Part shown: positions 1 through 64,000 of the stretch, piece after piece | How positions within the stretch are numbered: position 1 is the first letter of the stretch | Layout of the letters: each line of letters opens with the position of its first letter | Virus record (IMG/VR): IMGVR_UViG_3300049491_000419 | Coordinates: 1 to 64,000 of that record | Length of the DNA stretch: 64,000 nt | Source of the DNA: a virus | Direction: 5' to 3' (one strand) | Notes under the pieces: model-generated | Seen by the model: the letters and a program-made list of their open reading frames with translations, nothing else | Database searches by the model: none | Told to the model about the DNA's origin: nothing | Program-made: the position numbers and the translations under genes

Positions 1-6480: not shown

Positions 6481-6678
6481 ATGGGACTAGATCTGTTGAT
6501 GGTACTGTTCAGTCTTCTGATCATGTTTGTCCCGACAATGATTGCGTTCAATCGCAATCTTAAGCGTCGTTGGGCATGCTTCTGGGTTAACTTGTTATTT
6601 GGATGGACAATCATCCTGTGGGTTCCATTGGTTGTCTGGAGCTTGCTAACAAGTGCGATCGAAACAACTACTCCATAG
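6481..6678 (+). CDS. imm: superinfection immunity-like membrane protein
   Basis: 65 aa, almost entirely two membrane segments (about residues 4-22 and 33-55). FVPTMIAFNRN in the first, then a charged loop LKRRWACFWVN, then LLFGWTIILWVPLVVWSL in the second, match the pattern of the T4 Imm-type superinfection immunity family (P-T-I-I-A, N-L-x-x-G-W-T, W-x-x-x-L-V-W). In T4, Imm sits in the inner membrane and blocks DNA entry by later related phages. It is followed by two tiny hydrophobic ORFs in overlapping frames. Assignment rests on pattern recognition, not on an alignment. Confidence 0.75.
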   Translation: MGLDLLMVLFSLLIMFVPTMIAFNRNLKRRWACFWVNLLFGWTIILWVPLVVWSLLTSAIETTTP

Positions 6679-6757
6679 GATAGGTTGGGAAATTGGTTTC
6701 GCAATAGGCGCGATAATCAAACTCCTAAAGCTCATCATTAATCCCTTTTCAAAATGA
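6653..6757 (+). CDS. possible micro-ORF, amphipathic peptide
   Basis: A 34-aa frame from GTG at 6653 overlaps the end of the Imm-like gene and ends in an ATGA overlap with the next micro-ORF. It reads MRSKQLLHRIGWEIG and then FAIGAIIKLLKLIINPFSK. The hydrophobic, lysine-punctuated helix suggests a membrane-associated peptide. The overlap structure supports it, but its length makes this weak. Confidence 0.35.
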   Translation: MRSKQLLHRIGWEIGFAIGAIIKLLKLIINPFSK

Positions 6758-6837
6758 CAATCCTAATCATTATTGGTGTTGTCCTCCTGATAGGATTTGC
6801 TGTCTCTTGTTTCCTTGCTTGGTGGAACTCGTACTAA
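6754..6837 (+). CDS. possible single-span membrane micro-protein
   Basis: 27 aa: MTILIIIGVVLLIGFAVSC followed by FLAWWNSY. One transmembrane segment makes up nearly the whole peptide. The ATG is in an ATGA overlap with the preceding micro-ORF. The stop lies in the loop region of a 6-bp inverted repeat (CGTACT-AAAT-AGTACG, 6830-6845). Plausible as a third membrane component next to the Imm-like gene. Confidence 0.45.
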   Translation: MTILIIIGVVLLIGFAVSCFLAWWNSY

Positions 6838-6844
6838 ATAGTAC

Positions 6845-7540
6845 GTGAATCGATTTCAAATGACATTAGGTACAAGCTCAATTGGGTTCAACGAGGTTGT
6901 ACGTTTAAATCTCCGAAACCCTGTAGCTGATCAACTCCGCCGCAGAAAACTCTTCGCTCGACGCAGCAGAGAAGAGGGTGATCCAAATGCACTCAAAAAG
7001 ATTATAGAAAACAATGCTTCATTGCGTGTTGATTTCGGTTGGGCATTTGAATCGGAGCACTTCTACAAACAGGTTATAAATGATTGCATAAGGGAAGTTC
7101 TCCCTAAGTACATGGATCAGGCTGGGCTAATGACTGCCGACGGAACCTGCAGCTGGATTGGGTTTGTTCCACACAATGCTTACGATAGGGAAGTCTATAA
7201 AGACATGCCCGTCTATAGTCTGATACAATTCAATAACGAGCTTATTGGCTTTCAGATAGAGGTTGTTGAATTTATTTCTAATCATCATCTGTTTAGGCAA
7301 CATGCATTTATGCGTGATGACCAATATAGATTTTCAAAGTTTAAGAGTATTAGAAAAGATAGATTGGCGATGACTGAAGCCTATCACTATTACATGACTG
7401 CCCTGCATGAGGTAAGCTTGATTCCTGCAATCTCTAGAGATATCATTGAGGAACAGATTGGTTGTCATTTTCTGTATCAGCCAGATTTGTTTTTCGAGTT
7501 ACTAGAGTTCTCTATACTCAAGGGAGAGATATATGGATAA
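6845..7540 (+). CDS. hypothetical protein
   Basis: 231 aa from GTG at 6845, or 226 aa from the ATG at 6860. The N-terminus has a basic stretch (DQLRRRKLFARRSRE). The middle has FGWAFESEHFYKQVIND and a tryptophan/proline-containing segment CSWIGFVPHNAYDREVYKD. No signal peptide or membrane segment is apparent. It overlaps the next gene by 8 nt. I do not recognise the family. Confidence 0.7.
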   Translation: MNRFQMTLGTSSIGFNEVVRLNLRNPVADQLRRRKLFARRSREEGDPNALKKIIENNASLRVDFGWAFESEHFYKQVINDCIREVLPKYMDQAGLMTADGTCSWIGFVPHNAYDREVYKDMPVYSLIQFNNELIGFQIEVVEFISNHHLFRQHAFMRDDQYRFSKFKSIRKDRLAMTEAYHYYMTALHEVSLIPAISRDIIEEQIGCHFLYQPDLFFELLEFSILKGEIYG

Positions 7541-7793
7541 ATCTGAATTGTTTAAAAAGATTGATGGCATGAACATGGATGAGCTCTGTGATTACCACAG
7601 GGCAGCTACAAGCTCATCCAGGATTATTGATGTGCTTGGTGTTGCTATTCTCTTCTCAATGATACTCTTCTACAACGGAATTGTATTACTTGCTGGAACC
7701 TTTATCGTCTACGGGCTTGCAAACATTGCAGCATCTATGGGTAGAACAATTGATTTCATTGAAGAGAGGATTGTTAATCTGTCTGATAAATAA
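7533..7793 (+). CDS. small two-span membrane protein
   Basis: 86 aa. A soluble N-terminal helix (MDKSELFKKIDGMNMDELCDYH) precedes two hydrophobic segments at about residues 33-48 (IIDVLGVAILFSMILF) and 51-68 (GIVLLAGTFIVYGLANIAA), then a charged C-terminus (IDFIEERIVNLSDK). The arrangement would leave both ends on the same face of the membrane. Function unknown. Confidence 0.7.
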   Translation: MDKSELFKKIDGMNMDELCDYHRAATSSSRIIDVLGVAILFSMILFYNGIVLLAGTFIVYGLANIAASMGRTIDFIEERIVNLSDK

Positions 7794-7796
7794 CAG

Positions 7797-8159
7797 ATGC
7801 AATATCCATATCCAAGTTACGCAGTCTGCACACCGCAAGGCACAGTGGCACTCGATGCAAGTGTGCAAGCGGTAATCAACGCAATTAACACAAAATCAGT
7901 CATTCCCTACGGTGACTACGGTGGTCCATCGGTCTACTACTTCCAGACATTTGACAACGGTCTTGGTAATTTGGTTTACACGATTTTTGACAAGAACACC
8001 ACTCTTGGTCTAGCAAGCTTCATGGTTCGCTATGGTGCAGCAGCAACAATCCGCCAAGTCCTATTCCAACCCTTCCCGCGTAGTCAGATTGATCTACAGT
8101 TTCTAATCCTTCCTACTGTTCCAGTAGCAAGCTATACAAACGGCACAGTCACCCCTTGA
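7797..8159 (+). CDS. hypothetical protein
   Basis: 120 aa, rich in Y, F, V and small residues, and probably beta-structured: VCTPQGTVALDASVQAVINA, then GDYGGPSVYYFQTFDNGLG, then TLGLASFMVRYGAA. The stop codon lies inside the -35 box of the next promoter. It may be a small structural or particle-associated protein; I have no family match. Confidence 0.65.
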   Translation: MQYPYPSYAVCTPQGTVALDASVQAVINAINTKSVIPYGDYGGPSVYYFQTFDNGLGNLVYTIFDKNTTLGLASFMVRYGAAATIRQVLFQPFPRSQIDLQFLILPTVPVASYTNGTVTP

Positions 8160-8184
8160 CATATTCATCTTGTTAGTGTATACT
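8156..8184 (+). promoter_or_regulatory. near-perfect sigma70 promoter
   Basis: TTGACA at 8156-8161 and TATACT at 8179-8184 are separated by 17 bp. An AGGAG ribosome-binding site (8191-8195) and the ATG of the exonuclease gene at 8202 follow. A full consensus -35 box suggests strong early expression by host polymerase. Confidence 0.8.
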
Positions 8185-8201
8185 ACTAACAGGAGAATAA
8201 T

Positions 8202-8720
8202 ATGACACAACAAAATGTAATGGTAGACGTCGAATCCGACGGTCCCTGCCCCGGTATGCACAGCATGATTTGTTTCGGCGCTGTGATTGTTGAACCCGGA
8301 CTTCAGCGTACATTCTACGCACAACTTAAACCTATTTCGGAAATCTATATTCCCGAAGCACTCGCTATTAGTGGATTTAGTCGCGAAGACTGTATGAAGT
8401 TTCCTGAGCCACGCGATGCTATGCAGAACTTTGAAGCATGGCTTGAGAAGAATATTCCTGGCAAGCGCCCGATCTTCTGGTCTGATAATAATGGATACGA
8501 TTTCGCATTCATGAACTATTACTTCTGGCAGCAACTTAATCGTAATCCATTTGGTTGGTCATCATCCAACCTCGGTTCCTTCTACAAGGGATTGAACAAG
8601 GATTTGTACAGTACATTCAAGCACCTACGTGAAACAAAGCACACCCACAACCCTGTGGATGATGCAAAGGGCAATGCCGAAGCATTGCTGAAGATGTTTT
8701 CTATGTTGAGGACAAAGTGA
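8202..8720 (+). CDS. DnaQ/RNase T-fold 3'-5' exonuclease
   Basis: 172 aa. The DEDD-type exonuclease motifs are visible: MVDVES (about residues 7-12) for ExoI, DNNGYDFAFMNYYF for ExoII near residue 90, and HNPVDDAKGNAEALL (about 148-162) for ExoIII with the catalytic H and D. The family removes nucleotides from 3' ends of RNA or DNA using two metal ions; small phage and mycobacterial members act on RNA. It has a strong AGGAG site and its own sigma70-type promoter, so it is likely expressed early. Its stop overlaps the next start (GTGA). Confidence 0.85.
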   Translation: MTQQNVMVDVESDGPCPGMHSMICFGAVIVEPGLQRTFYAQLKPISEIYIPEALAISGFSREDCMKFPEPRDAMQNFEAWLEKNIPGKRPIFWSDNNGYDFAFMNYYFWQQLNRNPFGWSSSNLGSFYKGLNKDLYSTFKHLRETKHTHNPVDDAKGNAEALLKMFSMLRTK

Positions 8721-8950
8721 AGAAGGTACATGTAAAATGGATTGGACCCAATGATCCGATGATTAGAGTTGCCAGAAATGATGCTCGTTTATATCTTACC
8801 AAGAGAGAACTTCTTGATTTAAGAAACGAGATCACTGAGTTCCTTAAATACTACCCGGATGATTTTAGTGCCGGGAGAATTGATGATGAAACTCCGCCAG
8901 AGGATATTTCGGTTTGGGCAATAGACTATGACAAAAAAGTTACCGGGTAA
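8717..8950 (+). CDS. small hypothetical protein
   Basis: 77 aa from the GTG at 8717, in a GTGA overlap with the exonuclease stop. It reads KKVHVKWIGPNDPMIRV, then a predicted helix LTKRELLDLRNEITEFLKYY, then an acidic end (DDETPPEDISVWAIDYDKK). Translational coupling suggests co-expression with the exonuclease. Function unknown. Confidence 0.7.
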   Translation: MKKVHVKWIGPNDPMIRVARNDARLYLTKRELLDLRNEITEFLKYYPDDFSAGRIDDETPPEDISVWAIDYDKKVTG

Positions 8951-9071
8951 GACACATTCACATCGTTCAGCACAAAGTATGTTGAAGGAGATTGAAGACT
9001 TAAAGATTATGAATGAGAAGTTGAAGTCTCTCATTAAGGATATTTTGGATATGCTGGAGAAGAAGTTATGA
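8928..9071 (+). CDS. short coiled-coil protein
   Basis: 47 aa: MTKKLPGKTHSHRSAQSMLK, then EIEDLKIMNEKLKSLIKDIL, then DMLEKKL. Leucine and isoleucine spacing from residue 18 fits a coiled coil. The ATG at 8928 overlaps the preceding gene by 23 nt, and the stop is in an ATGA overlap with the gene at 9068, which supports it as a real gene. Confidence 0.65.
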   Translation: MTKKLPGKTHSHRSAQSMLKEIEDLKIMNEKLKSLIKDILDMLEKKL

Positions 9072-9541
9072 CTATGCACCTAGAGCGTGGGCTTACCACA
9101 ACTTCAACAAAGAAGCGTAAGACAAAAGTAACCAAGGCACAACAAGAAGAACTTGAGCGTGGTTGGAGAGAAAGGAATGTGCGGCTGAAACAAATGCATC
9201 TTCCTAAAGAAACATTTGAACAGTACCTGGAGTGGGTATATGGCACGGGCAAAAAAACGAAGAGACAAGAGGCTTATGAACCAAAGGCTTCGAAAGCCAC
9301 TACCACGACGTATCCTGGCCGAAAACAAGAAGTATCCAAGGAAGGGACCGCGCCCGGGAGGCTTACCGGCACTGAAGTTTCCCAACCGGCCCGTATTTGG
9401 GTCACTGGACCCTGTGCGTCTAAACCGTCGCCAATCTATACGGGGACCAAGGTGGTAGGAATTTCGCAGATGGCTAAATCAAATGCTGTTCCTGTTTTTA
9501 GCTCAGATGAAATACTTGATATTGCAAGAATGCGCCGATAA
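9068..9541 (+). CDS. conserved phage protein of unknown function
   Basis: 157 aa. The lysine/arginine-rich N-terminus (STKKRKTKVTKAQQEELERG, then LPKETFEQYLEWVYG) and the C-terminus (VVGISQMAKSNAVPVFSSDE, then ILDIARMRR) resemble a conserved protein I associate with T4-like phages of aquatic bacteria. The middle (about residues 66-118) is low in predicted structure and overlaps an open +1 frame. The basic character suggests nucleic-acid binding; this is inference only. Confidence 0.7.
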   Translation: MTMHLERGLTTTSTKKRKTKVTKAQQEELERGWRERNVRLKQMHLPKETFEQYLEWVYGTGKKTKRQEAYEPKASKATTTTYPGRKQEVSKEGTAPGRLTGTEVSQPARIWVTGPCASKPSPIYTGTKVVGISQMAKSNAVPVFSSDEILDIARMRR

Positions 9542-9789
9542 TGTTAGGAATATATTATCTAGATTATTCGGAAGTAACATTCCCGAGGTCTCGTAGAAAA
9601 ATGATTATCGGATATACTAGATCCGACCTATTACAAAAGATACTAGAGAAAAATATTCCTGATAACTATTTCTGTTGGTTACAGGAATGTAGAACACCGG
9701 GTTACCTAGTAGAGGGTAACCTAGAAACAGTAAGGGCATGGATCGATACACACATGCCCGAAACATTTGGAGAACCATGGAAGACTTAG
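9541..9789 (+). CDS. small hypothetical protein
   Basis: 82 aa starting at the ATG at 9541, one base overlapping the previous TAA (TAATG). It reads MLGIYYLDYSEVTFPRSRR, then MIIGYTRSDLLQKILEKNI, then YLVEGNLETVRAWIDTH. A mixed alpha/beta fold of unknown function. It ends in TAG within the next gene's start region. Confidence 0.7.
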   Translation: MLGIYYLDYSEVTFPRSRRKMIIGYTRSDLLQKILEKNIPDNYFCWLQECRTPGYLVEGNLETVRAWIDTHMPETFGEPWKT

Positions 9790-10043
9790 AACTTTTCAGA
9801 GACGAGGACTTTGATGACAAACATATTCCCACCAAGTGGGATTACTTTGAGGCAATGGATAGGTCTTCTATTGCATTTGCTCAGCTGGAGGGGCTACTCT
9901 ATAATCATCCAGGACTAGACAAGGAACAGGCCAAAATGGCTGCACAGGCCTTTGGGTTACTGTTTGAGATATATCAACGGGCCGGTTCTAGGTTCTTTGA
10001 TCTAACAAGGGGAGAGGATGATAAAGATAGCTCACAGGGGTAA
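9777..10043 (+). CDS. small helical hypothetical protein
   Basis: 88 aa from the ATG at 9777; an upstream in-frame codon at 9738 would add 13 residues of sequence shared with the preceding gene. It is acidic at the N-terminus (MEDLELFRDEDFDDKH) and helical afterwards (YFEAMDRSSIAFAQLEG, QAKMAAQAFGLLFEIYQRAG). It overlaps the next gene by 26 nt. Function unknown. Confidence 0.7.
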   Translation: MEDLELFRDEDFDDKHIPTKWDYFEAMDRSSIAFAQLEGLLYNHPGLDKEQAKMAAQAFGLLFEIYQRAGSRFFDLTRGEDDKDSSQG

Positions 10044-10464
10044 CTTCGCTGGCCGCGTCGAGGAACGCGAAAACACAGTTTCTTATATCGAAGAAGCTAT
10101 TGCATTAGGTTACGACGTTGAGGTTGACGTATGGTTGATTGACAGGCAATGGCACCTTGGGCATGACTTTCCCGGGGAAAAGATTGAACGAGAGTTCCTA
10201 CAACAACCGATGATTTGGACTCATGCTAAGAATCTAGTTGGTTACGTTAGCCTCTATAACAATCCATTAGTACATACCTTCTGGCACAATAAGGACGATT
10301 TTGTATTCACCTCTAAGGGCATTAAATGGTGCAAGACCCATGTCCTAACTTATGATGGTGTTATGGTAATGCCCGAGTTCAATGATTATCATACCGATAT
10401 ATTGAAGAACGGGCATTCACCTTTGGGCGTATGTTCAGACGACTTTAGGAAGTTTGAGCGTTAG
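10018..10464 (+). CDS. glycerophosphodiester phosphodiesterase-like protein
   Basis: 148 aa. IAHRGN at residues 4-9, RENTVSYIEEAIALGYDVEV at 18-37, DVWLID and LGHD at about residue 48 reproduce the metal-binding and catalytic features of the GDPD family (H-R-G, E-x-D, G-H-D). Typical family members are about 230 aa, so this is a short form. They hydrolyse glycerophosphodiesters to glycerol-3-phosphate and an alcohol. An AAGGGGAG sequence lies directly upstream of the ATG. The gene converges on the minus-strand cassette and overlaps its last gene by 20 nt, so it may be functionally linked to the sugar cassette. Confidence 0.7.
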   Translation: MIKIAHRGNFAGRVEERENTVSYIEEAIALGYDVEVDVWLIDRQWHLGHDFPGEKIEREFLQQPMIWTHAKNLVGYVSLYNNPLVHTFWHNKDDFVFTSKGIKWCKTHVLTYDGVMVMPEFNDYHTDILKNGHSPLGVCSDDFRKFER

Positions 10465-11173
10465 CCAGATAGTAATCTAGGTCTTCTGGTGTCCCTACAG
10501 ACCAGAACTTATTTGCATGACGAGTGTAGATTTTCATCCCTTGCTCAATCGCAATGTTATAGACGGGCGCAATATAGAATTCATTCTTGAATCTTATATT
10601 GCGCTTTATCATTTCCTCTGCACACTTTACAAAGTCACTACCTCTGCGCCAGTAGTAATGCCCGGTTGTTGCATGCGTAGATATCTGTATTTTTTCTGCA
10701 ATTTCTGTGGCAAAACCCTTGGTGTCTACCGCAGCATAGGACCACTTAGGCCCATCAGCCTCAATGAGAACAATACCACCATCTTTGTCCTCAAAGCTCT
10801 TCATCACGTCAATGTTTCCCCATTCGATAAGGTTATCGGAATTGACAATAAGTAACGGATCGAAACTGTTGATAATGTTCTTTGCAAATAGAAGTGACCG
10901 AGCTGCGCCGTCTGTGACTTCCGTAAGTGTTACAATATTGCAATTTGGAACAATGCTACGAAGTATTCTATAGGCATCGAATTTCTCTAGATGTTCCTGT
11001 TGAACGATGAATGTATACTTGGCATCAATGTTTAGATTGTCGACTACATGCTCAATCATTGTTTTACCATTAAACATTATCAACGGCTTAGGAACTTTGT
11101 AACCCTGTTCGACAAATCTGGATCCAGCACCAGCCATAGGGATTACTACGTTTAGATTTTTTCTGATATACAT
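10445..11173 (-). CDS. sugar nucleotidyltransferase-like protein
   Basis: 242 aa. The N-terminus VVIPMAGAGSRFVEQGY, then KVPKPLIMFNGKTMIEHVV, is the GxGxRF-K-P-K-P signature of NTP-sugar nucleotidyltransferases, which activate a sugar phosphate with an NTP. LIVNSDNLIEWG near residue 110 supplies the aspartate for metal binding. FWSVGTPEDLDYYL near the C-terminus is typical of the family. It is the last gene of a ten-gene translationally coupled cassette, with a 1-nt overlap with the HAD gene before it. The exact sugar cannot be told from the sequence. Confidence 0.85.
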   Translation of the reverse strand: MYIRKNLNVVIPMAGAGSRFVEQGYKVPKPLIMFNGKTMIEHVVDNLNIDAKYTFIVQQEHLEKFDAYRILRSIVPNCNIVTLTEVTDGAARSLLFAKNIINSFDPLLIVNSDNLIEWGNIDVMKSFEDKDGGIVLIEADGPKWSYAAVDTKGFATEIAEKIQISTHATTGHYYWRRGSDFVKCAEEMIKRNIRFKNEFYIAPVYNIAIEQGMKIYTRHANKFWSVGTPEDLDYYLANAQTS

Positions 11174-11778
11174 TATTCAATCCATTTCTTAAATAGGTCG
11201 AGCGTTAGGTCTGCTGGGCTATTTATTTTGATAACCGTAGACAATGAGTTATAGCCAGCAGCAGCACCTTCGTCTGTATCATCAATAAATAATGTATTCT
11301 TTCCATCAACATTTAATCTTTTGTAAATCTCAAATAGCATGTCGGGTGCAGGTTTTCTATTTGGTACATCTTCGCACGATACAATGGTATCAAAATACTT
11401 TCGAAGATTAGTTATATCTAAGATGTGATTCATATTCATCAACCTGCTATTTGATGCAATGGCTGTTTTGATATTCTTAGAGATTATATACTCAAGACAT
11501 TCTATAACATTAGTTGGTGCTGTTAAGTTCTTAATCTTATCGTAAAAGATATTGTCCTTCAATGTAAGTATGGTATGACAGGCATCAATATGAAACTGGA
11601 AAACAGATTGAATTAACCTAATCTTCTCCGCTGTCGACGCCATGCTGTGCTCAGAAACTTCTGGGCGACCCGTAGTATCTATGCCGGTGACTATTTGAAT
11701 GGCAGAGATTAGAGAATCCCTATGAATAATATTTGTTGAAACTAATACCCCATCTAGATCAAAAATAATTGCCTTCAT
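11173..11778 (-). CDS. HAD-superfamily phosphatase
   Basis: 201 aa. Motif I DLDGVL at residues 7-12, motif II IASNS near 108-112, motif III lysine in NRKPAPDML near residue 141, and motif IV FIDDTDEG near 165 are all present, giving a complete beta-phosphoglucomutase/phosphoglycolate phosphatase-type HAD enzyme. It would remove a phosphate from a small metabolite, perhaps a sugar phosphate feeding the adjacent nucleotidyltransferase. It starts in an ATGA overlap with the preceding glycosyltransferase-like gene. Confidence 0.85.
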   Translation of the reverse strand: MKAIIFDLDGVLVSTNIIHRDSLISAIQIVTGIDTTGRPEVSEHSMASTAEKIRLIQSVFQFHIDACHTILTLKDNIFYDKIKNLTAPTNVIECLEYIISKNIKTAIASNSRLMNMNHILDITNLRKYFDTIVSCEDVPNRKPAPDMLFEIYKRLNVDGKNTLFIDDTDEGAAAGYNSLSTVIKINSPADLTLDLFKKWIE

Positions 11779-12581
11779 AGGTATTTGTTAAAGTATCCAT
11801 TAATCCATTTTTGTTGTGCAGCCTCAACCACCTCGGACGGCCACACTCTAAGCATAGGCTCTTTACCCCAAAGATCAATTTCGTGAAGTAATCTTAGATC
11901 ACGCCAATCATGCTGAGTATCTAGAATTTCCATAAAGTTGTCTGTAGGTTTAGCCCAATATCTACAGAAAGTCAGATAACTTAATTCTCCAATATGTTGT
12001 ATTGGTAAAATATCATTGACATATTTATACCACCATAAATGCCAGTTTGTTTCATTATCATTTGCCCATACGTCAACAGATAATGCATTCATTAATATAG
12101 CCATATTTTCAGTGGATGACATAAAAAGAACATCGGGAAGAAGATTCTTGTCTAGTGAAGTAGCCCAGGCAAAACCAATAGAGTTGTTAAATCTTTCTAA
12201 ATTAATTAACTCTGGAGTCGGTATAGGTGTGAAGAAAATATCTGGCCGCATAATAATGATATAATCATATTCTATTCCGCTACTTATAATTAGTTCAAAT
12301 CCGGCCTTCCATCGATTAATCATCTTAGAGTTATATTTAACCTCCTTAAAAGATTCATGAAAGTCAATTCTTATAGTTGCCGCTCGGCCCAAGTCTGTGA
12401 TAATCTTCTCCGCAGAGACATGTTCGGTTCTACTAAAATTTATTTTTGGAGATAGGTATTCCGTTTTATCCCACGTACTAAAATAAATGTCAATCCCTGG
12501 GCTATCAAGGAAAGGCATAGTTTTTCGAGTGACATCAAATTTACGATATTCTCCACTTAATAGAATTGCAATTCTCTTCAT
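11775..12581 (-). CDS. glycosyltransferase-like protein
   Basis: 268 aa. RIAILLSGEYRKFDVT at the start, YFSTWDKTEYLS, and YDYIIIMRPDIFF at about residue 104-116 (an R-P-D replacing a D-x-D) resemble phage and bacterial glycosyltransferase-like proteins that begin LSGxxR and carry FxTW. The C-terminal part is tryptophan-rich (NWHLWWYKYVN). No membrane segment. It is coupled to both neighbours. Substrate unknown. Confidence 0.65.
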   Translation of the reverse strand: MKRIAILLSGEYRKFDVTRKTMPFLDSPGIDIYFSTWDKTEYLSPKINFSRTEHVSAEKIITDLGRAATIRIDFHESFKEVKYNSKMINRWKAGFELIISSGIEYDYIIIMRPDIFFTPIPTPELINLERFNNSIGFAWATSLDKNLLPDVLFMSSTENMAILMNALSVDVWANDNETNWHLWWYKYVNDILPIQHIGELSYLTFCRYWAKPTDNFMEILDTQHDWRDLRLLHEIDLWGKEPMLRVWPSEVVEAAQQKWINGYFNKYL

Positions 12582-13159
12582 TAGAGTCTAATACTCCAAA
12601 CACAACTATTCTTATGCAGAATCATTTTTTTGTTTAGCATTTTTTCTAACCTGGCCACATTCTCTACAACATCCGGATAATGAATGATTGGACTGTTAAA
12701 TTCATTGTAGTAATCATGCCCACAAATAATTCCGTGAGGCTTGATTTTAGGCAACCAAAATTCAATACAATTCCAGTCGTCGGGATTTGTATGAGCAGCA
12801 TCAATGAATACCATATCAACAGGTTCCTCCCAGGCCGGTATAACTTTTTCAATCATCGACAAATGTATTGGTGTTATATTCGAACAGTCCTTTGTGAATG
12901 ACTTAAACACATCTATTGAATTCGGCCTCTCAATGTCGTCATCGGTTTTAACTATCCATCCCGACCAATAATCTAAACAATAAATTTTCGATGTCGGTGA
13001 TGATACAGAGAGGCAATAAGATGACTTACCATGCATCGATCCTAATTCTATAATAGTCCCATTTGTTACAGTCCGTGCTAGTGCGGCCAGACCCCTCATA
13101 TCATTTTCAGTGAACCATCCGGGTATATTTAAATTGTGTTTAATCTGTTCTGGTGTCAC
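12581..13159 (-). CDS. class I SAM-dependent methyltransferase
   Basis: 192 aa. IIELGSMHGKSSYCLSV at residues 36-52 is the SAM-binding motif I; IYCLDYWSG gives the acidic residue after strand 2; VDMVFIDAAHTNPDDW gives the D-x-A-H motif typical of the Methyltransf_24 family; GIICGHDYYNEF follows. This subgroup often accompanies glycan biosynthesis genes and modifies sugars. The start overlaps the radical SAM stop (ATGA). Confidence 0.8.
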   Translation of the reverse strand: MTPEQIKHNLNIPGWFTENDMRGLAALARTVTNGTIIELGSMHGKSSYCLSVSSPTSKIYCLDYWSGWIVKTDDDIERPNSIDVFKSFTKDCSNITPIHLSMIEKVIPAWEEPVDMVFIDAAHTNPDDWNCIEFWLPKIKPHGIICGHDYYNEFNSPIIHYPDVVENVARLEKMLNKKMILHKNSCVWSIRL

Positions 13160-14529
13160 ATCTGTTCCTTGATTGTAATATAAAAATCAAACAACTCCGG
13201 GAATGTTTCTAGGAAATCTGTCCCACGACGTTTATCATGTTCATCAACAAATCTAACAAAATCTTTTTGTTCCTCAGTAACTTCAGTTGGATCTTCTCTA
13301 TCAACAAGCATCTGATAAATTCTTGTGAACTTATCTGCTTCCCATTCAAAGAAACCTTGATGCGGATTTTCTGGGCCTTGCAAATTTGCGTACATAAATT
13401 CGGCCTGAGCCTTCATTCCCTCTATTAGATTTTTCGGAAGTATGAATACTGCCTGATGAGCTGGCCAACGAAGATATGGAGTATCTAATATAAGTGCCGA
13501 GTATGGCATACCTTTCTTATAAAACTCCTTCTTAATTGCTAGTACGTCAATGAGAAACCTATCATATTGAAACACACTTAGAGCATTATAGGTACTCATA
13601 ATAGTGAATGTACAATTCGGCACTTCTGTTAGTACACGTCGAATATTGGACAACCATTTATCGTAATCTAACCCGTTTCTAATATATTCTGCTTGCTTGC
13701 CATATGTGTCGGCACTGGTAAAGATCTTGAACTGTTTTACCTTATTCTCAGTACATACTATCTTAATCTTCTCGATAAACTTATCTAATAGTACATCGGG
13801 AACACACATATTACTGTTAATAGACAGATGCAGATTTGGGTGCGGAGTCTCAATAACATAATCTAGAATCTTCAATGTATCCTTAGTCATTAATGGTTCA
13901 CCACCAGTAATTCTGAAATGGTCAAGTTGCTGAGATACTGTTGGCCACCATTTCCAGAATGCGTCAACATAGGGATTTTCATCCTTGTGTGGGATAGGCA
14001 TTGCATCCTGCTGTTTTAGCCATTGAATGTTTCCAAAGTTTGTCGAGGTTGGATAAGGTCCAAATCTTTCAATTTCTTCCATCCACTTACTGCTTACTTG
14101 AGGAGAACAATAACTGCATTTGAAATTACAAACACTACTAAAGGACACCTCTACATACGATGGTACTACGTCAGCATCCCACGGCATATCTTTGATTAAA
14201 TCGATATGCGGAGTAGCCCAGGGTTCTGCTGATTTATATGATCGATCGCTGATGGAACCTGTATCTTCTACCCTCCAACAATAATCACATTCATCTGGTC
14301 GTATACCATTAAGCATCTTTTGACGCTGAAGCTTTTTGAAATGCGTATTGTGCAATGCACTTGGATTATTCTTTAATTCAAGCAATGGTACTTTATGTGG
14401 CCTAGGGTGGTGACAACTATGAGTATGCCCAGTCTGAAGGTGCATAGTTACCTGCTGCCATTTCGCAGCACAGAAGGACGGACTAATAGCATTAAGCTTA
14501 TCTCTAATGAATATAATCTTTTCGCTCAT
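13156..14529 (-). CDS. radical SAM protein (twitch-domain type)
   Basis: 457 aa. SVCNFKCSYCSPQ near residue 132-144 is the C-x3-C-x2-C motif that binds the [4Fe-4S] cluster and SAM; FRITGGEPLMTKDTL supplies the GGEP motif. Additional cysteines and histidines precede the cluster (TGHTHSCHHPRPHKVP, then DECDYCWR near residue 80), suggesting a second metal site. The protein would generate a 5'-deoxyadenosyl radical for a modification reaction. In this context the substrate may be a sugar or a peptide. Such proteins occur in T4-like phages of aquatic hosts. Coupled to neighbours by ATGA overlaps. Confidence 0.85.
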   Translation of the reverse strand: MSEKIIFIRDKLNAISPSFCAAKWQQVTMHLQTGHTHSCHHPRPHKVPLLELKNNPSALHNTHFKKLQRQKMLNGIRPDECDYCWRVEDTGSISDRSYKSAEPWATPHIDLIKDMPWDADVVPSYVEVSFSSVCNFKCSYCSPQVSSKWMEEIERFGPYPTSTNFGNIQWLKQQDAMPIPHKDENPYVDAFWKWWPTVSQQLDHFRITGGEPLMTKDTLKILDYVIETPHPNLHLSINSNMCVPDVLLDKFIEKIKIVCTENKVKQFKIFTSADTYGKQAEYIRNGLDYDKWLSNIRRVLTEVPNCTFTIMSTYNALSVFQYDRFLIDVLAIKKEFYKKGMPYSALILDTPYLRWPAHQAVFILPKNLIEGMKAQAEFMYANLQGPENPHQGFFEWEADKFTRIYQMLVDREDPTEVTEEQKDFVRFVDEHDKRRGTDFLETFPELFDFYITIKEQM

Positions 14530-15122
14530 GTTGTCCCTATAACCATATATCGTGTGTACATGGGCATTGTTAATTTACCCTTGTACAGAATTTTAGATAG
14601 ACCAGATTGCTGATCTAATTCCTCTTCGCTGTCAACACAGTTAACGTGACCATTGCCTTCTCTGTAATTATTTGATTGAAGGATAACTGTTCTGCCTCGG
14701 GGAATAATATTTACCCACTCTCTTAAGTCGAGAATGTGTTCGCAACTTGTGTTGATAATGATGTCTTCGGTGTAATGATATTCGTACATATCAGCAGTGA
14801 TATATCGCATTGCGGTATTATCATAGATTAAGTTATGGACAAACTTTTCGCATCGTGGATCAATGTCAATCATGTTGATTCTGACACTTGGCAGGCGATA
14901 CTTAATCATCATGCCGAGCGTACCATACCACGCGCCGGCAATTGCAAAACTCTTATTTTGGTGAATAGCATCTATTTTGACGAGCTCCCTTATAAGCCAT
15001 TCCTTACTCCTAATCTGCCCGGAGCTAAACATGTCTCTAAATTCATTATAGCGAGGTGCATACTCCTCTGGTGTGGAGTACAGTGCATCTGTATACTGTA
15101 TCATGAATTGAGAATTAATCAC
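14526..15122 (-). CDS. class I methyltransferase-like protein
   Basis: 198 aa. FAIAGAWYGTLGMMIKY at about residue 59-75 and INMIDIDPRCEKFVHNL are a SAM-binding motif I and acidic loop. INTSCEHILDLREWV and GRTVILQSNNYREGNGHVN follow in the positions of motifs IV and V. It lacks a classic NPPY motif, so it is not an N6-adenine methylase. The target is unknown. It sits between the glycosyltransferase-like gene and the radical SAM gene, overlapping each by 4 nt. Confidence 0.65.
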   Translation of the reverse strand: MINSQFMIQYTDALYSTPEEYAPRYNEFRDMFSSGQIRSKEWLIRELVKIDAIHQNKSFAIAGAWYGTLGMMIKYRLPSVRINMIDIDPRCEKFVHNLIYDNTAMRYITADMYEYHYTEDIIINTSCEHILDLREWVNIIPRGRTVILQSNNYREGNGHVNCVDSEEELDQQSGLSKILYKGKLTMPMYTRYMVIGTT

Positions 15123-16120
15123 TTGTTTGTTTTCCTTAGTTCATTCAGTTCGGCTTCTGTGAACAGCTTATTCATACGTGGAACATTAACGTATGCAGCC
15201 TTATAGAATCTACTTTGAGTTTCATCAAGCTCGGCAACTTCTACCCCTAATCCTTTTCTTAGCTTAACTCCGAGATCCTTAACGTCAGCCCAGAGTTCTT
15301 CTTTGTTCCATGTAAAGTTTGTCTTGTAACATTTCTCAATATCACGTGCATCGGGCATTGCAACAAATTTCACTTTAACTTTGTCATCAAACATTCGATT
15401 TAGATAATCAAAGTCACGAACATTAACATAATCCCAGTCCGTTAAATTGGTCTTGTAGCATCCTAGTCGTGCTCCGTACATAGCCCACAACCCATTTTCC
15501 ACGTCAGCACCTACACTACACCAAGTAATAAGCCTCTTATAGTTTCCCCACCAAATACTCTTCTTGAAATTATCTGGATCTACCTTGCCACCCTGACTTA
15601 GACCCATCTTAACACCCTCTCGAAAACCTGCACGGAAAGCTTGTCGAGGACTACCATTTGGAAAGGTAACACTATATTGGTTGGTCATTTGAACGTAACT
15701 ATCTTCCCAGCAGAAATCAACTTGGTTGCGTTCGTCACCGGTATCGGCATTCTCATGAGTACGCATGTTGAGTACATATTCCTTTGGCCAGCACTTAAGG
15801 CCACCATTACCGTATTCCAATCCGTTAATATGGTTTGACGCTGCCCAGCTTACTGCCTTACCTTGCAATTTTGGATGTTCAAAATCAAGTTCTAAATCAA
15901 AGAAACTAGGATCAATAATATTATCAGCATCAATGGAAATAAATCTGTCAGTTGCTGATAACTCGGCTGCTGCTTTGTGCGCTGCATCGGATCCCTTAAC
16001 GCCATGAACACGCTGGGCCCACGGAACCTTAGCCTGTAGGTCGTGCCAATGCTCTTCACAGTTATCCTCATCGTAACTGATAAAGATAACATCGAGTTCG
16101 TTAAGAAGTTTGAACGCCAT
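15119..16120 (-). CDS. glycosyltransferase-like protein
   Basis: 333 aa. The N-terminal domain has DVIFISYDEDNCEEHW and RFISIDADNIIDPSFF at about residue 58-73, a D-x-D motif for a nucleotide-sugar metal site. VDFCWEDSYVQMTNQYSVTF and a glycine-rich GLSQGGKVD segment follow. The family is common in T4-like phages of aquatic bacteria. It is predicted soluble. It overlaps the preceding gene by 1 nt (TAATG). Confidence 0.65.
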   Translation of the reverse strand: MAFKLLNELDVIFISYDEDNCEEHWHDLQAKVPWAQRVHGVKGSDAAHKAAAELSATDRFISIDADNIIDPSFFDLELDFEHPKLQGKAVSWAASNHINGLEYGNGGLKCWPKEYVLNMRTHENADTGDERNQVDFCWEDSYVQMTNQYSVTFPNGSPRQAFRAGFREGVKMGLSQGGKVDPDNFKKSIWWGNYKRLITWCSVGADVENGLWAMYGARLGCYKTNLTDWDYVNVRDFDYLNRMFDDKVKVKFVAMPDARDIEKCYKTNFTWNKEELWADVKDLGVKLRKGLGVEVAELDETQSRFYKAAYVNVPRMNKLFTEAELNELRKTNK

Positions 16121-16725
16121 TAAATCTTTTCCTTATATCCGTATCCACTAATGATTTTCTTAGTGTATGCGCTTGTGTTCTCGCATTCGCCTGTATAGTT
16201 AAAATACATCAAGCCCTTATGAAATAGATCATTAGGTGAAAAGGTAACACTAAAAAGAAGATGATACGGATCGTGCTTCTTAGTAATATGCACTGATGTT
16301 TTTCCTAATTTTAGGAATTCGTCAACATCATCTTTTTGCTCGCCTGTACCGTAAGCATATATGTCTTTGAACTCCGGCGCGATCTCTACCAAAATTGTTT
16401 TACTGGATTTCTGATTGACAATAGAGATAATTGTTTCGCCTGAACGTGGAGGACCAATTTCAGTTAGATAGTTATCAAGCGTTCTGACGTAATCAACTTC
16501 AACAATCTTTTTTGTTATTGTAAATTTCTCACCCGACAGTGTTCTCTGTTTCTTAACCGAGTAATCCGATGGATTTCGTTTACCGGAGATAAACATTTCA
16601 ACATCCGATAATCTCATCGTTGCAACTGAGCACGACTTATCGATAAAATCATTTAGGGATGGTGCAATAGCTTTGATGTCTCCATTTTCGTCGTAGAACA
16701 CATACATCATTAGAAGTACATTCAT
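16120..16725 (-). CDS. hypothetical protein in the glycan-type cassette
   Basis: 201 aa from the ATG at 16725, which lies in an ATGA overlap with the upstream gene; the frame extends to 16773 but that would overlap the neighbour by 52 nt. It has VLLMMYVFYDENGDIKAIAP at the start, KRTLSGEKFTI-like strands, and SPNDLFHKGLMYFNYTGE near the end. It seems beta-rich. Possibly a virion-associated or accessory protein; no family recognised. Confidence 0.65.
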   Translation of the reverse strand: MNVLLMMYVFYDENGDIKAIAPSLNDFIDKSCSVATMRLSDVEMFISGKRNPSDYSVKKQRTLSGEKFTITKKIVEVDYVRTLDNYLTEIGPPRSGETIISIVNQKSSKTILVEIAPEFKDIYAYGTGEQKDDVDEFLKLGKTSVHITKKHDPYHLLFSVTFSPNDLFHKGLMYFNYTGECENTSAYTKKIISGYGYKEKI

Positions 16726-17567
16726 AGACCTAACCTCACTTCTAACTTGCGAAGGATATCGTCCGTAAGCCATTCTTTAACTTGATAGTGGAATGGTAGA
16801 TACTGTTCGTAGTTGCCAATCTTAAACTTGCATTCATCGTTGAAGTATGTAGGAATACTCTTTGTCCAAATTTCGTCGATGAGTTTCTTGTCAACGTTCT
16901 GTACATGTGATTTCATATGTACAAAGGTGGGAATAGAATCAATATCAAAGCATTCGTCTTCCATGCCTAGGATTTTAATAGCAAGTGCATATGCAACATC
17001 GCCCGACAAGTTCTTTGGGCGTGTCTCATCCATAAACTCATAGAAGAATCTTTCCCAGTTCTCAAAGATAATCTGGGTCATCTTAAATACTTCAAGTGCA
17101 ATGTCTGTCTTCTTGAAATACATAAAGGCAGTATAGGCATTTGGTAATTGATTGGAGGCAAAGGATGGTCGGTAGTCTTGGGCTGTAATAATTTCACCCT
17201 TAAAGGTTCTGGGCTTATCTGTAATCCAGATATCCTTCTGTGCTAATGTGTCCCACCAGTAACTAATGTCTGTTGGAAAGATCATATCTGCATCTAGTAC
17301 AACAGTCTCATCAAACGGAGTCATGTAATAATACTTCCATTTGTTTTCGATCTTCCAACGAGATGTTTGCGCCTGATCGTTCCACGGAATAGGAATAACA
17401 TGGTCGATGACTGTTCTATATTTTTCAGGAACTTCATCATTGGTAGCAATGGCTACTTGGTTAACTGTGCTCTGTGTTCCCTTGATACTTAGAGCAAGGG
17501 CGTAGGCAAGTTTGACGTAATCGTCCTTCTTTGTATTCTGCGCGAGAATTAAATAGCCTTTGCTCAT
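16722..17567 (-). CDS. GT8-like glycosyltransferase
   Basis: 281 aa. GYLILAQNTKKDDYVKLAYA at the N-terminus, DETVVLDADMIFPTDIS at about residue 88-104 (D-A-D motif) and PTFVHMKSHVQNVD near residue 215 (the HxKS-like element) are typical of nucleotide-diphospho-sugar transferases of family GT8 or close relatives. It is similar in layout to the gene just upstream, suggesting a duplication. ATGA overlap on both sides. Confidence 0.7.
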   Translation of the reverse strand: MSKGYLILAQNTKKDDYVKLAYALALSIKGTQSTVNQVAIATNDEVPEKYRTVIDHVIPIPWNDQAQTSRWKIENKWKYYYMTPFDETVVLDADMIFPTDISYWWDTLAQKDIWITDKPRTFKGEIITAQDYRPSFASNQLPNAYTAFMYFKKTDIALEVFKMTQIIFENWERFFYEFMDETRPKNLSGDVAYALAIKILGMEDECFDIDSIPTFVHMKSHVQNVDKKLIDEIWTKSIPTYFNDECKFKIGNYEQYLPFHYQVKEWLTDDILRKLEVRLGL

Positions 17568-18445
17568 TTTCTGTATAGGGAAATTAGTTTGTCAGAATGA
17601 CGATTGATTGCCCATTTATTCATAATATGGACATCTTGTTTCTTGAGGCGTGTTAGGATATAGTTTCCCTTCGCCTTATCTTTTTCAACGTAAAGAATAA
17701 TATCGTCAACTCCCGGAACGGAATGAATATCATTTACGTCCCACGACATGAGCATGCCATTAATGGGCAACTCTTTAATGACAGATTCAAAGTCGTTGAA
17801 TCCATTGAGCATATGAATGGCAATGCTTACCGCATGATCATTTCTAAACATGCCGTTAGAGAAATAATACAGATCCCTATAATAGGCATAGTTTTCTTGG
17901 ATGTGTCTCATCAGGGAAAACAAATGTTCAGCCATAGATGATTTTCTAAAATAGATTACTGTTGCCCAATATAGCTTGATACCCATGTCGTCAATATTCT
18001 TACTATACGGTGCAACTTGGTCAACGGGAGAATAAATTCTATGGTTGACCATTACATCGTGTATACTATCCCAGCAGGCGCTTAATGCTGAACTCATAAT
18101 CAAATAATCAACATCAATAAACAATGTTTCTTCGTAGGGTGATAGTTCGTATGCAGCCCAGTGGTTAGCATTATAGAATTGCAATGTTTGTGTATTGTAA
18201 GAGGTATCTCCGAAATGTCTTTTATTGTTAAAAGAATAATCTCTATCTACAACAACAATATTATCAAAGCATTCGTCAACAAGATCACCTAGGGCTTTTC
18301 TACCCCAGTCGACGGTACCCGAATCAGTGACCAGTGTTACCGGTACCTTCAGGTTTTTCTTAACCATTAACGCATTAGCGCACGCAATCTTAAAATAATC
18401 AATCTCAGTATTGTTGTGAGCATACATTAGAACTCCACGACTCAT
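17564..18445 (-). CDS. GT8-like glycosyltransferase, paralog
   Basis: 293 aa. GVLMYAHNNTEIDYFKIACA, then VPVTLVTDSGTVDW, then ETLFIDVDYLIMSSALSAC (D-V-D) near residue 110 correspond to the same elements in the downstream gene (SKGYLILAQNT, ATNDEVPEKY, LDADMIFP). HIMNKWAINRHSDKLISLYRK ends the protein. The two are therefore likely diverged duplicates that add related sugars. It overlaps the upstream gene by 4 nt. Confidence 0.7.
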   Translation of the reverse strand: MSRGVLMYAHNNTEIDYFKIACANALMVKKNLKVPVTLVTDSGTVDWGRKALGDLVDECFDNIVVVDRDYSFNNKRHFGDTSYNTQTLQFYNANHWAAYELSPYEETLFIDVDYLIMSSALSACWDSIHDVMVNHRIYSPVDQVAPYSKNIDDMGIKLYWATVIYFRKSSMAEHLFSLMRHIQENYAYYRDLYYFSNGMFRNDHAVSIAIHMLNGFNDFESVIKELPINGMLMSWDVNDIHSVPGVDDIILYVEKDKAKGNYILTRLKKQDVHIMNKWAINRHSDKLISLYRK

Positions 18446-18801
18446 TCATCATCCTTTATGTCTAGGATTGATTTTACATTACGTGCTTTTCTAACTTGTT
18501 GATATTCTTGCAAGTAATCATTTGCAACTTCAAAATATCTTGCTGTGACTTCTGTTAGGAAGTCGGGAACGCTTGCAATTTGCACAGGAACATTGTTCCT
18601 GTCAAACAATGTTGCTTGTGACATGCCAGTTCTATTTAGATAATCAAGGAAGCAAATTAGTTCTTGCGTAACTTGAAAGCTTCCCCCATTCTTTGCAAGG
18701 ATAAGCAGACCCTCGGTCTTTGCTTTCATCCTGTGTAATTGGGTGTTTAGAGTTTGCCTGTAGTTTGCAAACTCAAGAGCCTTAGTTAACCTTTCATCCA
18801 T
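18442..18801 (-). CDS. small helical hypothetical protein
   Basis: 119 aa, predicted nearly all-helical: DERLTKALEFANYRQTLNTQ, then HRMKAKTEGLLILAKNGG, then TARYFEVANDYLQEYQQVRKA. It is the first gene of the minus-strand cassette, directly downstream of the late-type box in 18821-18828. It resembles a conserved small protein of T4-like phages whose role I cannot name. Confidence 0.7.
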   Translation of the reverse strand: MDERLTKALEFANYRQTLNTQLHRMKAKTEGLLILAKNGGSFQVTQELICFLDYLNRTGMSQATLFDRNNVPVQIASVPDFLTEVTARYFEVANDYLQEYQQVRKARNVKSILDIKDDE

Positions 18802-18803
18802 AG

Positions 18804-18850
18804 AAAAACCTCCGTTACGCTATTTATCTACAGCTTTAACGGAGGTTTTT
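18804..18850. terminator. bidirectional terminator with late box in the loop
   Basis: AAAAACCTCCGTTA (18804-18817) pairs with TAACGGAGGTTTTT (18837-18850): a 14-bp perfect stem with U-tracts on both strands. It ends the minus-strand tail transcript after the gene at 18863. The loop contains the minus-strand GATAAATA box that would restart transcription for the cassette. Confidence 0.85.
18821..18828 (-). promoter_or_regulatory. GATAAATA late promoter box
   Basis: Minus-strand GATAAATA about 20 nt before the ATG at 18801 and inside the terminator loop. It would drive the helical protein gene and the glycan-type cassette. Confidence 0.6.
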
Positions 18851-18862
18851 AGTTATGAACTT

Positions 18863-19786
18863 TTACGTTGCTAGGTATCCGTTATTGATGATTGTAACGG
18901 TTCCCGGGTAAACAATTGCGCCGGATGACTTAAGATTGTCAACACGGAATGTTGTTGTTGATGTCTTTACATCTGGAGTTGGATCGGCATCAGTCATGAT
19001 AACTCGGAAATCAACAAGTCCGTTTGTTCCAGCCGCTGCATTGAGTTTTGCCTGAAGTGTGATAGAACTATTTACATAGTAATATCCACTACCAAATGTC
19101 TTAAAGTAAACATTCTGGTATGATGTTGTCAATCCATAGAAACCAATACCGGTACCGCCCGAACCAGAGTTAGGACTGGTTGATGCATACAAGAAAGATA
19201 GCGGACTCATTGTAGCAAACATAGAAATCCATTGTGCATCTTCGGGTGTTGTATTCGGAGTATAGGTTCCGTTTAGTCTTAGACTACCACCGGAGTTGAA
19301 GAAATACCTAGCATTGTTCCAGCTGCCGAAATCGGCCTGATAGTGCCAAGTTAATGTATTTGTCCAGTTCGGTACGCTCTGCGGATAAGATGTTCCAGCA
19401 GTTAGAAAACTCTGACCCGGGGCCAATGCAAATCGGTTTGTTCTTAGAACTGAAACAATTGATGCAAGCGTTGATGGAGTATTATACGCAGTAATAGAAT
19501 TACCTGCAACAGGATTTGGTCCTGGAACAGGAGGGCTTACCGGAGTACCTTGGTGTGTACCGCAGTTTCTCATGGAGTTGTACAATGCAGCCCATTCGGA
19601 TGCCAGAACTGAATTACCGGCAACAACCGATGTTAATGCCGGCGTCTGCCCGTATCCATATGCTGCGGTGGGTAAAGTTGTTGCGCCCGGATACAGGTCT
19701 GCAAATACTTCGTTCATGCTGGCAGCTAACGTCGAAAACGTATTGTAATCTGTTGCCTGAACATTTCCGCCGGTGATGTAAGTCAT
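18863..19786 (-). CDS. virion structural protein, probably tail-associated
   Basis: 307 aa. The N-terminal half (TYITGGNVQATDYNTFSTLA, then GNSVLASEWAALYNSMRNCG) has two approximate repeats of an 'I-x-A-x-x-W/Y-N' segment, and the C-terminal half is beta-rich (FFNSGGSLRLNGTYTP, FKTFGSGYYYVNSSITL). Proline- and threonine-rich linkers (PVSPPVPGPNPV) separate them. It lies at the end of the baseplate/tail operon and precedes the terminator, a position where adhesin or fibre-related proteins occur. Confidence 0.65.
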   Translation of the reverse strand: MTYITGGNVQATDYNTFSTLAASMNEVFADLYPGATTLPTAAYGYGQTPALTSVVAGNSVLASEWAALYNSMRNCGTHQGTPVSPPVPGPNPVAGNSITAYNTPSTLASIVSVLRTNRFALAPGQSFLTAGTSYPQSVPNWTNTLTWHYQADFGSWNNARYFFNSGGSLRLNGTYTPNTTPEDAQWISMFATMSPLSFLYASTSPNSGSGGTGIGFYGLTTSYQNVYFKTFGSGYYYVNSSITLQAKLNAAAGTNGLVDFRVIMTDADPTPDVKTSTTTFRVDNLKSSGAIVYPGTVTIINNGYLAT

Positions 19787-19805
19787 CTGTTATCCCCTTT
19801 GCAGA

Positions 19806-20258
19806 TTAGCTGTATACTGCTGGGAATACTTGTTGCCACGCACCATTAGCCCAGATATTGATTCTGGTAGGACCTGTTAGAACTTGAATGTCTCCATCGC
19901 CTGGAGAGACAGGATTCAGTACAGGAATCTTTCTCCAGTTAGTTGCCAAATTATCTGCACCCGAAATGCCCGGTGTAACTCTAACGTACAAGGTCGACAG
20001 TGTCTTGTCGTACCAAAGTTGGCCTTGTAGTGCCTTTGCACCAACTGGCTGAGTACCAGTTGCACTTGAGAAGTTTTCTGTTAGTTGCAGGAAGGATTGA
20101 GCCACAGCAGCACCGTAGTCAATCGCATTTCTGCCAATAAGCTGAATACCCATGCCCAGGCCGGTGCTACCACCAGTTGGATTGTAGAAGTCTGTATCAA
20201 TTGCGTTATCTGCAACTGAGACTGACGTTCCGTCTGCTTTATGAATTAAGTATGCCAT
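19806..20258 (-). CDS. tail-fibre-like structural protein
   Basis: 150 aa. LIGRNAIDYGAAVAQSFLQL (about residues 40-59) and LQGQLWYDKTLSTLYVRV (about 77-94) are characteristic of fibre-type structural proteins in T4-like phages of aquatic bacteria, where the 'LIGRN...DYG...GQLWYD' pattern repeats. The C-terminus (NIWANGAWQQVFPAVYS) is beta-rich. A GATAAATA box on this strand lies at 20284-20291, 26 nt before the ATG. Confidence 0.7.
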   Translation of the reverse strand: MAYLIHKADGTSVSVADNAIDTDFYNPTGGSTGLGMGIQLIGRNAIDYGAAVAQSFLQLTENFSSATGTQPVGAKALQGQLWYDKTLSTLYVRVTPGISGADNLATNWRKIPVLNPVSPGDGDIQVLTGPTRINIWANGAWQQVFPAVYS

Positions 20259-20283
20259 GTGAGCTAAATTCCTTAGTTTTTGT

Positions 20284-20291
20284 TATTTATC
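20284..20291 (-). promoter_or_regulatory. GATAAATA late promoter box
   Basis: Minus-strand box 26 nt upstream of the fibre-like gene start at 20258. It overlaps the stop codon of the preceding gene (20290-20292). Confidence 0.6.
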
Positions 20292-21066
20292 AAGATACGC
20301 CCATTTGAATACGGAGAGTATAGATGATCTCAAGAGATCTGTTCGCTGATTTCTGGACAGGGTGAAAAATAACGTGTGTGAGCATTAACTTTGACTTTGC
20401 TCCTGGTGAATTTGAAAAGTTCGGAGTTTGTATGATAAAGTTATCAACATCTGTAATTGTTTGAGTGAAACCACCACTAAACAAATTATCAGATCCTGCA
20501 AATAAACCAATCTCGTTGAATACCAATGTATTGGGATCAAATGCTGTTGCCGTACCATCGTTTGTTGTAATACTTGTTCCGACAAAATTTGAATTGTCAA
20601 GTACAAGCTGAGTTACATTTGAGGATGATGTAATTCCGACTGGCGGTTCTGTGTAACCAATTGTCACATCGACAATAATGTCTTCGTAATTAGTTGCATA
20701 GTTTTCAGATGGAATATAAGCACGAGATAGCGGATCATAACTTGGAGTATCAGTAGCATCATTAGAAAGTTTCTTAACGTACACTGTGTTATATAAGTTG
20801 GCGGTTGGATTCTTAATCAAGCTGCCAGCGCCGCCCAAGGATGGCTTATATGAAATGGTACCTGTTGGTCCAACGTATGCACCACCGTTACCGAACGCCA
20901 TGTAATACAAGAAGCTATCTGCATTGCCGATTAGTGCGTGTGCAAGGGCAACAGACATATTACCGTATAGAACATCATTATGAGTATCAACTAATACTTC
21001 ACCTGTGTCCTTATCGATAATCTTTACGAAGCCCTGTATAGAGCCACGGATTAAGTCTTTCAACAT
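20290..21066 (-). CDS. virion structural protein
   Basis: 258 aa. MLKDLIRGSIQGFVKIIDKD, then TGEVLVDTHNDVLYGNMSVA, opens the protein, followed by a beta-rich body (FLYYMAFGNGGAYVGPTG; NEIGLFAGSDNLFSGGF) and a basic-hydrophobic end (KSANRSLEIIYTLRIQMGV). It is conserved next to baseplate genes in related phages as far as I recall. The IDKDTGEVLV segment is shared with the short protein encoded immediately upstream. Confidence 0.65.
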   Translation of the reverse strand: MLKDLIRGSIQGFVKIIDKDTGEVLVDTHNDVLYGNMSVALAHALIGNADSFLYYMAFGNGGAYVGPTGTISYKPSLGGAGSLIKNPTANLYNTVYVKKLSNDATDTPSYDPLSRAYIPSENYATNYEDIIVDVTIGYTEPPVGITSSSNVTQLVLDNSNFVGTSITTNDGTATAFDPNTLVFNEIGLFAGSDNLFSGGFTQTITDVDNFIIQTPNFSNSPGAKSKLMLTHVIFHPVQKSANRSLEIIYTLRIQMGVS

Positions 21067-21067
21067 C

Positions 21068-21211
21068 TTATCCCCTCTTGTTCACTAGCACTTCGCCAGT
21101 ATCTTTATCTTTTATAAGCAAGTGGCATTGAACCTCCATTCTTGCTACATCAACAAAGCTAGGCTCTTTTGGAGGCTCGAGCTTTTTGTCTTCATTTTCT
21201 TTATTTATCAC
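21068..21211 (-). CDS. short structural-type protein, GTG start
   Basis: 47 aa from GTG at 21211: INKENEDKKLEPPKEPSFVD, then VARMEVQCHLLIKDKDTGEV, then LVNKRG. The KDKDTGEVLVN segment matches KIIDKDTGEVLVD in the next gene, so both may share a strand-swap or binding motif. The start codon overlaps the late box (GTGATAAATA). A stop two bases before the next ATG supports coupling. Confidence 0.6.
   Translation of the reverse strand: MINKENEDKKLEPPKEPSFVDVARMEVQCHLLIKDKDTGEVLVNKRG
21202..21209 (-). promoter_or_regulatory. GATAAATA late promoter box
   Basis: Minus-strand box that overlaps the GTG start of the 47-aa gene. Any transcript from it would begin inside that gene, so it more likely serves the 21066 gene, or the short gene is translated only from the longer transcript. 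Confidence 0.45.
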
Positions 21212-21233
21212 AATAATTATCTACCTATATTAT

Positions 21234-24200
21234 TTAGGGAATACTCTTACCTTCTTTAGACTTTAGGAAGTTAGCTTCAGGGGTGTATGAATACCATAAA
21301 CCACCAACTGGAACATTTGTAACGCTTGTGTACACGCTAGGTGCCTGAATTGTTGACAAATCAGGAATTCCTGGCAATGTATCGACGTTCCAAACTTCTT
21401 CATTTGGGAGTCCTGGAATGTAATTAAATTTCTCTATCCATACCTTATTTGGAACATAAACAGGTGGATCAACAAGAATTGTTTGACCACCTGGGCCTGT
21501 ATTTACTTCATCAACCTCTGGTACCAGCGCCAAATGTTCTGCAGGTGCTGTGCCCATTGTTCCGCGACGAACAAGTCTCAATTCCCATGTGTTGATAGCA
21601 ATAATTTGTTTGTCTTTGTATTCAATTCTTTCACCATTAATCCAAATAACACCAGGTAGTTCGCCCGGGTTAGGAAGAATATCGGCTGCTGCGGTAACTG
21701 TGATTACATCAATGTTATCCTGAAGCAATGATGGTGCAGGCAAGTCAATTGCAAGGTCGCCGGCATACTCAAATGCATTTCTGGTAAAGTTAGCACCATC
21801 ATATGCGTTTGTATTTTCTCTAGAGCTGATTGTGTTAGGGAACAATTCCAATACAAGAGTTGCATCCCATGGGACTGAATCATCACCACCGGCATCAATT
21901 AGGATCTGTGCAACAGGATCAGGAACAGTATCCCACACATCTCCGTATAATACATACGGTGTTGGAATACCTGTTGAAATGTCCACAGGCAGCTTAGTAT
22001 CAACGTTGATAACTAGATCATCTGTTGCTGTACCAGCAGCGAGTTCATTCCTGTATCCATTGATAAAGGAGTTCTGAATTGGACCGCCGTCGAGCCACAC
22101 AAAGACTGCCAATATTGTGTAGATACCGGGATCATTAAAGAAGTAGATAGTATAGTTTTCATCTATCTCGTTATATTCAACATAGTAATCTTGTCCGTAA
22201 TACAATGTATCACTGTCAGCCTTAACTGCCACAATATTGTATGGTGTAATAAACGTTTGTGGATTATCAAGGTTAATACTGTTGAAATCAAATGTGTACG
22301 GGAACAACTGCGAATAACCAACCTTAGTTGCATCGAAGAAAGTCAATGGTACTTGAATTGTATTTTCATCAAATCCTGGCCACGGACTAAATCCCGGATT
22401 GTAAGTTGGTGTTACAGCATTGCGAGAGATATATTGATTAATGATTAATGAAATATTTGTAATATCCCACGGCATAGTAATATCAAGCGAGGCACCGACC
22501 AGTGGTACTAGGACAGGTGGATTAACCAAAGGAATTGTAGCAACGGTAAATGTTGTTAGACTGTTAACTGCCACAATGAACGTCATTGAGTCTAAGATTC
22601 CAATACCGCCTGTAACTGCAACTCTCATACCAGCATACAGACCTGTGGTGTCTGAAATGGTAATAACATTTCCGGATGACGATGCTCCGACAAATTGTGC
22701 TAAGAAGTCCCAAGGAATGCTGTACGGACCCTGATGGAAGTCCCAGCCAATCATTGGATCGAAGGCCGGCGAATTTGCATAAGGATCAATATCTTCAGCA
22801 CCACTTGGACCAAATTGCAATTTGATAACCCATTTGAAGAAATCAGACGCTGTACCCGGTGCGATATCGGTTGTGTAATATGTGCTTGAGTAATCACGGA
22901 TCTGTGTGTGATATGGTTTCACATCTGTGATGTAATCGATAATATTTCCGATCTGGTCGGGAATAAACAACTGATCTTGTGTCAATGGTAAATTATCTTC
23001 CTTGATGAAGATGTACGATGATTTGAAGACCCAATTTGGATTCTTCTGTTCACTTACAACATAATTCAGCAACGAGAAGAACAATTCATTTTGATCAACA
23101 ACGTATGCATCAATCATGACTTGGGTTCTAAATGCATTCAACAATTCTCTTAGTTCAACTGACAATCCGTATTTGTTACGTGAAGTAAAGATTGTGTCGA
23201 GTAACTTGATTGCACTATTTTCGATTGCAACTTCGTTCAAACTTAGTGTTGGAACGTTTGGATTCAATTGTACCACAGCGTATAGAACATAACGGCCATC
23301 AATGGTTCCATCTACAACTTGTAGAATTGTTCCCTTGGTCAATTGTCCTGCAACTAGGGCAATGTTGGCATCTGCTAGGGTTTGATAGACAACTGTTGGT
23401 ACAGCATCTTCGTATCCTAATTCATACCAATTTGTGTATGTCCAATAATCATCTGTTGCTACATCAGCATTCCAGCTTGGATTGTTATCCCTAATAGGAA
23501 TATGCTTTAGCAATTCATTGCCTGCTTGTACAAAGATTTTTCTTGCTGAGTAAAGCTTAACAAACATGCCCTGGCGTGGGCGATATGTAATACCGTACTT
23601 CTCGGACTCACTAAGTGTTGGGTCAGGTACAGGTAAAATTTCGCCGTATTCTGGTGAAGTAAGCGGTGTAGCATCATCCCACGGTGCAACGTCCCAGCCA
23701 TAGATGTCCCATGGCAAGAAGTTAGCCACAACGATGCCATCACTGAATTCTCCAGTGACCGGAAGTACCTTTGTATATCCGCACAAGCTATCAACCATCT
23801 TGTTCCAGAACTGATCCGTAACTAGGGAGTTAGGGTCACCTTCTCGGAAGAATGCCCATTGTGCGTGCTCTTGGTCATCGCGTTCCGAGATTCTATATTG
23901 TACCTGAATGTTGTCGCCTTGGTATGCAAGAATTTCTTGCACGTTATAGAACATGTAAGAATTGTTGGTAGCAGTCTGTTGAACTGGGCTAAAGAATGCA
24001 AATCCTTGTCTCTTAGGACTTTGCAGTAATCTCCCAACCTCAAGGGCAGGCAATGTTCTATTTTCAACATTTGGCAAATCTGTAGCACCAAGTACCCAGA
24101 AATAATATTTGATTTCAGTTACACTTGTGAACCTATTTGAAGTTTCAAGCTGAACATATGATGTGACATCTCTAGGTACGCCGGTGCCTGTATATTGTTC

Positions 24201-27200
24201 CGGCGGAACATCACTCTGTACCCATTCGTAGATATCAATAGTCGAACCCGGGAAGATTTGCGCCCAGCGGTCACGCCTGTAAACTAAGTTATCAACTTCC
24301 GTTTCGCTGCCATCAAGGGCAATAGGTTGTTCGTAATAAACAAATCTTGTGCTTGATAGATCCCACCATAGTTGTCCAACCTGGGCTACACCGAATGTAA
24401 TATTTTCACTAAACAATCTTGTATCACCGGAGACATTGTATCTTGCTGGATCCTGTAAAGATAGATATTTCAGATTCTGTTTTGCAGGTCCCGGTAGAAT
24501 GAACTTGAATGGATCATAGATTGGCAACTGAACTAATTCAGTTCCAGCAGTGTTGAACACACTAGCACTTTCAAATAGGTGCGTGTTGATTAATGGCTCT
24601 TGTACTCTAAACGGATTCAAATATAATGGTCCGGTAACGTCCCAACCATAATTTGGACTCCAGAAATCAATAATCTCTGGATCCCATATTGCAATGTCCC
24701 AGAAACCAGGATCAGCCTGAATATTAAATACTGTCCATTTTTCATCAACATCGTCGATCCAGATGTTATCACCAATGCCAACATATGTTGGTAGATATGG
24801 TTCAGCAGGAACATTGTGCCAACGCATTATCTTGAACAGAAGTAATGTATTAAGATCTTCATAGTTGGCCATATCTGTAGCAGCAATTGGATTGCCATCA
24901 ACAGTGACTAATGAGTATGCATTATAATTAACCAAGTCGGTTGGGTTTAGATATAGACCGGGAACAGCATAATCTTCTGTTGAGTATGGAATAAATCCCA
25001 CAGTTTGATTATTATCGCCAATAATAACATTATCTGTTACTTGTTGTAGAACAAGAAGATTTCCGAAATCATTTCGGTTACTACCAATTGCCTCAGTCCA
25101 TAATTGCGGAACAATTGTTACATTATCAGCCGGTACCAATGAATAGTTTGTTAATAGGAGCAGATTGCCAGCTTCATCAGTAACTACTTTCCATGTTAAT
25201 GGATCCATAGGTGCCGGCATGATATTCATTAACTTATAAACACACCAATCTTCGGTGAATGTTTTAGCGACCCAGATTGTGTCAAACATACCTGGATTAA
25301 GGGCAACAGATCCCCATAATGCTATTGTCTGAGTAACATCAAACACGCTGAAATCGACATCGTTGAAATTTACATAACCGGCATTAGGAATTGGATAATC
25401 TATAATGTTTGTTAATGGGAATTCGAGTGCAACAGACGGGTCCGTAGGACGAACTACCCACACATCTGTTTCATCAATGTCAATGTTGACAATGTTGTCG
25501 AGTGTAGGATCACTAATGATTTCACCCTGCCATACACTGTAAAGCTTGTCAAGGTTATGCGGTTCGGCACCAGAGTCAATGCTTACAAGAGGTGCCTCTA
25601 GGTAACCGATGCCCGGGTCTGTAATGTCAACACGTGAAATTCTATTTGTTGAATCTAGTACAACATAGGCACGGCAAATTCTCGTTGCGAGAACCACAGT
25701 CCAGTTAGCAGCAATAAATGCAGTTGATGATTGTGTCCAGCCAATTGGAGTAACACCAATTGTAATTGGTGGTTGTGTTGTTTGTACCCATGTAGTATCA
25801 GTACCCAACAACCCCTCTTGTACAAAAGCAGTCAGCCCAGTAAGTTCAAGACTTGTATCAGCATATAGAGAGCGTGTCCAGGCACCTGCACGAACAACAT
25901 AAATGCCATTCTGTGATTGTGTTGTTTGATTCTTAACAAGAACGCGATCACCCACAACAACTGCAACACCGTCGATAACCTGTGGGCCAGCCAGAACAAT
26001 GTTTGCTGTAGTTGCTGCACGAACAGTTATCTGAAGTACATTGCTAGAATAGTAAACTGGATTTCCAAATTGATCTGGATACTTTACAACGTTTCCAACT
26101 TGGTAAGTTAGTTCTGAAGAGAAGTCCGACCATGCAACATCTGGTTCAGCATCCGGTAACGGGAATACCAATTTCGGAATGTTGATGTAAGTATTTTCAG
26201 CATTTAGAATATTAATTTGCCTTACAAAACCAATCGTTGATGGGACAAAATTCAAACGTGCAACAATAACTTCGCCAGTGTTCTGTTCCGGAATCAATCT
26301 AAACTCAGTCGATACCTGTTCAATTGTATTACCGAAGTCGCCGAGCTTAAGAGCCCATTCTTCGTATACCTTAATGATTTCGTTGCTCTGTACCTTGGTA
26401 GATCTGAACAACTTTTCAAAGGCTTGCTTTGTACCCTTCTGACGAATTGCACCTTGATAGAATAGATACTGAACATCATTGGAGACAGATAGGTTGTCGA
26501 GGTAACCCTTGCTCTCGTAACCAATTAGGTGACGACCAAGATCTTCAAGGCTCGGGTTATCAATGGTTACGTTAGGATCGTAGAAGTAACGCATGGACTC
26601 AACGATTGTGTCGTAGTTAGGAACAAGTTGATCATCGATAATCAAATATCCCGGAGCTTCCATCTTACCGTACCAGCCGTTGCTGCGGAATCCATTGAAG
26701 CGAAGACGTTGCTGTCTTGCACGCAGAAGTGGATCGTAAAGCACGTCGCTGAAATTTGTAACATTATCGAAGATCAGAATGTGTTCAGTTTCAGCTGCAT
26801 TAATCTGGATAAAGAAAATACCACCTGTTGATAGATCTGTAGGAGCAACGGAAATCATTGGTCCTTCTCTATCCGTAGATGTATTGTTTGGAGCAATTGC
26901 TACTCCAAACTTATCTAGAATACTGTATACGCCATTGGAGAGTGATTCCACATCGTTCGGGTAACCACGCTTCACAATTAGTGTCGCTGTGTTGGCAAGT
27001 GGGCTCAACTGAATGGATGCATCAGGTGCCCAGTTTGTATTCAGCCAGAACAAAAACTGTTTAGCAGAAGACAGCCAGTCATTTAGAATATTTGTATCTT
27101 GATTTACTTCAGTGAACTGCCATCCTTGCTTTTCAAGGTAGGCGCCCCATCCGATCATAAGATCGAAAACTTCTTGTGCATTCTTAAGGATAGAACCGTA

Positions 27201-30200
27201 AGGATATTTTGTAGTTGTTTCTAACGAAATTGGTTTGTAGGTAACAGTTATGCCACCCTCTGTTGGCAAGCCTTTAAGCTTCTGCCAGTCTGTAGCGATA
27301 AATTTAGAAACAGTTTGGGTTGCTAGACTTTCGTAGTATACACCGTTGTATCTAACAATTTCTCCCTGGTTGTAAGTTGCGCCAACTTCGAAGTATCTAA
27401 ACTCTGCGGGTGTGCCGCCAACAGAAACTTCAACAGTCTTTTCATTTGCTCTGTCTAGAGTGATGAATTCCGCATTGAACAAATCGTAACCGTAGACAAC
27501 AAATGTACCATCGGCTAGTGCTCGAACAATAACACCGCTGTATGAATAGGTATCGACAACCGGGCTCTTATGTAGGAATACATCAAAGTTTGTTGACGGA
27601 ATGATTAGGGTGTTGGTATTTGCACCAGGTGATACTGATGAAATATAAGTGTTGGTTGTGTCCTTGTTAATGAAACCCGCAACCTTGTTTGCAAGATTGA
27701 CATCAAGTGTTCTGATTTTCTGTCCAAAGGTGTCGGCAATATTTTTTCCTAGGAAAAGAATTCTATCACTGATCCAGCACTGATATCCAAATCTAACTTC
27801 GGTTACACTATCAACAATTTCGGCGTGAACATACTGATCCTTATTCTTTGGGCGGAACCATGCAAAGAACGGATCATCAAATGCGAATATATCATTCTGT
27901 ACATATTGCCAATTCTTGTTTGACATTACTGGGGTTGCAGATGCAGGTACAGTAATCATGCCAGGAGACAATTCGGTTCCTAGTGTGTCCCACAGAAGTT
28001 CACCAAATGGGCCTGGACGCATTAAATATAGGAATTCCTGTGCGCTGTATGCGTATGCAGAAGTAGACATCCAAGCTTGCTCAACTGGGGAACCATCGCC
28101 ATACACCCACGCATCATCGAAATGATCAAATGGTGCGTAAGGATTTCCACTGTAGGCTAGACCAAACAGTGTAATGATAGGAATAATTTCGCCGGCGCCA
28201 TCAACGGGAATCAATGAAGATAATCCCGGACGTACCCACATTTCCTGTGGTTGAACAATCTGGGTATCTGGGTTGTAAATTGCACACGGACCCTGACGGA
28301 TAATACCAGCCTCGAGATCGGTATACATGATGTGTAAGCCAGCAGAAGTTGAAGTCCACACTTCTTGGCCTGCAAGGTTTAGGACTGGAGGACCATACTC
28401 TGTCTCCCACCATTCTGGCTTTGTACTGAATCCCAACATTTCCCATGGGCGTGTATCTGGGTAATAGGTATCATAGTAATATTGGAAAATGCCTTTCCAG
28501 TTACCAGGCAAGTCAGTTTGACCACCTGTCGGAGTTACTGCGAGACGATAGTTATAAAGTTTCCACAACTGGTTAAGCGGAGTTGTCAGACTGGCAGTTG
28601 GCCAATCATTGACTCTGTAATTTGCTCTGTTCTTGGCAGACCACTTGTTTAGATATGACTCTGTAATCTCTAGATACTCATCACGTGAGTAACGAGTTTG
28701 TCTAAAGTATCCAGTCTTTACAGATTCAATACGTAGAGGAATATAGTATTCGTTACGATACTTTGTCTGCAAGAAGTTATAGATTCTTGTTTCAAGATCT
28801 AGAAGTAATTGATCTCTGTAATCACCGTAAGAAATTGTCTTTGAACCATCGTGCCCAATAACAACGTCAGTAGGAATTGCATATGTTGCGTCTAGTTCAA
28901 TTCTAGGAATATATGCACCCCACGCACCAACCTTTGTTGGTGTTGATGGAATATAGGTTGGCAACGGGTTCTTGTATAGGTAGACAAGAATATCTTTAAC
29001 ACCCACACCTAGGTTCAGCTGAATATCGATTGCAAGGTTTGTATTAACAATTTCGTAATCAACGCCAACAGTTAGAATTCGTTCTGTTGTTGGATTTGTA
29101 ACGTCGTAGAGGTATACAACATTTCGCGGATCTGTAAGGTCGACGTAGTTTGCAAGAGTAATTAATGTGTTACCCGGAACATTAAATGTTTCTGATGCAA
29201 ATGGTGTTCCTTGTGCTGCCATGAAGGAATACGCAAATGCATTTGAGAATTCCTTAGAGACATTGAGGATACGTAGGATTTCTCCAACCCATGCTGCAAT
29301 GTCAACAGTGCCAGTGAATACCTGTACAGGATCAAATCCTTGGTTGATTAATTGTAGAGCAGTTGTTAGGAACTTGTTCTTAAACTTCGTGTACTCATCG
29401 GAACTAAAGCGGACACCTTTGATAAAATCTAGATCGTCGGAAGACGATACAAGCATTGATTTTAGTGCAGGAGCAAGGTTTTGTAGAATATATAAACCGA
29501 CAGATCTATTCTTTAGGGAATCCCTGTAGTTGTTAATACCACCAAAGGATGATCCAGTAAAGCCTACTTGGTTTTCAATGATGGAGGCAAAGTGTTGAAT
29601 TAGATTACTTGCACTAATTTCAGAAACTTCAAGTTGTGTTGGGTTAGCCTCAAGCTGTTGAGGAATCTCAAAGTATCCCGGATAAGCCGGATCTAGCAAT
29701 CCTCTTGTATATGTTTGTGCCTCAACAACTGGTGGAATTGTTTGAGTTGTGGTTAACAAATTAGTTAGGTAAGCGGTAAGATCAATATAGATTCTGTTGT
29801 TTAGTTCGAAGAACTCAAACCCGCCAATTTCGTTTTTAATTTCAGTACCGTTGACATTGACGCTAATATCAGCATCAGTTTGAATTGCACCTCCACCGAG
29901 AATATAACCGTATGGTGTGACGCTTAGTCTAAAATTGAATTCGGACCCATAGCCAACAACATACTTGTCAATAACTCTTTGCTTGCTATAATTTGGGCAT
30001 GCACCGGCAGCAATAGCATCTTCGCCGAAGATAACCACATCACTGTTTAGGATTAGGCCGGTATTGAACGTGATTTGATTTGGGCCGGTTACTGTGAAGT
30101 TCTTTGTCGCACCCTCAAGTTGGTAGACGCCGTTAACAAATACTTGTAGGTATGAGTTTTCAGTTGTGCCTGCAAGTACAGGGAAGAGAGTAGTGAAGAC

Positions 30201-32348
30201 TGTCTGGCTAGAAGTTGCAACAAGGCTTGCATAGCTAGGAGGAGTTGTAACCGTCGAATATCCGACAATAACTACATCGCTGTTTAGAGCCAGGCCAGTA
30301 TTGAATGTAATCTGATTTGCACCAGTAACTGTGAAGTTCTTTGTAAGTCCTTCGACTTGGAATACACCGTTAACATACACCTGAATCTGTGTAGCTACTG
30401 TGGGAATCGCAGTGTTGAAAACTGTCTGGGCAGCTAAGGATACAAATTCTTCATAGTCAGGAATATCTGTAACAGCAGAATAATCATAGATAACCACATC
30501 GCTGCTTAATGGAACACCGACGTTAAAGGTAATCTGGCTTGCACCAGTTACTTGATAATTCTTAGTTACACCCTCTTGTTGGTAGACACCATTTACAAAT
30601 ACCTGTAGGTATGTCTTACCAGCAGCATTTGCAACTGTAGGAATGTTAGTGTTAAAAACTGTCTGGGCAGCAGTAGCGGAAAACTTTTCAAAGTTTGGAT
30701 TAATACCGTCATCGCAGCCGCAAACATCATATAGATTCCAGTTGTTGAATGTAACTTCACTGGTTGTGATATTGTAGTAATAATATCCGTCGATTGGTGT
30801 TAATACATTTCCGTTATAGGTGTATCGATTTGTTATTAGATCGTTTTGGAATACAATATCGGTTGCCTGACCAAGTGAGGTATAGACGATAGGAAACTTC
30901 AACACTGGGTCAACAGTTGCACCTGCGGTTGTGTTTACCTTGTAAGAGAAAATCTCACTACCACGGAAAGTGCTGTCTGGGTAGGTAACTGGATCATCTA
31001 ATTCAACGCCGTTGTGATCAAGCAAAACAAACAATGGAGGCTGATTTGTAGAAATTTTTTCGTTGTATGCCTCTTGCCATACACCTGCTTCATAGTACCA
31101 GGTTTGTCCGCGCTGGGCTGAATTGTATGGACCATCTTCTGCAACAAATACAATATCACCGTTAAGGGCAGGAGTAACTACAGAAGTCCATTCTGTGAAT
31201 GTAACGATACCAAATCCGTCTACGTTTGCTTCATAGATATAGCCATTTGACAAAGGATCATCAAACCAGCAAACCAAGTCCAGGTCTGCCATTTCAATGT
31301 TGTAAGTTAGATTGATTGTTGCAAGTGGCTGACCCTGGAACTGTGCAAGTGTAAGAGGTTGTGCAGCCAAGTCTGTGCCGAAGCCGAAACTAATTGTTTC
31401 TCTAAACTGTGTTCCCGATTTGTACAGAGGAATGTTAGCAACAAATTGGATGATTGGGCGCAATGCGCGTGTAGCATTTGTTGGGAATGAACTTCCGGTT
31501 GCAGCAATCGATGCATTAATGGTTTCAATATGAAACCATTTGTTAGTTCTCGACCATGCGTTTCTGTCAATTGCGCCGCGCTCAATTGTAATGTAATCTC
31601 CATTACCTGGTTGTGCTTGAACTTCCCATGTGTTCATGTCCCAGAATTCGTTTTCGATAATTCTACCAGTGGACAACTCGATTGTACCGTCCCATGGCAA
31701 GAATTCAAAGATTGTACCGGCAGTTAGGTCTGTGAACTTTTCAATTAAGTCAAAGCCAATACAACCGCCAAAGTTTTCAAGTACATGCGGATCCGAAAAT
31801 GTAGGATCATCAAGCAATGCGATTGTCATGCCCGATGTTAATGTTAGATTAGGTGGGGTTGCGGTAATAGGTGTTGTGTAAGACGACTGGCCGATAATAT
31901 CGGAAGCCAAAACACCAGTAATAGAAATTACAGGTAGGCCTTGCTCAACCCAATAGTAATTCTGATAGTTAATAAACATATCATAATCAATTGGAGGGCC
32001 AAAGCTGTAGTATTCAGATTCAAACAGTCTATCCTGATTAAGAGTGTTGCCACCGTAATATTCGATGTTCTCTAGAAGATCTTCATAGAAGAATACATTA
32101 CTCTTTGTTGTGTCTGCATCACGTGCGTATGCAGTAGCTTCAAGTTGCCACCATGTTCTATTCTTAGAAGGCTCTGGTAGGTAGAAATCAGTAATAGGAT
32201 TGTAACTACCAGGATCTCTGCGTCCCAAATAACCAGCAAGCAAGTCGCTGTCTTTCTTTGAAAAGACTTGATCGAATGTTGCATCAAAGAATTTCTTTTC
32301 AGTTACGGTTTGAAAAACCGCCGGTAGTTTCTTGATATACTGGGTCAT
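21234..32348 (-). CDS. giant virion/baseplate structural protein
   Basis: 3704 aa. It begins TQYIKKLPAVFQTVTEKKFF and has a tyrosine/tryptophan-rich N-terminal part (ENIEYYGGNTLNQ; NYQNYYWVEQGLPVI). Three tandem copies of a ~65-residue module with AAQTVFNT, LQVFVNGVYQ and VTGxxQITFN occupy about residues 550-780 (DNA 30010-30700). A fibre-type module (IDGVAVVVGDRVLVKNQTT, then QNGIYVVRAGAWTR) lies near residue 2120. A further insertion with TGLYAGMRVAVTGG lies at about 3210. Position right after gp6 suggests the gp7-like baseplate periphery, but it is over three times the T4 gp7 length. Confidence 0.75.
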   Translation of the reverse strand: MTQYIKKLPAVFQTVTEKKFFDATFDQVFSKKDSDLLAGYLGRRDPGSYNPITDFYLPEPSKNRTWWQLEATAYARDADTTKSNVFFYEDLLENIEYYGGNTLNQDRLFESEYYSFGPPIDYDMFINYQNYYWVEQGLPVISITGVLASDIIGQSSYTTPITATPPNLTLTSGMTIALLDDPTFSDPHVLENFGGCIGFDLIEKFTDLTAGTIFEFLPWDGTIELSTGRIIENEFWDMNTWEVQAQPGNGDYITIERGAIDRNAWSRTNKWFHIETINASIAATGSSFPTNATRALRPIIQFVANIPLYKSGTQFRETISFGFGTDLAAQPLTLAQFQGQPLATINLTYNIEMADLDLVCWFDDPLSNGYIYEANVDGFGIVTFTEWTSVVTPALNGDIVFVAEDGPYNSAQRGQTWYYEAGVWQEAYNEKISTNQPPLFVLLDHNGVELDDPVTYPDSTFRGSEIFSYKVNTTAGATVDPVLKFPIVYTSLGQATDIVFQNDLITNRYTYNGNVLTPIDGYYYYNITTSEVTFNNWNLYDVCGCDDGINPNFEKFSATAAQTVFNTNIPTVANAAGKTYLQVFVNGVYQQEGVTKNYQVTGASQITFNVGVPLSSDVVIYDYSAVTDIPDYEEFVSLAAQTVFNTAIPTVATQIQVYVNGVFQVEGLTKNFTVTGANQITFNTGLALNSDVVIVGYSTVTTPPSYASLVATSSQTVFTTLFPVLAGTTENSYLQVFVNGVYQLEGATKNFTVTGPNQITFNTGLILNSDVVIFGEDAIAAGACPNYSKQRVIDKYVVGYGSEFNFRLSVTPYGYILGGGAIQTDADISVNVNGTEIKNEIGGFEFFELNNRIYIDLTAYLTNLLTTTQTIPPVVEAQTYTRGLLDPAYPGYFEIPQQLEANPTQLEVSEISASNLIQHFASIIENQVGFTGSSFGGINNYRDSLKNRSVGLYILQNLAPALKSMLVSSSDDLDFIKGVRFSSDEYTKFKNKFLTTALQLINQGFDPVQVFTGTVDIAAWVGEILRILNVSKEFSNAFAYSFMAAQGTPFASETFNVPGNTLITLANYVDLTDPRNVVYLYDVTNPTTERILTVGVDYEIVNTNLAIDIQLNLGVGVKDILVYLYKNPLPTYIPSTPTKVGAWGAYIPRIELDATYAIPTDVVIGHDGSKTISYGDYRDQLLLDLETRIYNFLQTKYRNEYYIPLRIESVKTGYFRQTRYSRDEYLEITESYLNKWSAKNRANYRVNDWPTASLTTPLNQLWKLYNYRLAVTPTGGQTDLPGNWKGIFQYYYDTYYPDTRPWEMLGFSTKPEWWETEYGPPVLNLAGQEVWTSTSAGLHIMYTDLEAGIIRQGPCAIYNPDTQIVQPQEMWVRPGLSSLIPVDGAGEIIPIITLFGLAYSGNPYAPFDHFDDAWVYGDGSPVEQAWMSTSAYAYSAQEFLYLMRPGPFGELLWDTLGTELSPGMITVPASATPVMSNKNWQYVQNDIFAFDDPFFAWFRPKNKDQYVHAEIVDSVTEVRFGYQCWISDRILFLGKNIADTFGQKIRTLDVNLANKVAGFINKDTTNTYISSVSPGANTNTLIIPSTNFDVFLHKSPVVDTYSYSGVIVRALADGTFVVYGYDLFNAEFITLDRANEKTVEVSVGGTPAEFRYFEVGATYNQGEIVRYNGVYYESLATQTVSKFIATDWQKLKGLPTEGGITVTYKPISLETTTKYPYGSILKNAQEVFDLMIGWGAYLEKQGWQFTEVNQDTNILNDWLSSAKQFLFWLNTNWAPDASIQLSPLANTATLIVKRGYPNDVESLSNGVYSILDKFGVAIAPNNTSTDREGPMISVAPTDLSTGGIFFIQINAAETEHILIFDNVTNFSDVLYDPLLRARQQRLRFNGFRSNGWYGKMEAPGYLIIDDQLVPNYDTIVESMRYFYDPNVTIDNPSLEDLGRHLIGYESKGYLDNLSVSNDVQYLFYQGAIRQKGTKQAFEKLFRSTKVQSNEIIKVYEEWALKLGDFGNTIEQVSTEFRLIPEQNTGEVIVARLNFVPSTIGFVRQINILNAENTYINIPKLVFPLPDAEPDVAWSDFSSELTYQVGNVVKYPDQFGNPVYYSSNVLQITVRAATTANIVLAGPQVIDGVAVVVGDRVLVKNQTTQSQNGIYVVRAGAWTRSLYADTSLELTGLTAFVQEGLLGTDTTWVQTTQPPITIGVTPIGWTQSSTAFIAANWTVVLATRICRAYVVLDSTNRISRVDITDPGIGYLEAPLVSIDSGAEPHNLDKLYSVWQGEIISDPTLDNIVNIDIDETDVWVVRPTDPSVALEFPLTNIIDYPIPNAGYVNFNDVDFSVFDVTQTIALWGSVALNPGMFDTIWVAKTFTEDWCVYKLMNIMPAPMDPLTWKVVTDEAGNLLLLTNYSLVPADNVTIVPQLWTEAIGSNRNDFGNLLVLQQVTDNVIIGDNNQTVGFIPYSTEDYAVPGLYLNPTDLVNYNAYSLVTVDGNPIAATDMANYEDLNTLLLFKIMRWHNVPAEPYLPTYVGIGDNIWIDDVDEKWTVFNIQADPGFWDIAIWDPEIIDFWSPNYGWDVTGPLYLNPFRVQEPLINTHLFESASVFNTAGTELVQLPIYDPFKFILPGPAKQNLKYLSLQDPARYNVSGDTRLFSENITFGVAQVGQLWWDLSSTRFVYYEQPIALDGSETEVDNLVYRRDRWAQIFPGSTIDIYEWVQSDVPPEQYTGTGVPRDVTSYVQLETSNRFTSVTEIKYYFWVLGATDLPNVENRTLPALEVGRLLQSPKRQGFAFFSPVQQTATNNSYMFYNVQEILAYQGDNIQVQYRISERDDQEHAQWAFFREGDPNSLVTDQFWNKMVDSLCGYTKVLPVTGEFSDGIVVANFLPWDIYGWDVAPWDDATPLTSPEYGEILPVPDPTLSESEKYGITYRPRQGMFVKLYSARKIFVQAGNELLKHIPIRDNNPSWNADVATDDYWTYTNWYELGYEDAVPTVVYQTLADANIALVAGQLTKGTILQVVDGTIDGRYVLYAVVQLNPNVPTLSLNEVAIENSAIKLLDTIFTSRNKYGLSVELRELLNAFRTQVMIDAYVVDQNELFFSLLNYVVSEQKNPNWVFKSSYIFIKEDNLPLTQDQLFIPDQIGNIIDYITDVKPYHTQIRDYSSTYYTTDIAPGTASDFFKWVIKLQFGPSGAEDIDPYANSPAFDPMIGWDFHQGPYSIPWDFLAQFVGASSSGNVITISDTTGLYAGMRVAVTGGIGILDSMTFIVAVNSLTTFTVATIPLVNPPVLVPLVGASLDITMPWDITNISLIINQYISRNAVTPTYNPGFSPWPGFDENTIQVPLTFFDATKVGYSQLFPYTFDFNSINLDNPQTFITPYNIVAVKADSDTLYYGQDYYVEYNEIDENYTIYFFNDPGIYTILAVFVWLDGGPIQNSFINGYRNELAAGTATDDLVINVDTKLPVDISTGIPTPYVLYGDVWDTVPDPVAQILIDAGGDDSVPWDATLVLELFPNTISSRENTNAYDGANFTRNAFEYAGDLAIDLPAPSLLQDNIDVITVTAAADILPNPGELPGVIWINGERIEYKDKQIIAINTWELRLVRRGTMGTAPAEHLALVPEVDEVNTGPGGQTILVDPPVYVPNKVWIEKFNYIPGLPNEEVWNVDTLPGIPDLSTIQAPSVYTSVTNVPVGGLWYSYTPEANFLKSKEGKSIP

Positions 32349-32360
32349 GTAGGGTTCCGA

Positions 32361-32388
32361 ATAGTAGGTAGTGTTATCTACCTACTAT
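32361..32388. promoter_or_regulatory. 11-bp perfect inverted repeat in the giant gene leader
   Basis: ATAGTAGGTAG (32361-32371) and CTACCTACTAT (32378-32388) form an 11-bp stem with a 6-nt loop. It lies between the late box and the start codon at 32348. There is no U-tract, so it is more likely a 5'-end stabilising hairpin or a weak terminator for gp6 than a strong intrinsic terminator. Confidence 0.7.
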
Positions 32389-32393
32389 TTATC
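32386..32393 (-). promoter_or_regulatory. GATAAATA late promoter box
   Basis: Minus-strand box 38 nt before the giant gene start. Transcription would begin just inside the 11-bp hairpin, so the transcript would have a hairpin at or near its 5' end. Confidence 0.6.
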
Positions 32394-32412
32394 AGCGAAA
32401 TTATCTACCCAG

Positions 32413-35400
32413 TTAAACTCGGAGATTTTGGTCTGTCAAGTTCGCCACAATCTGAACATTGTTCACTGTAGCTGTAGACATGAAAAGTTCTGTAGGACTT
32501 GCGATGATTTCAAACAAATTACCGAACTGTGAGTTGGCATTTGTTGGGACAATAACAACTGAGCTAATAATTCTAGATAGTTGTTGGTGAATGAATGCTG
32601 ACAGTTCTGACCAGAAGAATTTTTCACCAAAGTCCCAGTTTCTAATATCAAAGTAAACATCGATTGCTTGAATAACCTTTGTCTTAACTTCGTTATCGCT
32701 AATACTGGTTGATGGTGCCTTAACGACTTTAATTGTTGCCTGCAATTCAGATGATGCTTGTGTACCAAACAGAATCTTAAATGACCCCGAATTCCAAATC
32801 ATAGAATCACTGACCATTTTATATTGATCCAGACTTTGGAACTGAATACGAAGTTCTTCGGTGGTTGGTGCTTCCGGCATTGCAGAAATGCTGCCATTAC
32901 TATTTTTCCAGATTAACATATCTCTGTAGAAACTATCAGTAATAACAACCATATCGATAATGTTTGTAGGCGACGGATCAACACGTTGATCCAATGGTGA
33001 ATAGTGTGCCCACTTGAAATACAAAGGTAATCTATCGTCATCGGGCACAGATGTATTTTGCGTGAATACCTTACCATTCTTATCAAAGTGGTATTTGTCT
33101 AGCAATGAAACAAATGTTTGTCCGGACGGATATGTTGACAGGTCTGCAGACGTTGAGCTTTCGATTCCATAATATACACCAAAGCCCGGAGGACTAATGC
33201 CGTATACTAGGAACGATTTACTTAAGAAGTATGCGGTAAGAATATCTGTCTTGTCCACAACTGTTTGAGTTCCAGCTAACCAAGGGAACAGCAATAGTTG
33301 AGATGCAATCGGTCCGTTAAAGAATGCAGTAATCTGATTAGTGATAGAACGTGTTGACGGGATCATCGAGTTGAACAATAGTTGTTCGACATTATTTACA
33401 AACACAAGATCCGGGCTATCTAGATAGACTGTTGTTGCAGGTGGTGGGTCATATTGACTTCCCGGACCAATACCGCCAGGTAGTAATACACTAGAAAGAA
33501 ATGGCGGGCTGAATAACTTTGTATTATCGATTAGGTCGACGGGGAAATAAACATACAAATCGGATTCGACGCCCTGCATAGTTGTATCCCAGTTTGCGAT
33601 CCACGGACGTGTGCTCTGATATCCTGTAACTTCATTGTCATAGAATTCAAATACAACTCTGTCCTGTGGGGAAACAATCTGATCAAATCCTGTGGGATTA
33701 TCTGGAATACCGTCCTCATTCTCATCGAGCAAAGATACTTCTACCTTTGATGTATCGACATAACCGTCGGGTTGTGTAAACACTCCGGTAATATTAAACG
33801 GAACCTGTCTACGCAAAAATACATCCTGCGGATTAAGAATGGGTGTCGGTGGTTCATTATTATCAACAAGACTGTTTGTATTTACAAACGGCATAATCTC
33901 AATGGTATCTTGCAATGCCTGCCCAGACGAATTGTCAATAACAATTTGGTTTGGCTCCCAGAAGAATCTAACATCTCTATAAGATTCAAAAACGTATACA
34001 CGACCGCGTGCAGTTAGGTCGAATGTTGTGATACCCAATTCATTGTTGCTCGCAATGTTTACATATAACAGACCGCCTGGTGGATAAGGTGCCCAATTAG
34101 AATAAATTTGAGCCACGCCAGCAATAAGAACTGTGGTCGGTCCAAATGGAATAATAGGTTCTTCAGAAACAGTAAATGTGGTTGGTGTAATACCGCCAGT
34201 AACGTAAACATTACCACCAAACAGACCCGGCGTTCCGTACTGAACTTGAATTGAATCTCCAACTGAAAGACCTGCGGTCGACGAGACAGTAACTATCAGA
34301 TTATTGTTTGTTGCGCCAGCTGCTGATGTATATGTCGGTGTCACTGTAGGTGGTGCATATCTAAATGGTTGATCGGATTGATCGGACAGCCCCGGGGTTG
34401 CAGTAGTTGATGTATGCCATTCGTCAATTAGCAAATCATAATACATCCAGAAAGAAATACCATCATTAATACGCTGAACAATTTCCGCAATTTCAGTTGA
34501 GTTTAGATCATTTCTAAACTTAGGATACACTTTAAGTGCTTGGAAATTAATCTGCTCTTCAACGCCCAATTCAATCGGGCCCACGTTTGCATAAGGATTT
34601 AACGGGTTAATAATTAAAGGAATACCGTTCTGAATTACACTTCGAACTGCAGAGGTATTGATTGTGATCGGACTTAATGGATTACCAATTTCAATAACAG
34701 ATCCACCTGTGATAAATTCCCAAGGCTGATATAGGCTTGTGTTGAGAGAATTTGGGTTATTTGAAGTTAAGGTATTAACAAGTGCCACTGCGGTAGTTGA
34801 CACTGTTGAATTAGTAAAGAAGCCTGTATCGTTTTTAAACTTTTGTGGACTTGTTTTCCAAATCAATGGAAGTTGATAAGGATTACCGATATTCAACAGT
34901 GAGTACCCTGAAGCACCAAGAACCTGCTTGTTGACACGAATTGTACTTTCAAACTGTGGCAAATATTCATCGTAAAAGAATTGAGATACTTGCTGATCTC
35001 TTAACATTTCTTGAATAGTGTTAATCAAGATGTTTTCAATGGTCCCGGAGTTTGATGAATCTTCGATAACCTCAACAAGCACGTTTTGATTATCGCGATA
35101 CAACGCACCGTCTTCGCCAAAGATGATTAGGTCACGGTGGAAACCAGTTGGGTCGTTAAGATCGATGTAACGGCTTTGACCACTGTATGTTCTGTCGAGT
35201 GCTTGAATCTTAGCAATTTGATTTCCGAATACAAGTGGTAGGACGTTATAGTCGCTTCCGTTGACCATGCGCGACTGTGTTGAAAAGACTTCTGGGGCAC
35301 GTAATCTAATCTGTTCGTCTGTTTCTGCGGCCGCAGCATTACCGATTGTTTGCTCGAGGTTGAACACAATACGCAATACATATTCTTGTTGGTCTACACC

Positions 35401-36558
35401 AATGTAAGGGATGTTGATTTGTAATCCTTGTGCATCATCGGGACGAATTACAAGTGCTTGATTTGCGCTAACACGAACCCAGAATCTAAACAAGCCAGTC
35501 GGCACATTACCGAAGTTACCATCAGCAAAGCGAACTGATACTGTATTATTTGCACCGGAGATAACATCAAAAATGTTTCTTTCAGCAAACTGAATACTGT
35601 TGTAAATGATATTCTCACCCGACAATGCAGGTACCTTCAACCACTTGTTGACAACAGTACCGTCATCAGTTGTTTCCTGCACATAGACGTCTTCCTGGTT
35701 GATGTTTTGGATATCAATTGGGAATACACGGTTAGGTACAGGGAATTCAAAGTTGGTATCAATGTTAATCAGATTACCTTGTTTGAAGTATAGGAAGAAG
35801 CCAGTATTTGCAGATGCAACACCTAAGCTATCATTTCGATAGATGAAATTAAATGCATCAGCAGGGTCTGGATCGCGTTCGAAGATTGTTTCATTTGTAA
35901 CAAAATCCGGGTTGCAAACGTCAATTGGATATTCTTGTCCGCTAATGATAACTGATGTAGGATATGTAACGTTCAGACGCGGGATGCTGTTTAGCTGATA
36001 TAGGTCGGTCGGAATTGAGCCAATTGTGCCACTCTTTGTTGGGCGCCCAAACGGGTTAAGCGTACTAAATGCGGCATTGCAAACTTGCACAAATTGATCG
36101 AACCAATCAGGATTGTTTGGATCATTCCAGAAGATAGCAGTGTCGTTAATGTTTACGCCATTGGCATCTGTTAGTGGCTGGTTAGTTTGAACTGCGGCGA
36201 TCTTAAATAAACCGCTTGATGGAATATTTCTACGTGGAACATAGTTAACCATCTGTGCAAGACGTATAATACTTTCACGACGTTCGGCTGTGTCAATAAA
36301 GTTTTCACGGCTATTAAGGTCTGTTCTAAATGCCAAGCTTGTACCAAAATACGCAAGCAATTCAATGATTGCAATAAATTCAGAACTTTCAATATAGTCG
36401 TTGAAGTCTTCTGGGTAGTAAGTCTGAATGTAATTGATTAGGGCTTGCTTTAGAGTATCGAAGTCATAAGCAGTATAATCAATAAATTGGAAAGCTTTAA
36501 AGACCTTCTTGTAGTCTTCGGCGGCAAATAGATTCGATTGGCGAATTGATTCTGACAT
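32413..36558 (-). CDS. gp6: baseplate wedge protein gp6
   Basis: 1381 aa. The N-terminus (DYKKVFKAFQFIDYTAYDFD; NYIQTYYPEDFNDYIESSEF; LAYFGTSLAFRTDLNSRENF; RRESIIRLAQMVNYVPRR) matches the conserved start of T4 gp6, which together with gp7 and gp53 forms the baseplate wedge and mediates sheath contraction. T4 gp6 is about 660 aa, so this protein is roughly twice as long. Extra segments include a beta module near residue 750-800 (TVSSTAGLSVGDSIQV, TGGITPTTFTVSE). It is followed by gp25 upstream and the giant protein downstream. Confidence 0.9.
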   Translation of the reverse strand: MSESIRQSNLFAAEDYKKVFKAFQFIDYTAYDFDTLKQALINYIQTYYPEDFNDYIESSEFIAIIELLAYFGTSLAFRTDLNSRENFIDTAERRESIIRLAQMVNYVPRRNIPSSGLFKIAAVQTNQPLTDANGVNINDTAIFWNDPNNPDWFDQFVQVCNAAFSTLNPFGRPTKSGTIGSIPTDLYQLNSIPRLNVTYPTSVIISGQEYPIDVCNPDFVTNETIFERDPDPADAFNFIYRNDSLGVASANTGFFLYFKQGNLINIDTNFEFPVPNRVFPIDIQNINQEDVYVQETTDDGTVVNKWLKVPALSGENIIYNSIQFAERNIFDVISGANNTVSVRFADGNFGNVPTGLFRFWVRVSANQALVIRPDDAQGLQINIPYIGVDQQEYVLRIVFNLEQTIGNAAAAETDEQIRLRAPEVFSTQSRMVNGSDYNVLPLVFGNQIAKIQALDRTYSGQSRYIDLNDPTGFHRDLIIFGEDGALYRDNQNVLVEVIEDSSNSGTIENILINTIQEMLRDQQVSQFFYDEYLPQFESTIRVNKQVLGASGYSLLNIGNPYQLPLIWKTSPQKFKNDTGFFTNSTVSTTAVALVNTLTSNNPNSLNTSLYQPWEFITGGSVIEIGNPLSPITINTSAVRSVIQNGIPLIINPLNPYANVGPIELGVEEQINFQALKVYPKFRNDLNSTEIAEIVQRINDGISFWMYYDLLIDEWHTSTTATPGLSDQSDQPFRYAPPTVTPTYTSAAGATNNNLIVTVSSTAGLSVGDSIQVQYGTPGLFGGNVYVTGGITPTTFTVSEEPIIPFGPTTVLIAGVAQIYSNWAPYPPGGLLYVNIASNNELGITTFDLTARGRVYVFESYRDVRFFWEPNQIVIDNSSGQALQDTIEIMPFVNTNSLVDNNEPPTPILNPQDVFLRRQVPFNITGVFTQPDGYVDTSKVEVSLLDENEDGIPDNPTGFDQIVSPQDRVVFEFYDNEVTGYQSTRPWIANWDTTMQGVESDLYVYFPVDLIDNTKLFSPPFLSSVLLPGGIGPGSQYDPPPATTVYLDSPDLVFVNNVEQLLFNSMIPSTRSITNQITAFFNGPIASQLLLFPWLAGTQTVVDKTDILTAYFLSKSFLVYGISPPGFGVYYGIESSTSADLSTYPSGQTFVSLLDKYHFDKNGKVFTQNTSVPDDDRLPLYFKWAHYSPLDQRVDPSPTNIIDMVVITDSFYRDMLIWKNSNGSISAMPEAPTTEELRIQFQSLDQYKMVSDSMIWNSGSFKILFGTQASSELQATIKVVKAPSTSISDNEVKTKVIQAIDVYFDIRNWDFGEKFFWSELSAFIHQQLSRIISSVVIVPTNANSQFGNLFEIIASPTELFMSTATVNNVQIVANLTDQNLRV

Positions 36559-36980
36559 TAGAATGTATCCCTGTCTTTGAGAGAGAACGAAACAAATAGA
36601 TTATCTGTTATAGATTCGGGTTTGAATAGCAATACCATAATAATGTTCAGTGCTTGGTCTTCTTGGTTTACGTCAATTGACACAAGATCAACTCTTGGTT
36701 CGGATTGTATAACATTAACGGCATCGGCAATGATTGCATTCTTTGTGTATTCATCAAATGGATCAAAAAGATAATCATAAATGCGTGTGCCGAAGTTTGG
36801 CAACATGACTCTTGTGCCCATTGGAGTTGCAAACGTATTTTCGATGTCTCTCTTAACCAATTCAATATTATTGAGGTTATAGGGAGGCGCAGGCTGATTT
36901 ACAGTGTTGAATCCAACAAAGTAAGGCTTCCTTGTTATGCGTTTAGGTTGAACTAACCCTCGTTGATTTGCTGCGGCCAT
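36558..36980 (-). CDS. gp25: baseplate wedge protein gp25
   Basis: 140 aa, close to the T4 length of 132. IENTFATPMGTRVMLPNFGT (about 47-66) followed by YLFDPFDEYTKNAIIADAV is the GPW/gp25 family signature; the early RxxxxP and late ALNIIMVLLFKP strand fit. Gp25 initiates sheath polymerisation in the inner baseplate. The start overlaps no gene and has a minus-strand GATAAATA box at 36997. The stop overlaps the gp6 start by 1 nt. Confidence 0.92.
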   Translation of the reverse strand: MAAANQRGLVQPKRITRKPYFVGFNTVNQPAPPYNLNNIELVKRDIENTFATPMGTRVMLPNFGTRIYDYLFDPFDEYTKNAIIADAVNVIQSEPRVDLVSIDVNQEDQALNIIMVLLFKPESITDNLFVSFSLKDRDTF

Positions 36981-36996
36981 AAAATTCTCTTTTTGT

Positions 36997-37004
36997 TATT
37001 TATC
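36997..37004 (-). promoter_or_regulatory. GATAAATA late promoter box
   Basis: Minus-strand box 17 nt before the gp25 ATG. It lies in the 46-nt gap after gp5 and would drive gp25-gp6. Confidence 0.6.
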
Positions 37005-37026
37005 AAGAGAATTAAGCAGGGTTATA

Positions 37027-39393
37027 TTAAGCGGGGAATTTTTTATCACATCCATTAGGATCAACATTATTCACAATCATTGTGATAATGTTTGGACCAC
37101 GACGTGCAACTTGTGTAAACCATTTTGAATCTCTCAACGACTGGCCTGCAAGATTATAGTCACCAGTTTTCATGCCGGCAATAAATCTTTTGAATTTAGA
37201 AAGTCTTCCTTCGCCAAGGTTGTAACAAAGATCAGCGCATGCACGTTTACGGATATCGGTTAGGTCACCCCAGACATCTGTACCGATAAGTCGCATTGCA
37301 CCCGAGATAGAAATAGCCGCATCTTGTTCAAACCATTGTGACACTTGATCAGCTGTGATCGCAGTCGGTATTGGATATTTTGTTATTTCGTTTGAACGCA
37401 ATAGGTGGCCAATACCACCTGTCGGTAAACCAACGCTATCAAGATATGAAACATATTTAACACCCTCGTGTATCTTAAGCTGGCATTGATATGCTGACAT
37501 GTTGAAGTCTTTTGTAACTGCACTCTCAATTGCCGGTGTTGGTGGAATGTCGGTATTGTTTGCACCCGGCGTTGTATTTGTAGGTGGAGATGCTGCTGGT
37601 TCATTACCTGCACCACCCGAACCTTCATAGGTTTTCGAACCTTCATTTTGTGTTGGTGTGTACCCTGTGATAGATTTGAATGAGAATGTTTCGTGTTCCG
37701 GACATGGCTCATACGTAGGTAAGGTGCTAACAGTAGTATTCAATGATTGAGAATTTCTTTTGAATTTAGATTCAGCATCGGCCCAGGTTGCTAGAATATT
37801 AATCTTTTCGGTTACTTGTTTAATTTCAGCGGCTGTTGCAGCGGTTGCATCAGTCGCAGGTGAAGCTGAATTAGCAGTCTTTGGAGGCCCAACTGGGCCT
37901 GGTGCACCAAGGCTAACAGAAGTACCAATAATCGCGCCACCTGCAACACCCAACAATCCGTTAATACCGGCATCACCCTGGATGTTTGCTGCACCAGAGA
38001 TATCAACATCTCCCTGCACAACTAAGTCCGAAGTAGTGATGTTTACGGTACCGGAGATTGTCTCCTTAACAGTATCAGCGGTAAGGTTGTATTCAGCAGC
38101 TTGCAATACAATATTGCCTGTTGCGTGATAGTTTTGATTTCCTGTAGTGGTTACGTCATAATCGCCGGTAACAAGGACATCGCCATTTCCGGATACAGTG
38201 ATAAACATATTACGACCGACAGTCAGATTATAATCTCGCTTCACAGAGTTAAATGAATCTTGAGTTACTGTGGTGTGCATATTATTCAACGCTTGCATAA
38301 CAATATTGCCGCCTTGACCTGCACCTTCGCCTACATACTTGTAATATGGCAGGTTAGTTACTGGCTTAGGAACATTATTCACATCATATGTAAACGATGT
38401 TGTTGATGCTGTTGTATCCTTGGCTGCCTTCATATAGATATTTTGGCCGGCCTCAATATTGATGTTTCTGTCTGCACGCAAGTTAATGTCTTGTTGTGCT
38501 CTCATAGAAATATTTGTTGCGCCAAAAATATCAATATTTCCCTTTTGGTCCATCTGTACCCATGCAGAACCATCGCGGTTGATTAGATATACAAAGCCAT
38601 TGGTTTCATCCAATCTAATCTGCGCACCAGTCTTGGTAGTCAATTGAACATATTCAGAACCTGTCTCATCATCCATAATAAATGATGATCCGCCTTTTCT
38701 TCTAATATTCGCCGGTGATACATTTTCATCAATGACTGGCCCAGGAGTGATAATACCGAACACACGGCTCGGCGATTCTCTTCTTGCACTTGCAGAAGTT
38801 GTACCACGACCCTGATCATTAATGAGGCCTTGATTTCCTAAACCTTTAAATTTAGTTGCCTCATATGGTTTGATAGTTCGGTCCGGGTTGGTAACCTTTA
38901 GATCCCACTTATTGTATTCGGCAACAGGAATAATTTTTCCGGCATACTGGTAGTTACTAGGGCTTGCAGCCATACCGGGAACCATATTATTCATGAATTG
39001 GTTATATAGGCAACCGATCCAAAAACCTCTTGCTGGGTCACCGTTGACAAATACAACAAGAACTTGATTATTAATGTCTGGAGGAACCATCCACATTCCG
39101 TAGGAGGTTTGTGTGCCTTCGAAGGTTTGTTGATTCGCTTTACTAATTGTTTCAACATTAGTTGCGCCCGCAAATGGAGAACAATAGCTAACAATCATCC
39201 AGCCCTGTTCTTCTTCTGGGGCAGAACCTAGTTCCGGGATCCATACACGTAATCTACCGTTACGCTGAACGTCCGAAACATCCTTAACGAAGCCGACCAT
39301 AACCCCATTGAGCAGAGACATTCTGCCAATAGGTTTTTGTAGTTCATTTGATGTAGGAGAAACTGTTCTCGTATTTGTGTCAATATATGGCAT
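37027..39393 (-). CDS. gp5: baseplate hub / tail lysozyme gp5, rearranged
   Basis: 788 aa. Residues about 25-130 are an OB-fold (VMVGFVKDVSDVQRNGRLRV; GDPARGFWIGCLYNQFMNNM). Residues 230-490 are a beta-helix needle (TKTGAQIRLDETNGFVYLIN; INLRADRNINIEAGQNIYMK; DLVVQGDVDISGAANIQGD). After a proline-rich linker (SPPTNTTPGANNTDIPPTP) a T4-lysozyme-like domain fills residues about 620-788: IHEGVKYVSYLDSVGLPTGG with catalytic E, D and T, then ACADLCYNLGEGRLSKFKRF. In T4 gp5 the lysozyme lies between the OB-fold and the needle; here it is C-terminal. It would sit at the tip that pierces the outer membrane. Confidence 0.88.
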   Translation of the reverse strand: MPYIDTNTRTVSPTSNELQKPIGRMSLLNGVMVGFVKDVSDVQRNGRLRVWIPELGSAPEEEQGWMIVSYCSPFAGATNVETISKANQQTFEGTQTSYGMWMVPPDINNQVLVVFVNGDPARGFWIGCLYNQFMNNMVPGMAASPSNYQYAGKIIPVAEYNKWDLKVTNPDRTIKPYEATKFKGLGNQGLINDQGRGTTSASARRESPSRVFGIITPGPVIDENVSPANIRRKGGSSFIMDDETGSEYVQLTTKTGAQIRLDETNGFVYLINRDGSAWVQMDQKGNIDIFGATNISMRAQQDINLRADRNINIEAGQNIYMKAAKDTTASTTSFTYDVNNVPKPVTNLPYYKYVGEGAGQGGNIVMQALNNMHTTVTQDSFNSVKRDYNLTVGRNMFITVSGNGDVLVTGDYDVTTTGNQNYHATGNIVLQAAEYNLTADTVKETISGTVNITTSDLVVQGDVDISGAANIQGDAGINGLLGVAGGAIIGTSVSLGAPGPVGPPKTANSASPATDATAATAAEIKQVTEKINILATWADAESKFKRNSQSLNTTVSTLPTYEPCPEHETFSFKSITGYTPTQNEGSKTYEGSGGAGNEPAASPPTNTTPGANNTDIPPTPAIESAVTKDFNMSAYQCQLKIHEGVKYVSYLDSVGLPTGGIGHLLRSNEITKYPIPTAITADQVSQWFEQDAAISISGAMRLIGTDVWGDLTDIRKRACADLCYNLGEGRLSKFKRFIAGMKTGDYNLAGQSLRDSKWFTQVARRGPNIITMIVNNVDPNGCDKKFPA

Positions 39394-39396
39394 TCA

Positions 39397-42066
39397 TTAT
39401 CCGCCGGTAAATTTTGATGGTAGGCCTGCCAAAATACTAGGTACAGATGTTGGAATGTTAGAACCTAAGTTCGGTCCCTTAAATTGTACACCCTGTCTAA
39501 TTGCAATTTCGGCAGCGTTTAATTGTGGATTCAAATAGCTCTGCACACCCGGAATATCAACCTTACCCATAATTCTCGGCTTGATGCTGAAATCCTTAAC
39601 TAATGATGTATCAGCAACCAGGGATTCCGGAGATGCAGGTATGTCTCGTGTCTTATTATTTGTTTCAATTTCTTCCATGAAGTTTAGGATATTGATATTA
39701 TAATCCATTAAGCATTGCAATTCTTGGTGGAACTTACCTGCCTCAAACTTACTGGTAATACTTACCACCTTGAAGACTCCGCTAAATGTTTCAACATCAG
39801 TTAGTGCATTTGTATCATCAGGCAATGTGCTGCCAATATCAAATACTCTAGGAGTTCTAAATCTAACAATAATGAAGTTATCTGTGCCGGTAATGTTAAC
39901 AGCATCTTTCAATTGGAAATGGGCGCGCTTGATCCACTCAAAAGCTTCTGCATCGGGTTTTAGAGAATTGTAAAGTCTTGCGGTACCGTCAATTGTGGGC
40001 TGTGGGAATAACCAAAACGGATCACCCTTGATATTCAAACTAATCTTGGCAAATGATACATCTTGCGTGCTGTGCATCGCTACAGAGAAAATGCTAGAGA
40101 GTTTCTGAATACCGGAGTTACTGCTCGATTCAATGCCTGCTCCAATCTGGCGTTGTTGCATACTATCAATCCTTGCAACCGGTCTTAGTTTACCCTTAAT
40201 ACCCTTAACATAATCATTATATGCTTGTTTGGCATCTGCACCGCCGGGATTTACATCAGAAATAAATCTAAGATTTTGATCTGTAGTTTTATCCTTAATT
40301 GGTGTTGCAATACTCTGGGCCCTTAGACGTTGTCTTGCCAGAACACCATCCTGGTCAATGCCACCCACTGCTTGGGCGGATTTTGCAAAATTTGTCCAAC
40401 TTTCTGGCTTAGCATTTTCTAATAGCTTTGTATATCTTTCTTTTGCACCAGGTGGCAAGGTGGCAGTATTAATAGCCTCCTGAGCTTCTTTATATGCTGC
40501 CTTACTTGCAACCGACCCAGAATCATTGCTGTGTTGAAACTTAATAGCACTAGAAAGTTTTTCTGTTACAGAACCCTCATCATAGGAATGGTTGTGAGTT
40601 ACAACACCCTTATCTGCCATTGCAGCATTATAATAAATTCCACCCATGCGTGCTGTAGCAGATGCAAATGCATTATTAATTCTAATATCGAAATTAATAA
40701 TCTGATCATTAAGTCCGGTAAAGATATAATTGTACTTCTTCTTCAGAATTGCCTTCTTAACATAAGTTTCAAGTCTGCGTCTCTCAGCCTCAATTGTCTT
40801 GTCTCCCGCACTATCCTGGAATGTATTTGTATCGAGAACACCAATATCGTACTGCACAACAAAGATAGTAAATTCGCGTGCGTAATTGTTTTGTCTTGGG
40901 TCAAATTTTATTGGGCGCGATTCAGTAATAATTCTCCAGAATTTTTTCATCTGGCTTACTTGATCATTCATTGTCTTGCCATTGGCCCCGGGGGTATTGG
41001 AGTTTTTAATCAACTCTTGATACTCTGGTGTTTGAGCTAATAATGTATCGATAATCTTGTCTACTGATGTTCCTGAGACAAACGATGCATTCTTACCATC
41101 AAATTTAACAGTGTCATCATTACGCACTGAGTCTGTATTGTGATCCGACGGAGTAACTCTGTATTTTGCAATAATTGGATCTACCTTAATCTGGTACGTA
41201 TCCGGAATACTTGCATTATCGATTAATCTATAGATTTGGTCTTCGTTAATACGTTGCTGCAATTTTGCCATTGCATCGTCAACTGTTGATAAGCCTTCAA
41301 GAACTGTTGTATGTTGCAATGTGAAGTATGCATTACTTTGTGCCAATTCATTATAGACAATTGCAGAAACTTCATACTTTGTACCGACCATTGTTACATT
41401 AGCCTTCATGTCGTTAAGCTTCAATGCCCACAGCCAACGGAGGTTTCCAATTGCACCAGGGGTGCCGGTATCTGCAGATGAATTTACTGGATCTCTGCCC
41501 TTAAACTGCAATTGCAGGTAGAATGGCATAACATTCCAGTTACCAATGCCTAGTGCCAAAGACTCGTAGAAAATCTTGTCAATAAGGCCTGCGCCAGCAG
41601 GTTCTGTAATATTGAATTTTACGTTTGTTGATGTTCCTGTTCCGCTGTCGACAGATGGAGTTGTAAGACTTTCAATAACCACACCATCGATAGTTAAGTC
41701 AGACACACCGGATTCAGCAATGATAATTTGCTTGTCTAAATTAAACACATCACCTGTGGCAGATGCATCAGGAGTAACAATGAATAGTTTCCAATGATAG
41801 GTTACAACATCATAGTTGTCTAGCAGATTTGGTATAAACGCTTCGTTGAGTTTGATTGGTCCAACATCAGTGTCTTGCGGTTTCTGTCCCGAAACAACAT
41901 AGTTGTTACCTTCGTGCGAATAGTTATTATCAGATCGTGCAAACGCAGAAGCAGCTAGTGCAGGTGCCGATGGCACTGTAGGCAGGTTTGCAATGTGGGG
42001 TTTTGGTCCTAGGACCTTACCACCACTTTCAAACACCTGTTTTGTAAATTGTCCTCCACCCGGCAT
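39397..42066 (-). CDS. baseplate-associated virion structural protein
   Basis: 889 aa. It has a glycine-rich N-terminus (PGGGQFTKQVFESGGKVLG), a domain around residues 90-320 (YDVVTYHWKLFIVTPD; NVMPFYLQLQFKGRDPV), a helical/linker middle, and a C-terminal beta domain (NITGTDNFIIVRFRTPRVFD; GKFHQELQCLMDYNINILNF). The VTYHWKLF and LQLQFKGRDP pattern recalls tail-tube-related hub proteins. In T4-like aquatic phages a large structural protein occupies this position between gp53 and gp5. It ends 3 nt before gp5. Confidence 0.65.
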   Translation of the reverse strand: MPGGGQFTKQVFESGGKVLGPKPHIANLPTVPSAPALAASAFARSDNNYSHEGNNYVVSGQKPQDTDVGPIKLNEAFIPNLLDNYDVVTYHWKLFIVTPDASATGDVFNLDKQIIIAESGVSDLTIDGVVIESLTTPSVDSGTGTSTNVKFNITEPAGAGLIDKIFYESLALGIGNWNVMPFYLQLQFKGRDPVNSSADTGTPGAIGNLRWLWALKLNDMKANVTMVGTKYEVSAIVYNELAQSNAYFTLQHTTVLEGLSTVDDAMAKLQQRINEDQIYRLIDNASIPDTYQIKVDPIIAKYRVTPSDHNTDSVRNDDTVKFDGKNASFVSGTSVDKIIDTLLAQTPEYQELIKNSNTPGANGKTMNDQVSQMKKFWRIITESRPIKFDPRQNNYAREFTIFVVQYDIGVLDTNTFQDSAGDKTIEAERRRLETYVKKAILKKKYNYIFTGLNDQIINFDIRINNAFASATARMGGIYYNAAMADKGVVTHNHSYDEGSVTEKLSSAIKFQHSNDSGSVASKAAYKEAQEAINTATLPPGAKERYTKLLENAKPESWTNFAKSAQAVGGIDQDGVLARQRLRAQSIATPIKDKTTDQNLRFISDVNPGGADAKQAYNDYVKGIKGKLRPVARIDSMQQRQIGAGIESSSNSGIQKLSSIFSVAMHSTQDVSFAKISLNIKGDPFWLFPQPTIDGTARLYNSLKPDAEAFEWIKRAHFQLKDAVNITGTDNFIIVRFRTPRVFDIGSTLPDDTNALTDVETFSGVFKVVSITSKFEAGKFHQELQCLMDYNINILNFMEEIETNNKTRDIPASPESLVADTSLVKDFSIKPRIMGKVDIPGVQSYLNPQLNAAEIAIRQGVQFKGPNLGSNIPTSVPSILAGLPSKFTGG

Positions 42067-42067
42067 A

Positions 42068-42355
42068 TTATTGTTTCAAAATGTTAGCTGGAACAAAGAT
42101 TTCTAGTCCAGAGACAAAATCATTAATGGGGTCAATAATTAAGTCAGGGTTTCTAATGCAAAACACCCACCATAAGCGTGGTGTACCGTATTCTTGATTG
42201 CTCAGTAGATCTGGGCGTTGGTCAAATTCTGGAGGAATGATGATAATTTTATCAAAATCACTCTTTGGGACTTCTCTTGGAATCCATAGGTCTAAGTACC
42301 AATTCTTAACTGGCGTTAATAGGTATTGACTTGAGTCTTTTGAATTTGCAGCCAT
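42068..42355 (-). CDS. gp53: baseplate wedge protein gp53
   Basis: 95 aa. NWYLDLWIPREVPKSDFDKI and EYGTPRLWWVFCIRNPDLI, then IDPINDFVSGLEIFVPA, match the conserved core of T4 gp53, including the tyrosine/tryptophan pairs and the LysM-like end. It is shorter than T4 gp53 (196 aa), as is common in aquatic T4-like phages. Gp53 joins the wedges to the hub. The stop is 1 nt before the next gene. Confidence 0.85.
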   Translation of the reverse strand: MAANSKDSSQYLLTPVKNWYLDLWIPREVPKSDFDKIIIIPPEFDQRPDLLSNQEYGTPRLWWVFCIRNPDLIIDPINDFVSGLEIFVPANILKQ

Positions 42356-43035
42356 TAAATGTATCCATTATTGACAAGCTTGCCTGACCGAAAGTCATCA
42401 AGATTAAATTGATTTCTAAGTTGAATAGGAATATACTGAGTTTCTAATTCTAGGCTTACAGTCATATGTGTTGGAACCCACGTGAAGCCGCCGGAGTTTG
42501 CTGCAGGTAAACTCACACCCATATTTGCAGAATAGTTTAGGTTGTCTTTTGTATTAACTGGAACATAATCGATATTTGCTTCGTAACTATAGTCAAAATA
42601 CTTTACGACAACCGGAACGTTATTGAATTGATATTCTCCCAAGTAGTTAAACACCAGTGTTGGTGGCGGTGTACCTGCTTTGTTATACGGAGAAACACCA
42701 AAATAAGATTTCGTAACGGATCGGAAGAAGTGGATGACCGCTAATAAATATAGAGCTTCATCGTTCGACTGTGCTGTGAATTCCGCAGTAATGCTTATTG
42801 GTTTTGGATAAGACCTAACATAGGCATTGTAATTATAGTTTGAATGGATGAAGGGCGTATTGTCGTATTCAGTCACAGAACCAGTTGAAATTGCTGGAGT
42901 ATAAGGAAACAAAACACCACCCGTTTGATAAAGCGGAAATAAAATGTTTGAACTATTTCTGGGTCCAAGAATAGACAAGGACTCGGCTCTGCCGGATTTC
43001 GGTTGTAGACGGGCACGTTGATCTTGTTGTTCCAT
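42355..43035 (-). CDS. baseplate tail-tube cap-like protein (gp48-like)
   Basis: 226 aa from the ATG at 43035, which has an AGGAGAACTTCT ribosome-binding region; the frame runs upstream to 43071 but those codons overlap the late box. Core features are NILFPLYQTGGVLFPYTPAI, VIHFFRSVTKSYFG, PPTLVFNYLGEYQFNNVPVV and YFDYSYEANIDYVPV. The tube-domain fold and its place beside gp53 suggest gp48 or gp54, which cap the baseplate and start the tail tube. I cannot tell the two apart. Confidence 0.65.
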   Translation of the reverse strand: MEQQDQRARLQPKSGRAESLSILGPRNSSNILFPLYQTGGVLFPYTPAISTGSVTEYDNTPFIHSNYNYNAYVRSYPKPISITAEFTAQSNDEALYLLAVIHFFRSVTKSYFGVSPYNKAGTPPPTLVFNYLGEYQFNNVPVVVKYFDYSYEANIDYVPVNTKDNLNYSANMGVSLPAANSGGFTWVPTHMTVSLELETQYIPIQLRNQFNLDDFRSGKLVNNGYI

Positions 43036-43055
43036 TAGAAGTTCTCCTATCTTCT

Positions 43056-43063
43056 TATTTATC
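43056..43063 (-). promoter_or_regulatory. GATAAATA late promoter box
   Basis: Minus-strand box 21 nt before the gp48-like ATG. It is the probable start of the baseplate operon running leftward through gp53, the structural protein and gp5. Confidence 0.6.
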
Positions 43064-43097
43064 AAGGTCATAAAGTGGGTTGTTTATCCTGATACCC

Positions 43098-43126
43098 TTG
43101 ACGAAATGCTCTGCGTGTGCTACAAT
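43098..43126 (+). promoter_or_regulatory. sigma70-type promoter upstream of gp55
   Basis: TTGACG (43098-43103) and TACAAT (43121-43126) with a 17-bp spacer, 30 nt before the gp55 start. It allows the late sigma factor to be made by the host polymerase before late promoters fire. A ribosome-binding CAGGAGAAG follows. Confidence 0.75.
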
Positions 43127-43155
43127 CTATGAAACCCTAACAGGAGAAGACATTA

Positions 43156-44091
43156 ATGTCCCCAAACCTAGACGAAGAAATCCTTATTGAAGACGAAGAT
43201 GGAGAAGAAGCACCGGAAGTTATTGAGGTGATTGCTCCTGTTAAGAAGATCAACTATCTTAACAATAAGGACATGCTTAAAGAGATTCACCGCAGTAAAA
43301 ATTCCTTCTGCGAATACATTGATCCAAAGTACAGTGACTACGATGTTATTGTAGAAACACTTCCGGAAATTTTTCTGCCAGAGACGCAAGAGAGGGGAAA
43401 GATTGCTCGTGCAGCAAGAATCGCTGCAATGGGTTACGAAGCTGCAATGGCTGCTAATCCAAACGTTTCAAAAGCAGACAAGCCAAAGCTTTCAGAATTC
43501 AAGATCAAGCCAGACACATTATCTGTTGATGATTTAGTGTTTCGTGTATTGACATTCGACCATATTCCACTTATGCCGGGACGTAAGAAGAATCCAAAGA
43601 GCGAAGCTGACAAGTATGTTAAGTTGAATTTCTATCCCTTCAAGCATTACATTATCGATCCTGTAGACGGCAAAGAAAAAGAAGTAGGCCGTTCACATTC
43701 AAAGGCAGGTAAGTTCAACCTAGAACGCGGCTCTATTACAAACAAGCTTGCAAAGATGTTCATCCTTATGGTGAACAAATATGCACAGCGTGGTAACTGG
43801 CGCGGTTACACATACCTAGACGAAATGAAGGGCCAGGCACTATTGCAATTAGCGCAAATGGGATTGCAATTTGACGAATACAAATCAGACAATCCATTCT
43901 CATATTACACAGCAAGCGTCTCAAACAGCTTTACCCGTGTTCTTAACTTAGAAAAGAAGAATCAAGATCTTCGTGACGACCTATTAATTGACAGTGGTGC
44001 AAGCCCAAGCTTCTCCCGTCAGCTAGCGGTAGAAGAAGAAATTCGTAGACTAAGAGAAGATGCAACGGATTCAGCGAAAGATGAACACTAA
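43156..44091 (+). CDS. gp55: late transcription sigma factor gp55
   Basis: 311 aa. The C-terminal half holds the gp55 signature: LAKMFILMVNKYAQRGNWRG, then YTYLDEMKGQALLQLAQMG, then NPFSYYTASVSNSFTRVLN, then LEKKNQDLRDDLL. In T4, gp55 (185 aa) binds core RNA polymerase and recognises TATAAATA promoters. The extra N-terminal ~120 residues include an acidic tail (EILIEDEDGEEAPE) and HRSKNSFCEYIDP. The GATAAATA boxes in this window are its likely targets. The next gene overlaps its end. Confidence 0.9.
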   Translation: MSPNLDEEILIEDEDGEEAPEVIEVIAPVKKINYLNNKDMLKEIHRSKNSFCEYIDPKYSDYDVIVETLPEIFLPETQERGKIARAARIAAMGYEAAMAANPNVSKADKPKLSEFKIKPDTLSVDDLVFRVLTFDHIPLMPGRKKNPKSEADKYVKLNFYPFKHYIIDPVDGKEKEVGRSHSKAGKFNLERGSITNKLAKMFILMVNKYAQRGNWRGYTYLDEMKGQALLQLAQMGLQFDEYKSDNPFSYYTASVSNSFTRVLNLEKKNQDLRDDLLIDSGASPSFSRQLAVEEEIRRLREDATDSAKDEH

Positions 44092-45097
44092 TCTATTTGA
44101 TAAAACTGTAGTCTTTACAGATATTCATTTCGGCTTACGTCACAACTCTGCAGAGCACAATAAAGACTGTTTAGACTTTCTTGATTGGCTCATTGCAGAG
44201 GCGCGTAAATATGGCGCCGAAACCTGTATCTTTATGGGTGATTGGCACCACCATCGTTCGAATATTAATATTCTAACGCTTGACTACACTATGCAAGCGT
44301 TGAGGAAACTCAACGCTGCATTTAAAAAATGCTATGTCATGGTAGGCAACCACGATCTCTTCTATAGAGAAAAGCGTGATATCCACTCCATGGTTGTAGG
44401 TAGCGAATTCCCAAACATTGTGTTGGTCGATGCTCCTATGGTCGAGGGTGATGTCGGGCTAATTCCTTGGCTTGTTGAGGACGAATGGAAAGATGTAACC
44501 GACATTAAAACAAAGTACATCTTCGGCCATTTGGAGCTACCAGGCTTTAAGATGAATGCAATGGTGGAGATGCCCGACCATGGCACACTTAATGCTGATC
44601 ATTTCAGACATCAAGATATAGTGTTTTCCGGTCACTTCCACAAGCGTCAAACAAAGGGTAAGATCAATTACATTGGTAATCCCTTTGGTCACAACTATTC
44701 AGACGTATGGGATTTTGAACGTGGTGGCATGTTTTTAGAATGGGGCAAGGAACCTGTGTTTCTAGATTACACAGATGGTCCTCGTTTCATTACTATCAAC
44801 CTGACTGCATTGCTTGAGAATCCAGATCTCTATCTAAAACCAAAAACATATCTTCAAGTTACCCTTGATGCTAACATTACATACGAAGAAGCAAGCTTCT
44901 TGCGTGAGACATTTCTATCTCAATACAATGTTAGAGAATTCAAACTCGTTAAGAACCAAGACGACGAGCTATCAAAGGATTACGCCGGAGACATAACATT
45001 CAAAACAGTTGACCAAATTGTTGTCGAACAATTAACTAATATCGAAAGTGACTCATTCGATACTAAGTTGCTGATTGAAATTTATAATGGACTCTAA
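44081..45097 (+). CDS. gp47: recombination endonuclease subunit gp47
   Basis: 338 aa from the ATG at 44081, in an overlap with the gp55 stop. Metallophosphoesterase motifs of the SbcD/Mre11/gp47 family are present: FTDIHFGLRH (D-x-H), FMGDWHHHR (G-D), YVMVGNHDLFY (G-N-H-D), IFGHLELPG and FSGHFHKRQ (G-H-x-H). The protein forms the nuclease of the gp46/47 complex that resects DNA ends for recombination-dependent replication. The partner gene follows 3 nt downstream. Confidence 0.93.
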   Translation: MNTNLFDKTVVFTDIHFGLRHNSAEHNKDCLDFLDWLIAEARKYGAETCIFMGDWHHHRSNINILTLDYTMQALRKLNAAFKKCYVMVGNHDLFYREKRDIHSMVVGSEFPNIVLVDAPMVEGDVGLIPWLVEDEWKDVTDIKTKYIFGHLELPGFKMNAMVEMPDHGTLNADHFRHQDIVFSGHFHKRQTKGKINYIGNPFGHNYSDVWDFERGGMFLEWGKEPVFLDYTDGPRFITINLTALLENPDLYLKPKTYLQVTLDANITYEEASFLRETFLSQYNVREFKLVKNQDDELSKDYAGDITFKTVDQIVVEQLTNIESDSFDTKLLIEIYNGL

Positions 45098-45100
45098 TAC

Positions 45101-46888
45101 ATGCTGAATCTGAAAGGTCTAACAATTAAAAACTTCATGAGTATCGGCAACGTTACTCAGTCGGTGAATTTCACTGAGAATGATCTAGTCCTTGTGCTTG
45201 GCGAAAACCTAGACTTGGGCGGAAATGATAATAGAAACGGTGTTGGTAAATCTACAATTGTGAACGCACTAAGCTATGCTTTGTATGGTGGTGCTCTAAC
45301 TAACATCAAGAAAGATAATCTAATCAATAAGACTAATATGAAACACATGTTAGTCACGTTATCCTTTGAGGTTAACAATGTTGAATACAGAGTTGAGCGT
45401 GGACGCAAGCCCGGTATCTTCAAGTTTATCAAAGATGGTGTTGAGAAAGATACCGGTGAAGATGAATCGCAGGGTGAAGGTAGACACACCCAAGAAGAAA
45501 TTGAAAGAATTATAGGAATTTCGCATGATATGTTTAAGCATATCTTGGCGTTGAATACCTATGTTGAACCATTTCTTGCTTTAAGGACAAATGATGCACG
45601 GGCCATCATTGAACAATTACTGGGCATAACAAAGCTATCAGAAAAAGCTGACAAACTTAAAGAGGAATCAAAGACTACACGTGACGAAATTAAAGAGGAA
45701 GAGTTTCGTATTTCGGCAGCCACCGAGGCAAACAAACGTATAGAACAGAATATCTTGGGCCTTGAGTCAAAGTCGTCCTTCTGGGACCGTGCTAAGGCGC
45801 AAAAAATAGAGAAGCTACAGAAGTCTATCCTAGAGATGCTTGCGGTAGATATTGATTCTGAAATTTCTCTACACAAGTCTAAGAAAGAGATTGAGGATTT
45901 AGCTGCCGAATATCGTTCCCTGACAAAAGAGCTTTCGGGGTTAGACAAAGAGGTTAGCGAAATCAATCGCATTAAGGTTCGTCTAGAAAAGAATCTTAAC
46001 AGTTATTCTGCTGACATTTGCCCTAAGTGTAATCAGCCTATGGATGCTGAGACTCATAAAAAGTTACATGACGAAGATTTAGCCGACCACGTTGACGCCA
46101 TAACAAGGCTGACTGATAAGGAAACAAAACGCAATGAAGTTAAGACTCTTGCCGAGTCGGTAGCTTCTATTATCCCAGCAGTACCAGCAACTTTCTACAG
46201 CACACTTGATGAGGCATATAACCACAAGTCGACTCTTGATACCTTAGGAAATAACCTAAGCCTTGAACTTGATTCTGTTAATCCCTTTGTTGACCAAATA
46301 GAGGCTCTAAAGAGGGACGGATTGCAGGTTATTGACTTCGCGAAGTTAAATACACTGGTGAAGTTGCGTGACCATCAGGAGTTCTTAAATAAACTTTTGA
46401 CGAGCAAGGACAGCTTCATCCGCAAGAAGATCATTGACCAGAATTTAGCATTTCTGAATCACCGACTAGCACACTATCTTGCGGATATCGGATTACCCCA
46501 TTCTGTAAAGTTCAAGTCTGACCTAGACGTTGAAATTACAATGTATGGTAAGGAGTTTGACTTTGATAATTTAAGTCGAGGTGAAAGGACAAGATTGATC
46601 TTGTCCTTGTCTTGGTCTTTTAGAGATGTTTTTGAATCCATGAATGATAAAATCAATTTGCTCTTTATCGACGAGCTTATTGATTCTGGGCTAGACTCGA
46701 GTGGTGTTGAGGCTGCCCTTGCAATCTTGAAGAAGATGGGAAGGGAGAACAAGAGAAACATTTTCTTAATTAGCCATAGAGACGAATTGATTGGGCGTGT
46801 ATCTAATGTACTAAAGGTTATCAAGGAAGGTGGATTTACAAGCCTAGAGACTAACGATACTCTTGACACGCAAAGAGTGTCAAGCTAA
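45101..46888 (+). CDS. gp46: recombination ATPase subunit gp46
   Basis: 595 aa. Walker A is GVGKST at about residues 47-52. The central coiled coil is broken by a zinc hook CPKC (C307 and C310) with NQPMDAE after it. The ABC signature LSRGERTRLILSL is near residue 490 and Walker B LLFIDELIDSGLDSSG near 520. This is the SbcC/Rad50-type partner of gp47; it tethers DNA ends and couples ATP hydrolysis to nuclease action. The last codons contain an 8-bp inverted repeat (46862-46884). Confidence 0.93.
   Translation: MLNLKGLTIKNFMSIGNVTQSVNFTENDLVLVLGENLDLGGNDNRNGVGKSTIVNALSYALYGGALTNIKKDNLINKTNMKHMLVTLSFEVNNVEYRVERGRKPGIFKFIKDGVEKDTGEDESQGEGRHTQEEIERIIGISHDMFKHILALNTYVEPFLALRTNDARAIIEQLLGITKLSEKADKLKEESKTTRDEIKEEEFRISAATEANKRIEQNILGLESKSSFWDRAKAQKIEKLQKSILEMLAVDIDSEISLHKSKKEIEDLAAEYRSLTKELSGLDKEVSEINRIKVRLEKNLNSYSADICPKCNQPMDAETHKKLHDEDLADHVDAITRLTDKETKRNEVKTLAESVASIIPAVPATFYSTLDEAYNHKSTLDTLGNNLSLELDSVNPFVDQIEALKRDGLQVIDFAKLNTLVKLRDHQEFLNKLLTSKDSFIRKKIIDQNLAFLNHRLAHYLADIGLPHSVKFKSDLDVEITMYGKEFDFDNLSRGERTRLILSLSWSFRDVFESMNDKINLLFIDELIDSGLDSSGVEAALAILKKMGRENKRNIFLISHRDELIGRVSNVLKVIKEGGFTSLETNDTLDTQRVSS
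46862..46884 (+). terminator. hairpin at the end of gp46
   Basis: CTTGACAC (46862-46869) and GTGTCAAG (46877-46884) form an 8-bp perfect stem with a 7-nt loop, lying within the last codons of gp46 just before the stop. No U-tract follows, so it may be a weak terminator or an mRNA 3'-end stabiliser. Confidence 0.5.
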
Positions 46889-46918
46889 ACTAGAACTTCA
46901 ATAATAAGAAAGGATTTT

Positions 46919-47629
46919 ATGGCTACACAAGATGGAAATATTGCATATGATATGTTATTTGTTGATGAATTTTATCATCACGCATATCCCGATGGCACTG
47001 ATGAACATAAAAGTTTCTATGTAGATACAGTTCTTCGCGGTGAAATACAAATATCTACATTCATTGAAAATGCCATTGCAAAGGCTGGTGGCCTTGAAAG
47101 AAACAGTAAGTTTGCAATGGATTTAGATGATGGTTCGGAGGTTAAGAGCGCTGTAAGCTCATACAGAAACAATCACGTTATTAAGGGTCAATGGATGCAT
47201 ACTTATGAAATAAGTAATGTTCATACAAAGACCGGACCATTAAGAATTGTTGGGTATAACAAGATTATCAAAAAGTTTGAGTTTTATTTTATACCTAATT
47301 CTGCATTTTCACATCTAAAGGGAGTTCTAACACTGCCGATAGAAACATATAGTGGATATTATGCATCATTGGGTATGTCTCCAACTTTTACAGGGGTTCG
47401 AACTAGCGATAGCAAATGGCATCAATATCAAGTGGCTGATTTTATCACAATGTGCAAGATGCGAGCACCGACTCCACCGAATATTTCTTTACCAGTTGTT
47501 GATTCTGACATTTTGACCAAAAATGATCCCATTCCACAAAACGCCATCCCTTATAGTCAATACATCGAGTGGTTAAAAACTCGAGATTCTCAGGAAACAC
47601 CACCCACTGACCCTTGCGTGATATCTTAA
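46919..47629 (+). CDS. hypothetical protein
   Basis: 236 aa with an AAGAAAGGA ribosome-binding region. It has YDMLFVDEFYHHAYPDGTDE, then FIENAIAKAGGLERNSKFAM, then VIKGQWMHTYEISNVHTK, then HQYQVADFITMCKMRAPTPP. No family recognised. Its last 185 nt overlap the minus-strand nuclease gene in antisense. The proline-rich end (RAPTPPNISLP) may be a flexible tail. Confidence 0.65.
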   Translation: MATQDGNIAYDMLFVDEFYHHAYPDGTDEHKSFYVDTVLRGEIQISTFIENAIAKAGGLERNSKFAMDLDDGSEVKSAVSSYRNNHVIKGQWMHTYEISNVHTKTGPLRIVGYNKIIKKFEFYFIPNSAFSHLKGVLTLPIETYSGYYASLGMSPTFTGVRTSDSKWHQYQVADFITMCKMRAPTPPNISLPVVDSDILTKNDPIPQNAIPYSQYIEWLKTRDSQETPPTDPCVIS

Positions 47630-47969
47630 TGAGAATAAGATTTAGATCACCCTCATCCTCGACTTCCTTTTGCTGTGCAATCCAGGAGTCGAGGATTTTC
47701 ACATCCGCATACCAGAGTTGATGAAACGGAAAATCAGCATAGGATTTACATTCTATGTTCCAATGCTTCCATGCCTCTGGTGGATGAATATCACCCTTCT
47801 TACCTTGTAGCTGTGCTGAGTCGATTTGAGATTTGCGGAATGTATTCTTCCCGCCAACAAAGGCGCCCGATGATGGAATACGAAGAAACGATTCTGAATA
47901 GGTCTCACTAAGAAACTTAGCTACTTCTAGTTCCCACGCATTACCTTTAGCTTTACTTTTTGATGGCAT
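47445..47969 (-). CDS. PD-(D/E)XK nuclease / resolvase-like protein
   Basis: 174 aa from the ATG at 47969, preceded by CAGGGGTTATA. KGNAWELEVAKFLSETYSES (E in helix 1), then IPSSGAFVGGKNTFR, then GKKGDIHPPEAWKHWNIECK (D and E-x-K) form the core of a restriction-type or Hjc-like nuclease. The C-terminal part (CIDYKGWRFVEWDHFWSKC) is encoded antisense to the end of the 46919 gene. It may resolve recombination intermediates alongside gp46/47. A near-late box (GGTAAATA) lies upstream. Confidence 0.7.
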   Translation of the reverse strand: MPSKSKAKGNAWELEVAKFLSETYSESFLRIPSSGAFVGGKNTFRKSQIDSAQLQGKKGDIHPPEAWKHWNIECKSYADFPFHQLWYADVKILDSWIAQQKEVEDEGDLNLILIKISRKGQWVVFPENLEFLTTRCIDYKGWRFVEWDHFWSKCQNQQLVKKYSVESVLASCTL

Positions 47970-48002
47970 TATAACCCCTGTTTTCATTATTTACCACCAC
48001 TT

Positions 48003-48010
48003 GATAAATA
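48003..48010 (+). promoter_or_regulatory. GATAAATA late promoter box
   Basis: Plus-strand box 22 nt before the endolysin ATG, with TAGGAGGACAC as ribosome-binding site. Late timing fits a lysis gene. Confidence 0.7.
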
Positions 48011-48032
48011 TAGAAAATTAATAGGAGGACAC

Positions 48033-48617
48033 ATGTTCCCAGTATCATTTGAAAAAGCTATTGATCATGCCATGCTTTACGAAGTAGGCGGATTTTGGAA
48101 GCTTACACCAGACGTAAGAGCAGGACTTATCGACACACCAGCACAAAGAAAAGCGGTAGGTTATGTCGATGATCCACTTGACCGTGGTGGTGAGACAAAA
48201 TTCGGTGTCGCTAAGAATGCTAATCCAGACCTCGATATTACAAATCTTGATTGGGAAACCGCTGAGGCTGTATATTATGACCGTTATTGGGTTGCAGGTG
48301 CTTGCGGCAGTTTGCCACCGCGAGTTGCCGTTCTACACTTTGACGGCTGTGTTAATCACGGCATTAGTAGAGCTAAGAAATTCTTGCAGGGTGCAGTTGG
48401 TGCTGAACAAGACGGAATTGTCGGGAGACAAACTCTAGCAGCAGTTTCCGCTATGGACCCAATTGCTGTATGTGAAAGTATCTGCTTACAACGTGCAAAA
48501 TTCTACCGTGACATTGTCGCAGCTAAACCAGCTCAAGAAAGATTCTTAAAGGGTTGGTTGCGTAGAATTGACGAAATGCATATCTTTACAACAGATCCAT
48601 CAGTCACTTTTGAGTAA
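48033..48617 (+). CDS. endolysin, GH108-type muramidase
   Basis: 194 aa. MLYEVGGFWKL (catalytic E in E-x-G-G), then GYVDDPLDRGGETKFGVAKN (the D-x-G-G-x-T-K/x-F-G signature), then EAVYYDRYW, and a C-terminal HFDGCVNHGISRAKKFLQG, then GIVGRQTL peptidoglycan-binding region match GH108 endolysins, which cleave the glycan backbone at the end of infection. The GH108 core and the PG_binding_3-like domain are both present. No holin is evident next to it. It has a late box and a strong SD. Confidence 0.88.
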   Translation: MFPVSFEKAIDHAMLYEVGGFWKLTPDVRAGLIDTPAQRKAVGYVDDPLDRGGETKFGVAKNANPDLDITNLDWETAEAVYYDRYWVAGACGSLPPRVAVLHFDGCVNHGISRAKKFLQGAVGAEQDGIVGRQTLAAVSAMDPIAVCESICLQRAKFYRDIVAAKPAQERFLKGWLRRIDEMHIFTTDPSVTFE

Positions 48618-48621
48618 GGAA

Positions 48622-48641
48622 ACAGGGCTTTTTAGCCCTGT
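48622..48641 (+). terminator. terminator-like hairpin after the endolysin
   Basis: ACAGGGCT (48622-48629), loop TTTT, AGCCCTGT (48634-48641): an 8-bp perfect stem 4 nt after the endolysin stop. The following bases (GTCAATATTG) lack a U-tract, so termination may be partial and read into the structured region. Confidence 0.65.
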
Positions 48642-48642
48642 G

Positions 48643-49290
48643 TCAATATTGTCTGCCCACATGCGGCAGCGATGCTAAAATAGCTTAACAGTTCATACTG
48701 TTCAAGCAAATTTACATAGATAGCGGGACTGACGCGCCCCGTGAACGTACAAGGCCACAGCGTATAGGTTTTACACATCAAAACTACAAAGCACACAAAA
48801 CCCAAATCTTTTCTAACTCCCAAAGCAAAATTTCTTTTACACATTATAAGGTTAGCGAGCCTAGTTAATAATTTCGCCGGCGTGTCTTTCGGAAAGGAGA
48901 GCAACAGCCAGTGTCCGCTGAATGTGCAGTGGCAAGATTGTAAGAACGCCACCACTGTGGTAAGTAAGACGATCGATAAAGTTTGCAGCAAATATGTGAA
49001 AACAGGGTATGGTTTGCTGGTCGCGTAAACATTGGCTGAACGATGTTTGCATTGCGATGAGGACAGAAAGATGTTACAACATCCGGTCCCCCTTTCGGAA
49101 CGCTTAATAGCGTGTAGTTGACATAATCAATCCAACACTACAGAAATATTCCGATTCAGAGTCTGGTGACGCTGTCAAGTGTTCCCTATCTAAGGTTTTA
49201 GATACCCTTGGTCTGACTCCTCCGTCAAACTTATCTCTTCTACTGTAGTTTGAGCGAAGCGGCTAAGCCAGAACGAAAAACGAGCGTAGT
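48643..49290 (+). ncRNA. candidate large structured non-coding RNA
   Basis: About 650 nt with no credible gene on either strand but many perfect or near-perfect stems: 48653-48657/48665-48669, 48687-48692/48697-48702, 48724-48727/48738-48741, 48849-48853/48858-48862, 48886-48889/48893-48896, 48915-48920/48927-48932, 48949-48952/48957-48960, 49012-49017/49025-49030, 49061-49064 plus 49070-49075 with 49078-49083 plus 49086-49089, 49101-49104/49109-49112, 49113-49117/49138-49142 and 49187-49193/49198-49204. Three stems contain G-U pairs that are valid only on the plus strand. An A/C-rich, G-poor linker lies at 48769-48848. Size and setting recall phage-borne ornate RNAs such as GOLLD or ROOL, but no consensus was recognised. 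Confidence 0.6.
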
Positions 49291-49866
49291 TTACGAAGCG
49301 AGTGTTTCGTGAGTGGCGCGGTCTGTAAGACCGACAGCAGTGACATCGCTCTTCTTGTAAATGCGTTTTGCGAGTTTAACCACTTCTTGATTCGCTTCTA
49401 AGCTAATGTCTACATGTGGTCTCAACTGTATACGAAATATTTCGTTTGAATACGTTTCGACACCCACGACTCCTGTGAACTTCTGGAAATACAATGTCAC
49501 AAATGCGCTAAGACGCAACTCCACCTCTCCGATCAGTGATGGTAGTTCTTCCTTCGTTACAGGATCAATGTGACGCATGAGTTTAATCTCGCCTTTTGTG
49601 ATGTACATCTCAGTGAACATGTGACGACCTTCTGACTTTTTCATGTAGATGTAACCAGGTTGTCGAACCAATGTCTTTCTGGAAAATAATTCAATATTGA
49701 GTTCTCTATTAGGTAACGTGTCCACTTCATACGGACTCCACTTAATGCTTTGCGCATCAAGTAATCTTGACAGTTCATAAACCCAACGGTGCTTAGGATA
49801 ACGCTCCCAGCATTCGATATCATCCTTAGGGATGTCGAACTCTTGCGTGTCTGTTTTTCTGTGCAT
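49291..49866 (-). CDS. hypothetical protein
   Basis: 191 aa. DTQEFDIPKDDIECWERYPK, then RWVYELSRLLDAQSIKWSPY, then YIYMKKSEGRHMFTEMYIT, then FQKFTGVVGVETYSNEIF, then VDISLEANQEVVKLAKRIYK. A mixed alpha/beta protein with no signal peptide. It is downstream of the gp26 operon and its stop lies at the edge of the structured RNA candidate; its 3' end is palindrome-rich (ACGAAA .. TTTCGT, 49273-49311). Confidence 0.65.
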   Translation of the reverse strand: MHRKTDTQEFDIPKDDIECWERYPKHRWVYELSRLLDAQSIKWSPYEVDTLPNRELNIELFSRKTLVRQPGYIYMKKSEGRHMFTEMYITKGEIKLMRHIDPVTKEELPSLIGEVELRLSAFVTLYFQKFTGVVGVETYSNEIFRIQLRPHVDISLEANQEVVKLAKRIYKKSDVTAVGLTDRATHETLAS

Positions 49867-49875
49867 ATGTACCTC

Positions 49876-50106
49876 TTACATGTATTCCTTGGCGTTTGGA
49901 TTTTGCGCCTTTAGTTTCCTGTTGATTACCTTAATAAAAATCTCTCTGTCTTCAAAGCTTGCACCCCATAAGCTATTCCATTCAATACCGCCACCCATGT
50001 GGAGAGCGATCTCGGCCATTTGTTCTCTAAGAGCAAACGAATCCCTGACATATGATTGAATGAGGTCACCTAATTGTTCAGGTGGTAAAAAGATTAGTGA
50101 CCTTAT
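49876..50106 (-). CDS. small baseplate-region protein with apparent AUA start
   Basis: 76 aa if started at ATA (50106-50104), which overlaps the gp26 TAA as ATAA. The frame reads RSLIFLPPEQLGDLIQSYVR, then DSFALREQMAEIALHMGGG, then IEWNSLWGASFEDREIFIKV, then INRKLKAQNPNAKEYM. No ATG, GTG or TTG occurs between the upstream in-frame stop and the coding core; the first ATG (at MAEIALHM) would remove 29 residues. It occupies the position of the baseplate-hub assembly gene that follows gp26 in related phages. A single G-to-A change in an original ATGA would explain the sequence. Confidence 0.65.
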   Translation of the reverse strand: MRSLIFLPPEQLGDLIQSYVRDSFALREQMAEIALHMGGGIEWNSLWGASFEDREIFIKVINRKLKAQNPNAKEYM

Positions 50107-50951
50107 GAAAAATTTACAGGATTAAAGTCAATTTCGCTTTCCCATTCGTGAGTGCATTTTTCGCACTTAGCTGTGAAGGAACGCTTAATACCAATTTGGT
50201 TAATCTCATCGATTAGGTCGCCGATCTTGTCTACACTTTTCTTATCAATATTTTGTAGAAAGTCTTTAATGAACTTTGGGTCTGAAACATTAATGCCTTG
50301 CGAATCATCAACAACCTTAACGACACCAGCAGTCATTAGTTCAAACTTAATGATTGCTACTTGCTTAAATGATGTGGTGAAAATTGCAGACCTTTGCTCA
50401 TCTGAGAGCGTCTGGCTTTCGATTGCTCTTGAAAGCTTTGTTTGTTCAAACTGTGCATGTAACGCTTTTAGCAATTCAGGGAATGAATAAGGCTTAACAA
50501 ATACTGACAATCCGTTATCCAAATTGATAACATATTCTGGCTCAAGTTCTGCCATATTGTCAAGTGCATATTGTAAGTCGAGTTTGAAGGTATTCTCGTG
50601 AGTACATTTTGGGCACTTTAATGTAGTTTCAAGCGCATCGTTGTATGTTGCATAACGAATTGCTGTAATCAGTGCGTCAATGTCGTTTGTTAATAGAGCG
50701 CGTGGCTGCTTCACAGCAGGCACGCAACTTGTAAGGACTTCGATTAAAGCCTCACCATTTAATAATGCGTCTGGATTCTTAAGGGCAAGTTCGTCCTTGC
50801 CAGTCATAGGCAGAATGCCAATTTCACCCTTATCTGTGAATTCAATGATACCCGGCTTGTAATAACTTGTGCCGCTAGGAACTTTCAAGTACATCTTGAA
50901 CTGCCTAAAATATTGCTTTAGCGGGTTGTTTTGCTGTACGGATGGTTCCAT
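50103..50951 (-). CDS. gp26: baseplate hub protein gp26
   Basis: 282 aa. NPLKQYFRQFKMYLKVPSGT, then YKPGIIEFTDKGEIGILPMT, then DELALKNPDALLNGEALIEV, match the T4 gp26-type hub family. Two zinc-ribbon-like C-x-x-C knuckles (CPKCTHENTF near residue 116; CEKCTHEWESE near 267) flank the C-terminal half. T4 gp26 is 208 aa. It assembles the central hub. It has a minus-strand late box at 51003 and overlaps the next gene. Confidence 0.8.
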   Translation of the reverse strand: MEPSVQQNNPLKQYFRQFKMYLKVPSGTSYYKPGIIEFTDKGEIGILPMTGKDELALKNPDALLNGEALIEVLTSCVPAVKQPRALLTNDIDALITAIRYATYNDALETTLKCPKCTHENTFKLDLQYALDNMAELEPEYVINLDNGLSVFVKPYSFPELLKALHAQFEQTKLSRAIESQTLSDEQRSAIFTTSFKQVAIIKFELMTAGVVKVVDDSQGINVSDPKFIKDFLQNIDKKSVDKIGDLIDEINQIGIKRSFTAKCEKCTHEWESEIDFNPVNFS

Positions 50952-50974
50952 ATTAATACCTCTGAAAATGTTTT

Positions 50975-50982
50975 GATAAATA
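50975..50982 (+). promoter_or_regulatory. GATAAATA late promoter box, rightward
   Basis: Plus-strand box 50 nt before the ATG at 51033. It faces the leftward box at 51003-51010 across about 20 bp. Confidence 0.65.
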
Positions 50983-51002
50983 GTATTGATTGATCTTTCA
51001 CT

Positions 51003-51010
51003 TATTTATC
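51003..51010 (-). promoter_or_regulatory. GATAAATA late promoter box, leftward
   Basis: Minus-strand box 51 nt before the gp26 ATG. With the box at 50975 it forms a face-to-face pair in the divergent intergenic region. Confidence 0.65.
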
Positions 51011-51032
51011 ACGGGACTTAACCTGACTTTTT

Positions 51033-53153
51033 ATGGCTGATAATTCTGTCTTTATTACTGGCGCCGCAGAAGGCGCGTTTGCAGAAGCGTTAAACGGTAT
51101 CCCTCCTTGGGCTACACAGAAAACCGCTGAAGACATCGAGAAGGTTCTTAACAAATTATTAGGTGTTCAGTCTAAAGCCTTAGCACAAGCTATCAAATGC
51201 TGCAAGGGTGCAGGTGGTGATAATTCGGGTACTTCAAAGCAAGTTAATGATGAATTAGATAAGCTTGCTAAGAATCTAAAGCGTACAAACGAAGAAGATG
51301 CTAAGAAAAAGAAGCGCGATAAAGAATTAGAAAAATCCGAAAAAGATGAACTAACTCGTGGCAAGAAGAAAAAGCTACAAGACGAACTTCTAACACGAGG
51401 CCTTAACGCAGTTATTGGTGCTGGTCTAAAGATTAATGCAATTCAGAAACAGTATTTCACTACTTCTGAGGACTTGTTTAAGTCTGGTGTAAATTTACTA
51501 AATGGAAATGATACTACTACAAGTAGTATGATGTCCTTAAATCAAATTGTAACACTTACCGGCCTAAGATTAGAAACATTTCAGAAAGTTGTTGAAAAGT
51601 ATAATTCGTCAATTAATGCAGTTGGTGTAAGTAAGTTTGCAAAGACGCTTTCTCTAACATCAACAAAACTAATTGCACTAGGATACAATTCTGAGCAGCA
51701 GGCCGAATTGCTTGGTACACTTGTTGAATCAGAAAGCGAATACATGGATATTCGCAACAAATCACAGGAGCAACTTGCAGATGATGCTCAGCGTCTAGGC
51801 AAACAGATGACACGATTGTCTCTTTTAACTGGACAAACCAATGAAAAGTTACAAGAAAACTTAAAATCCCTTGCAAAAAACACCGATAGTACAGTCGTTG
51901 CGGCTGTGTACGGGGATGAGGCAGCAAAGCGTTTGAACGTTTTTGCATCGTCTTTTAAAGATGCAGACATTGGTGCAATGTTCCAGAAACTTGCGGCAGC
52001 AACACAACCTGCTATTACAAAAACATTCCAAGCATTGGCGCAAGCCGGTCAAGCACCTCTCGCTGAAGAATTTACACGAATTGCAACAGCAGCAAGAGAC
52101 GGTGCAATTTCAGCAGAACAAGCACAGAAGCAGACAACAGATTTAGCACAACGAGTAAACAGCACAACACTCCAGAGTTTAGCATTGCTTGCAGATAAGG
52201 GTGTAGAAGGTGCTGCAGAAACTCTAAGCGTAATTACAAAGCTTCGTGCTCAGGGTAATACAACATCAAAGGCAACAGAAGGACAGGTTGACGCAGCAAT
52301 TGCAGCACAATCCTCATTGTCACGATTCTCAACCGCACTTGAGAAGACACAATCTCTTGCACAAAGAGCATTTCCGTTGTTAGAAAAACAAGTCGACCTA
52401 GCGTCAGGAGCATTAGAGAAATTCAATAAGGTAGTCATGGCAGCTACCGATCTTTTCAGTGCCGAGACACGCAGTTGGATTGCTATTGGTGTTGAAGTGT
52501 TTGCAGGTCTTGCTTTCTTAGCTCGAGGTACAAAAGGATTAACGGGTGGTTTTGACCTTTTAAAGACTGGCGCAACAATGCTATGGGATGGTATTAAGTT
52601 TCTTGGAAGTGGCATTATGAGTGCAGGCCGTGCATTATTTGGATTACTAAACCCAGTTGGAAAGGTAATTGCAGCATTTGCAGCAGGCTATGCAATTGGC
52701 ACAATCATTTACGAAATGATTTCTAAATTTGATTGGTTTAATAACATGATGGATAAGATCTTTGCAGGCCTTGATCACGTCATGAAATACATTCCTGGAT
52801 TATCGGGAGATGCCAAGGAACGTATTGCAACAAGAGAAAAGATTGCAGCTCAAGCCCAGGCTCAAGCATCGGCAAAGAAATCAACAATTTCTGTACCTAA
52901 GGAACCTGCACAGACTACTATTAAGAGTCCATCAGCAGTTCCACCAAGTCCAGAAAAAACTACGGTATCTCCTAGTGGCGAACCTGTTGCAGCAACACCA
53001 TCTCTTGCCGCAACCGTACCTCCACCAAGTTCAAACGACATAAATAGCGTAATGACTTACCAAACCTCGATTTTAGTGCAGCTTCTAGAAACTTCACAAA
53101 ACTTAGTATCGGTAAACAAAGACATTCTAAGATACACTAAGGCACATTCATGA
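51033..53153 (+). CDS. tape-measure-like virion protein
   Basis: 706 aa. A lysine/glutamate-rich coiled coil spans about residues 70-115 (EEDAKKKKRDKELEKSEKDE), followed by long alanine/glutamine-rich helices (ALAQAGQAPLAEEFTRIATA; AAIAAQSSLSRFSTALEKTQ) and a hydrophobic region at about 485-565 (GVEVFAGLAFLARGTKG; PVGKVIAAFAAGYAIGTIIY). The C-terminal tail is proline/serine-rich. This composition fits a tail tape measure or hub protein such as gp29 (590 aa in T4). It overlaps the portal gene by 4 nt. Other internal virion roles are possible. Confidence 0.6.
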   Translation: MADNSVFITGAAEGAFAEALNGIPPWATQKTAEDIEKVLNKLLGVQSKALAQAIKCCKGAGGDNSGTSKQVNDELDKLAKNLKRTNEEDAKKKKRDKELEKSEKDELTRGKKKKLQDELLTRGLNAVIGAGLKINAIQKQYFTTSEDLFKSGVNLLNGNDTTTSSMMSLNQIVTLTGLRLETFQKVVEKYNSSINAVGVSKFAKTLSLTSTKLIALGYNSEQQAELLGTLVESESEYMDIRNKSQEQLADDAQRLGKQMTRLSLLTGQTNEKLQENLKSLAKNTDSTVVAAVYGDEAAKRLNVFASSFKDADIGAMFQKLAAATQPAITKTFQALAQAGQAPLAEEFTRIATAARDGAISAEQAQKQTTDLAQRVNSTTLQSLALLADKGVEGAAETLSVITKLRAQGNTTSKATEGQVDAAIAAQSSLSRFSTALEKTQSLAQRAFPLLEKQVDLASGALEKFNKVVMAATDLFSAETRSWIAIGVEVFAGLAFLARGTKGLTGGFDLLKTGATMLWDGIKFLGSGIMSAGRALFGLLNPVGKVIAAFAAGYAIGTIIYEMISKFDWFNNMMDKIFAGLDHVMKYIPGLSGDAKERIATREKIAAQAQAQASAKKSTISVPKEPAQTTIKSPSAVPPSPEKTTVSPSGEPVAATPSLAATVPPPSSNDINSVMTYQTSILVQLLETSQNLVSVNKDILRYTKAHS

Positions 53154-54892
53154 CCTGGAAGAAATTTTTTAAGCCCGTTAACTCTGTCCTACCGGTCACA
53201 CAGCGAGCAGTCGATTCTACATCGGCCTATGCCTCTACGTCTAAGTATAGTAACTGGCTTCCAGAAGTATATGCAGGTCCACCTGATAGATTGCAGCGTT
53301 ATGCAGTTTATGATCAGATGAACTTTGACCACGAAATTCATGCAGCCCTTGATACCATTGCAGACTTTGGTACAGAACCAGATGAAGTGACAGAATTGCC
53401 TCTAGTTCTAAAATACAACGATGATCCAACACCCTCTGAAATTCAGATTCTAGAAAAATCGTTGGGACAATGGTGCAGATTGAATAAGCTTAATAAGCGC
53501 ATCTGGTCTATGTTCCGTTCTACATTGGTTTATGGTGATCAATTTTTCTTGCGTGATCCGGAAACATTTAAACTCTATTGGATTGATCCGGCTAAGGTAG
53601 AGAAAGTCATTGTCAACGAATCCGATGGCAAGAAAATTGAATCCTATTTTATTAAGGACATCGATCTAAACATTAAGGGTCTTGTTGCAACTAATCAGTT
53701 GAACAAACTTTCTAATGAAGCATTTGGTGCCAACAGTGTTGTATTTTCACCACCTATGCAAGGTAACATGAATTATGTTTCTGGTGGCTTTGGCGGAGCA
53801 GGTACAGCAAACTATCAAGACGGCGGAGCTACGGCAGTAGATGCTGAACATATTGTGCAACTGTCCCTGACAGATGGCATGAATGCTGCTTGGCCCTTTG
53901 GTCTAAGTATCCTTGAGCAAATTTACAAGGTTTACAAACAAAAAGAACTGCTTGAAGACTCTATTCTTATCTATCGTGTACACCGCGCACCTGAGCGCCG
54001 TGTCTTCTTTATTGACGTCGGTACTATGCCACCTAACAAGGCGCAGCAGTACCTTGAGCGTGTTCGTTACGAAGTACAGCAAAAGCGTATTCCAAGTAGA
54101 ACTGGCGGCGGCGCTAATGTGGTTGATTCGACATATAATCCAATGTCTATCTTGGAAGACTATTTCTTTGCTGTAACGAGTGAAGGTCGTGGATCTAAAG
54201 TTGAAGTATTGCCCGGCGGTGAGAACTTAGGTGATATTGACGACTTGCGTTATTTCAATAACAAGATGCTACGTGCTTTGGGTGTTCCAAGTTCGTACTT
54301 GCCGACAGGTCCGGAAGATGGTACATCAACCGTTAGTGATGGGCGTGTTGGTTCGGCATTTATTCAAGAGTTTAGATTTGCAAAGGTTGTAACTCGTTAT
54401 CAACAACAGGTTATTGAACCGATTGATTTAGAATTTAAGCTTTTCCTTAAGCGTCGTGGGGTAACAATTGATAATAGCTTGTTTGAGCTTGCGTTTACAC
54501 CAGCACAATCATTCTCTGAGTATCGTCAGCTTGAACTTGATGCAGCACGTATCAATACATTTACAGCATTGACAGATATTTCGTTTGTCTCTAAGAGATT
54601 CATCTTAAAGACCTATTTGGGTTGGACAGAAGCACAGCTTGAAGAAAACGAGCGTATGTGGAAAGAAGAGCGTAGTCGCCTAACTAAGACATTTGCACCT
54701 AATGCAGGGGCAGGTGGAGCAGCAGGTGGTGGATTAGGTGGTATGGGCGGTGGCTCAGCACCAGCTGGACTTTCTGATGTTGGTATTACAAGCTCGGGCA
54801 TTGATGATATGGCACCCGATGCCGAAGGTGTCGAGGGAGAAGAAGGAGCCCCTGTATCTGATACAGAGGTAGATAGCTTCGGGGAACAATAA
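53150..54892 (+). CDS. gp20: portal vertex protein gp20
   Basis: 580 aa (T4: 524). PEVYAGPPDRLQRYAVYDQM, DHEIHAALDTIADFGTEPDE, LVYGDQFFLRDP, IYRVHRAPERRVFFIDVG, KAQQYLERVRYEVQQKRI and LGVPSSYLPTGPEDGTSTVS are diagnostic of T4-type portals. The C-terminus is glycine-rich (GGGLGGMGGGSAPAG) and then acidic. The dodecameric portal admits DNA and starts head assembly. ATGA overlap with the preceding gene. Confidence 0.95.
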   Translation: MTWKKFFKPVNSVLPVTQRAVDSTSAYASTSKYSNWLPEVYAGPPDRLQRYAVYDQMNFDHEIHAALDTIADFGTEPDEVTELPLVLKYNDDPTPSEIQILEKSLGQWCRLNKLNKRIWSMFRSTLVYGDQFFLRDPETFKLYWIDPAKVEKVIVNESDGKKIESYFIKDIDLNIKGLVATNQLNKLSNEAFGANSVVFSPPMQGNMNYVSGGFGGAGTANYQDGGATAVDAEHIVQLSLTDGMNAAWPFGLSILEQIYKVYKQKELLEDSILIYRVHRAPERRVFFIDVGTMPPNKAQQYLERVRYEVQQKRIPSRTGGGANVVDSTYNPMSILEDYFFAVTSEGRGSKVEVLPGGENLGDIDDLRYFNNKMLRALGVPSSYLPTGPEDGTSTVSDGRVGSAFIQEFRFAKVVTRYQQQVIEPIDLEFKLFLKRRGVTIDNSLFELAFTPAQSFSEYRQLELDAARINTFTALTDISFVSKRFILKTYLGWTEAQLEENERMWKEERSRLTKTFAPNAGAGGAAGGGLGGMGGGSAPAGLSDVGITSSGIDDMAPDAEGVEGEEGAPVSDTEVDSFGEQ

Positions 54893-54900
54893 GATAAATA
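54893..54900 (+). promoter_or_regulatory. GATAAATA box next to the portal stop
   Basis: This box overlaps the region immediately after the gp20 stop and lies only 6 nt before the ATG of the 54907 gene, too close for that gene to have a normal leader. It could serve the core genes further downstream. Confidence 0.45.
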
Positions 54901-54906
54901 GGTATT

Positions 54907-55131
54907 ATGAAAGCTAAAGATTTACTTGTTGAATTCTATGACCCTGCCGATGATGAACTGGGGCAAGCAAAGATGGATGACACTCGTCGTCCACGCTTAA
55001 CTATGCTTCATTTGCAAAAACTTAGGAAATCACGCGATGCTGAAAAGTACGAAACTGCTCAGCACCTTAACTTCCTACCCGATATGTATAGTCCTCCACC
55101 CGAGGAAGCTGGCGCGCCCGCCGGCCTATAA
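54907..55131 (+). CDS. small conserved head-gene-cluster protein
   Basis: 74 aa. MKAKDLLVEFYDPADDELGQ, then DDTRRPRLTMLHLQKLRKSR, then QHLNFLPDMYSPPPEEAG. Charged and helical in the centre, proline-rich at the end. Its position between gp20 and the core proteins is that of T4 gp67/gp68-like prohead core genes, and I recall similar small proteins in this position in aquatic T4-like phages. Role in the prohead core is inferred from place only. Confidence 0.65.
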   Translation: MKAKDLLVEFYDPADDELGQAKMDDTRRPRLTMLHLQKLRKSRDAEKYETAQHLNFLPDMYSPPPEEAGAPAGL

Positions 55132-55144
55132 AGTAGTTTTTTAT

Positions 55145-55159
55145 CTCGGCCCGACCGAG
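55145..55159 (+). other. small GC hairpin upstream of a CTAAATA sequence
   Basis: CTCGG-CCCGA-CCGAG forms a 5-bp stem. ACTAAATA follows immediately (55160-55167), one base from the late-box pattern. This resembles the stop-then-restart arrangement seen elsewhere in the window. The 173-nt gap to the next ATG holds nothing else obvious. Confidence 0.4.
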
Positions 55160-55304
55160 ACTAAATAACTCTGCGAATCCGCACTTCTCTAAAAGTGGCT
55201 CTTTTATGGCCATTTCCTCCTATATTCCCCTTCTCCGGGTTAAATACCTAGAATACCACTCTATGTGGAATTTTGGAACTTTAACTAATCAGGGAGAGAT
55301 TGGA

Positions 55305-56306
55305 ATGTCACAACAACAAAAGCTTGAAAAGGTACTGGACCTTCTGTTATCAGAAGACTCAGACCAGGCTGCTGAACTTCTCCACCAGATCATCGTCGAA
55401 AAGGCCCGTGTAATTTATGAAAGTATCGTCGAAGAAGAAGATACAGTCGTAACCGAAGGGGAAGACGAAGTTGGTGGCGAGCCAAATAAGGACTTCACAG
55501 ACGAAATTGCATCCGACAAGGATGAAGTTGATTCTGACGAACAGAACGACGGCGAAGCCGGCGGTGGTGAAGATGATGGCGAAGGCAGCGATGATGAAGA
55601 TGAAGAAGGCGCAGCCGATGAATTCGGTGGAGATGCTGGCGGTGAAGGTACTACAGAAGAGCGCGTTGAAGACCTAGAGTCTCAACTTGCTGAACTACGT
55701 GCCGAATTCGACGCACTCATGGGCGAAGAAATGCAAGAACCACAACATGCTGATATGGGTGCTGATATGGGTGCTGAAGTTGCACCTGCAGACGATGGCA
55801 TGGGCGGAGCTCCTGATTTCGGTGGCGGCATGGGCGGCGAAGATAAGGTCGTTGGTGAAGTTGTAGCTACTATGTTCGAGAAAAAGAAGGACAAGAAGCT
55901 AGAAGTTGCCCCACAGAAGAAAGATGAAAAGAAGGACAAGAAGGTTGACGAAGAGACACAATTCTTGAGCAAGGTTGGCGATACCGGTCAAAAGGGTACT
56001 GCAAAGCTTGTCGGAACTGGTAAGAACACACCGCTAGGTGCTGAACAAACCAAGTCGTCGTTCACTAACATTCCTCCACGCAAGGATTACGGCGGAAAGC
56101 CAACAAATATCCTAGGTAGCAAGTCTACCGGCGGCGAATATGGAAAGTACAATGGTGATTCTGCAAAGGATGACACACCATCTGACAACGTAAAGGTTGA
56201 TCCTAAGAAGTCTGGCGTAAAGGCTGATACTACTGCAAAGTGGACAGGCGGCAAGGCATCCGGTGAAGGCTTTACAAAGTCTCCTCTAACCAAGAAGCCA
56301 GCTTAA
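55305..56306 (+). CDS. acidic prohead-core-type protein
   Basis: 333 aa from the ATG at 55305, which has GGGAGAG 9 nt upstream; the open frame extends to 55206 but lacks coding character there. Residues 1-45 are helical (MSQQQKLEKVLDLLLSEDSD). Residues 45-115 are extremely acidic (DEDEEGAADEFGGDAGGEG). A glycine/methionine-rich stretch (ADMGADMGAEV) and a lysine-rich stretch (KKKDKKLEVAPQKKDEKKDK) follow, then a serine/glycine/lysine-rich tail. It fits a gp67/gp68-type internal core protein destroyed by the gp21 protease. Confidence 0.65.
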   Translation: MSQQQKLEKVLDLLLSEDSDQAAELLHQIIVEKARVIYESIVEEEDTVVTEGEDEVGGEPNKDFTDEIASDKDEVDSDEQNDGEAGGGEDDGEGSDDEDEEGAADEFGGDAGGEGTTEERVEDLESQLAELRAEFDALMGEEMQEPQHADMGADMGAEVAPADDGMGGAPDFGGGMGGEDKVVGEVVATMFEKKKDKKLEVAPQKKDEKKDKKVDEETQFLSKVGDTGQKGTAKLVGTGKNTPLGAEQTKSSFTNIPPRKDYGGKPTNILGSKSTGGEYGKYNGDSAKDDTPSDNVKVDPKKSGVKADTTAKWTGGKASGEGFTKSPLTKKPA

Positions 56307-56315
56307 GGAACGAAA

Positions 56316-56957
56316 ATGGCCATGGCAAATAAACTGTACGAGTACCTGACATTTAATCAGGCGCACGTTCAACTTCTAGAAGAAGATAACAAAATGACTG
56401 GTGGTAAGGATCTCTGTATGAAAGGGATCTTTATCCAGGGTGACGTAAGAAACCAAAACCAGCGTGTTTATCCTGTTCGTGAAATTGCTAGAGCTGTGAA
56501 TTCGATCACTGAGAAATTGAGCGGTGGCCAATCAGTAATGGGAGAACTCGACCATCCGGAAGAGTTGTCTATTAACTTGGACCGCGTAAGCCACCTTATC
56601 ACAGAAATGTGGATGGAAGGTGCAGATGGATACGGTAAGTTGAAAATTGTTCCAACCCCAATGGGCAACATAGTTAAGACATTGTTGCAATCGGGAGCAA
56701 AGTTGGGCGTTTCATCCCGTGGTTCTGGAAATGTTGGTGATGATGGTAATGTATCGGACTTCGAAATTATTACTGTTGACATCGTTGCACAACCAAGTGC
56801 TCCAAACGCATTCCCAAGAACGATATATGAAAGTCTTTTTAACATGAAGGGTGGTGCCAGTGTAATGAATACCGCAAGGTCTGCATTAACTGAAGCCGCT
56901 GCACAGAAACAGCTTGTTAAAGACCTTCACAGATTGATCAACGAGTTGAAAATTTAA
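56316..56957 (+). CDS. gp21: prohead core protease gp21
   Basis: 213 aa, same as T4 (212). MKGIFIQGDVRNQNQRVYP, VMGELDHPEELSINLDRVSH (catalytic H), and LGVSSRGSGNVGDDG (nucleophilic S) reproduce the herpesvirus-type serine protease fold, with FEIITVDIVAQPSAP after it. The protease digests scaffold and core and trims the capsid protein. The extra start codons at 56316 and 56322 leave the exact N-terminus open. Confidence 0.94.
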   Translation: MAMANKLYEYLTFNQAHVQLLEEDNKMTGGKDLCMKGIFIQGDVRNQNQRVYPVREIARAVNSITEKLSGGQSVMGELDHPEELSINLDRVSHLITEMWMEGADGYGKLKIVPTPMGNIVKTLLQSGAKLGVSSRGSGNVGDDGNVSDFEIITVDIVAQPSAPNAFPRTIYESLFNMKGGASVMNTARSALTEAAAQKQLVKDLHRLINELKI

Positions 56958-56969
56958 GGGGAACTCAAG

Positions 56970-58088
56970 ATGGCAAAAAAACTAGATGAGATCTTGAGCG
57001 AAAGCGTTGGACTATCAGAGGATGTCAGAAGCCAGATCGTTGGCTTGTGGGATTCAAAGCTACTCGAAGCACGTGAAGAAGTTGCTGCAACACTCCGTGA
57101 GGAATTTGCACGTAAGTTTGAACATGACAAGGGTGTCTTAACAGAAGCAATTGATCGCTTCCTATCTGACAAGGTTCGCGTCGAACTCGAAGAATTCGCC
57201 GATGACAAGAGAAAACTTGTCGCTGAACGTGTTGCTTACAAGAGCAAGCTGACAGAGCACACAGGAATGCTAAACAAATTCATCACAGAAGCAGTAGCTA
57301 AGGAAATGAAAGAGTTCCATGCTGAAAAGAAGGCCATGAAGGAAAACTTTGGTAAGCTAGAGAACTTCCTGTTGAAGCAACTTGCAGAAGAAATTCGCGA
57401 GTTCCGTGCAGACAAGAAGAGCCTAGTTGAACAAAAGGTCAAAATGGTTACCGAAGGTAAGCAGAAGCTACAAGAAACAAAGGCACAATTCATTAAGCGT
57501 GCAGCTCAAATTGTTGAGTCTAACATTGAGAAGACACTACGTACAGAAATTGGACAGTTCAAGGAAGACATTCGTGTTGCCCGTGAAAACGATTTCGGAC
57601 GCAAGATTTTCGAGAGCGTTGCCGCAGAGTTCATGACTTCGTATTTGAACGAAGGAACTGAGCTTAAGAAGCTACAAAAGGTAGTCGAATCCAAGAACAA
57701 GGAACTTGCAACACTTAACGAATCAGTTAAGAAGAGCAAGGGATTGATGGAAGGTTTGGATACCAAGTTGAAAGCTACTCAAGACCTAGTTGAAAGACAG
57801 AAAGTCATGAGTGAGTTACTAGCACCATTGTCGAAGGACAAGAAAGCTGTAATGAAAGAATTGCTTGAATCGGTTCAGACAAAGAACTTGCAAGGTCAGT
57901 ACAACAAGTATTTGCCAAGCGTTCTAAATGAGGCCGCTGCACGTAAACCTGAATCTGCAAAGACTCAGTTAACAGAGGCGACATTGTCAGCCAAGACAGG
58001 CAACAGAGCGGAGGTCGCTCAAGAGGAAGTTACTGAAGAGAGTTCAGAACTACAACACATTTTGTCCTTAGCCGGAATTAGAAAGTAA
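56970..58088 (+). CDS. gp22: prohead scaffold protein gp22
   Basis: 372 aa, longer than T4 gp22 (269). Almost entirely charged coiled coil: KKLDEILSESVGLSEDVRSQ, REEVAATLREEFARKFEHD, KSLVEQKVKMVTEGKQKLQE, RRxx-type NDFGRKIFESVAAEFMTSYL. The C-terminus ELQHILSLAGIRK may be the contact to the capsid. It is the major scaffold around which gp23 assembles and is degraded by gp21. AAGGGGAACTCAAG serves as ribosome-binding site. Confidence 0.92.
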   Translation: MAKKLDEILSESVGLSEDVRSQIVGLWDSKLLEAREEVAATLREEFARKFEHDKGVLTEAIDRFLSDKVRVELEEFADDKRKLVAERVAYKSKLTEHTGMLNKFITEAVAKEMKEFHAEKKAMKENFGKLENFLLKQLAEEIREFRADKKSLVEQKVKMVTEGKQKLQETKAQFIKRAAQIVESNIEKTLRTEIGQFKEDIRVARENDFGRKIFESVAAEFMTSYLNEGTELKKLQKVVESKNKELATLNESVKKSKGLMEGLDTKLKATQDLVERQKVMSELLAPLSKDKKAVMKELLESVQTKNLQGQYNKYLPSVLNEAAARKPESAKTQLTEATLSAKTGNRAEVAQEEVTEESSELQHILSLAGIRK

Positions 58089-58105
58089 TCTAGGAGAATA
58101 CTACA

Positions 58106-59278
58106 ATGGCAACAAAGCTATTTGAATCAAACTGGGGCGCTACAAAAGAAGCCCTATTAGAAGGCCTAAAGGGAACCCGTCGTCAGTCCATGGACGTAGT
58201 GTTTGAAAACACTCGTAGATACTTGGCTGAATCGGCAACCGCAGGCGCAACCCAAGCAGGTAACATCGCTGTACTAAACAAGGTCATGCTACCGCTTATC
58301 CGTCGTGTTATGCCAACAGTTATTGCGAACGAAATCATGGGCGTCCAGCCAATGACCGGTCCAGTTGGACAGATCCACACTTTGCGTGTTCGTTACGCTA
58401 ACACAGCCGCTGGCGTTACAGCTGGTACTGAAGCACTTGGTCCATTCGAAATTGCTAAGGCATATTCGGGTAACGAAGTTGCAGCAGATCCAGGCGCAGC
58501 ATCAACAGCGCGTCTAGAAGGCGTACCTGGTAACAAGCTCAGCATCCAGATCTTGAAGGAAACCGTCGAAGCTAAGACACGTAAGTTGTCAGCTCGTTGG
58601 ACCTTTGAAGCCGCTCAAGATGCAAACGCTATCCACGGTATCGACATCGAAGCAGAAATCATGCAAGCACTTGCACAAGAAATCACTGTTGAAATCGACC
58701 AAGAAATGCTATTCAAGTTGGGTAGCCTAGTTCCAGTCGCACCAACAACCTTCAACCAAGCCGCTGTCTCTGGTACAGCAACATACGTTGGTGATGAAAT
58801 GGCTGCTCTTGCAGTTATGATTAACCAGCAAGCTAACCTTATTGCTGCACGTACACGTCGTGGTGCTGCTAACTGGGCAGTTGTTTCGCCAACAGCGTTG
58901 ACAATTCTTCAGTCTGCAACTACATCTTCGTTCGCACGTACAACAGAAGGTACATTCGAAGCTCCTACAAACACAAAGTTTGTTGGTACTTTGAACAGCA
59001 CAATGCGTGTGTATGTTAACCAATACGCATCTGATGGTGATCCAGTTCTTATCGGCTACAAGGGCCCTACAGAAACTGATGCCGCAGCTTACTACTGCCC
59101 ATACATTCCATTGATGAGCGTTGGTCCAGTTATGGATCCACAGACATTCGAGCCAGTCGTATCGTTCATGACACGTTACGGTTACTTGGAACTAACCAAC
59201 ACAGCTAACAGCTTCGGTAACGCAGCTGACTACCTGTCGAAGGTTGGAATCGATTCGTCGACATTGAAGTTCTATTAA
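58106..59278 (+). CDS. gp23: major capsid protein gp23
   Basis: 390 aa, shorter than T4 gp23 (521). LLEGLKGTRRQSMDVVFENT, then RYLAESATAGATQAGNIAVL, then MLPLIRRVMPTVIANEIMGV, then QPMTGPVGQIHTLRVRYANT are diagnostic of T4-type HK97-fold capsid proteins. An E/A-type protease site in the first 55 residues is expected (possibly after AESAT). The C-terminus GRYGYLELTN-like (MTRYGYLELTNTANSFGNAA) fits. A strong AGGAG site precedes the ATG. A terminator follows the stop. Confidence 0.95.
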   Translation: MATKLFESNWGATKEALLEGLKGTRRQSMDVVFENTRRYLAESATAGATQAGNIAVLNKVMLPLIRRVMPTVIANEIMGVQPMTGPVGQIHTLRVRYANTAAGVTAGTEALGPFEIAKAYSGNEVAADPGAASTARLEGVPGNKLSIQILKETVEAKTRKLSARWTFEAAQDANAIHGIDIEAEIMQALAQEITVEIDQEMLFKLGSLVPVAPTTFNQAAVSGTATYVGDEMAALAVMINQQANLIAARTRRGAANWAVVSPTALTILQSATTSSFARTTEGTFEAPTNTKFVGTLNSTMRVYVNQYASDGDPVLIGYKGPTETDAAAYYCPYIPLMSVGPVMDPQTFEPVVSFMTRYGYLELTNTANSFGNAADYLSKVGIDSSTLKFY

Positions 59279-59306
59279 TCCGACTCCAGGATTAGAAAGA
59301 AATTTA

Positions 59307-59335
59307 GGGACCCTCCGGGGTCCCTTTTTGTTTTT
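59307..59335 (+). terminator. intrinsic terminator after the capsid gene
   Basis: GGGACCC (59307-59313), TCCG loop, GGGTCCC (59318-59324), followed by TTTTTGTTTTT. A textbook strong terminator 29 nt after the gp23 stop. Confidence 0.93.
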
Positions 59336-59337
59336 CT

Positions 59338-59345
59338 GATAAATA
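59338..59345 (+). promoter_or_regulatory. GATAAATA late promoter box
   Basis: Directly after the U-tract of the capsid terminator and 24 nt before the ATG at 59370, with TAAGGA as ribosome-binding site. Confidence 0.7.
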
Positions 59346-59369
59346 TATCAATATTGTAAGGATATCAAA

Positions 59370-64000: not shown

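Follow-up and report, generated by a model that had tools for sequence, protein, structure and literature searches.

Genomic setting and layout of the locus

The window, that is, the whole stretch of DNA analysed here, comprises positions 1 to 64,000 of an IMG/VR virus record (G000) that is 91,482 bp long. A T4-like gene order surrounds the RNA locus: genes for gp47-/gp46-type recombination nucleases, an unknown gene and a RusA-like/PDDEXK nuclease gene (minus strand) are followed by an endolysin gene (plus), the RNA region, a gene for a 191-aa protein (minus) and the baseplate hub gene (minus), the gp47/gp46-type names being based on the order of the genes and on syntenic phages with annotation. 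Judged by the hub protein, the nearest cultured relatives are Pseudomonas PA5oct-like jumbo phages (41–42% identity). Family searches with the 191-aa protein gave no family match, and a search of the 64-kb window for tRNAs with ARAGORN returned zero. Homologues and covariation, described below, identify 48.64–49.24 kb as a plus-strand, non-coding structured RNA gene, the transcription of which is predicted. The locus is laid out as follows.

48033..48617, plus strand: endolysin gene with GH108 and peptidoglycan-binding domains (domain searches), the upstream neighbour
48622..48641, plus strand: hairpin ACAGGGCT-TTTT-AGCCCTGT 3' of the endolysin gene, a possible end of the endolysin transcript, judged from its sequence
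48641..48654, plus strand: upstream conserved box, consensus TATCAAGATTRTT, part of a promoter-like element, conserved in the homologues with data
48674..48683, plus strand: -10-like box GCTAAAATAG, consensus ATAAAATAG (homologue comparison)
48684..49240, plus strand: large structured RNA, approximate ends (homologues, covariation)
49291..49866, minus strand: gene for the 191-aa protein, recognized by its conservation, the convergent downstream neighbour

The first-pass annotation had assigned all of 48643–49290 to a structured RNA, an extent that we narrow at both ends: the RNA proper probably starts near 48684, downstream of the promoter-like stretch at 48641–48683, and conservation stops near 49240. 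Where homologues provide data, the TATCAAGATTRTT and ATAAAATAG boxes keep a fixed spacing around a variable spacer, and the two-box element looks like a dedicated promoter of the RNA. The late promoter motif of this phage, GATAAATA, precedes the structural genes and the endolysin gene and differs from the -10-like box, so the RNA would be transcribed from its own promoter rather than a late one, with the endolysin transcript probably ending upstream. In one homologue, L011, a terminator-like hairpin with a T-rich tail occupies the position matching the 48622..48641 hairpin. A sigma-70 consensus scan of the region found zero plus-strand sites, and an intrinsic terminator scan of the window-type RNA likewise found zero on the plus strand, so that the 3' end given for the RNA is approximate. 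As a separate observation, the spacer between the promoter boxes in L003/L004, L006 and L007 forms a perfect or near-perfect palindrome of 20–26 bp, possibly an operator or terminator.

Homologues, covariation and the fold

Comparison of the region with GenBank phages by blastn gave no match; IMG/VR contigs carrying the same endolysin, in turn, show ~70–84% identity across 500–690 nt immediately 3' of that gene. Two DNA motif scans and a profile search yielded, after identical cores were dropped, 30 sequences, a few of them near-identical or partial; the alignments accordingly comprise 25–30 sequences from a single phage group, and the ends of the RNA are approximate. The contigs bearing these homologues include ones of 363, 369 and 385 kb and represent uncultured giant phages. 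A pattern search of genome contigs added four matches of at most a motif-only ~21 nt, which we regard as chance. Most homologues sit downstream of the endolysin gene, and some phages with the same endolysin are without the RNA. In L006 and L007, other ORFs separate the RNA from the endolysin gene, yet the RNA retains its upstream box. The interposed ORFs lie at 3046–3867 (L006) and 1901–3067 (L007), and the latter encodes a PKD domain and also gives a glycine-rich match, a weak one. No ORF recurs among the homologues, the longest ORFs in the longer copies ranging from 29 to 105 aa, which bears out the first-pass reading that the interval contains no credible gene.

Folded singly, the region is unremarkable (MFE z-score −1.47 for the plus strand and −0.07 for the minus strand); the MFE was therefore uninformative and was set aside as evidence for an RNA, and a list of local stems, such as the first-pass annotation had drawn up, proves nothing alone. 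Covariation in homologues, which that annotation had proposed as a check, was assessed using our own analogue of R-scape, backed by an independent pair count, against a phylogeny-preserving null model in which substitutions are redistributed on a FastTree tree of 24 sequences. At the level of helices, the expected null count was 0 for most of the reported stems in these 24 sequences. A 99-pair model with two pseudoknots, evaluated on 25 sequences, had 91.2% of cells paired versus 78.6% when shuffled and 35–42% when slid; both sides had changed in 68 of the 99 pairs, compared to 35 in the shuffled control, and the covariation score reached 0.394 versus 0.163 (shuffled) and at most 0.082 (slid). 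Most of the changes are carried by helices 9–16 and 19 of this structure. The all-against-all test over 626 columns returned canonical pairs for 7 of the 9 top pairs and, for one, a G.G to A.A exchange at 48891/48896. This non-canonical covariation closes a hairpin loop in the central domain.

The RNA is about 550 bases long, and its conserved fold consists of approximately 19 helices including the two pseudoknots. Its parts, all on the plus strand, are these.

48687..48702, plus strand: 5' terminal hairpin AACAGT/ACTGTT, with 93% of cells paired in the outer 5 pairs
48723..48763, plus strand: pseudoknot 1, a hairpin (48723–27/48738–42) whose loop 48732–35 pairs with 48760–63; both helices covary (E 0.000)
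48769..48848, plus strand: A-rich, G-poor linker (2 G in 80 bases), apparently unpaired, with indels and low conservation in homologues
48855..48909, plus strand: central domain, helices 48855–58/48874–77, 48879–81/48907–09 and 48886–90/48897–901 (covariation)
48915..48974, plus strand: hairpin 48915–20/48927–32 and nested helices 48936–41/48969–74 and 48948–52/48957–61, with 3, 6 and 5 pairs, respectively, changed on both sides
48986..49058, plus strand: hairpins 48986–92/49013–19, with a conserved UAUGUGAAAACAGGGUAUGG loop, and 49020–31/49044–58 (covariation)
49036..49159, plus strand: pseudoknot 2 (helix 14), loop CUGAA at 49036–40 with UUCAG at 49155–59 (E 0.000)
49061..49153, plus strand: 3' core, helices 49061–64/49086–89, 49070–75/49078–83, 49096–100/49149–53, 49101–04/49109–12 and 49114–18/49137–41 (covariation, model R1)
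49172..49179, plus strand: box R1, CTGTCAAG, a direct repeat with R2 (homologue comparison)
49187..49204, plus strand: hairpin TATCTAA/TTAGATA between R1 and R2, register partly conserved
49222..49229, plus strand: box R2, CCGTCAAA (homologue comparison)

The linker varies in both length and sequence among homologues. Pseudoknot 2 is exchanged as a block in a subclass, from CUGAA/UUCAG to GUUAU/AUAAC, and the 3' core holds a near-invariant AGTTGAYATAANCAATCCAA. Reading the 3' end as P7/P3-like, in the manner of a group I intron, was tried and dropped, as judged by eye, because the pairs fail in L015 and L002.

Covariation thus upholds the structure that the first-pass annotation had pictured as a series of local stems, although that picture missed both pseudoknots. 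Its G-poor linker at 48769–48848 is as described, and the nested GGAC[GATGTT..AACATC]GTCC hairpin is present at 49061–49089. The TATCTAA/TTAGATA hairpin exists in the window at 49187–49204, but across the family its register holds in only 45–65% of cells, and a proposed local GGTT/AGCC hairpin at 48849–48862 fared poorly (E 1.1) against the pairing of 48855–48858 with 48874–48877 (E 0). For the argument from wobble pairs to the plus strand, 14 well-registered helices contain 132 G.U cells and 15 A.C cells, a count that is supportive but short of decisive because plus-strand pairing was used to define the helices.

The direct repeats R1 and R2, ~5–8 nt long, change in concert between lineages (permutation p 0.0005, uncorrected for relatedness): the same variant occurs twice in each of L083 (TCGTCAAG), L005 (CCGTCATG), L015 (GTTAAGT) and L078 (CCCAAAG). 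No complement to either box was found within the RNA that could serve as an intramolecular partner. At the 3' end of the L007 RNA (about 3630–3670), a ~17-nt tandem duplication (CTCCTCCGTCATCATA) creates a third R box.

The 3' core was also cast as a covariance model (R1, 178 positions), which recovers copies outside its training set: L069 (115 bits) and second copies in two genomes of 369–385 kb, at 13.0 kb of G001 (101.6 bits) and 123.5 kb of G003 (101.1 bits). The orthologues of the window RNA in these genomes lie at 195.1 kb and 319.0 kb, respectively, and a third genome, G002, has its RNA at 200.4 kb. The two second copies share a gene neighbourhood, have diverged from the orthologues and retain pseudoknot 2.

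Known RNA families and other occupants of the slot

Rfam 15, including HEARO, raiA and the group I and II introns, gave no gathering-level match in the window and no sensible match in the region at E up to 10, and both ARAGORN and Rfam were negative for tmRNA. The comparison with GOLLD, ROOL, HEARO, raiA and tmRNA models that the first-pass annotation had suggested therefore produced no match in the region, and GOLLD and ROOL, the two known families it had named, are unsupported. The GOLLD model (RF02032) is silent in the RNA region at E up to 10 and throughout the 91 kb of G000, but scores elsewhere in related genomes: G001 has a hit of 212 bits at 160.8 kb, G002 one of 199 bits at 169.1 kb, and Phosso one of 187 bits. 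As the window-type RNAs at 195.1 kb of G001 and 200.4 kb of G002 have no score with the model, these genomes carry GOLLD as an RNA distinct from the window type. We note that bona fide GOLLD RNAs accordingly occur in jumbo phages (G001:160815–161233, G002:169065–169531 and PV764938 33533–34001, the first two filed as L269 and L270). The ROOL model (RF03087) matched neither the region (E up to 10) nor the tested jumbo-phage records, a provisional negative given that the control genomes were likewise silent.

Resemblances to these families are nevertheless evident. The window RNA shares with GOLLD its large size, ornate fold, phage setting and a variable or disordered part, and co-occurs with it in G001 and G002, but differs in sequence, structure and locus. 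GOLLD usually lies near tRNA genes, a proximity that is absent here given the zero tRNAs in the window. ROOL has multiple pseudoknots and a disordered, unconserved linker (PMC12286853), and forms an octameric RNA-only nanocage; the window RNA is similar in size (about 550–650 nt) and pseudoknotting and, as a resemblance only, in the unconserved unpaired linker at 48769–48848 within an ornate fold. How general RNA cages are is a question left explicitly open in the literature (PMC12286853). Among lytic phages, ICP1 makes a ~800-nt ncRNA beside its lysis cluster that is its most abundant transcript (PMC7567579), and phage K produces lncRNAs, large untranslated transcripts (PMC9241854), to which the window RNA, with its predicted transcription, is comparable; sequence and model comparison with the ICP1 gap detected no similarity. 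A search of the open PMC literature found no description of the window-type RNA, which may be listed anonymously in supplementary catalogues of viral RNA candidates. Taken with the homologues and covariation, these searches indicate that the locus almost certainly encodes an independent structured RNA of a class absent from Rfam, as the first-pass annotation had allowed in proposing an undescribed class of large plus-strand phage RNA.

The slot occupied by this RNA, between a Holliday-junction resolvase gene (RusA or endonuclease VII) and the baseplate hub gene, corresponds in annotated jumbo phages to an unannotated gap of ~650–1500 bp, present in PA5oct/MIJ3, Phosso, BF, SNUABM_47, 121Q, XbC2, GAP32, CBB, XaC1 and Munch. 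In Hallingskeid and Kaldavass, the slot has only small called ORFs, and RaK2, Vibrio 2.275.O and Atu_ph07 show no obvious gap. Unannotated RNA-like elements unlike the window type fill the slot in 121Q, BF, GAP32, Munch, PA5oct and Phosso. The 121Q type, found without annotation in Asteriusvirus, Eneladusvirus, Mimasvirus and Munch-like phages, consists, in the orientation of the window RNA, of a TATAAT promoter, a conserved element of ~480–550 nt that covaries and includes pseudoknots, and an intrinsic terminator, which most copies have. The -35 region of the promoter, of GGAAC type, is similar to the divergent class of RpoD-like promoters in CBB (PMC5259590). This element has no match in Rfam. 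It is present in 4–5 copies per genome (3–5 over the phages named next), all on one strand and intergenic where inspected: in 121Q, one copy lies in the slot (L115 9038–9873) and others at 90.3, 192.8, 247.5 and 326.6 kb of KM507819, and BF, GAP32, Munch, XaC1 and RaK2 are also multicopy, with fewer and partial copies in RaK2. Its R1 and R2 boxes flank the intrinsic terminator and read TCGTCAG in BF/GAP32, CGTCAAG or CGTCAA in 121Q/Munch and CTTCAAG in RaK2. They agree within a genome more than between genomes, with many rows uninformative, and therefore hint at a lineage-specific trans partner.

The 121Q and window types resemble each other in slot, orientation, approximate size, a hairpin loop paired far downstream, a direct repeat near the 3' end (CGTCAAG in the 121Q type) and occurrence in several copies per genome, and differ in that the TATAAT promoter and intrinsic terminator belong to the 121Q type. 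The two are unalignable, with no match by nhmmer or model R1. Their common descent is hence unsupported, and the shared slot, orientation, size, pseudoknot and R boxes are to be taken as resemblances; homology of the window type to the PA5oct or Phosso types was likewise sought by profile or covariance model and not found. In PA5oct, L111 9526–11038 is an apparently non-coding element of ~1.4 kb with a late-type GATAAATA motif at its start, in which the record calls tiny ORFs; partial copies lie near 12.9 and 246.2 kb of NC_071039. A fourth type is common to L030 (4570–5660) and L011 (4580–5380), and L011 is a mosaic, with a window-type 5' domain joined to the L030/L011-type core. A hairpin in L011 is flanked by a direct repeat of its own, CAGGCAAAGTNTTCA, and 26 nt of L011 match the PA5oct type.

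Possible function and alternative explanations

We interpret the window RNA, with a probability of roughly 70%, as a large ncRNA that stands alone, acts in trans and, while of the GOLLD/ROOL kind, forms a class of its own. Action in trans is quite probable, given that the next gene downstream is convergent, which leaves the RNA nothing to lead. That the RNA serves in scaffolding or self-assembly, rather than in catalysis or as an antisense RNA, is a tentative preference drawn by analogy, because the pseudoknots are dense and the linker is looped out, as in ROOL and GOLLD (PMC12286853), and because large untranslated RNAs are very abundant in the lytic phages ICP1 (PMC7567579) and K (PMC9241854). 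The RNA would fold into a rigid scaffold locked by its pseudoknots, with the unpaired linker looped out, and might self-assemble or associate with a protein of the phage or host; additional copies could supply dosage, and R1/R2 may be where a partner, different from one phage lineage to the next, makes contact.

Placing the RNA in a known ornate family, GOLLD or ROOL, as a divergent member would account for the size, phage setting, pseudoknots and variable unpaired linker, but cmscan finds neither family in the region at E up to 10, true GOLLD RNAs occupy other loci of G001 and G002, where the window RNA goes unscored, the ROOL model is silent and the window is without tRNAs, so we consider this explanation highly improbable and its GOLLD version already largely refuted. 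Equally improbable to our mind is that the RNA is what remains of a self-splicing intron or a mobile RNA element (group I/II or HEARO-like): the pseudoknotted core, the several copies per genome and the direct repeats R1/R2 would suit such an element, but the Rfam intron and HEARO models do not match, an exon junction and an internal ORF are absent, the repeats flank only ~50 nt, and the diverged second copies share one gene neighbourhood in G001 and G003.

The RNA could instead be a primer or R-loop site for DNA replication, like T4 oriF/oriG. Such an origin would be in keeping with the dispersal of the 121Q-type copies tens of kb apart, with a slot adjoining gp46/gp47, a Holliday-junction resolvase gene and, in Phosso, RNase HI, and with the similar-class promoters that precede DNA-synthesis genes in CBB (PMC5259590). 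Nevertheless, the sign of the GC skew generally does not switch at the copies, and an R-loop primer does not need extensive base-pair covariation, making this role unlikely. Co-orientation of the copies was discarded as a sign of an origin, their common strand following the dominant strand and so being accounted for by strand bias. A cis-acting leader, antiterminator or 3' UTR of the endolysin mRNA is suggested by the position directly 3' of that gene and by the hairpins between R1 and R2, which could act at termination, as R1/R2 flank an intrinsic terminator in the 121Q type. We rate it as rather improbable, considering that the RNA has its own promoter-like element preceded by terminator-like hairpins, that other ORFs intervene in L006 and L007, and that the downstream gene is convergent.

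With the stand-alone, trans-acting RNA as the preferred reading, a broader picture is possible, although we put it forward with more doubt than confidence: one common slot in the recombination/baseplate block of T4-like jumbo phages may usually be occupied by a large structured RNA of at least four interchangeable types (window, 121Q, PA5oct and L030/L011). These RNAs would form multicopy families, have twin 3' boxes recognized by a partner particular to each phage and build large RNA or RNP assemblies during infection, with some of these phages also carrying GOLLD. To our knowledge, large ornate RNAs (GOLLD, ROOL, OLE, raiA) are rare. The finding adds a further class of large RNA, densely covarying and coexisting with GOLLD, and points to an overlooked set of phage RNAs, for which culturable phages that infect E. 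coli K-12 and have parallel multicopy elements, such as Sharanji, would offer a genetic system for testing the role of such RNAs.
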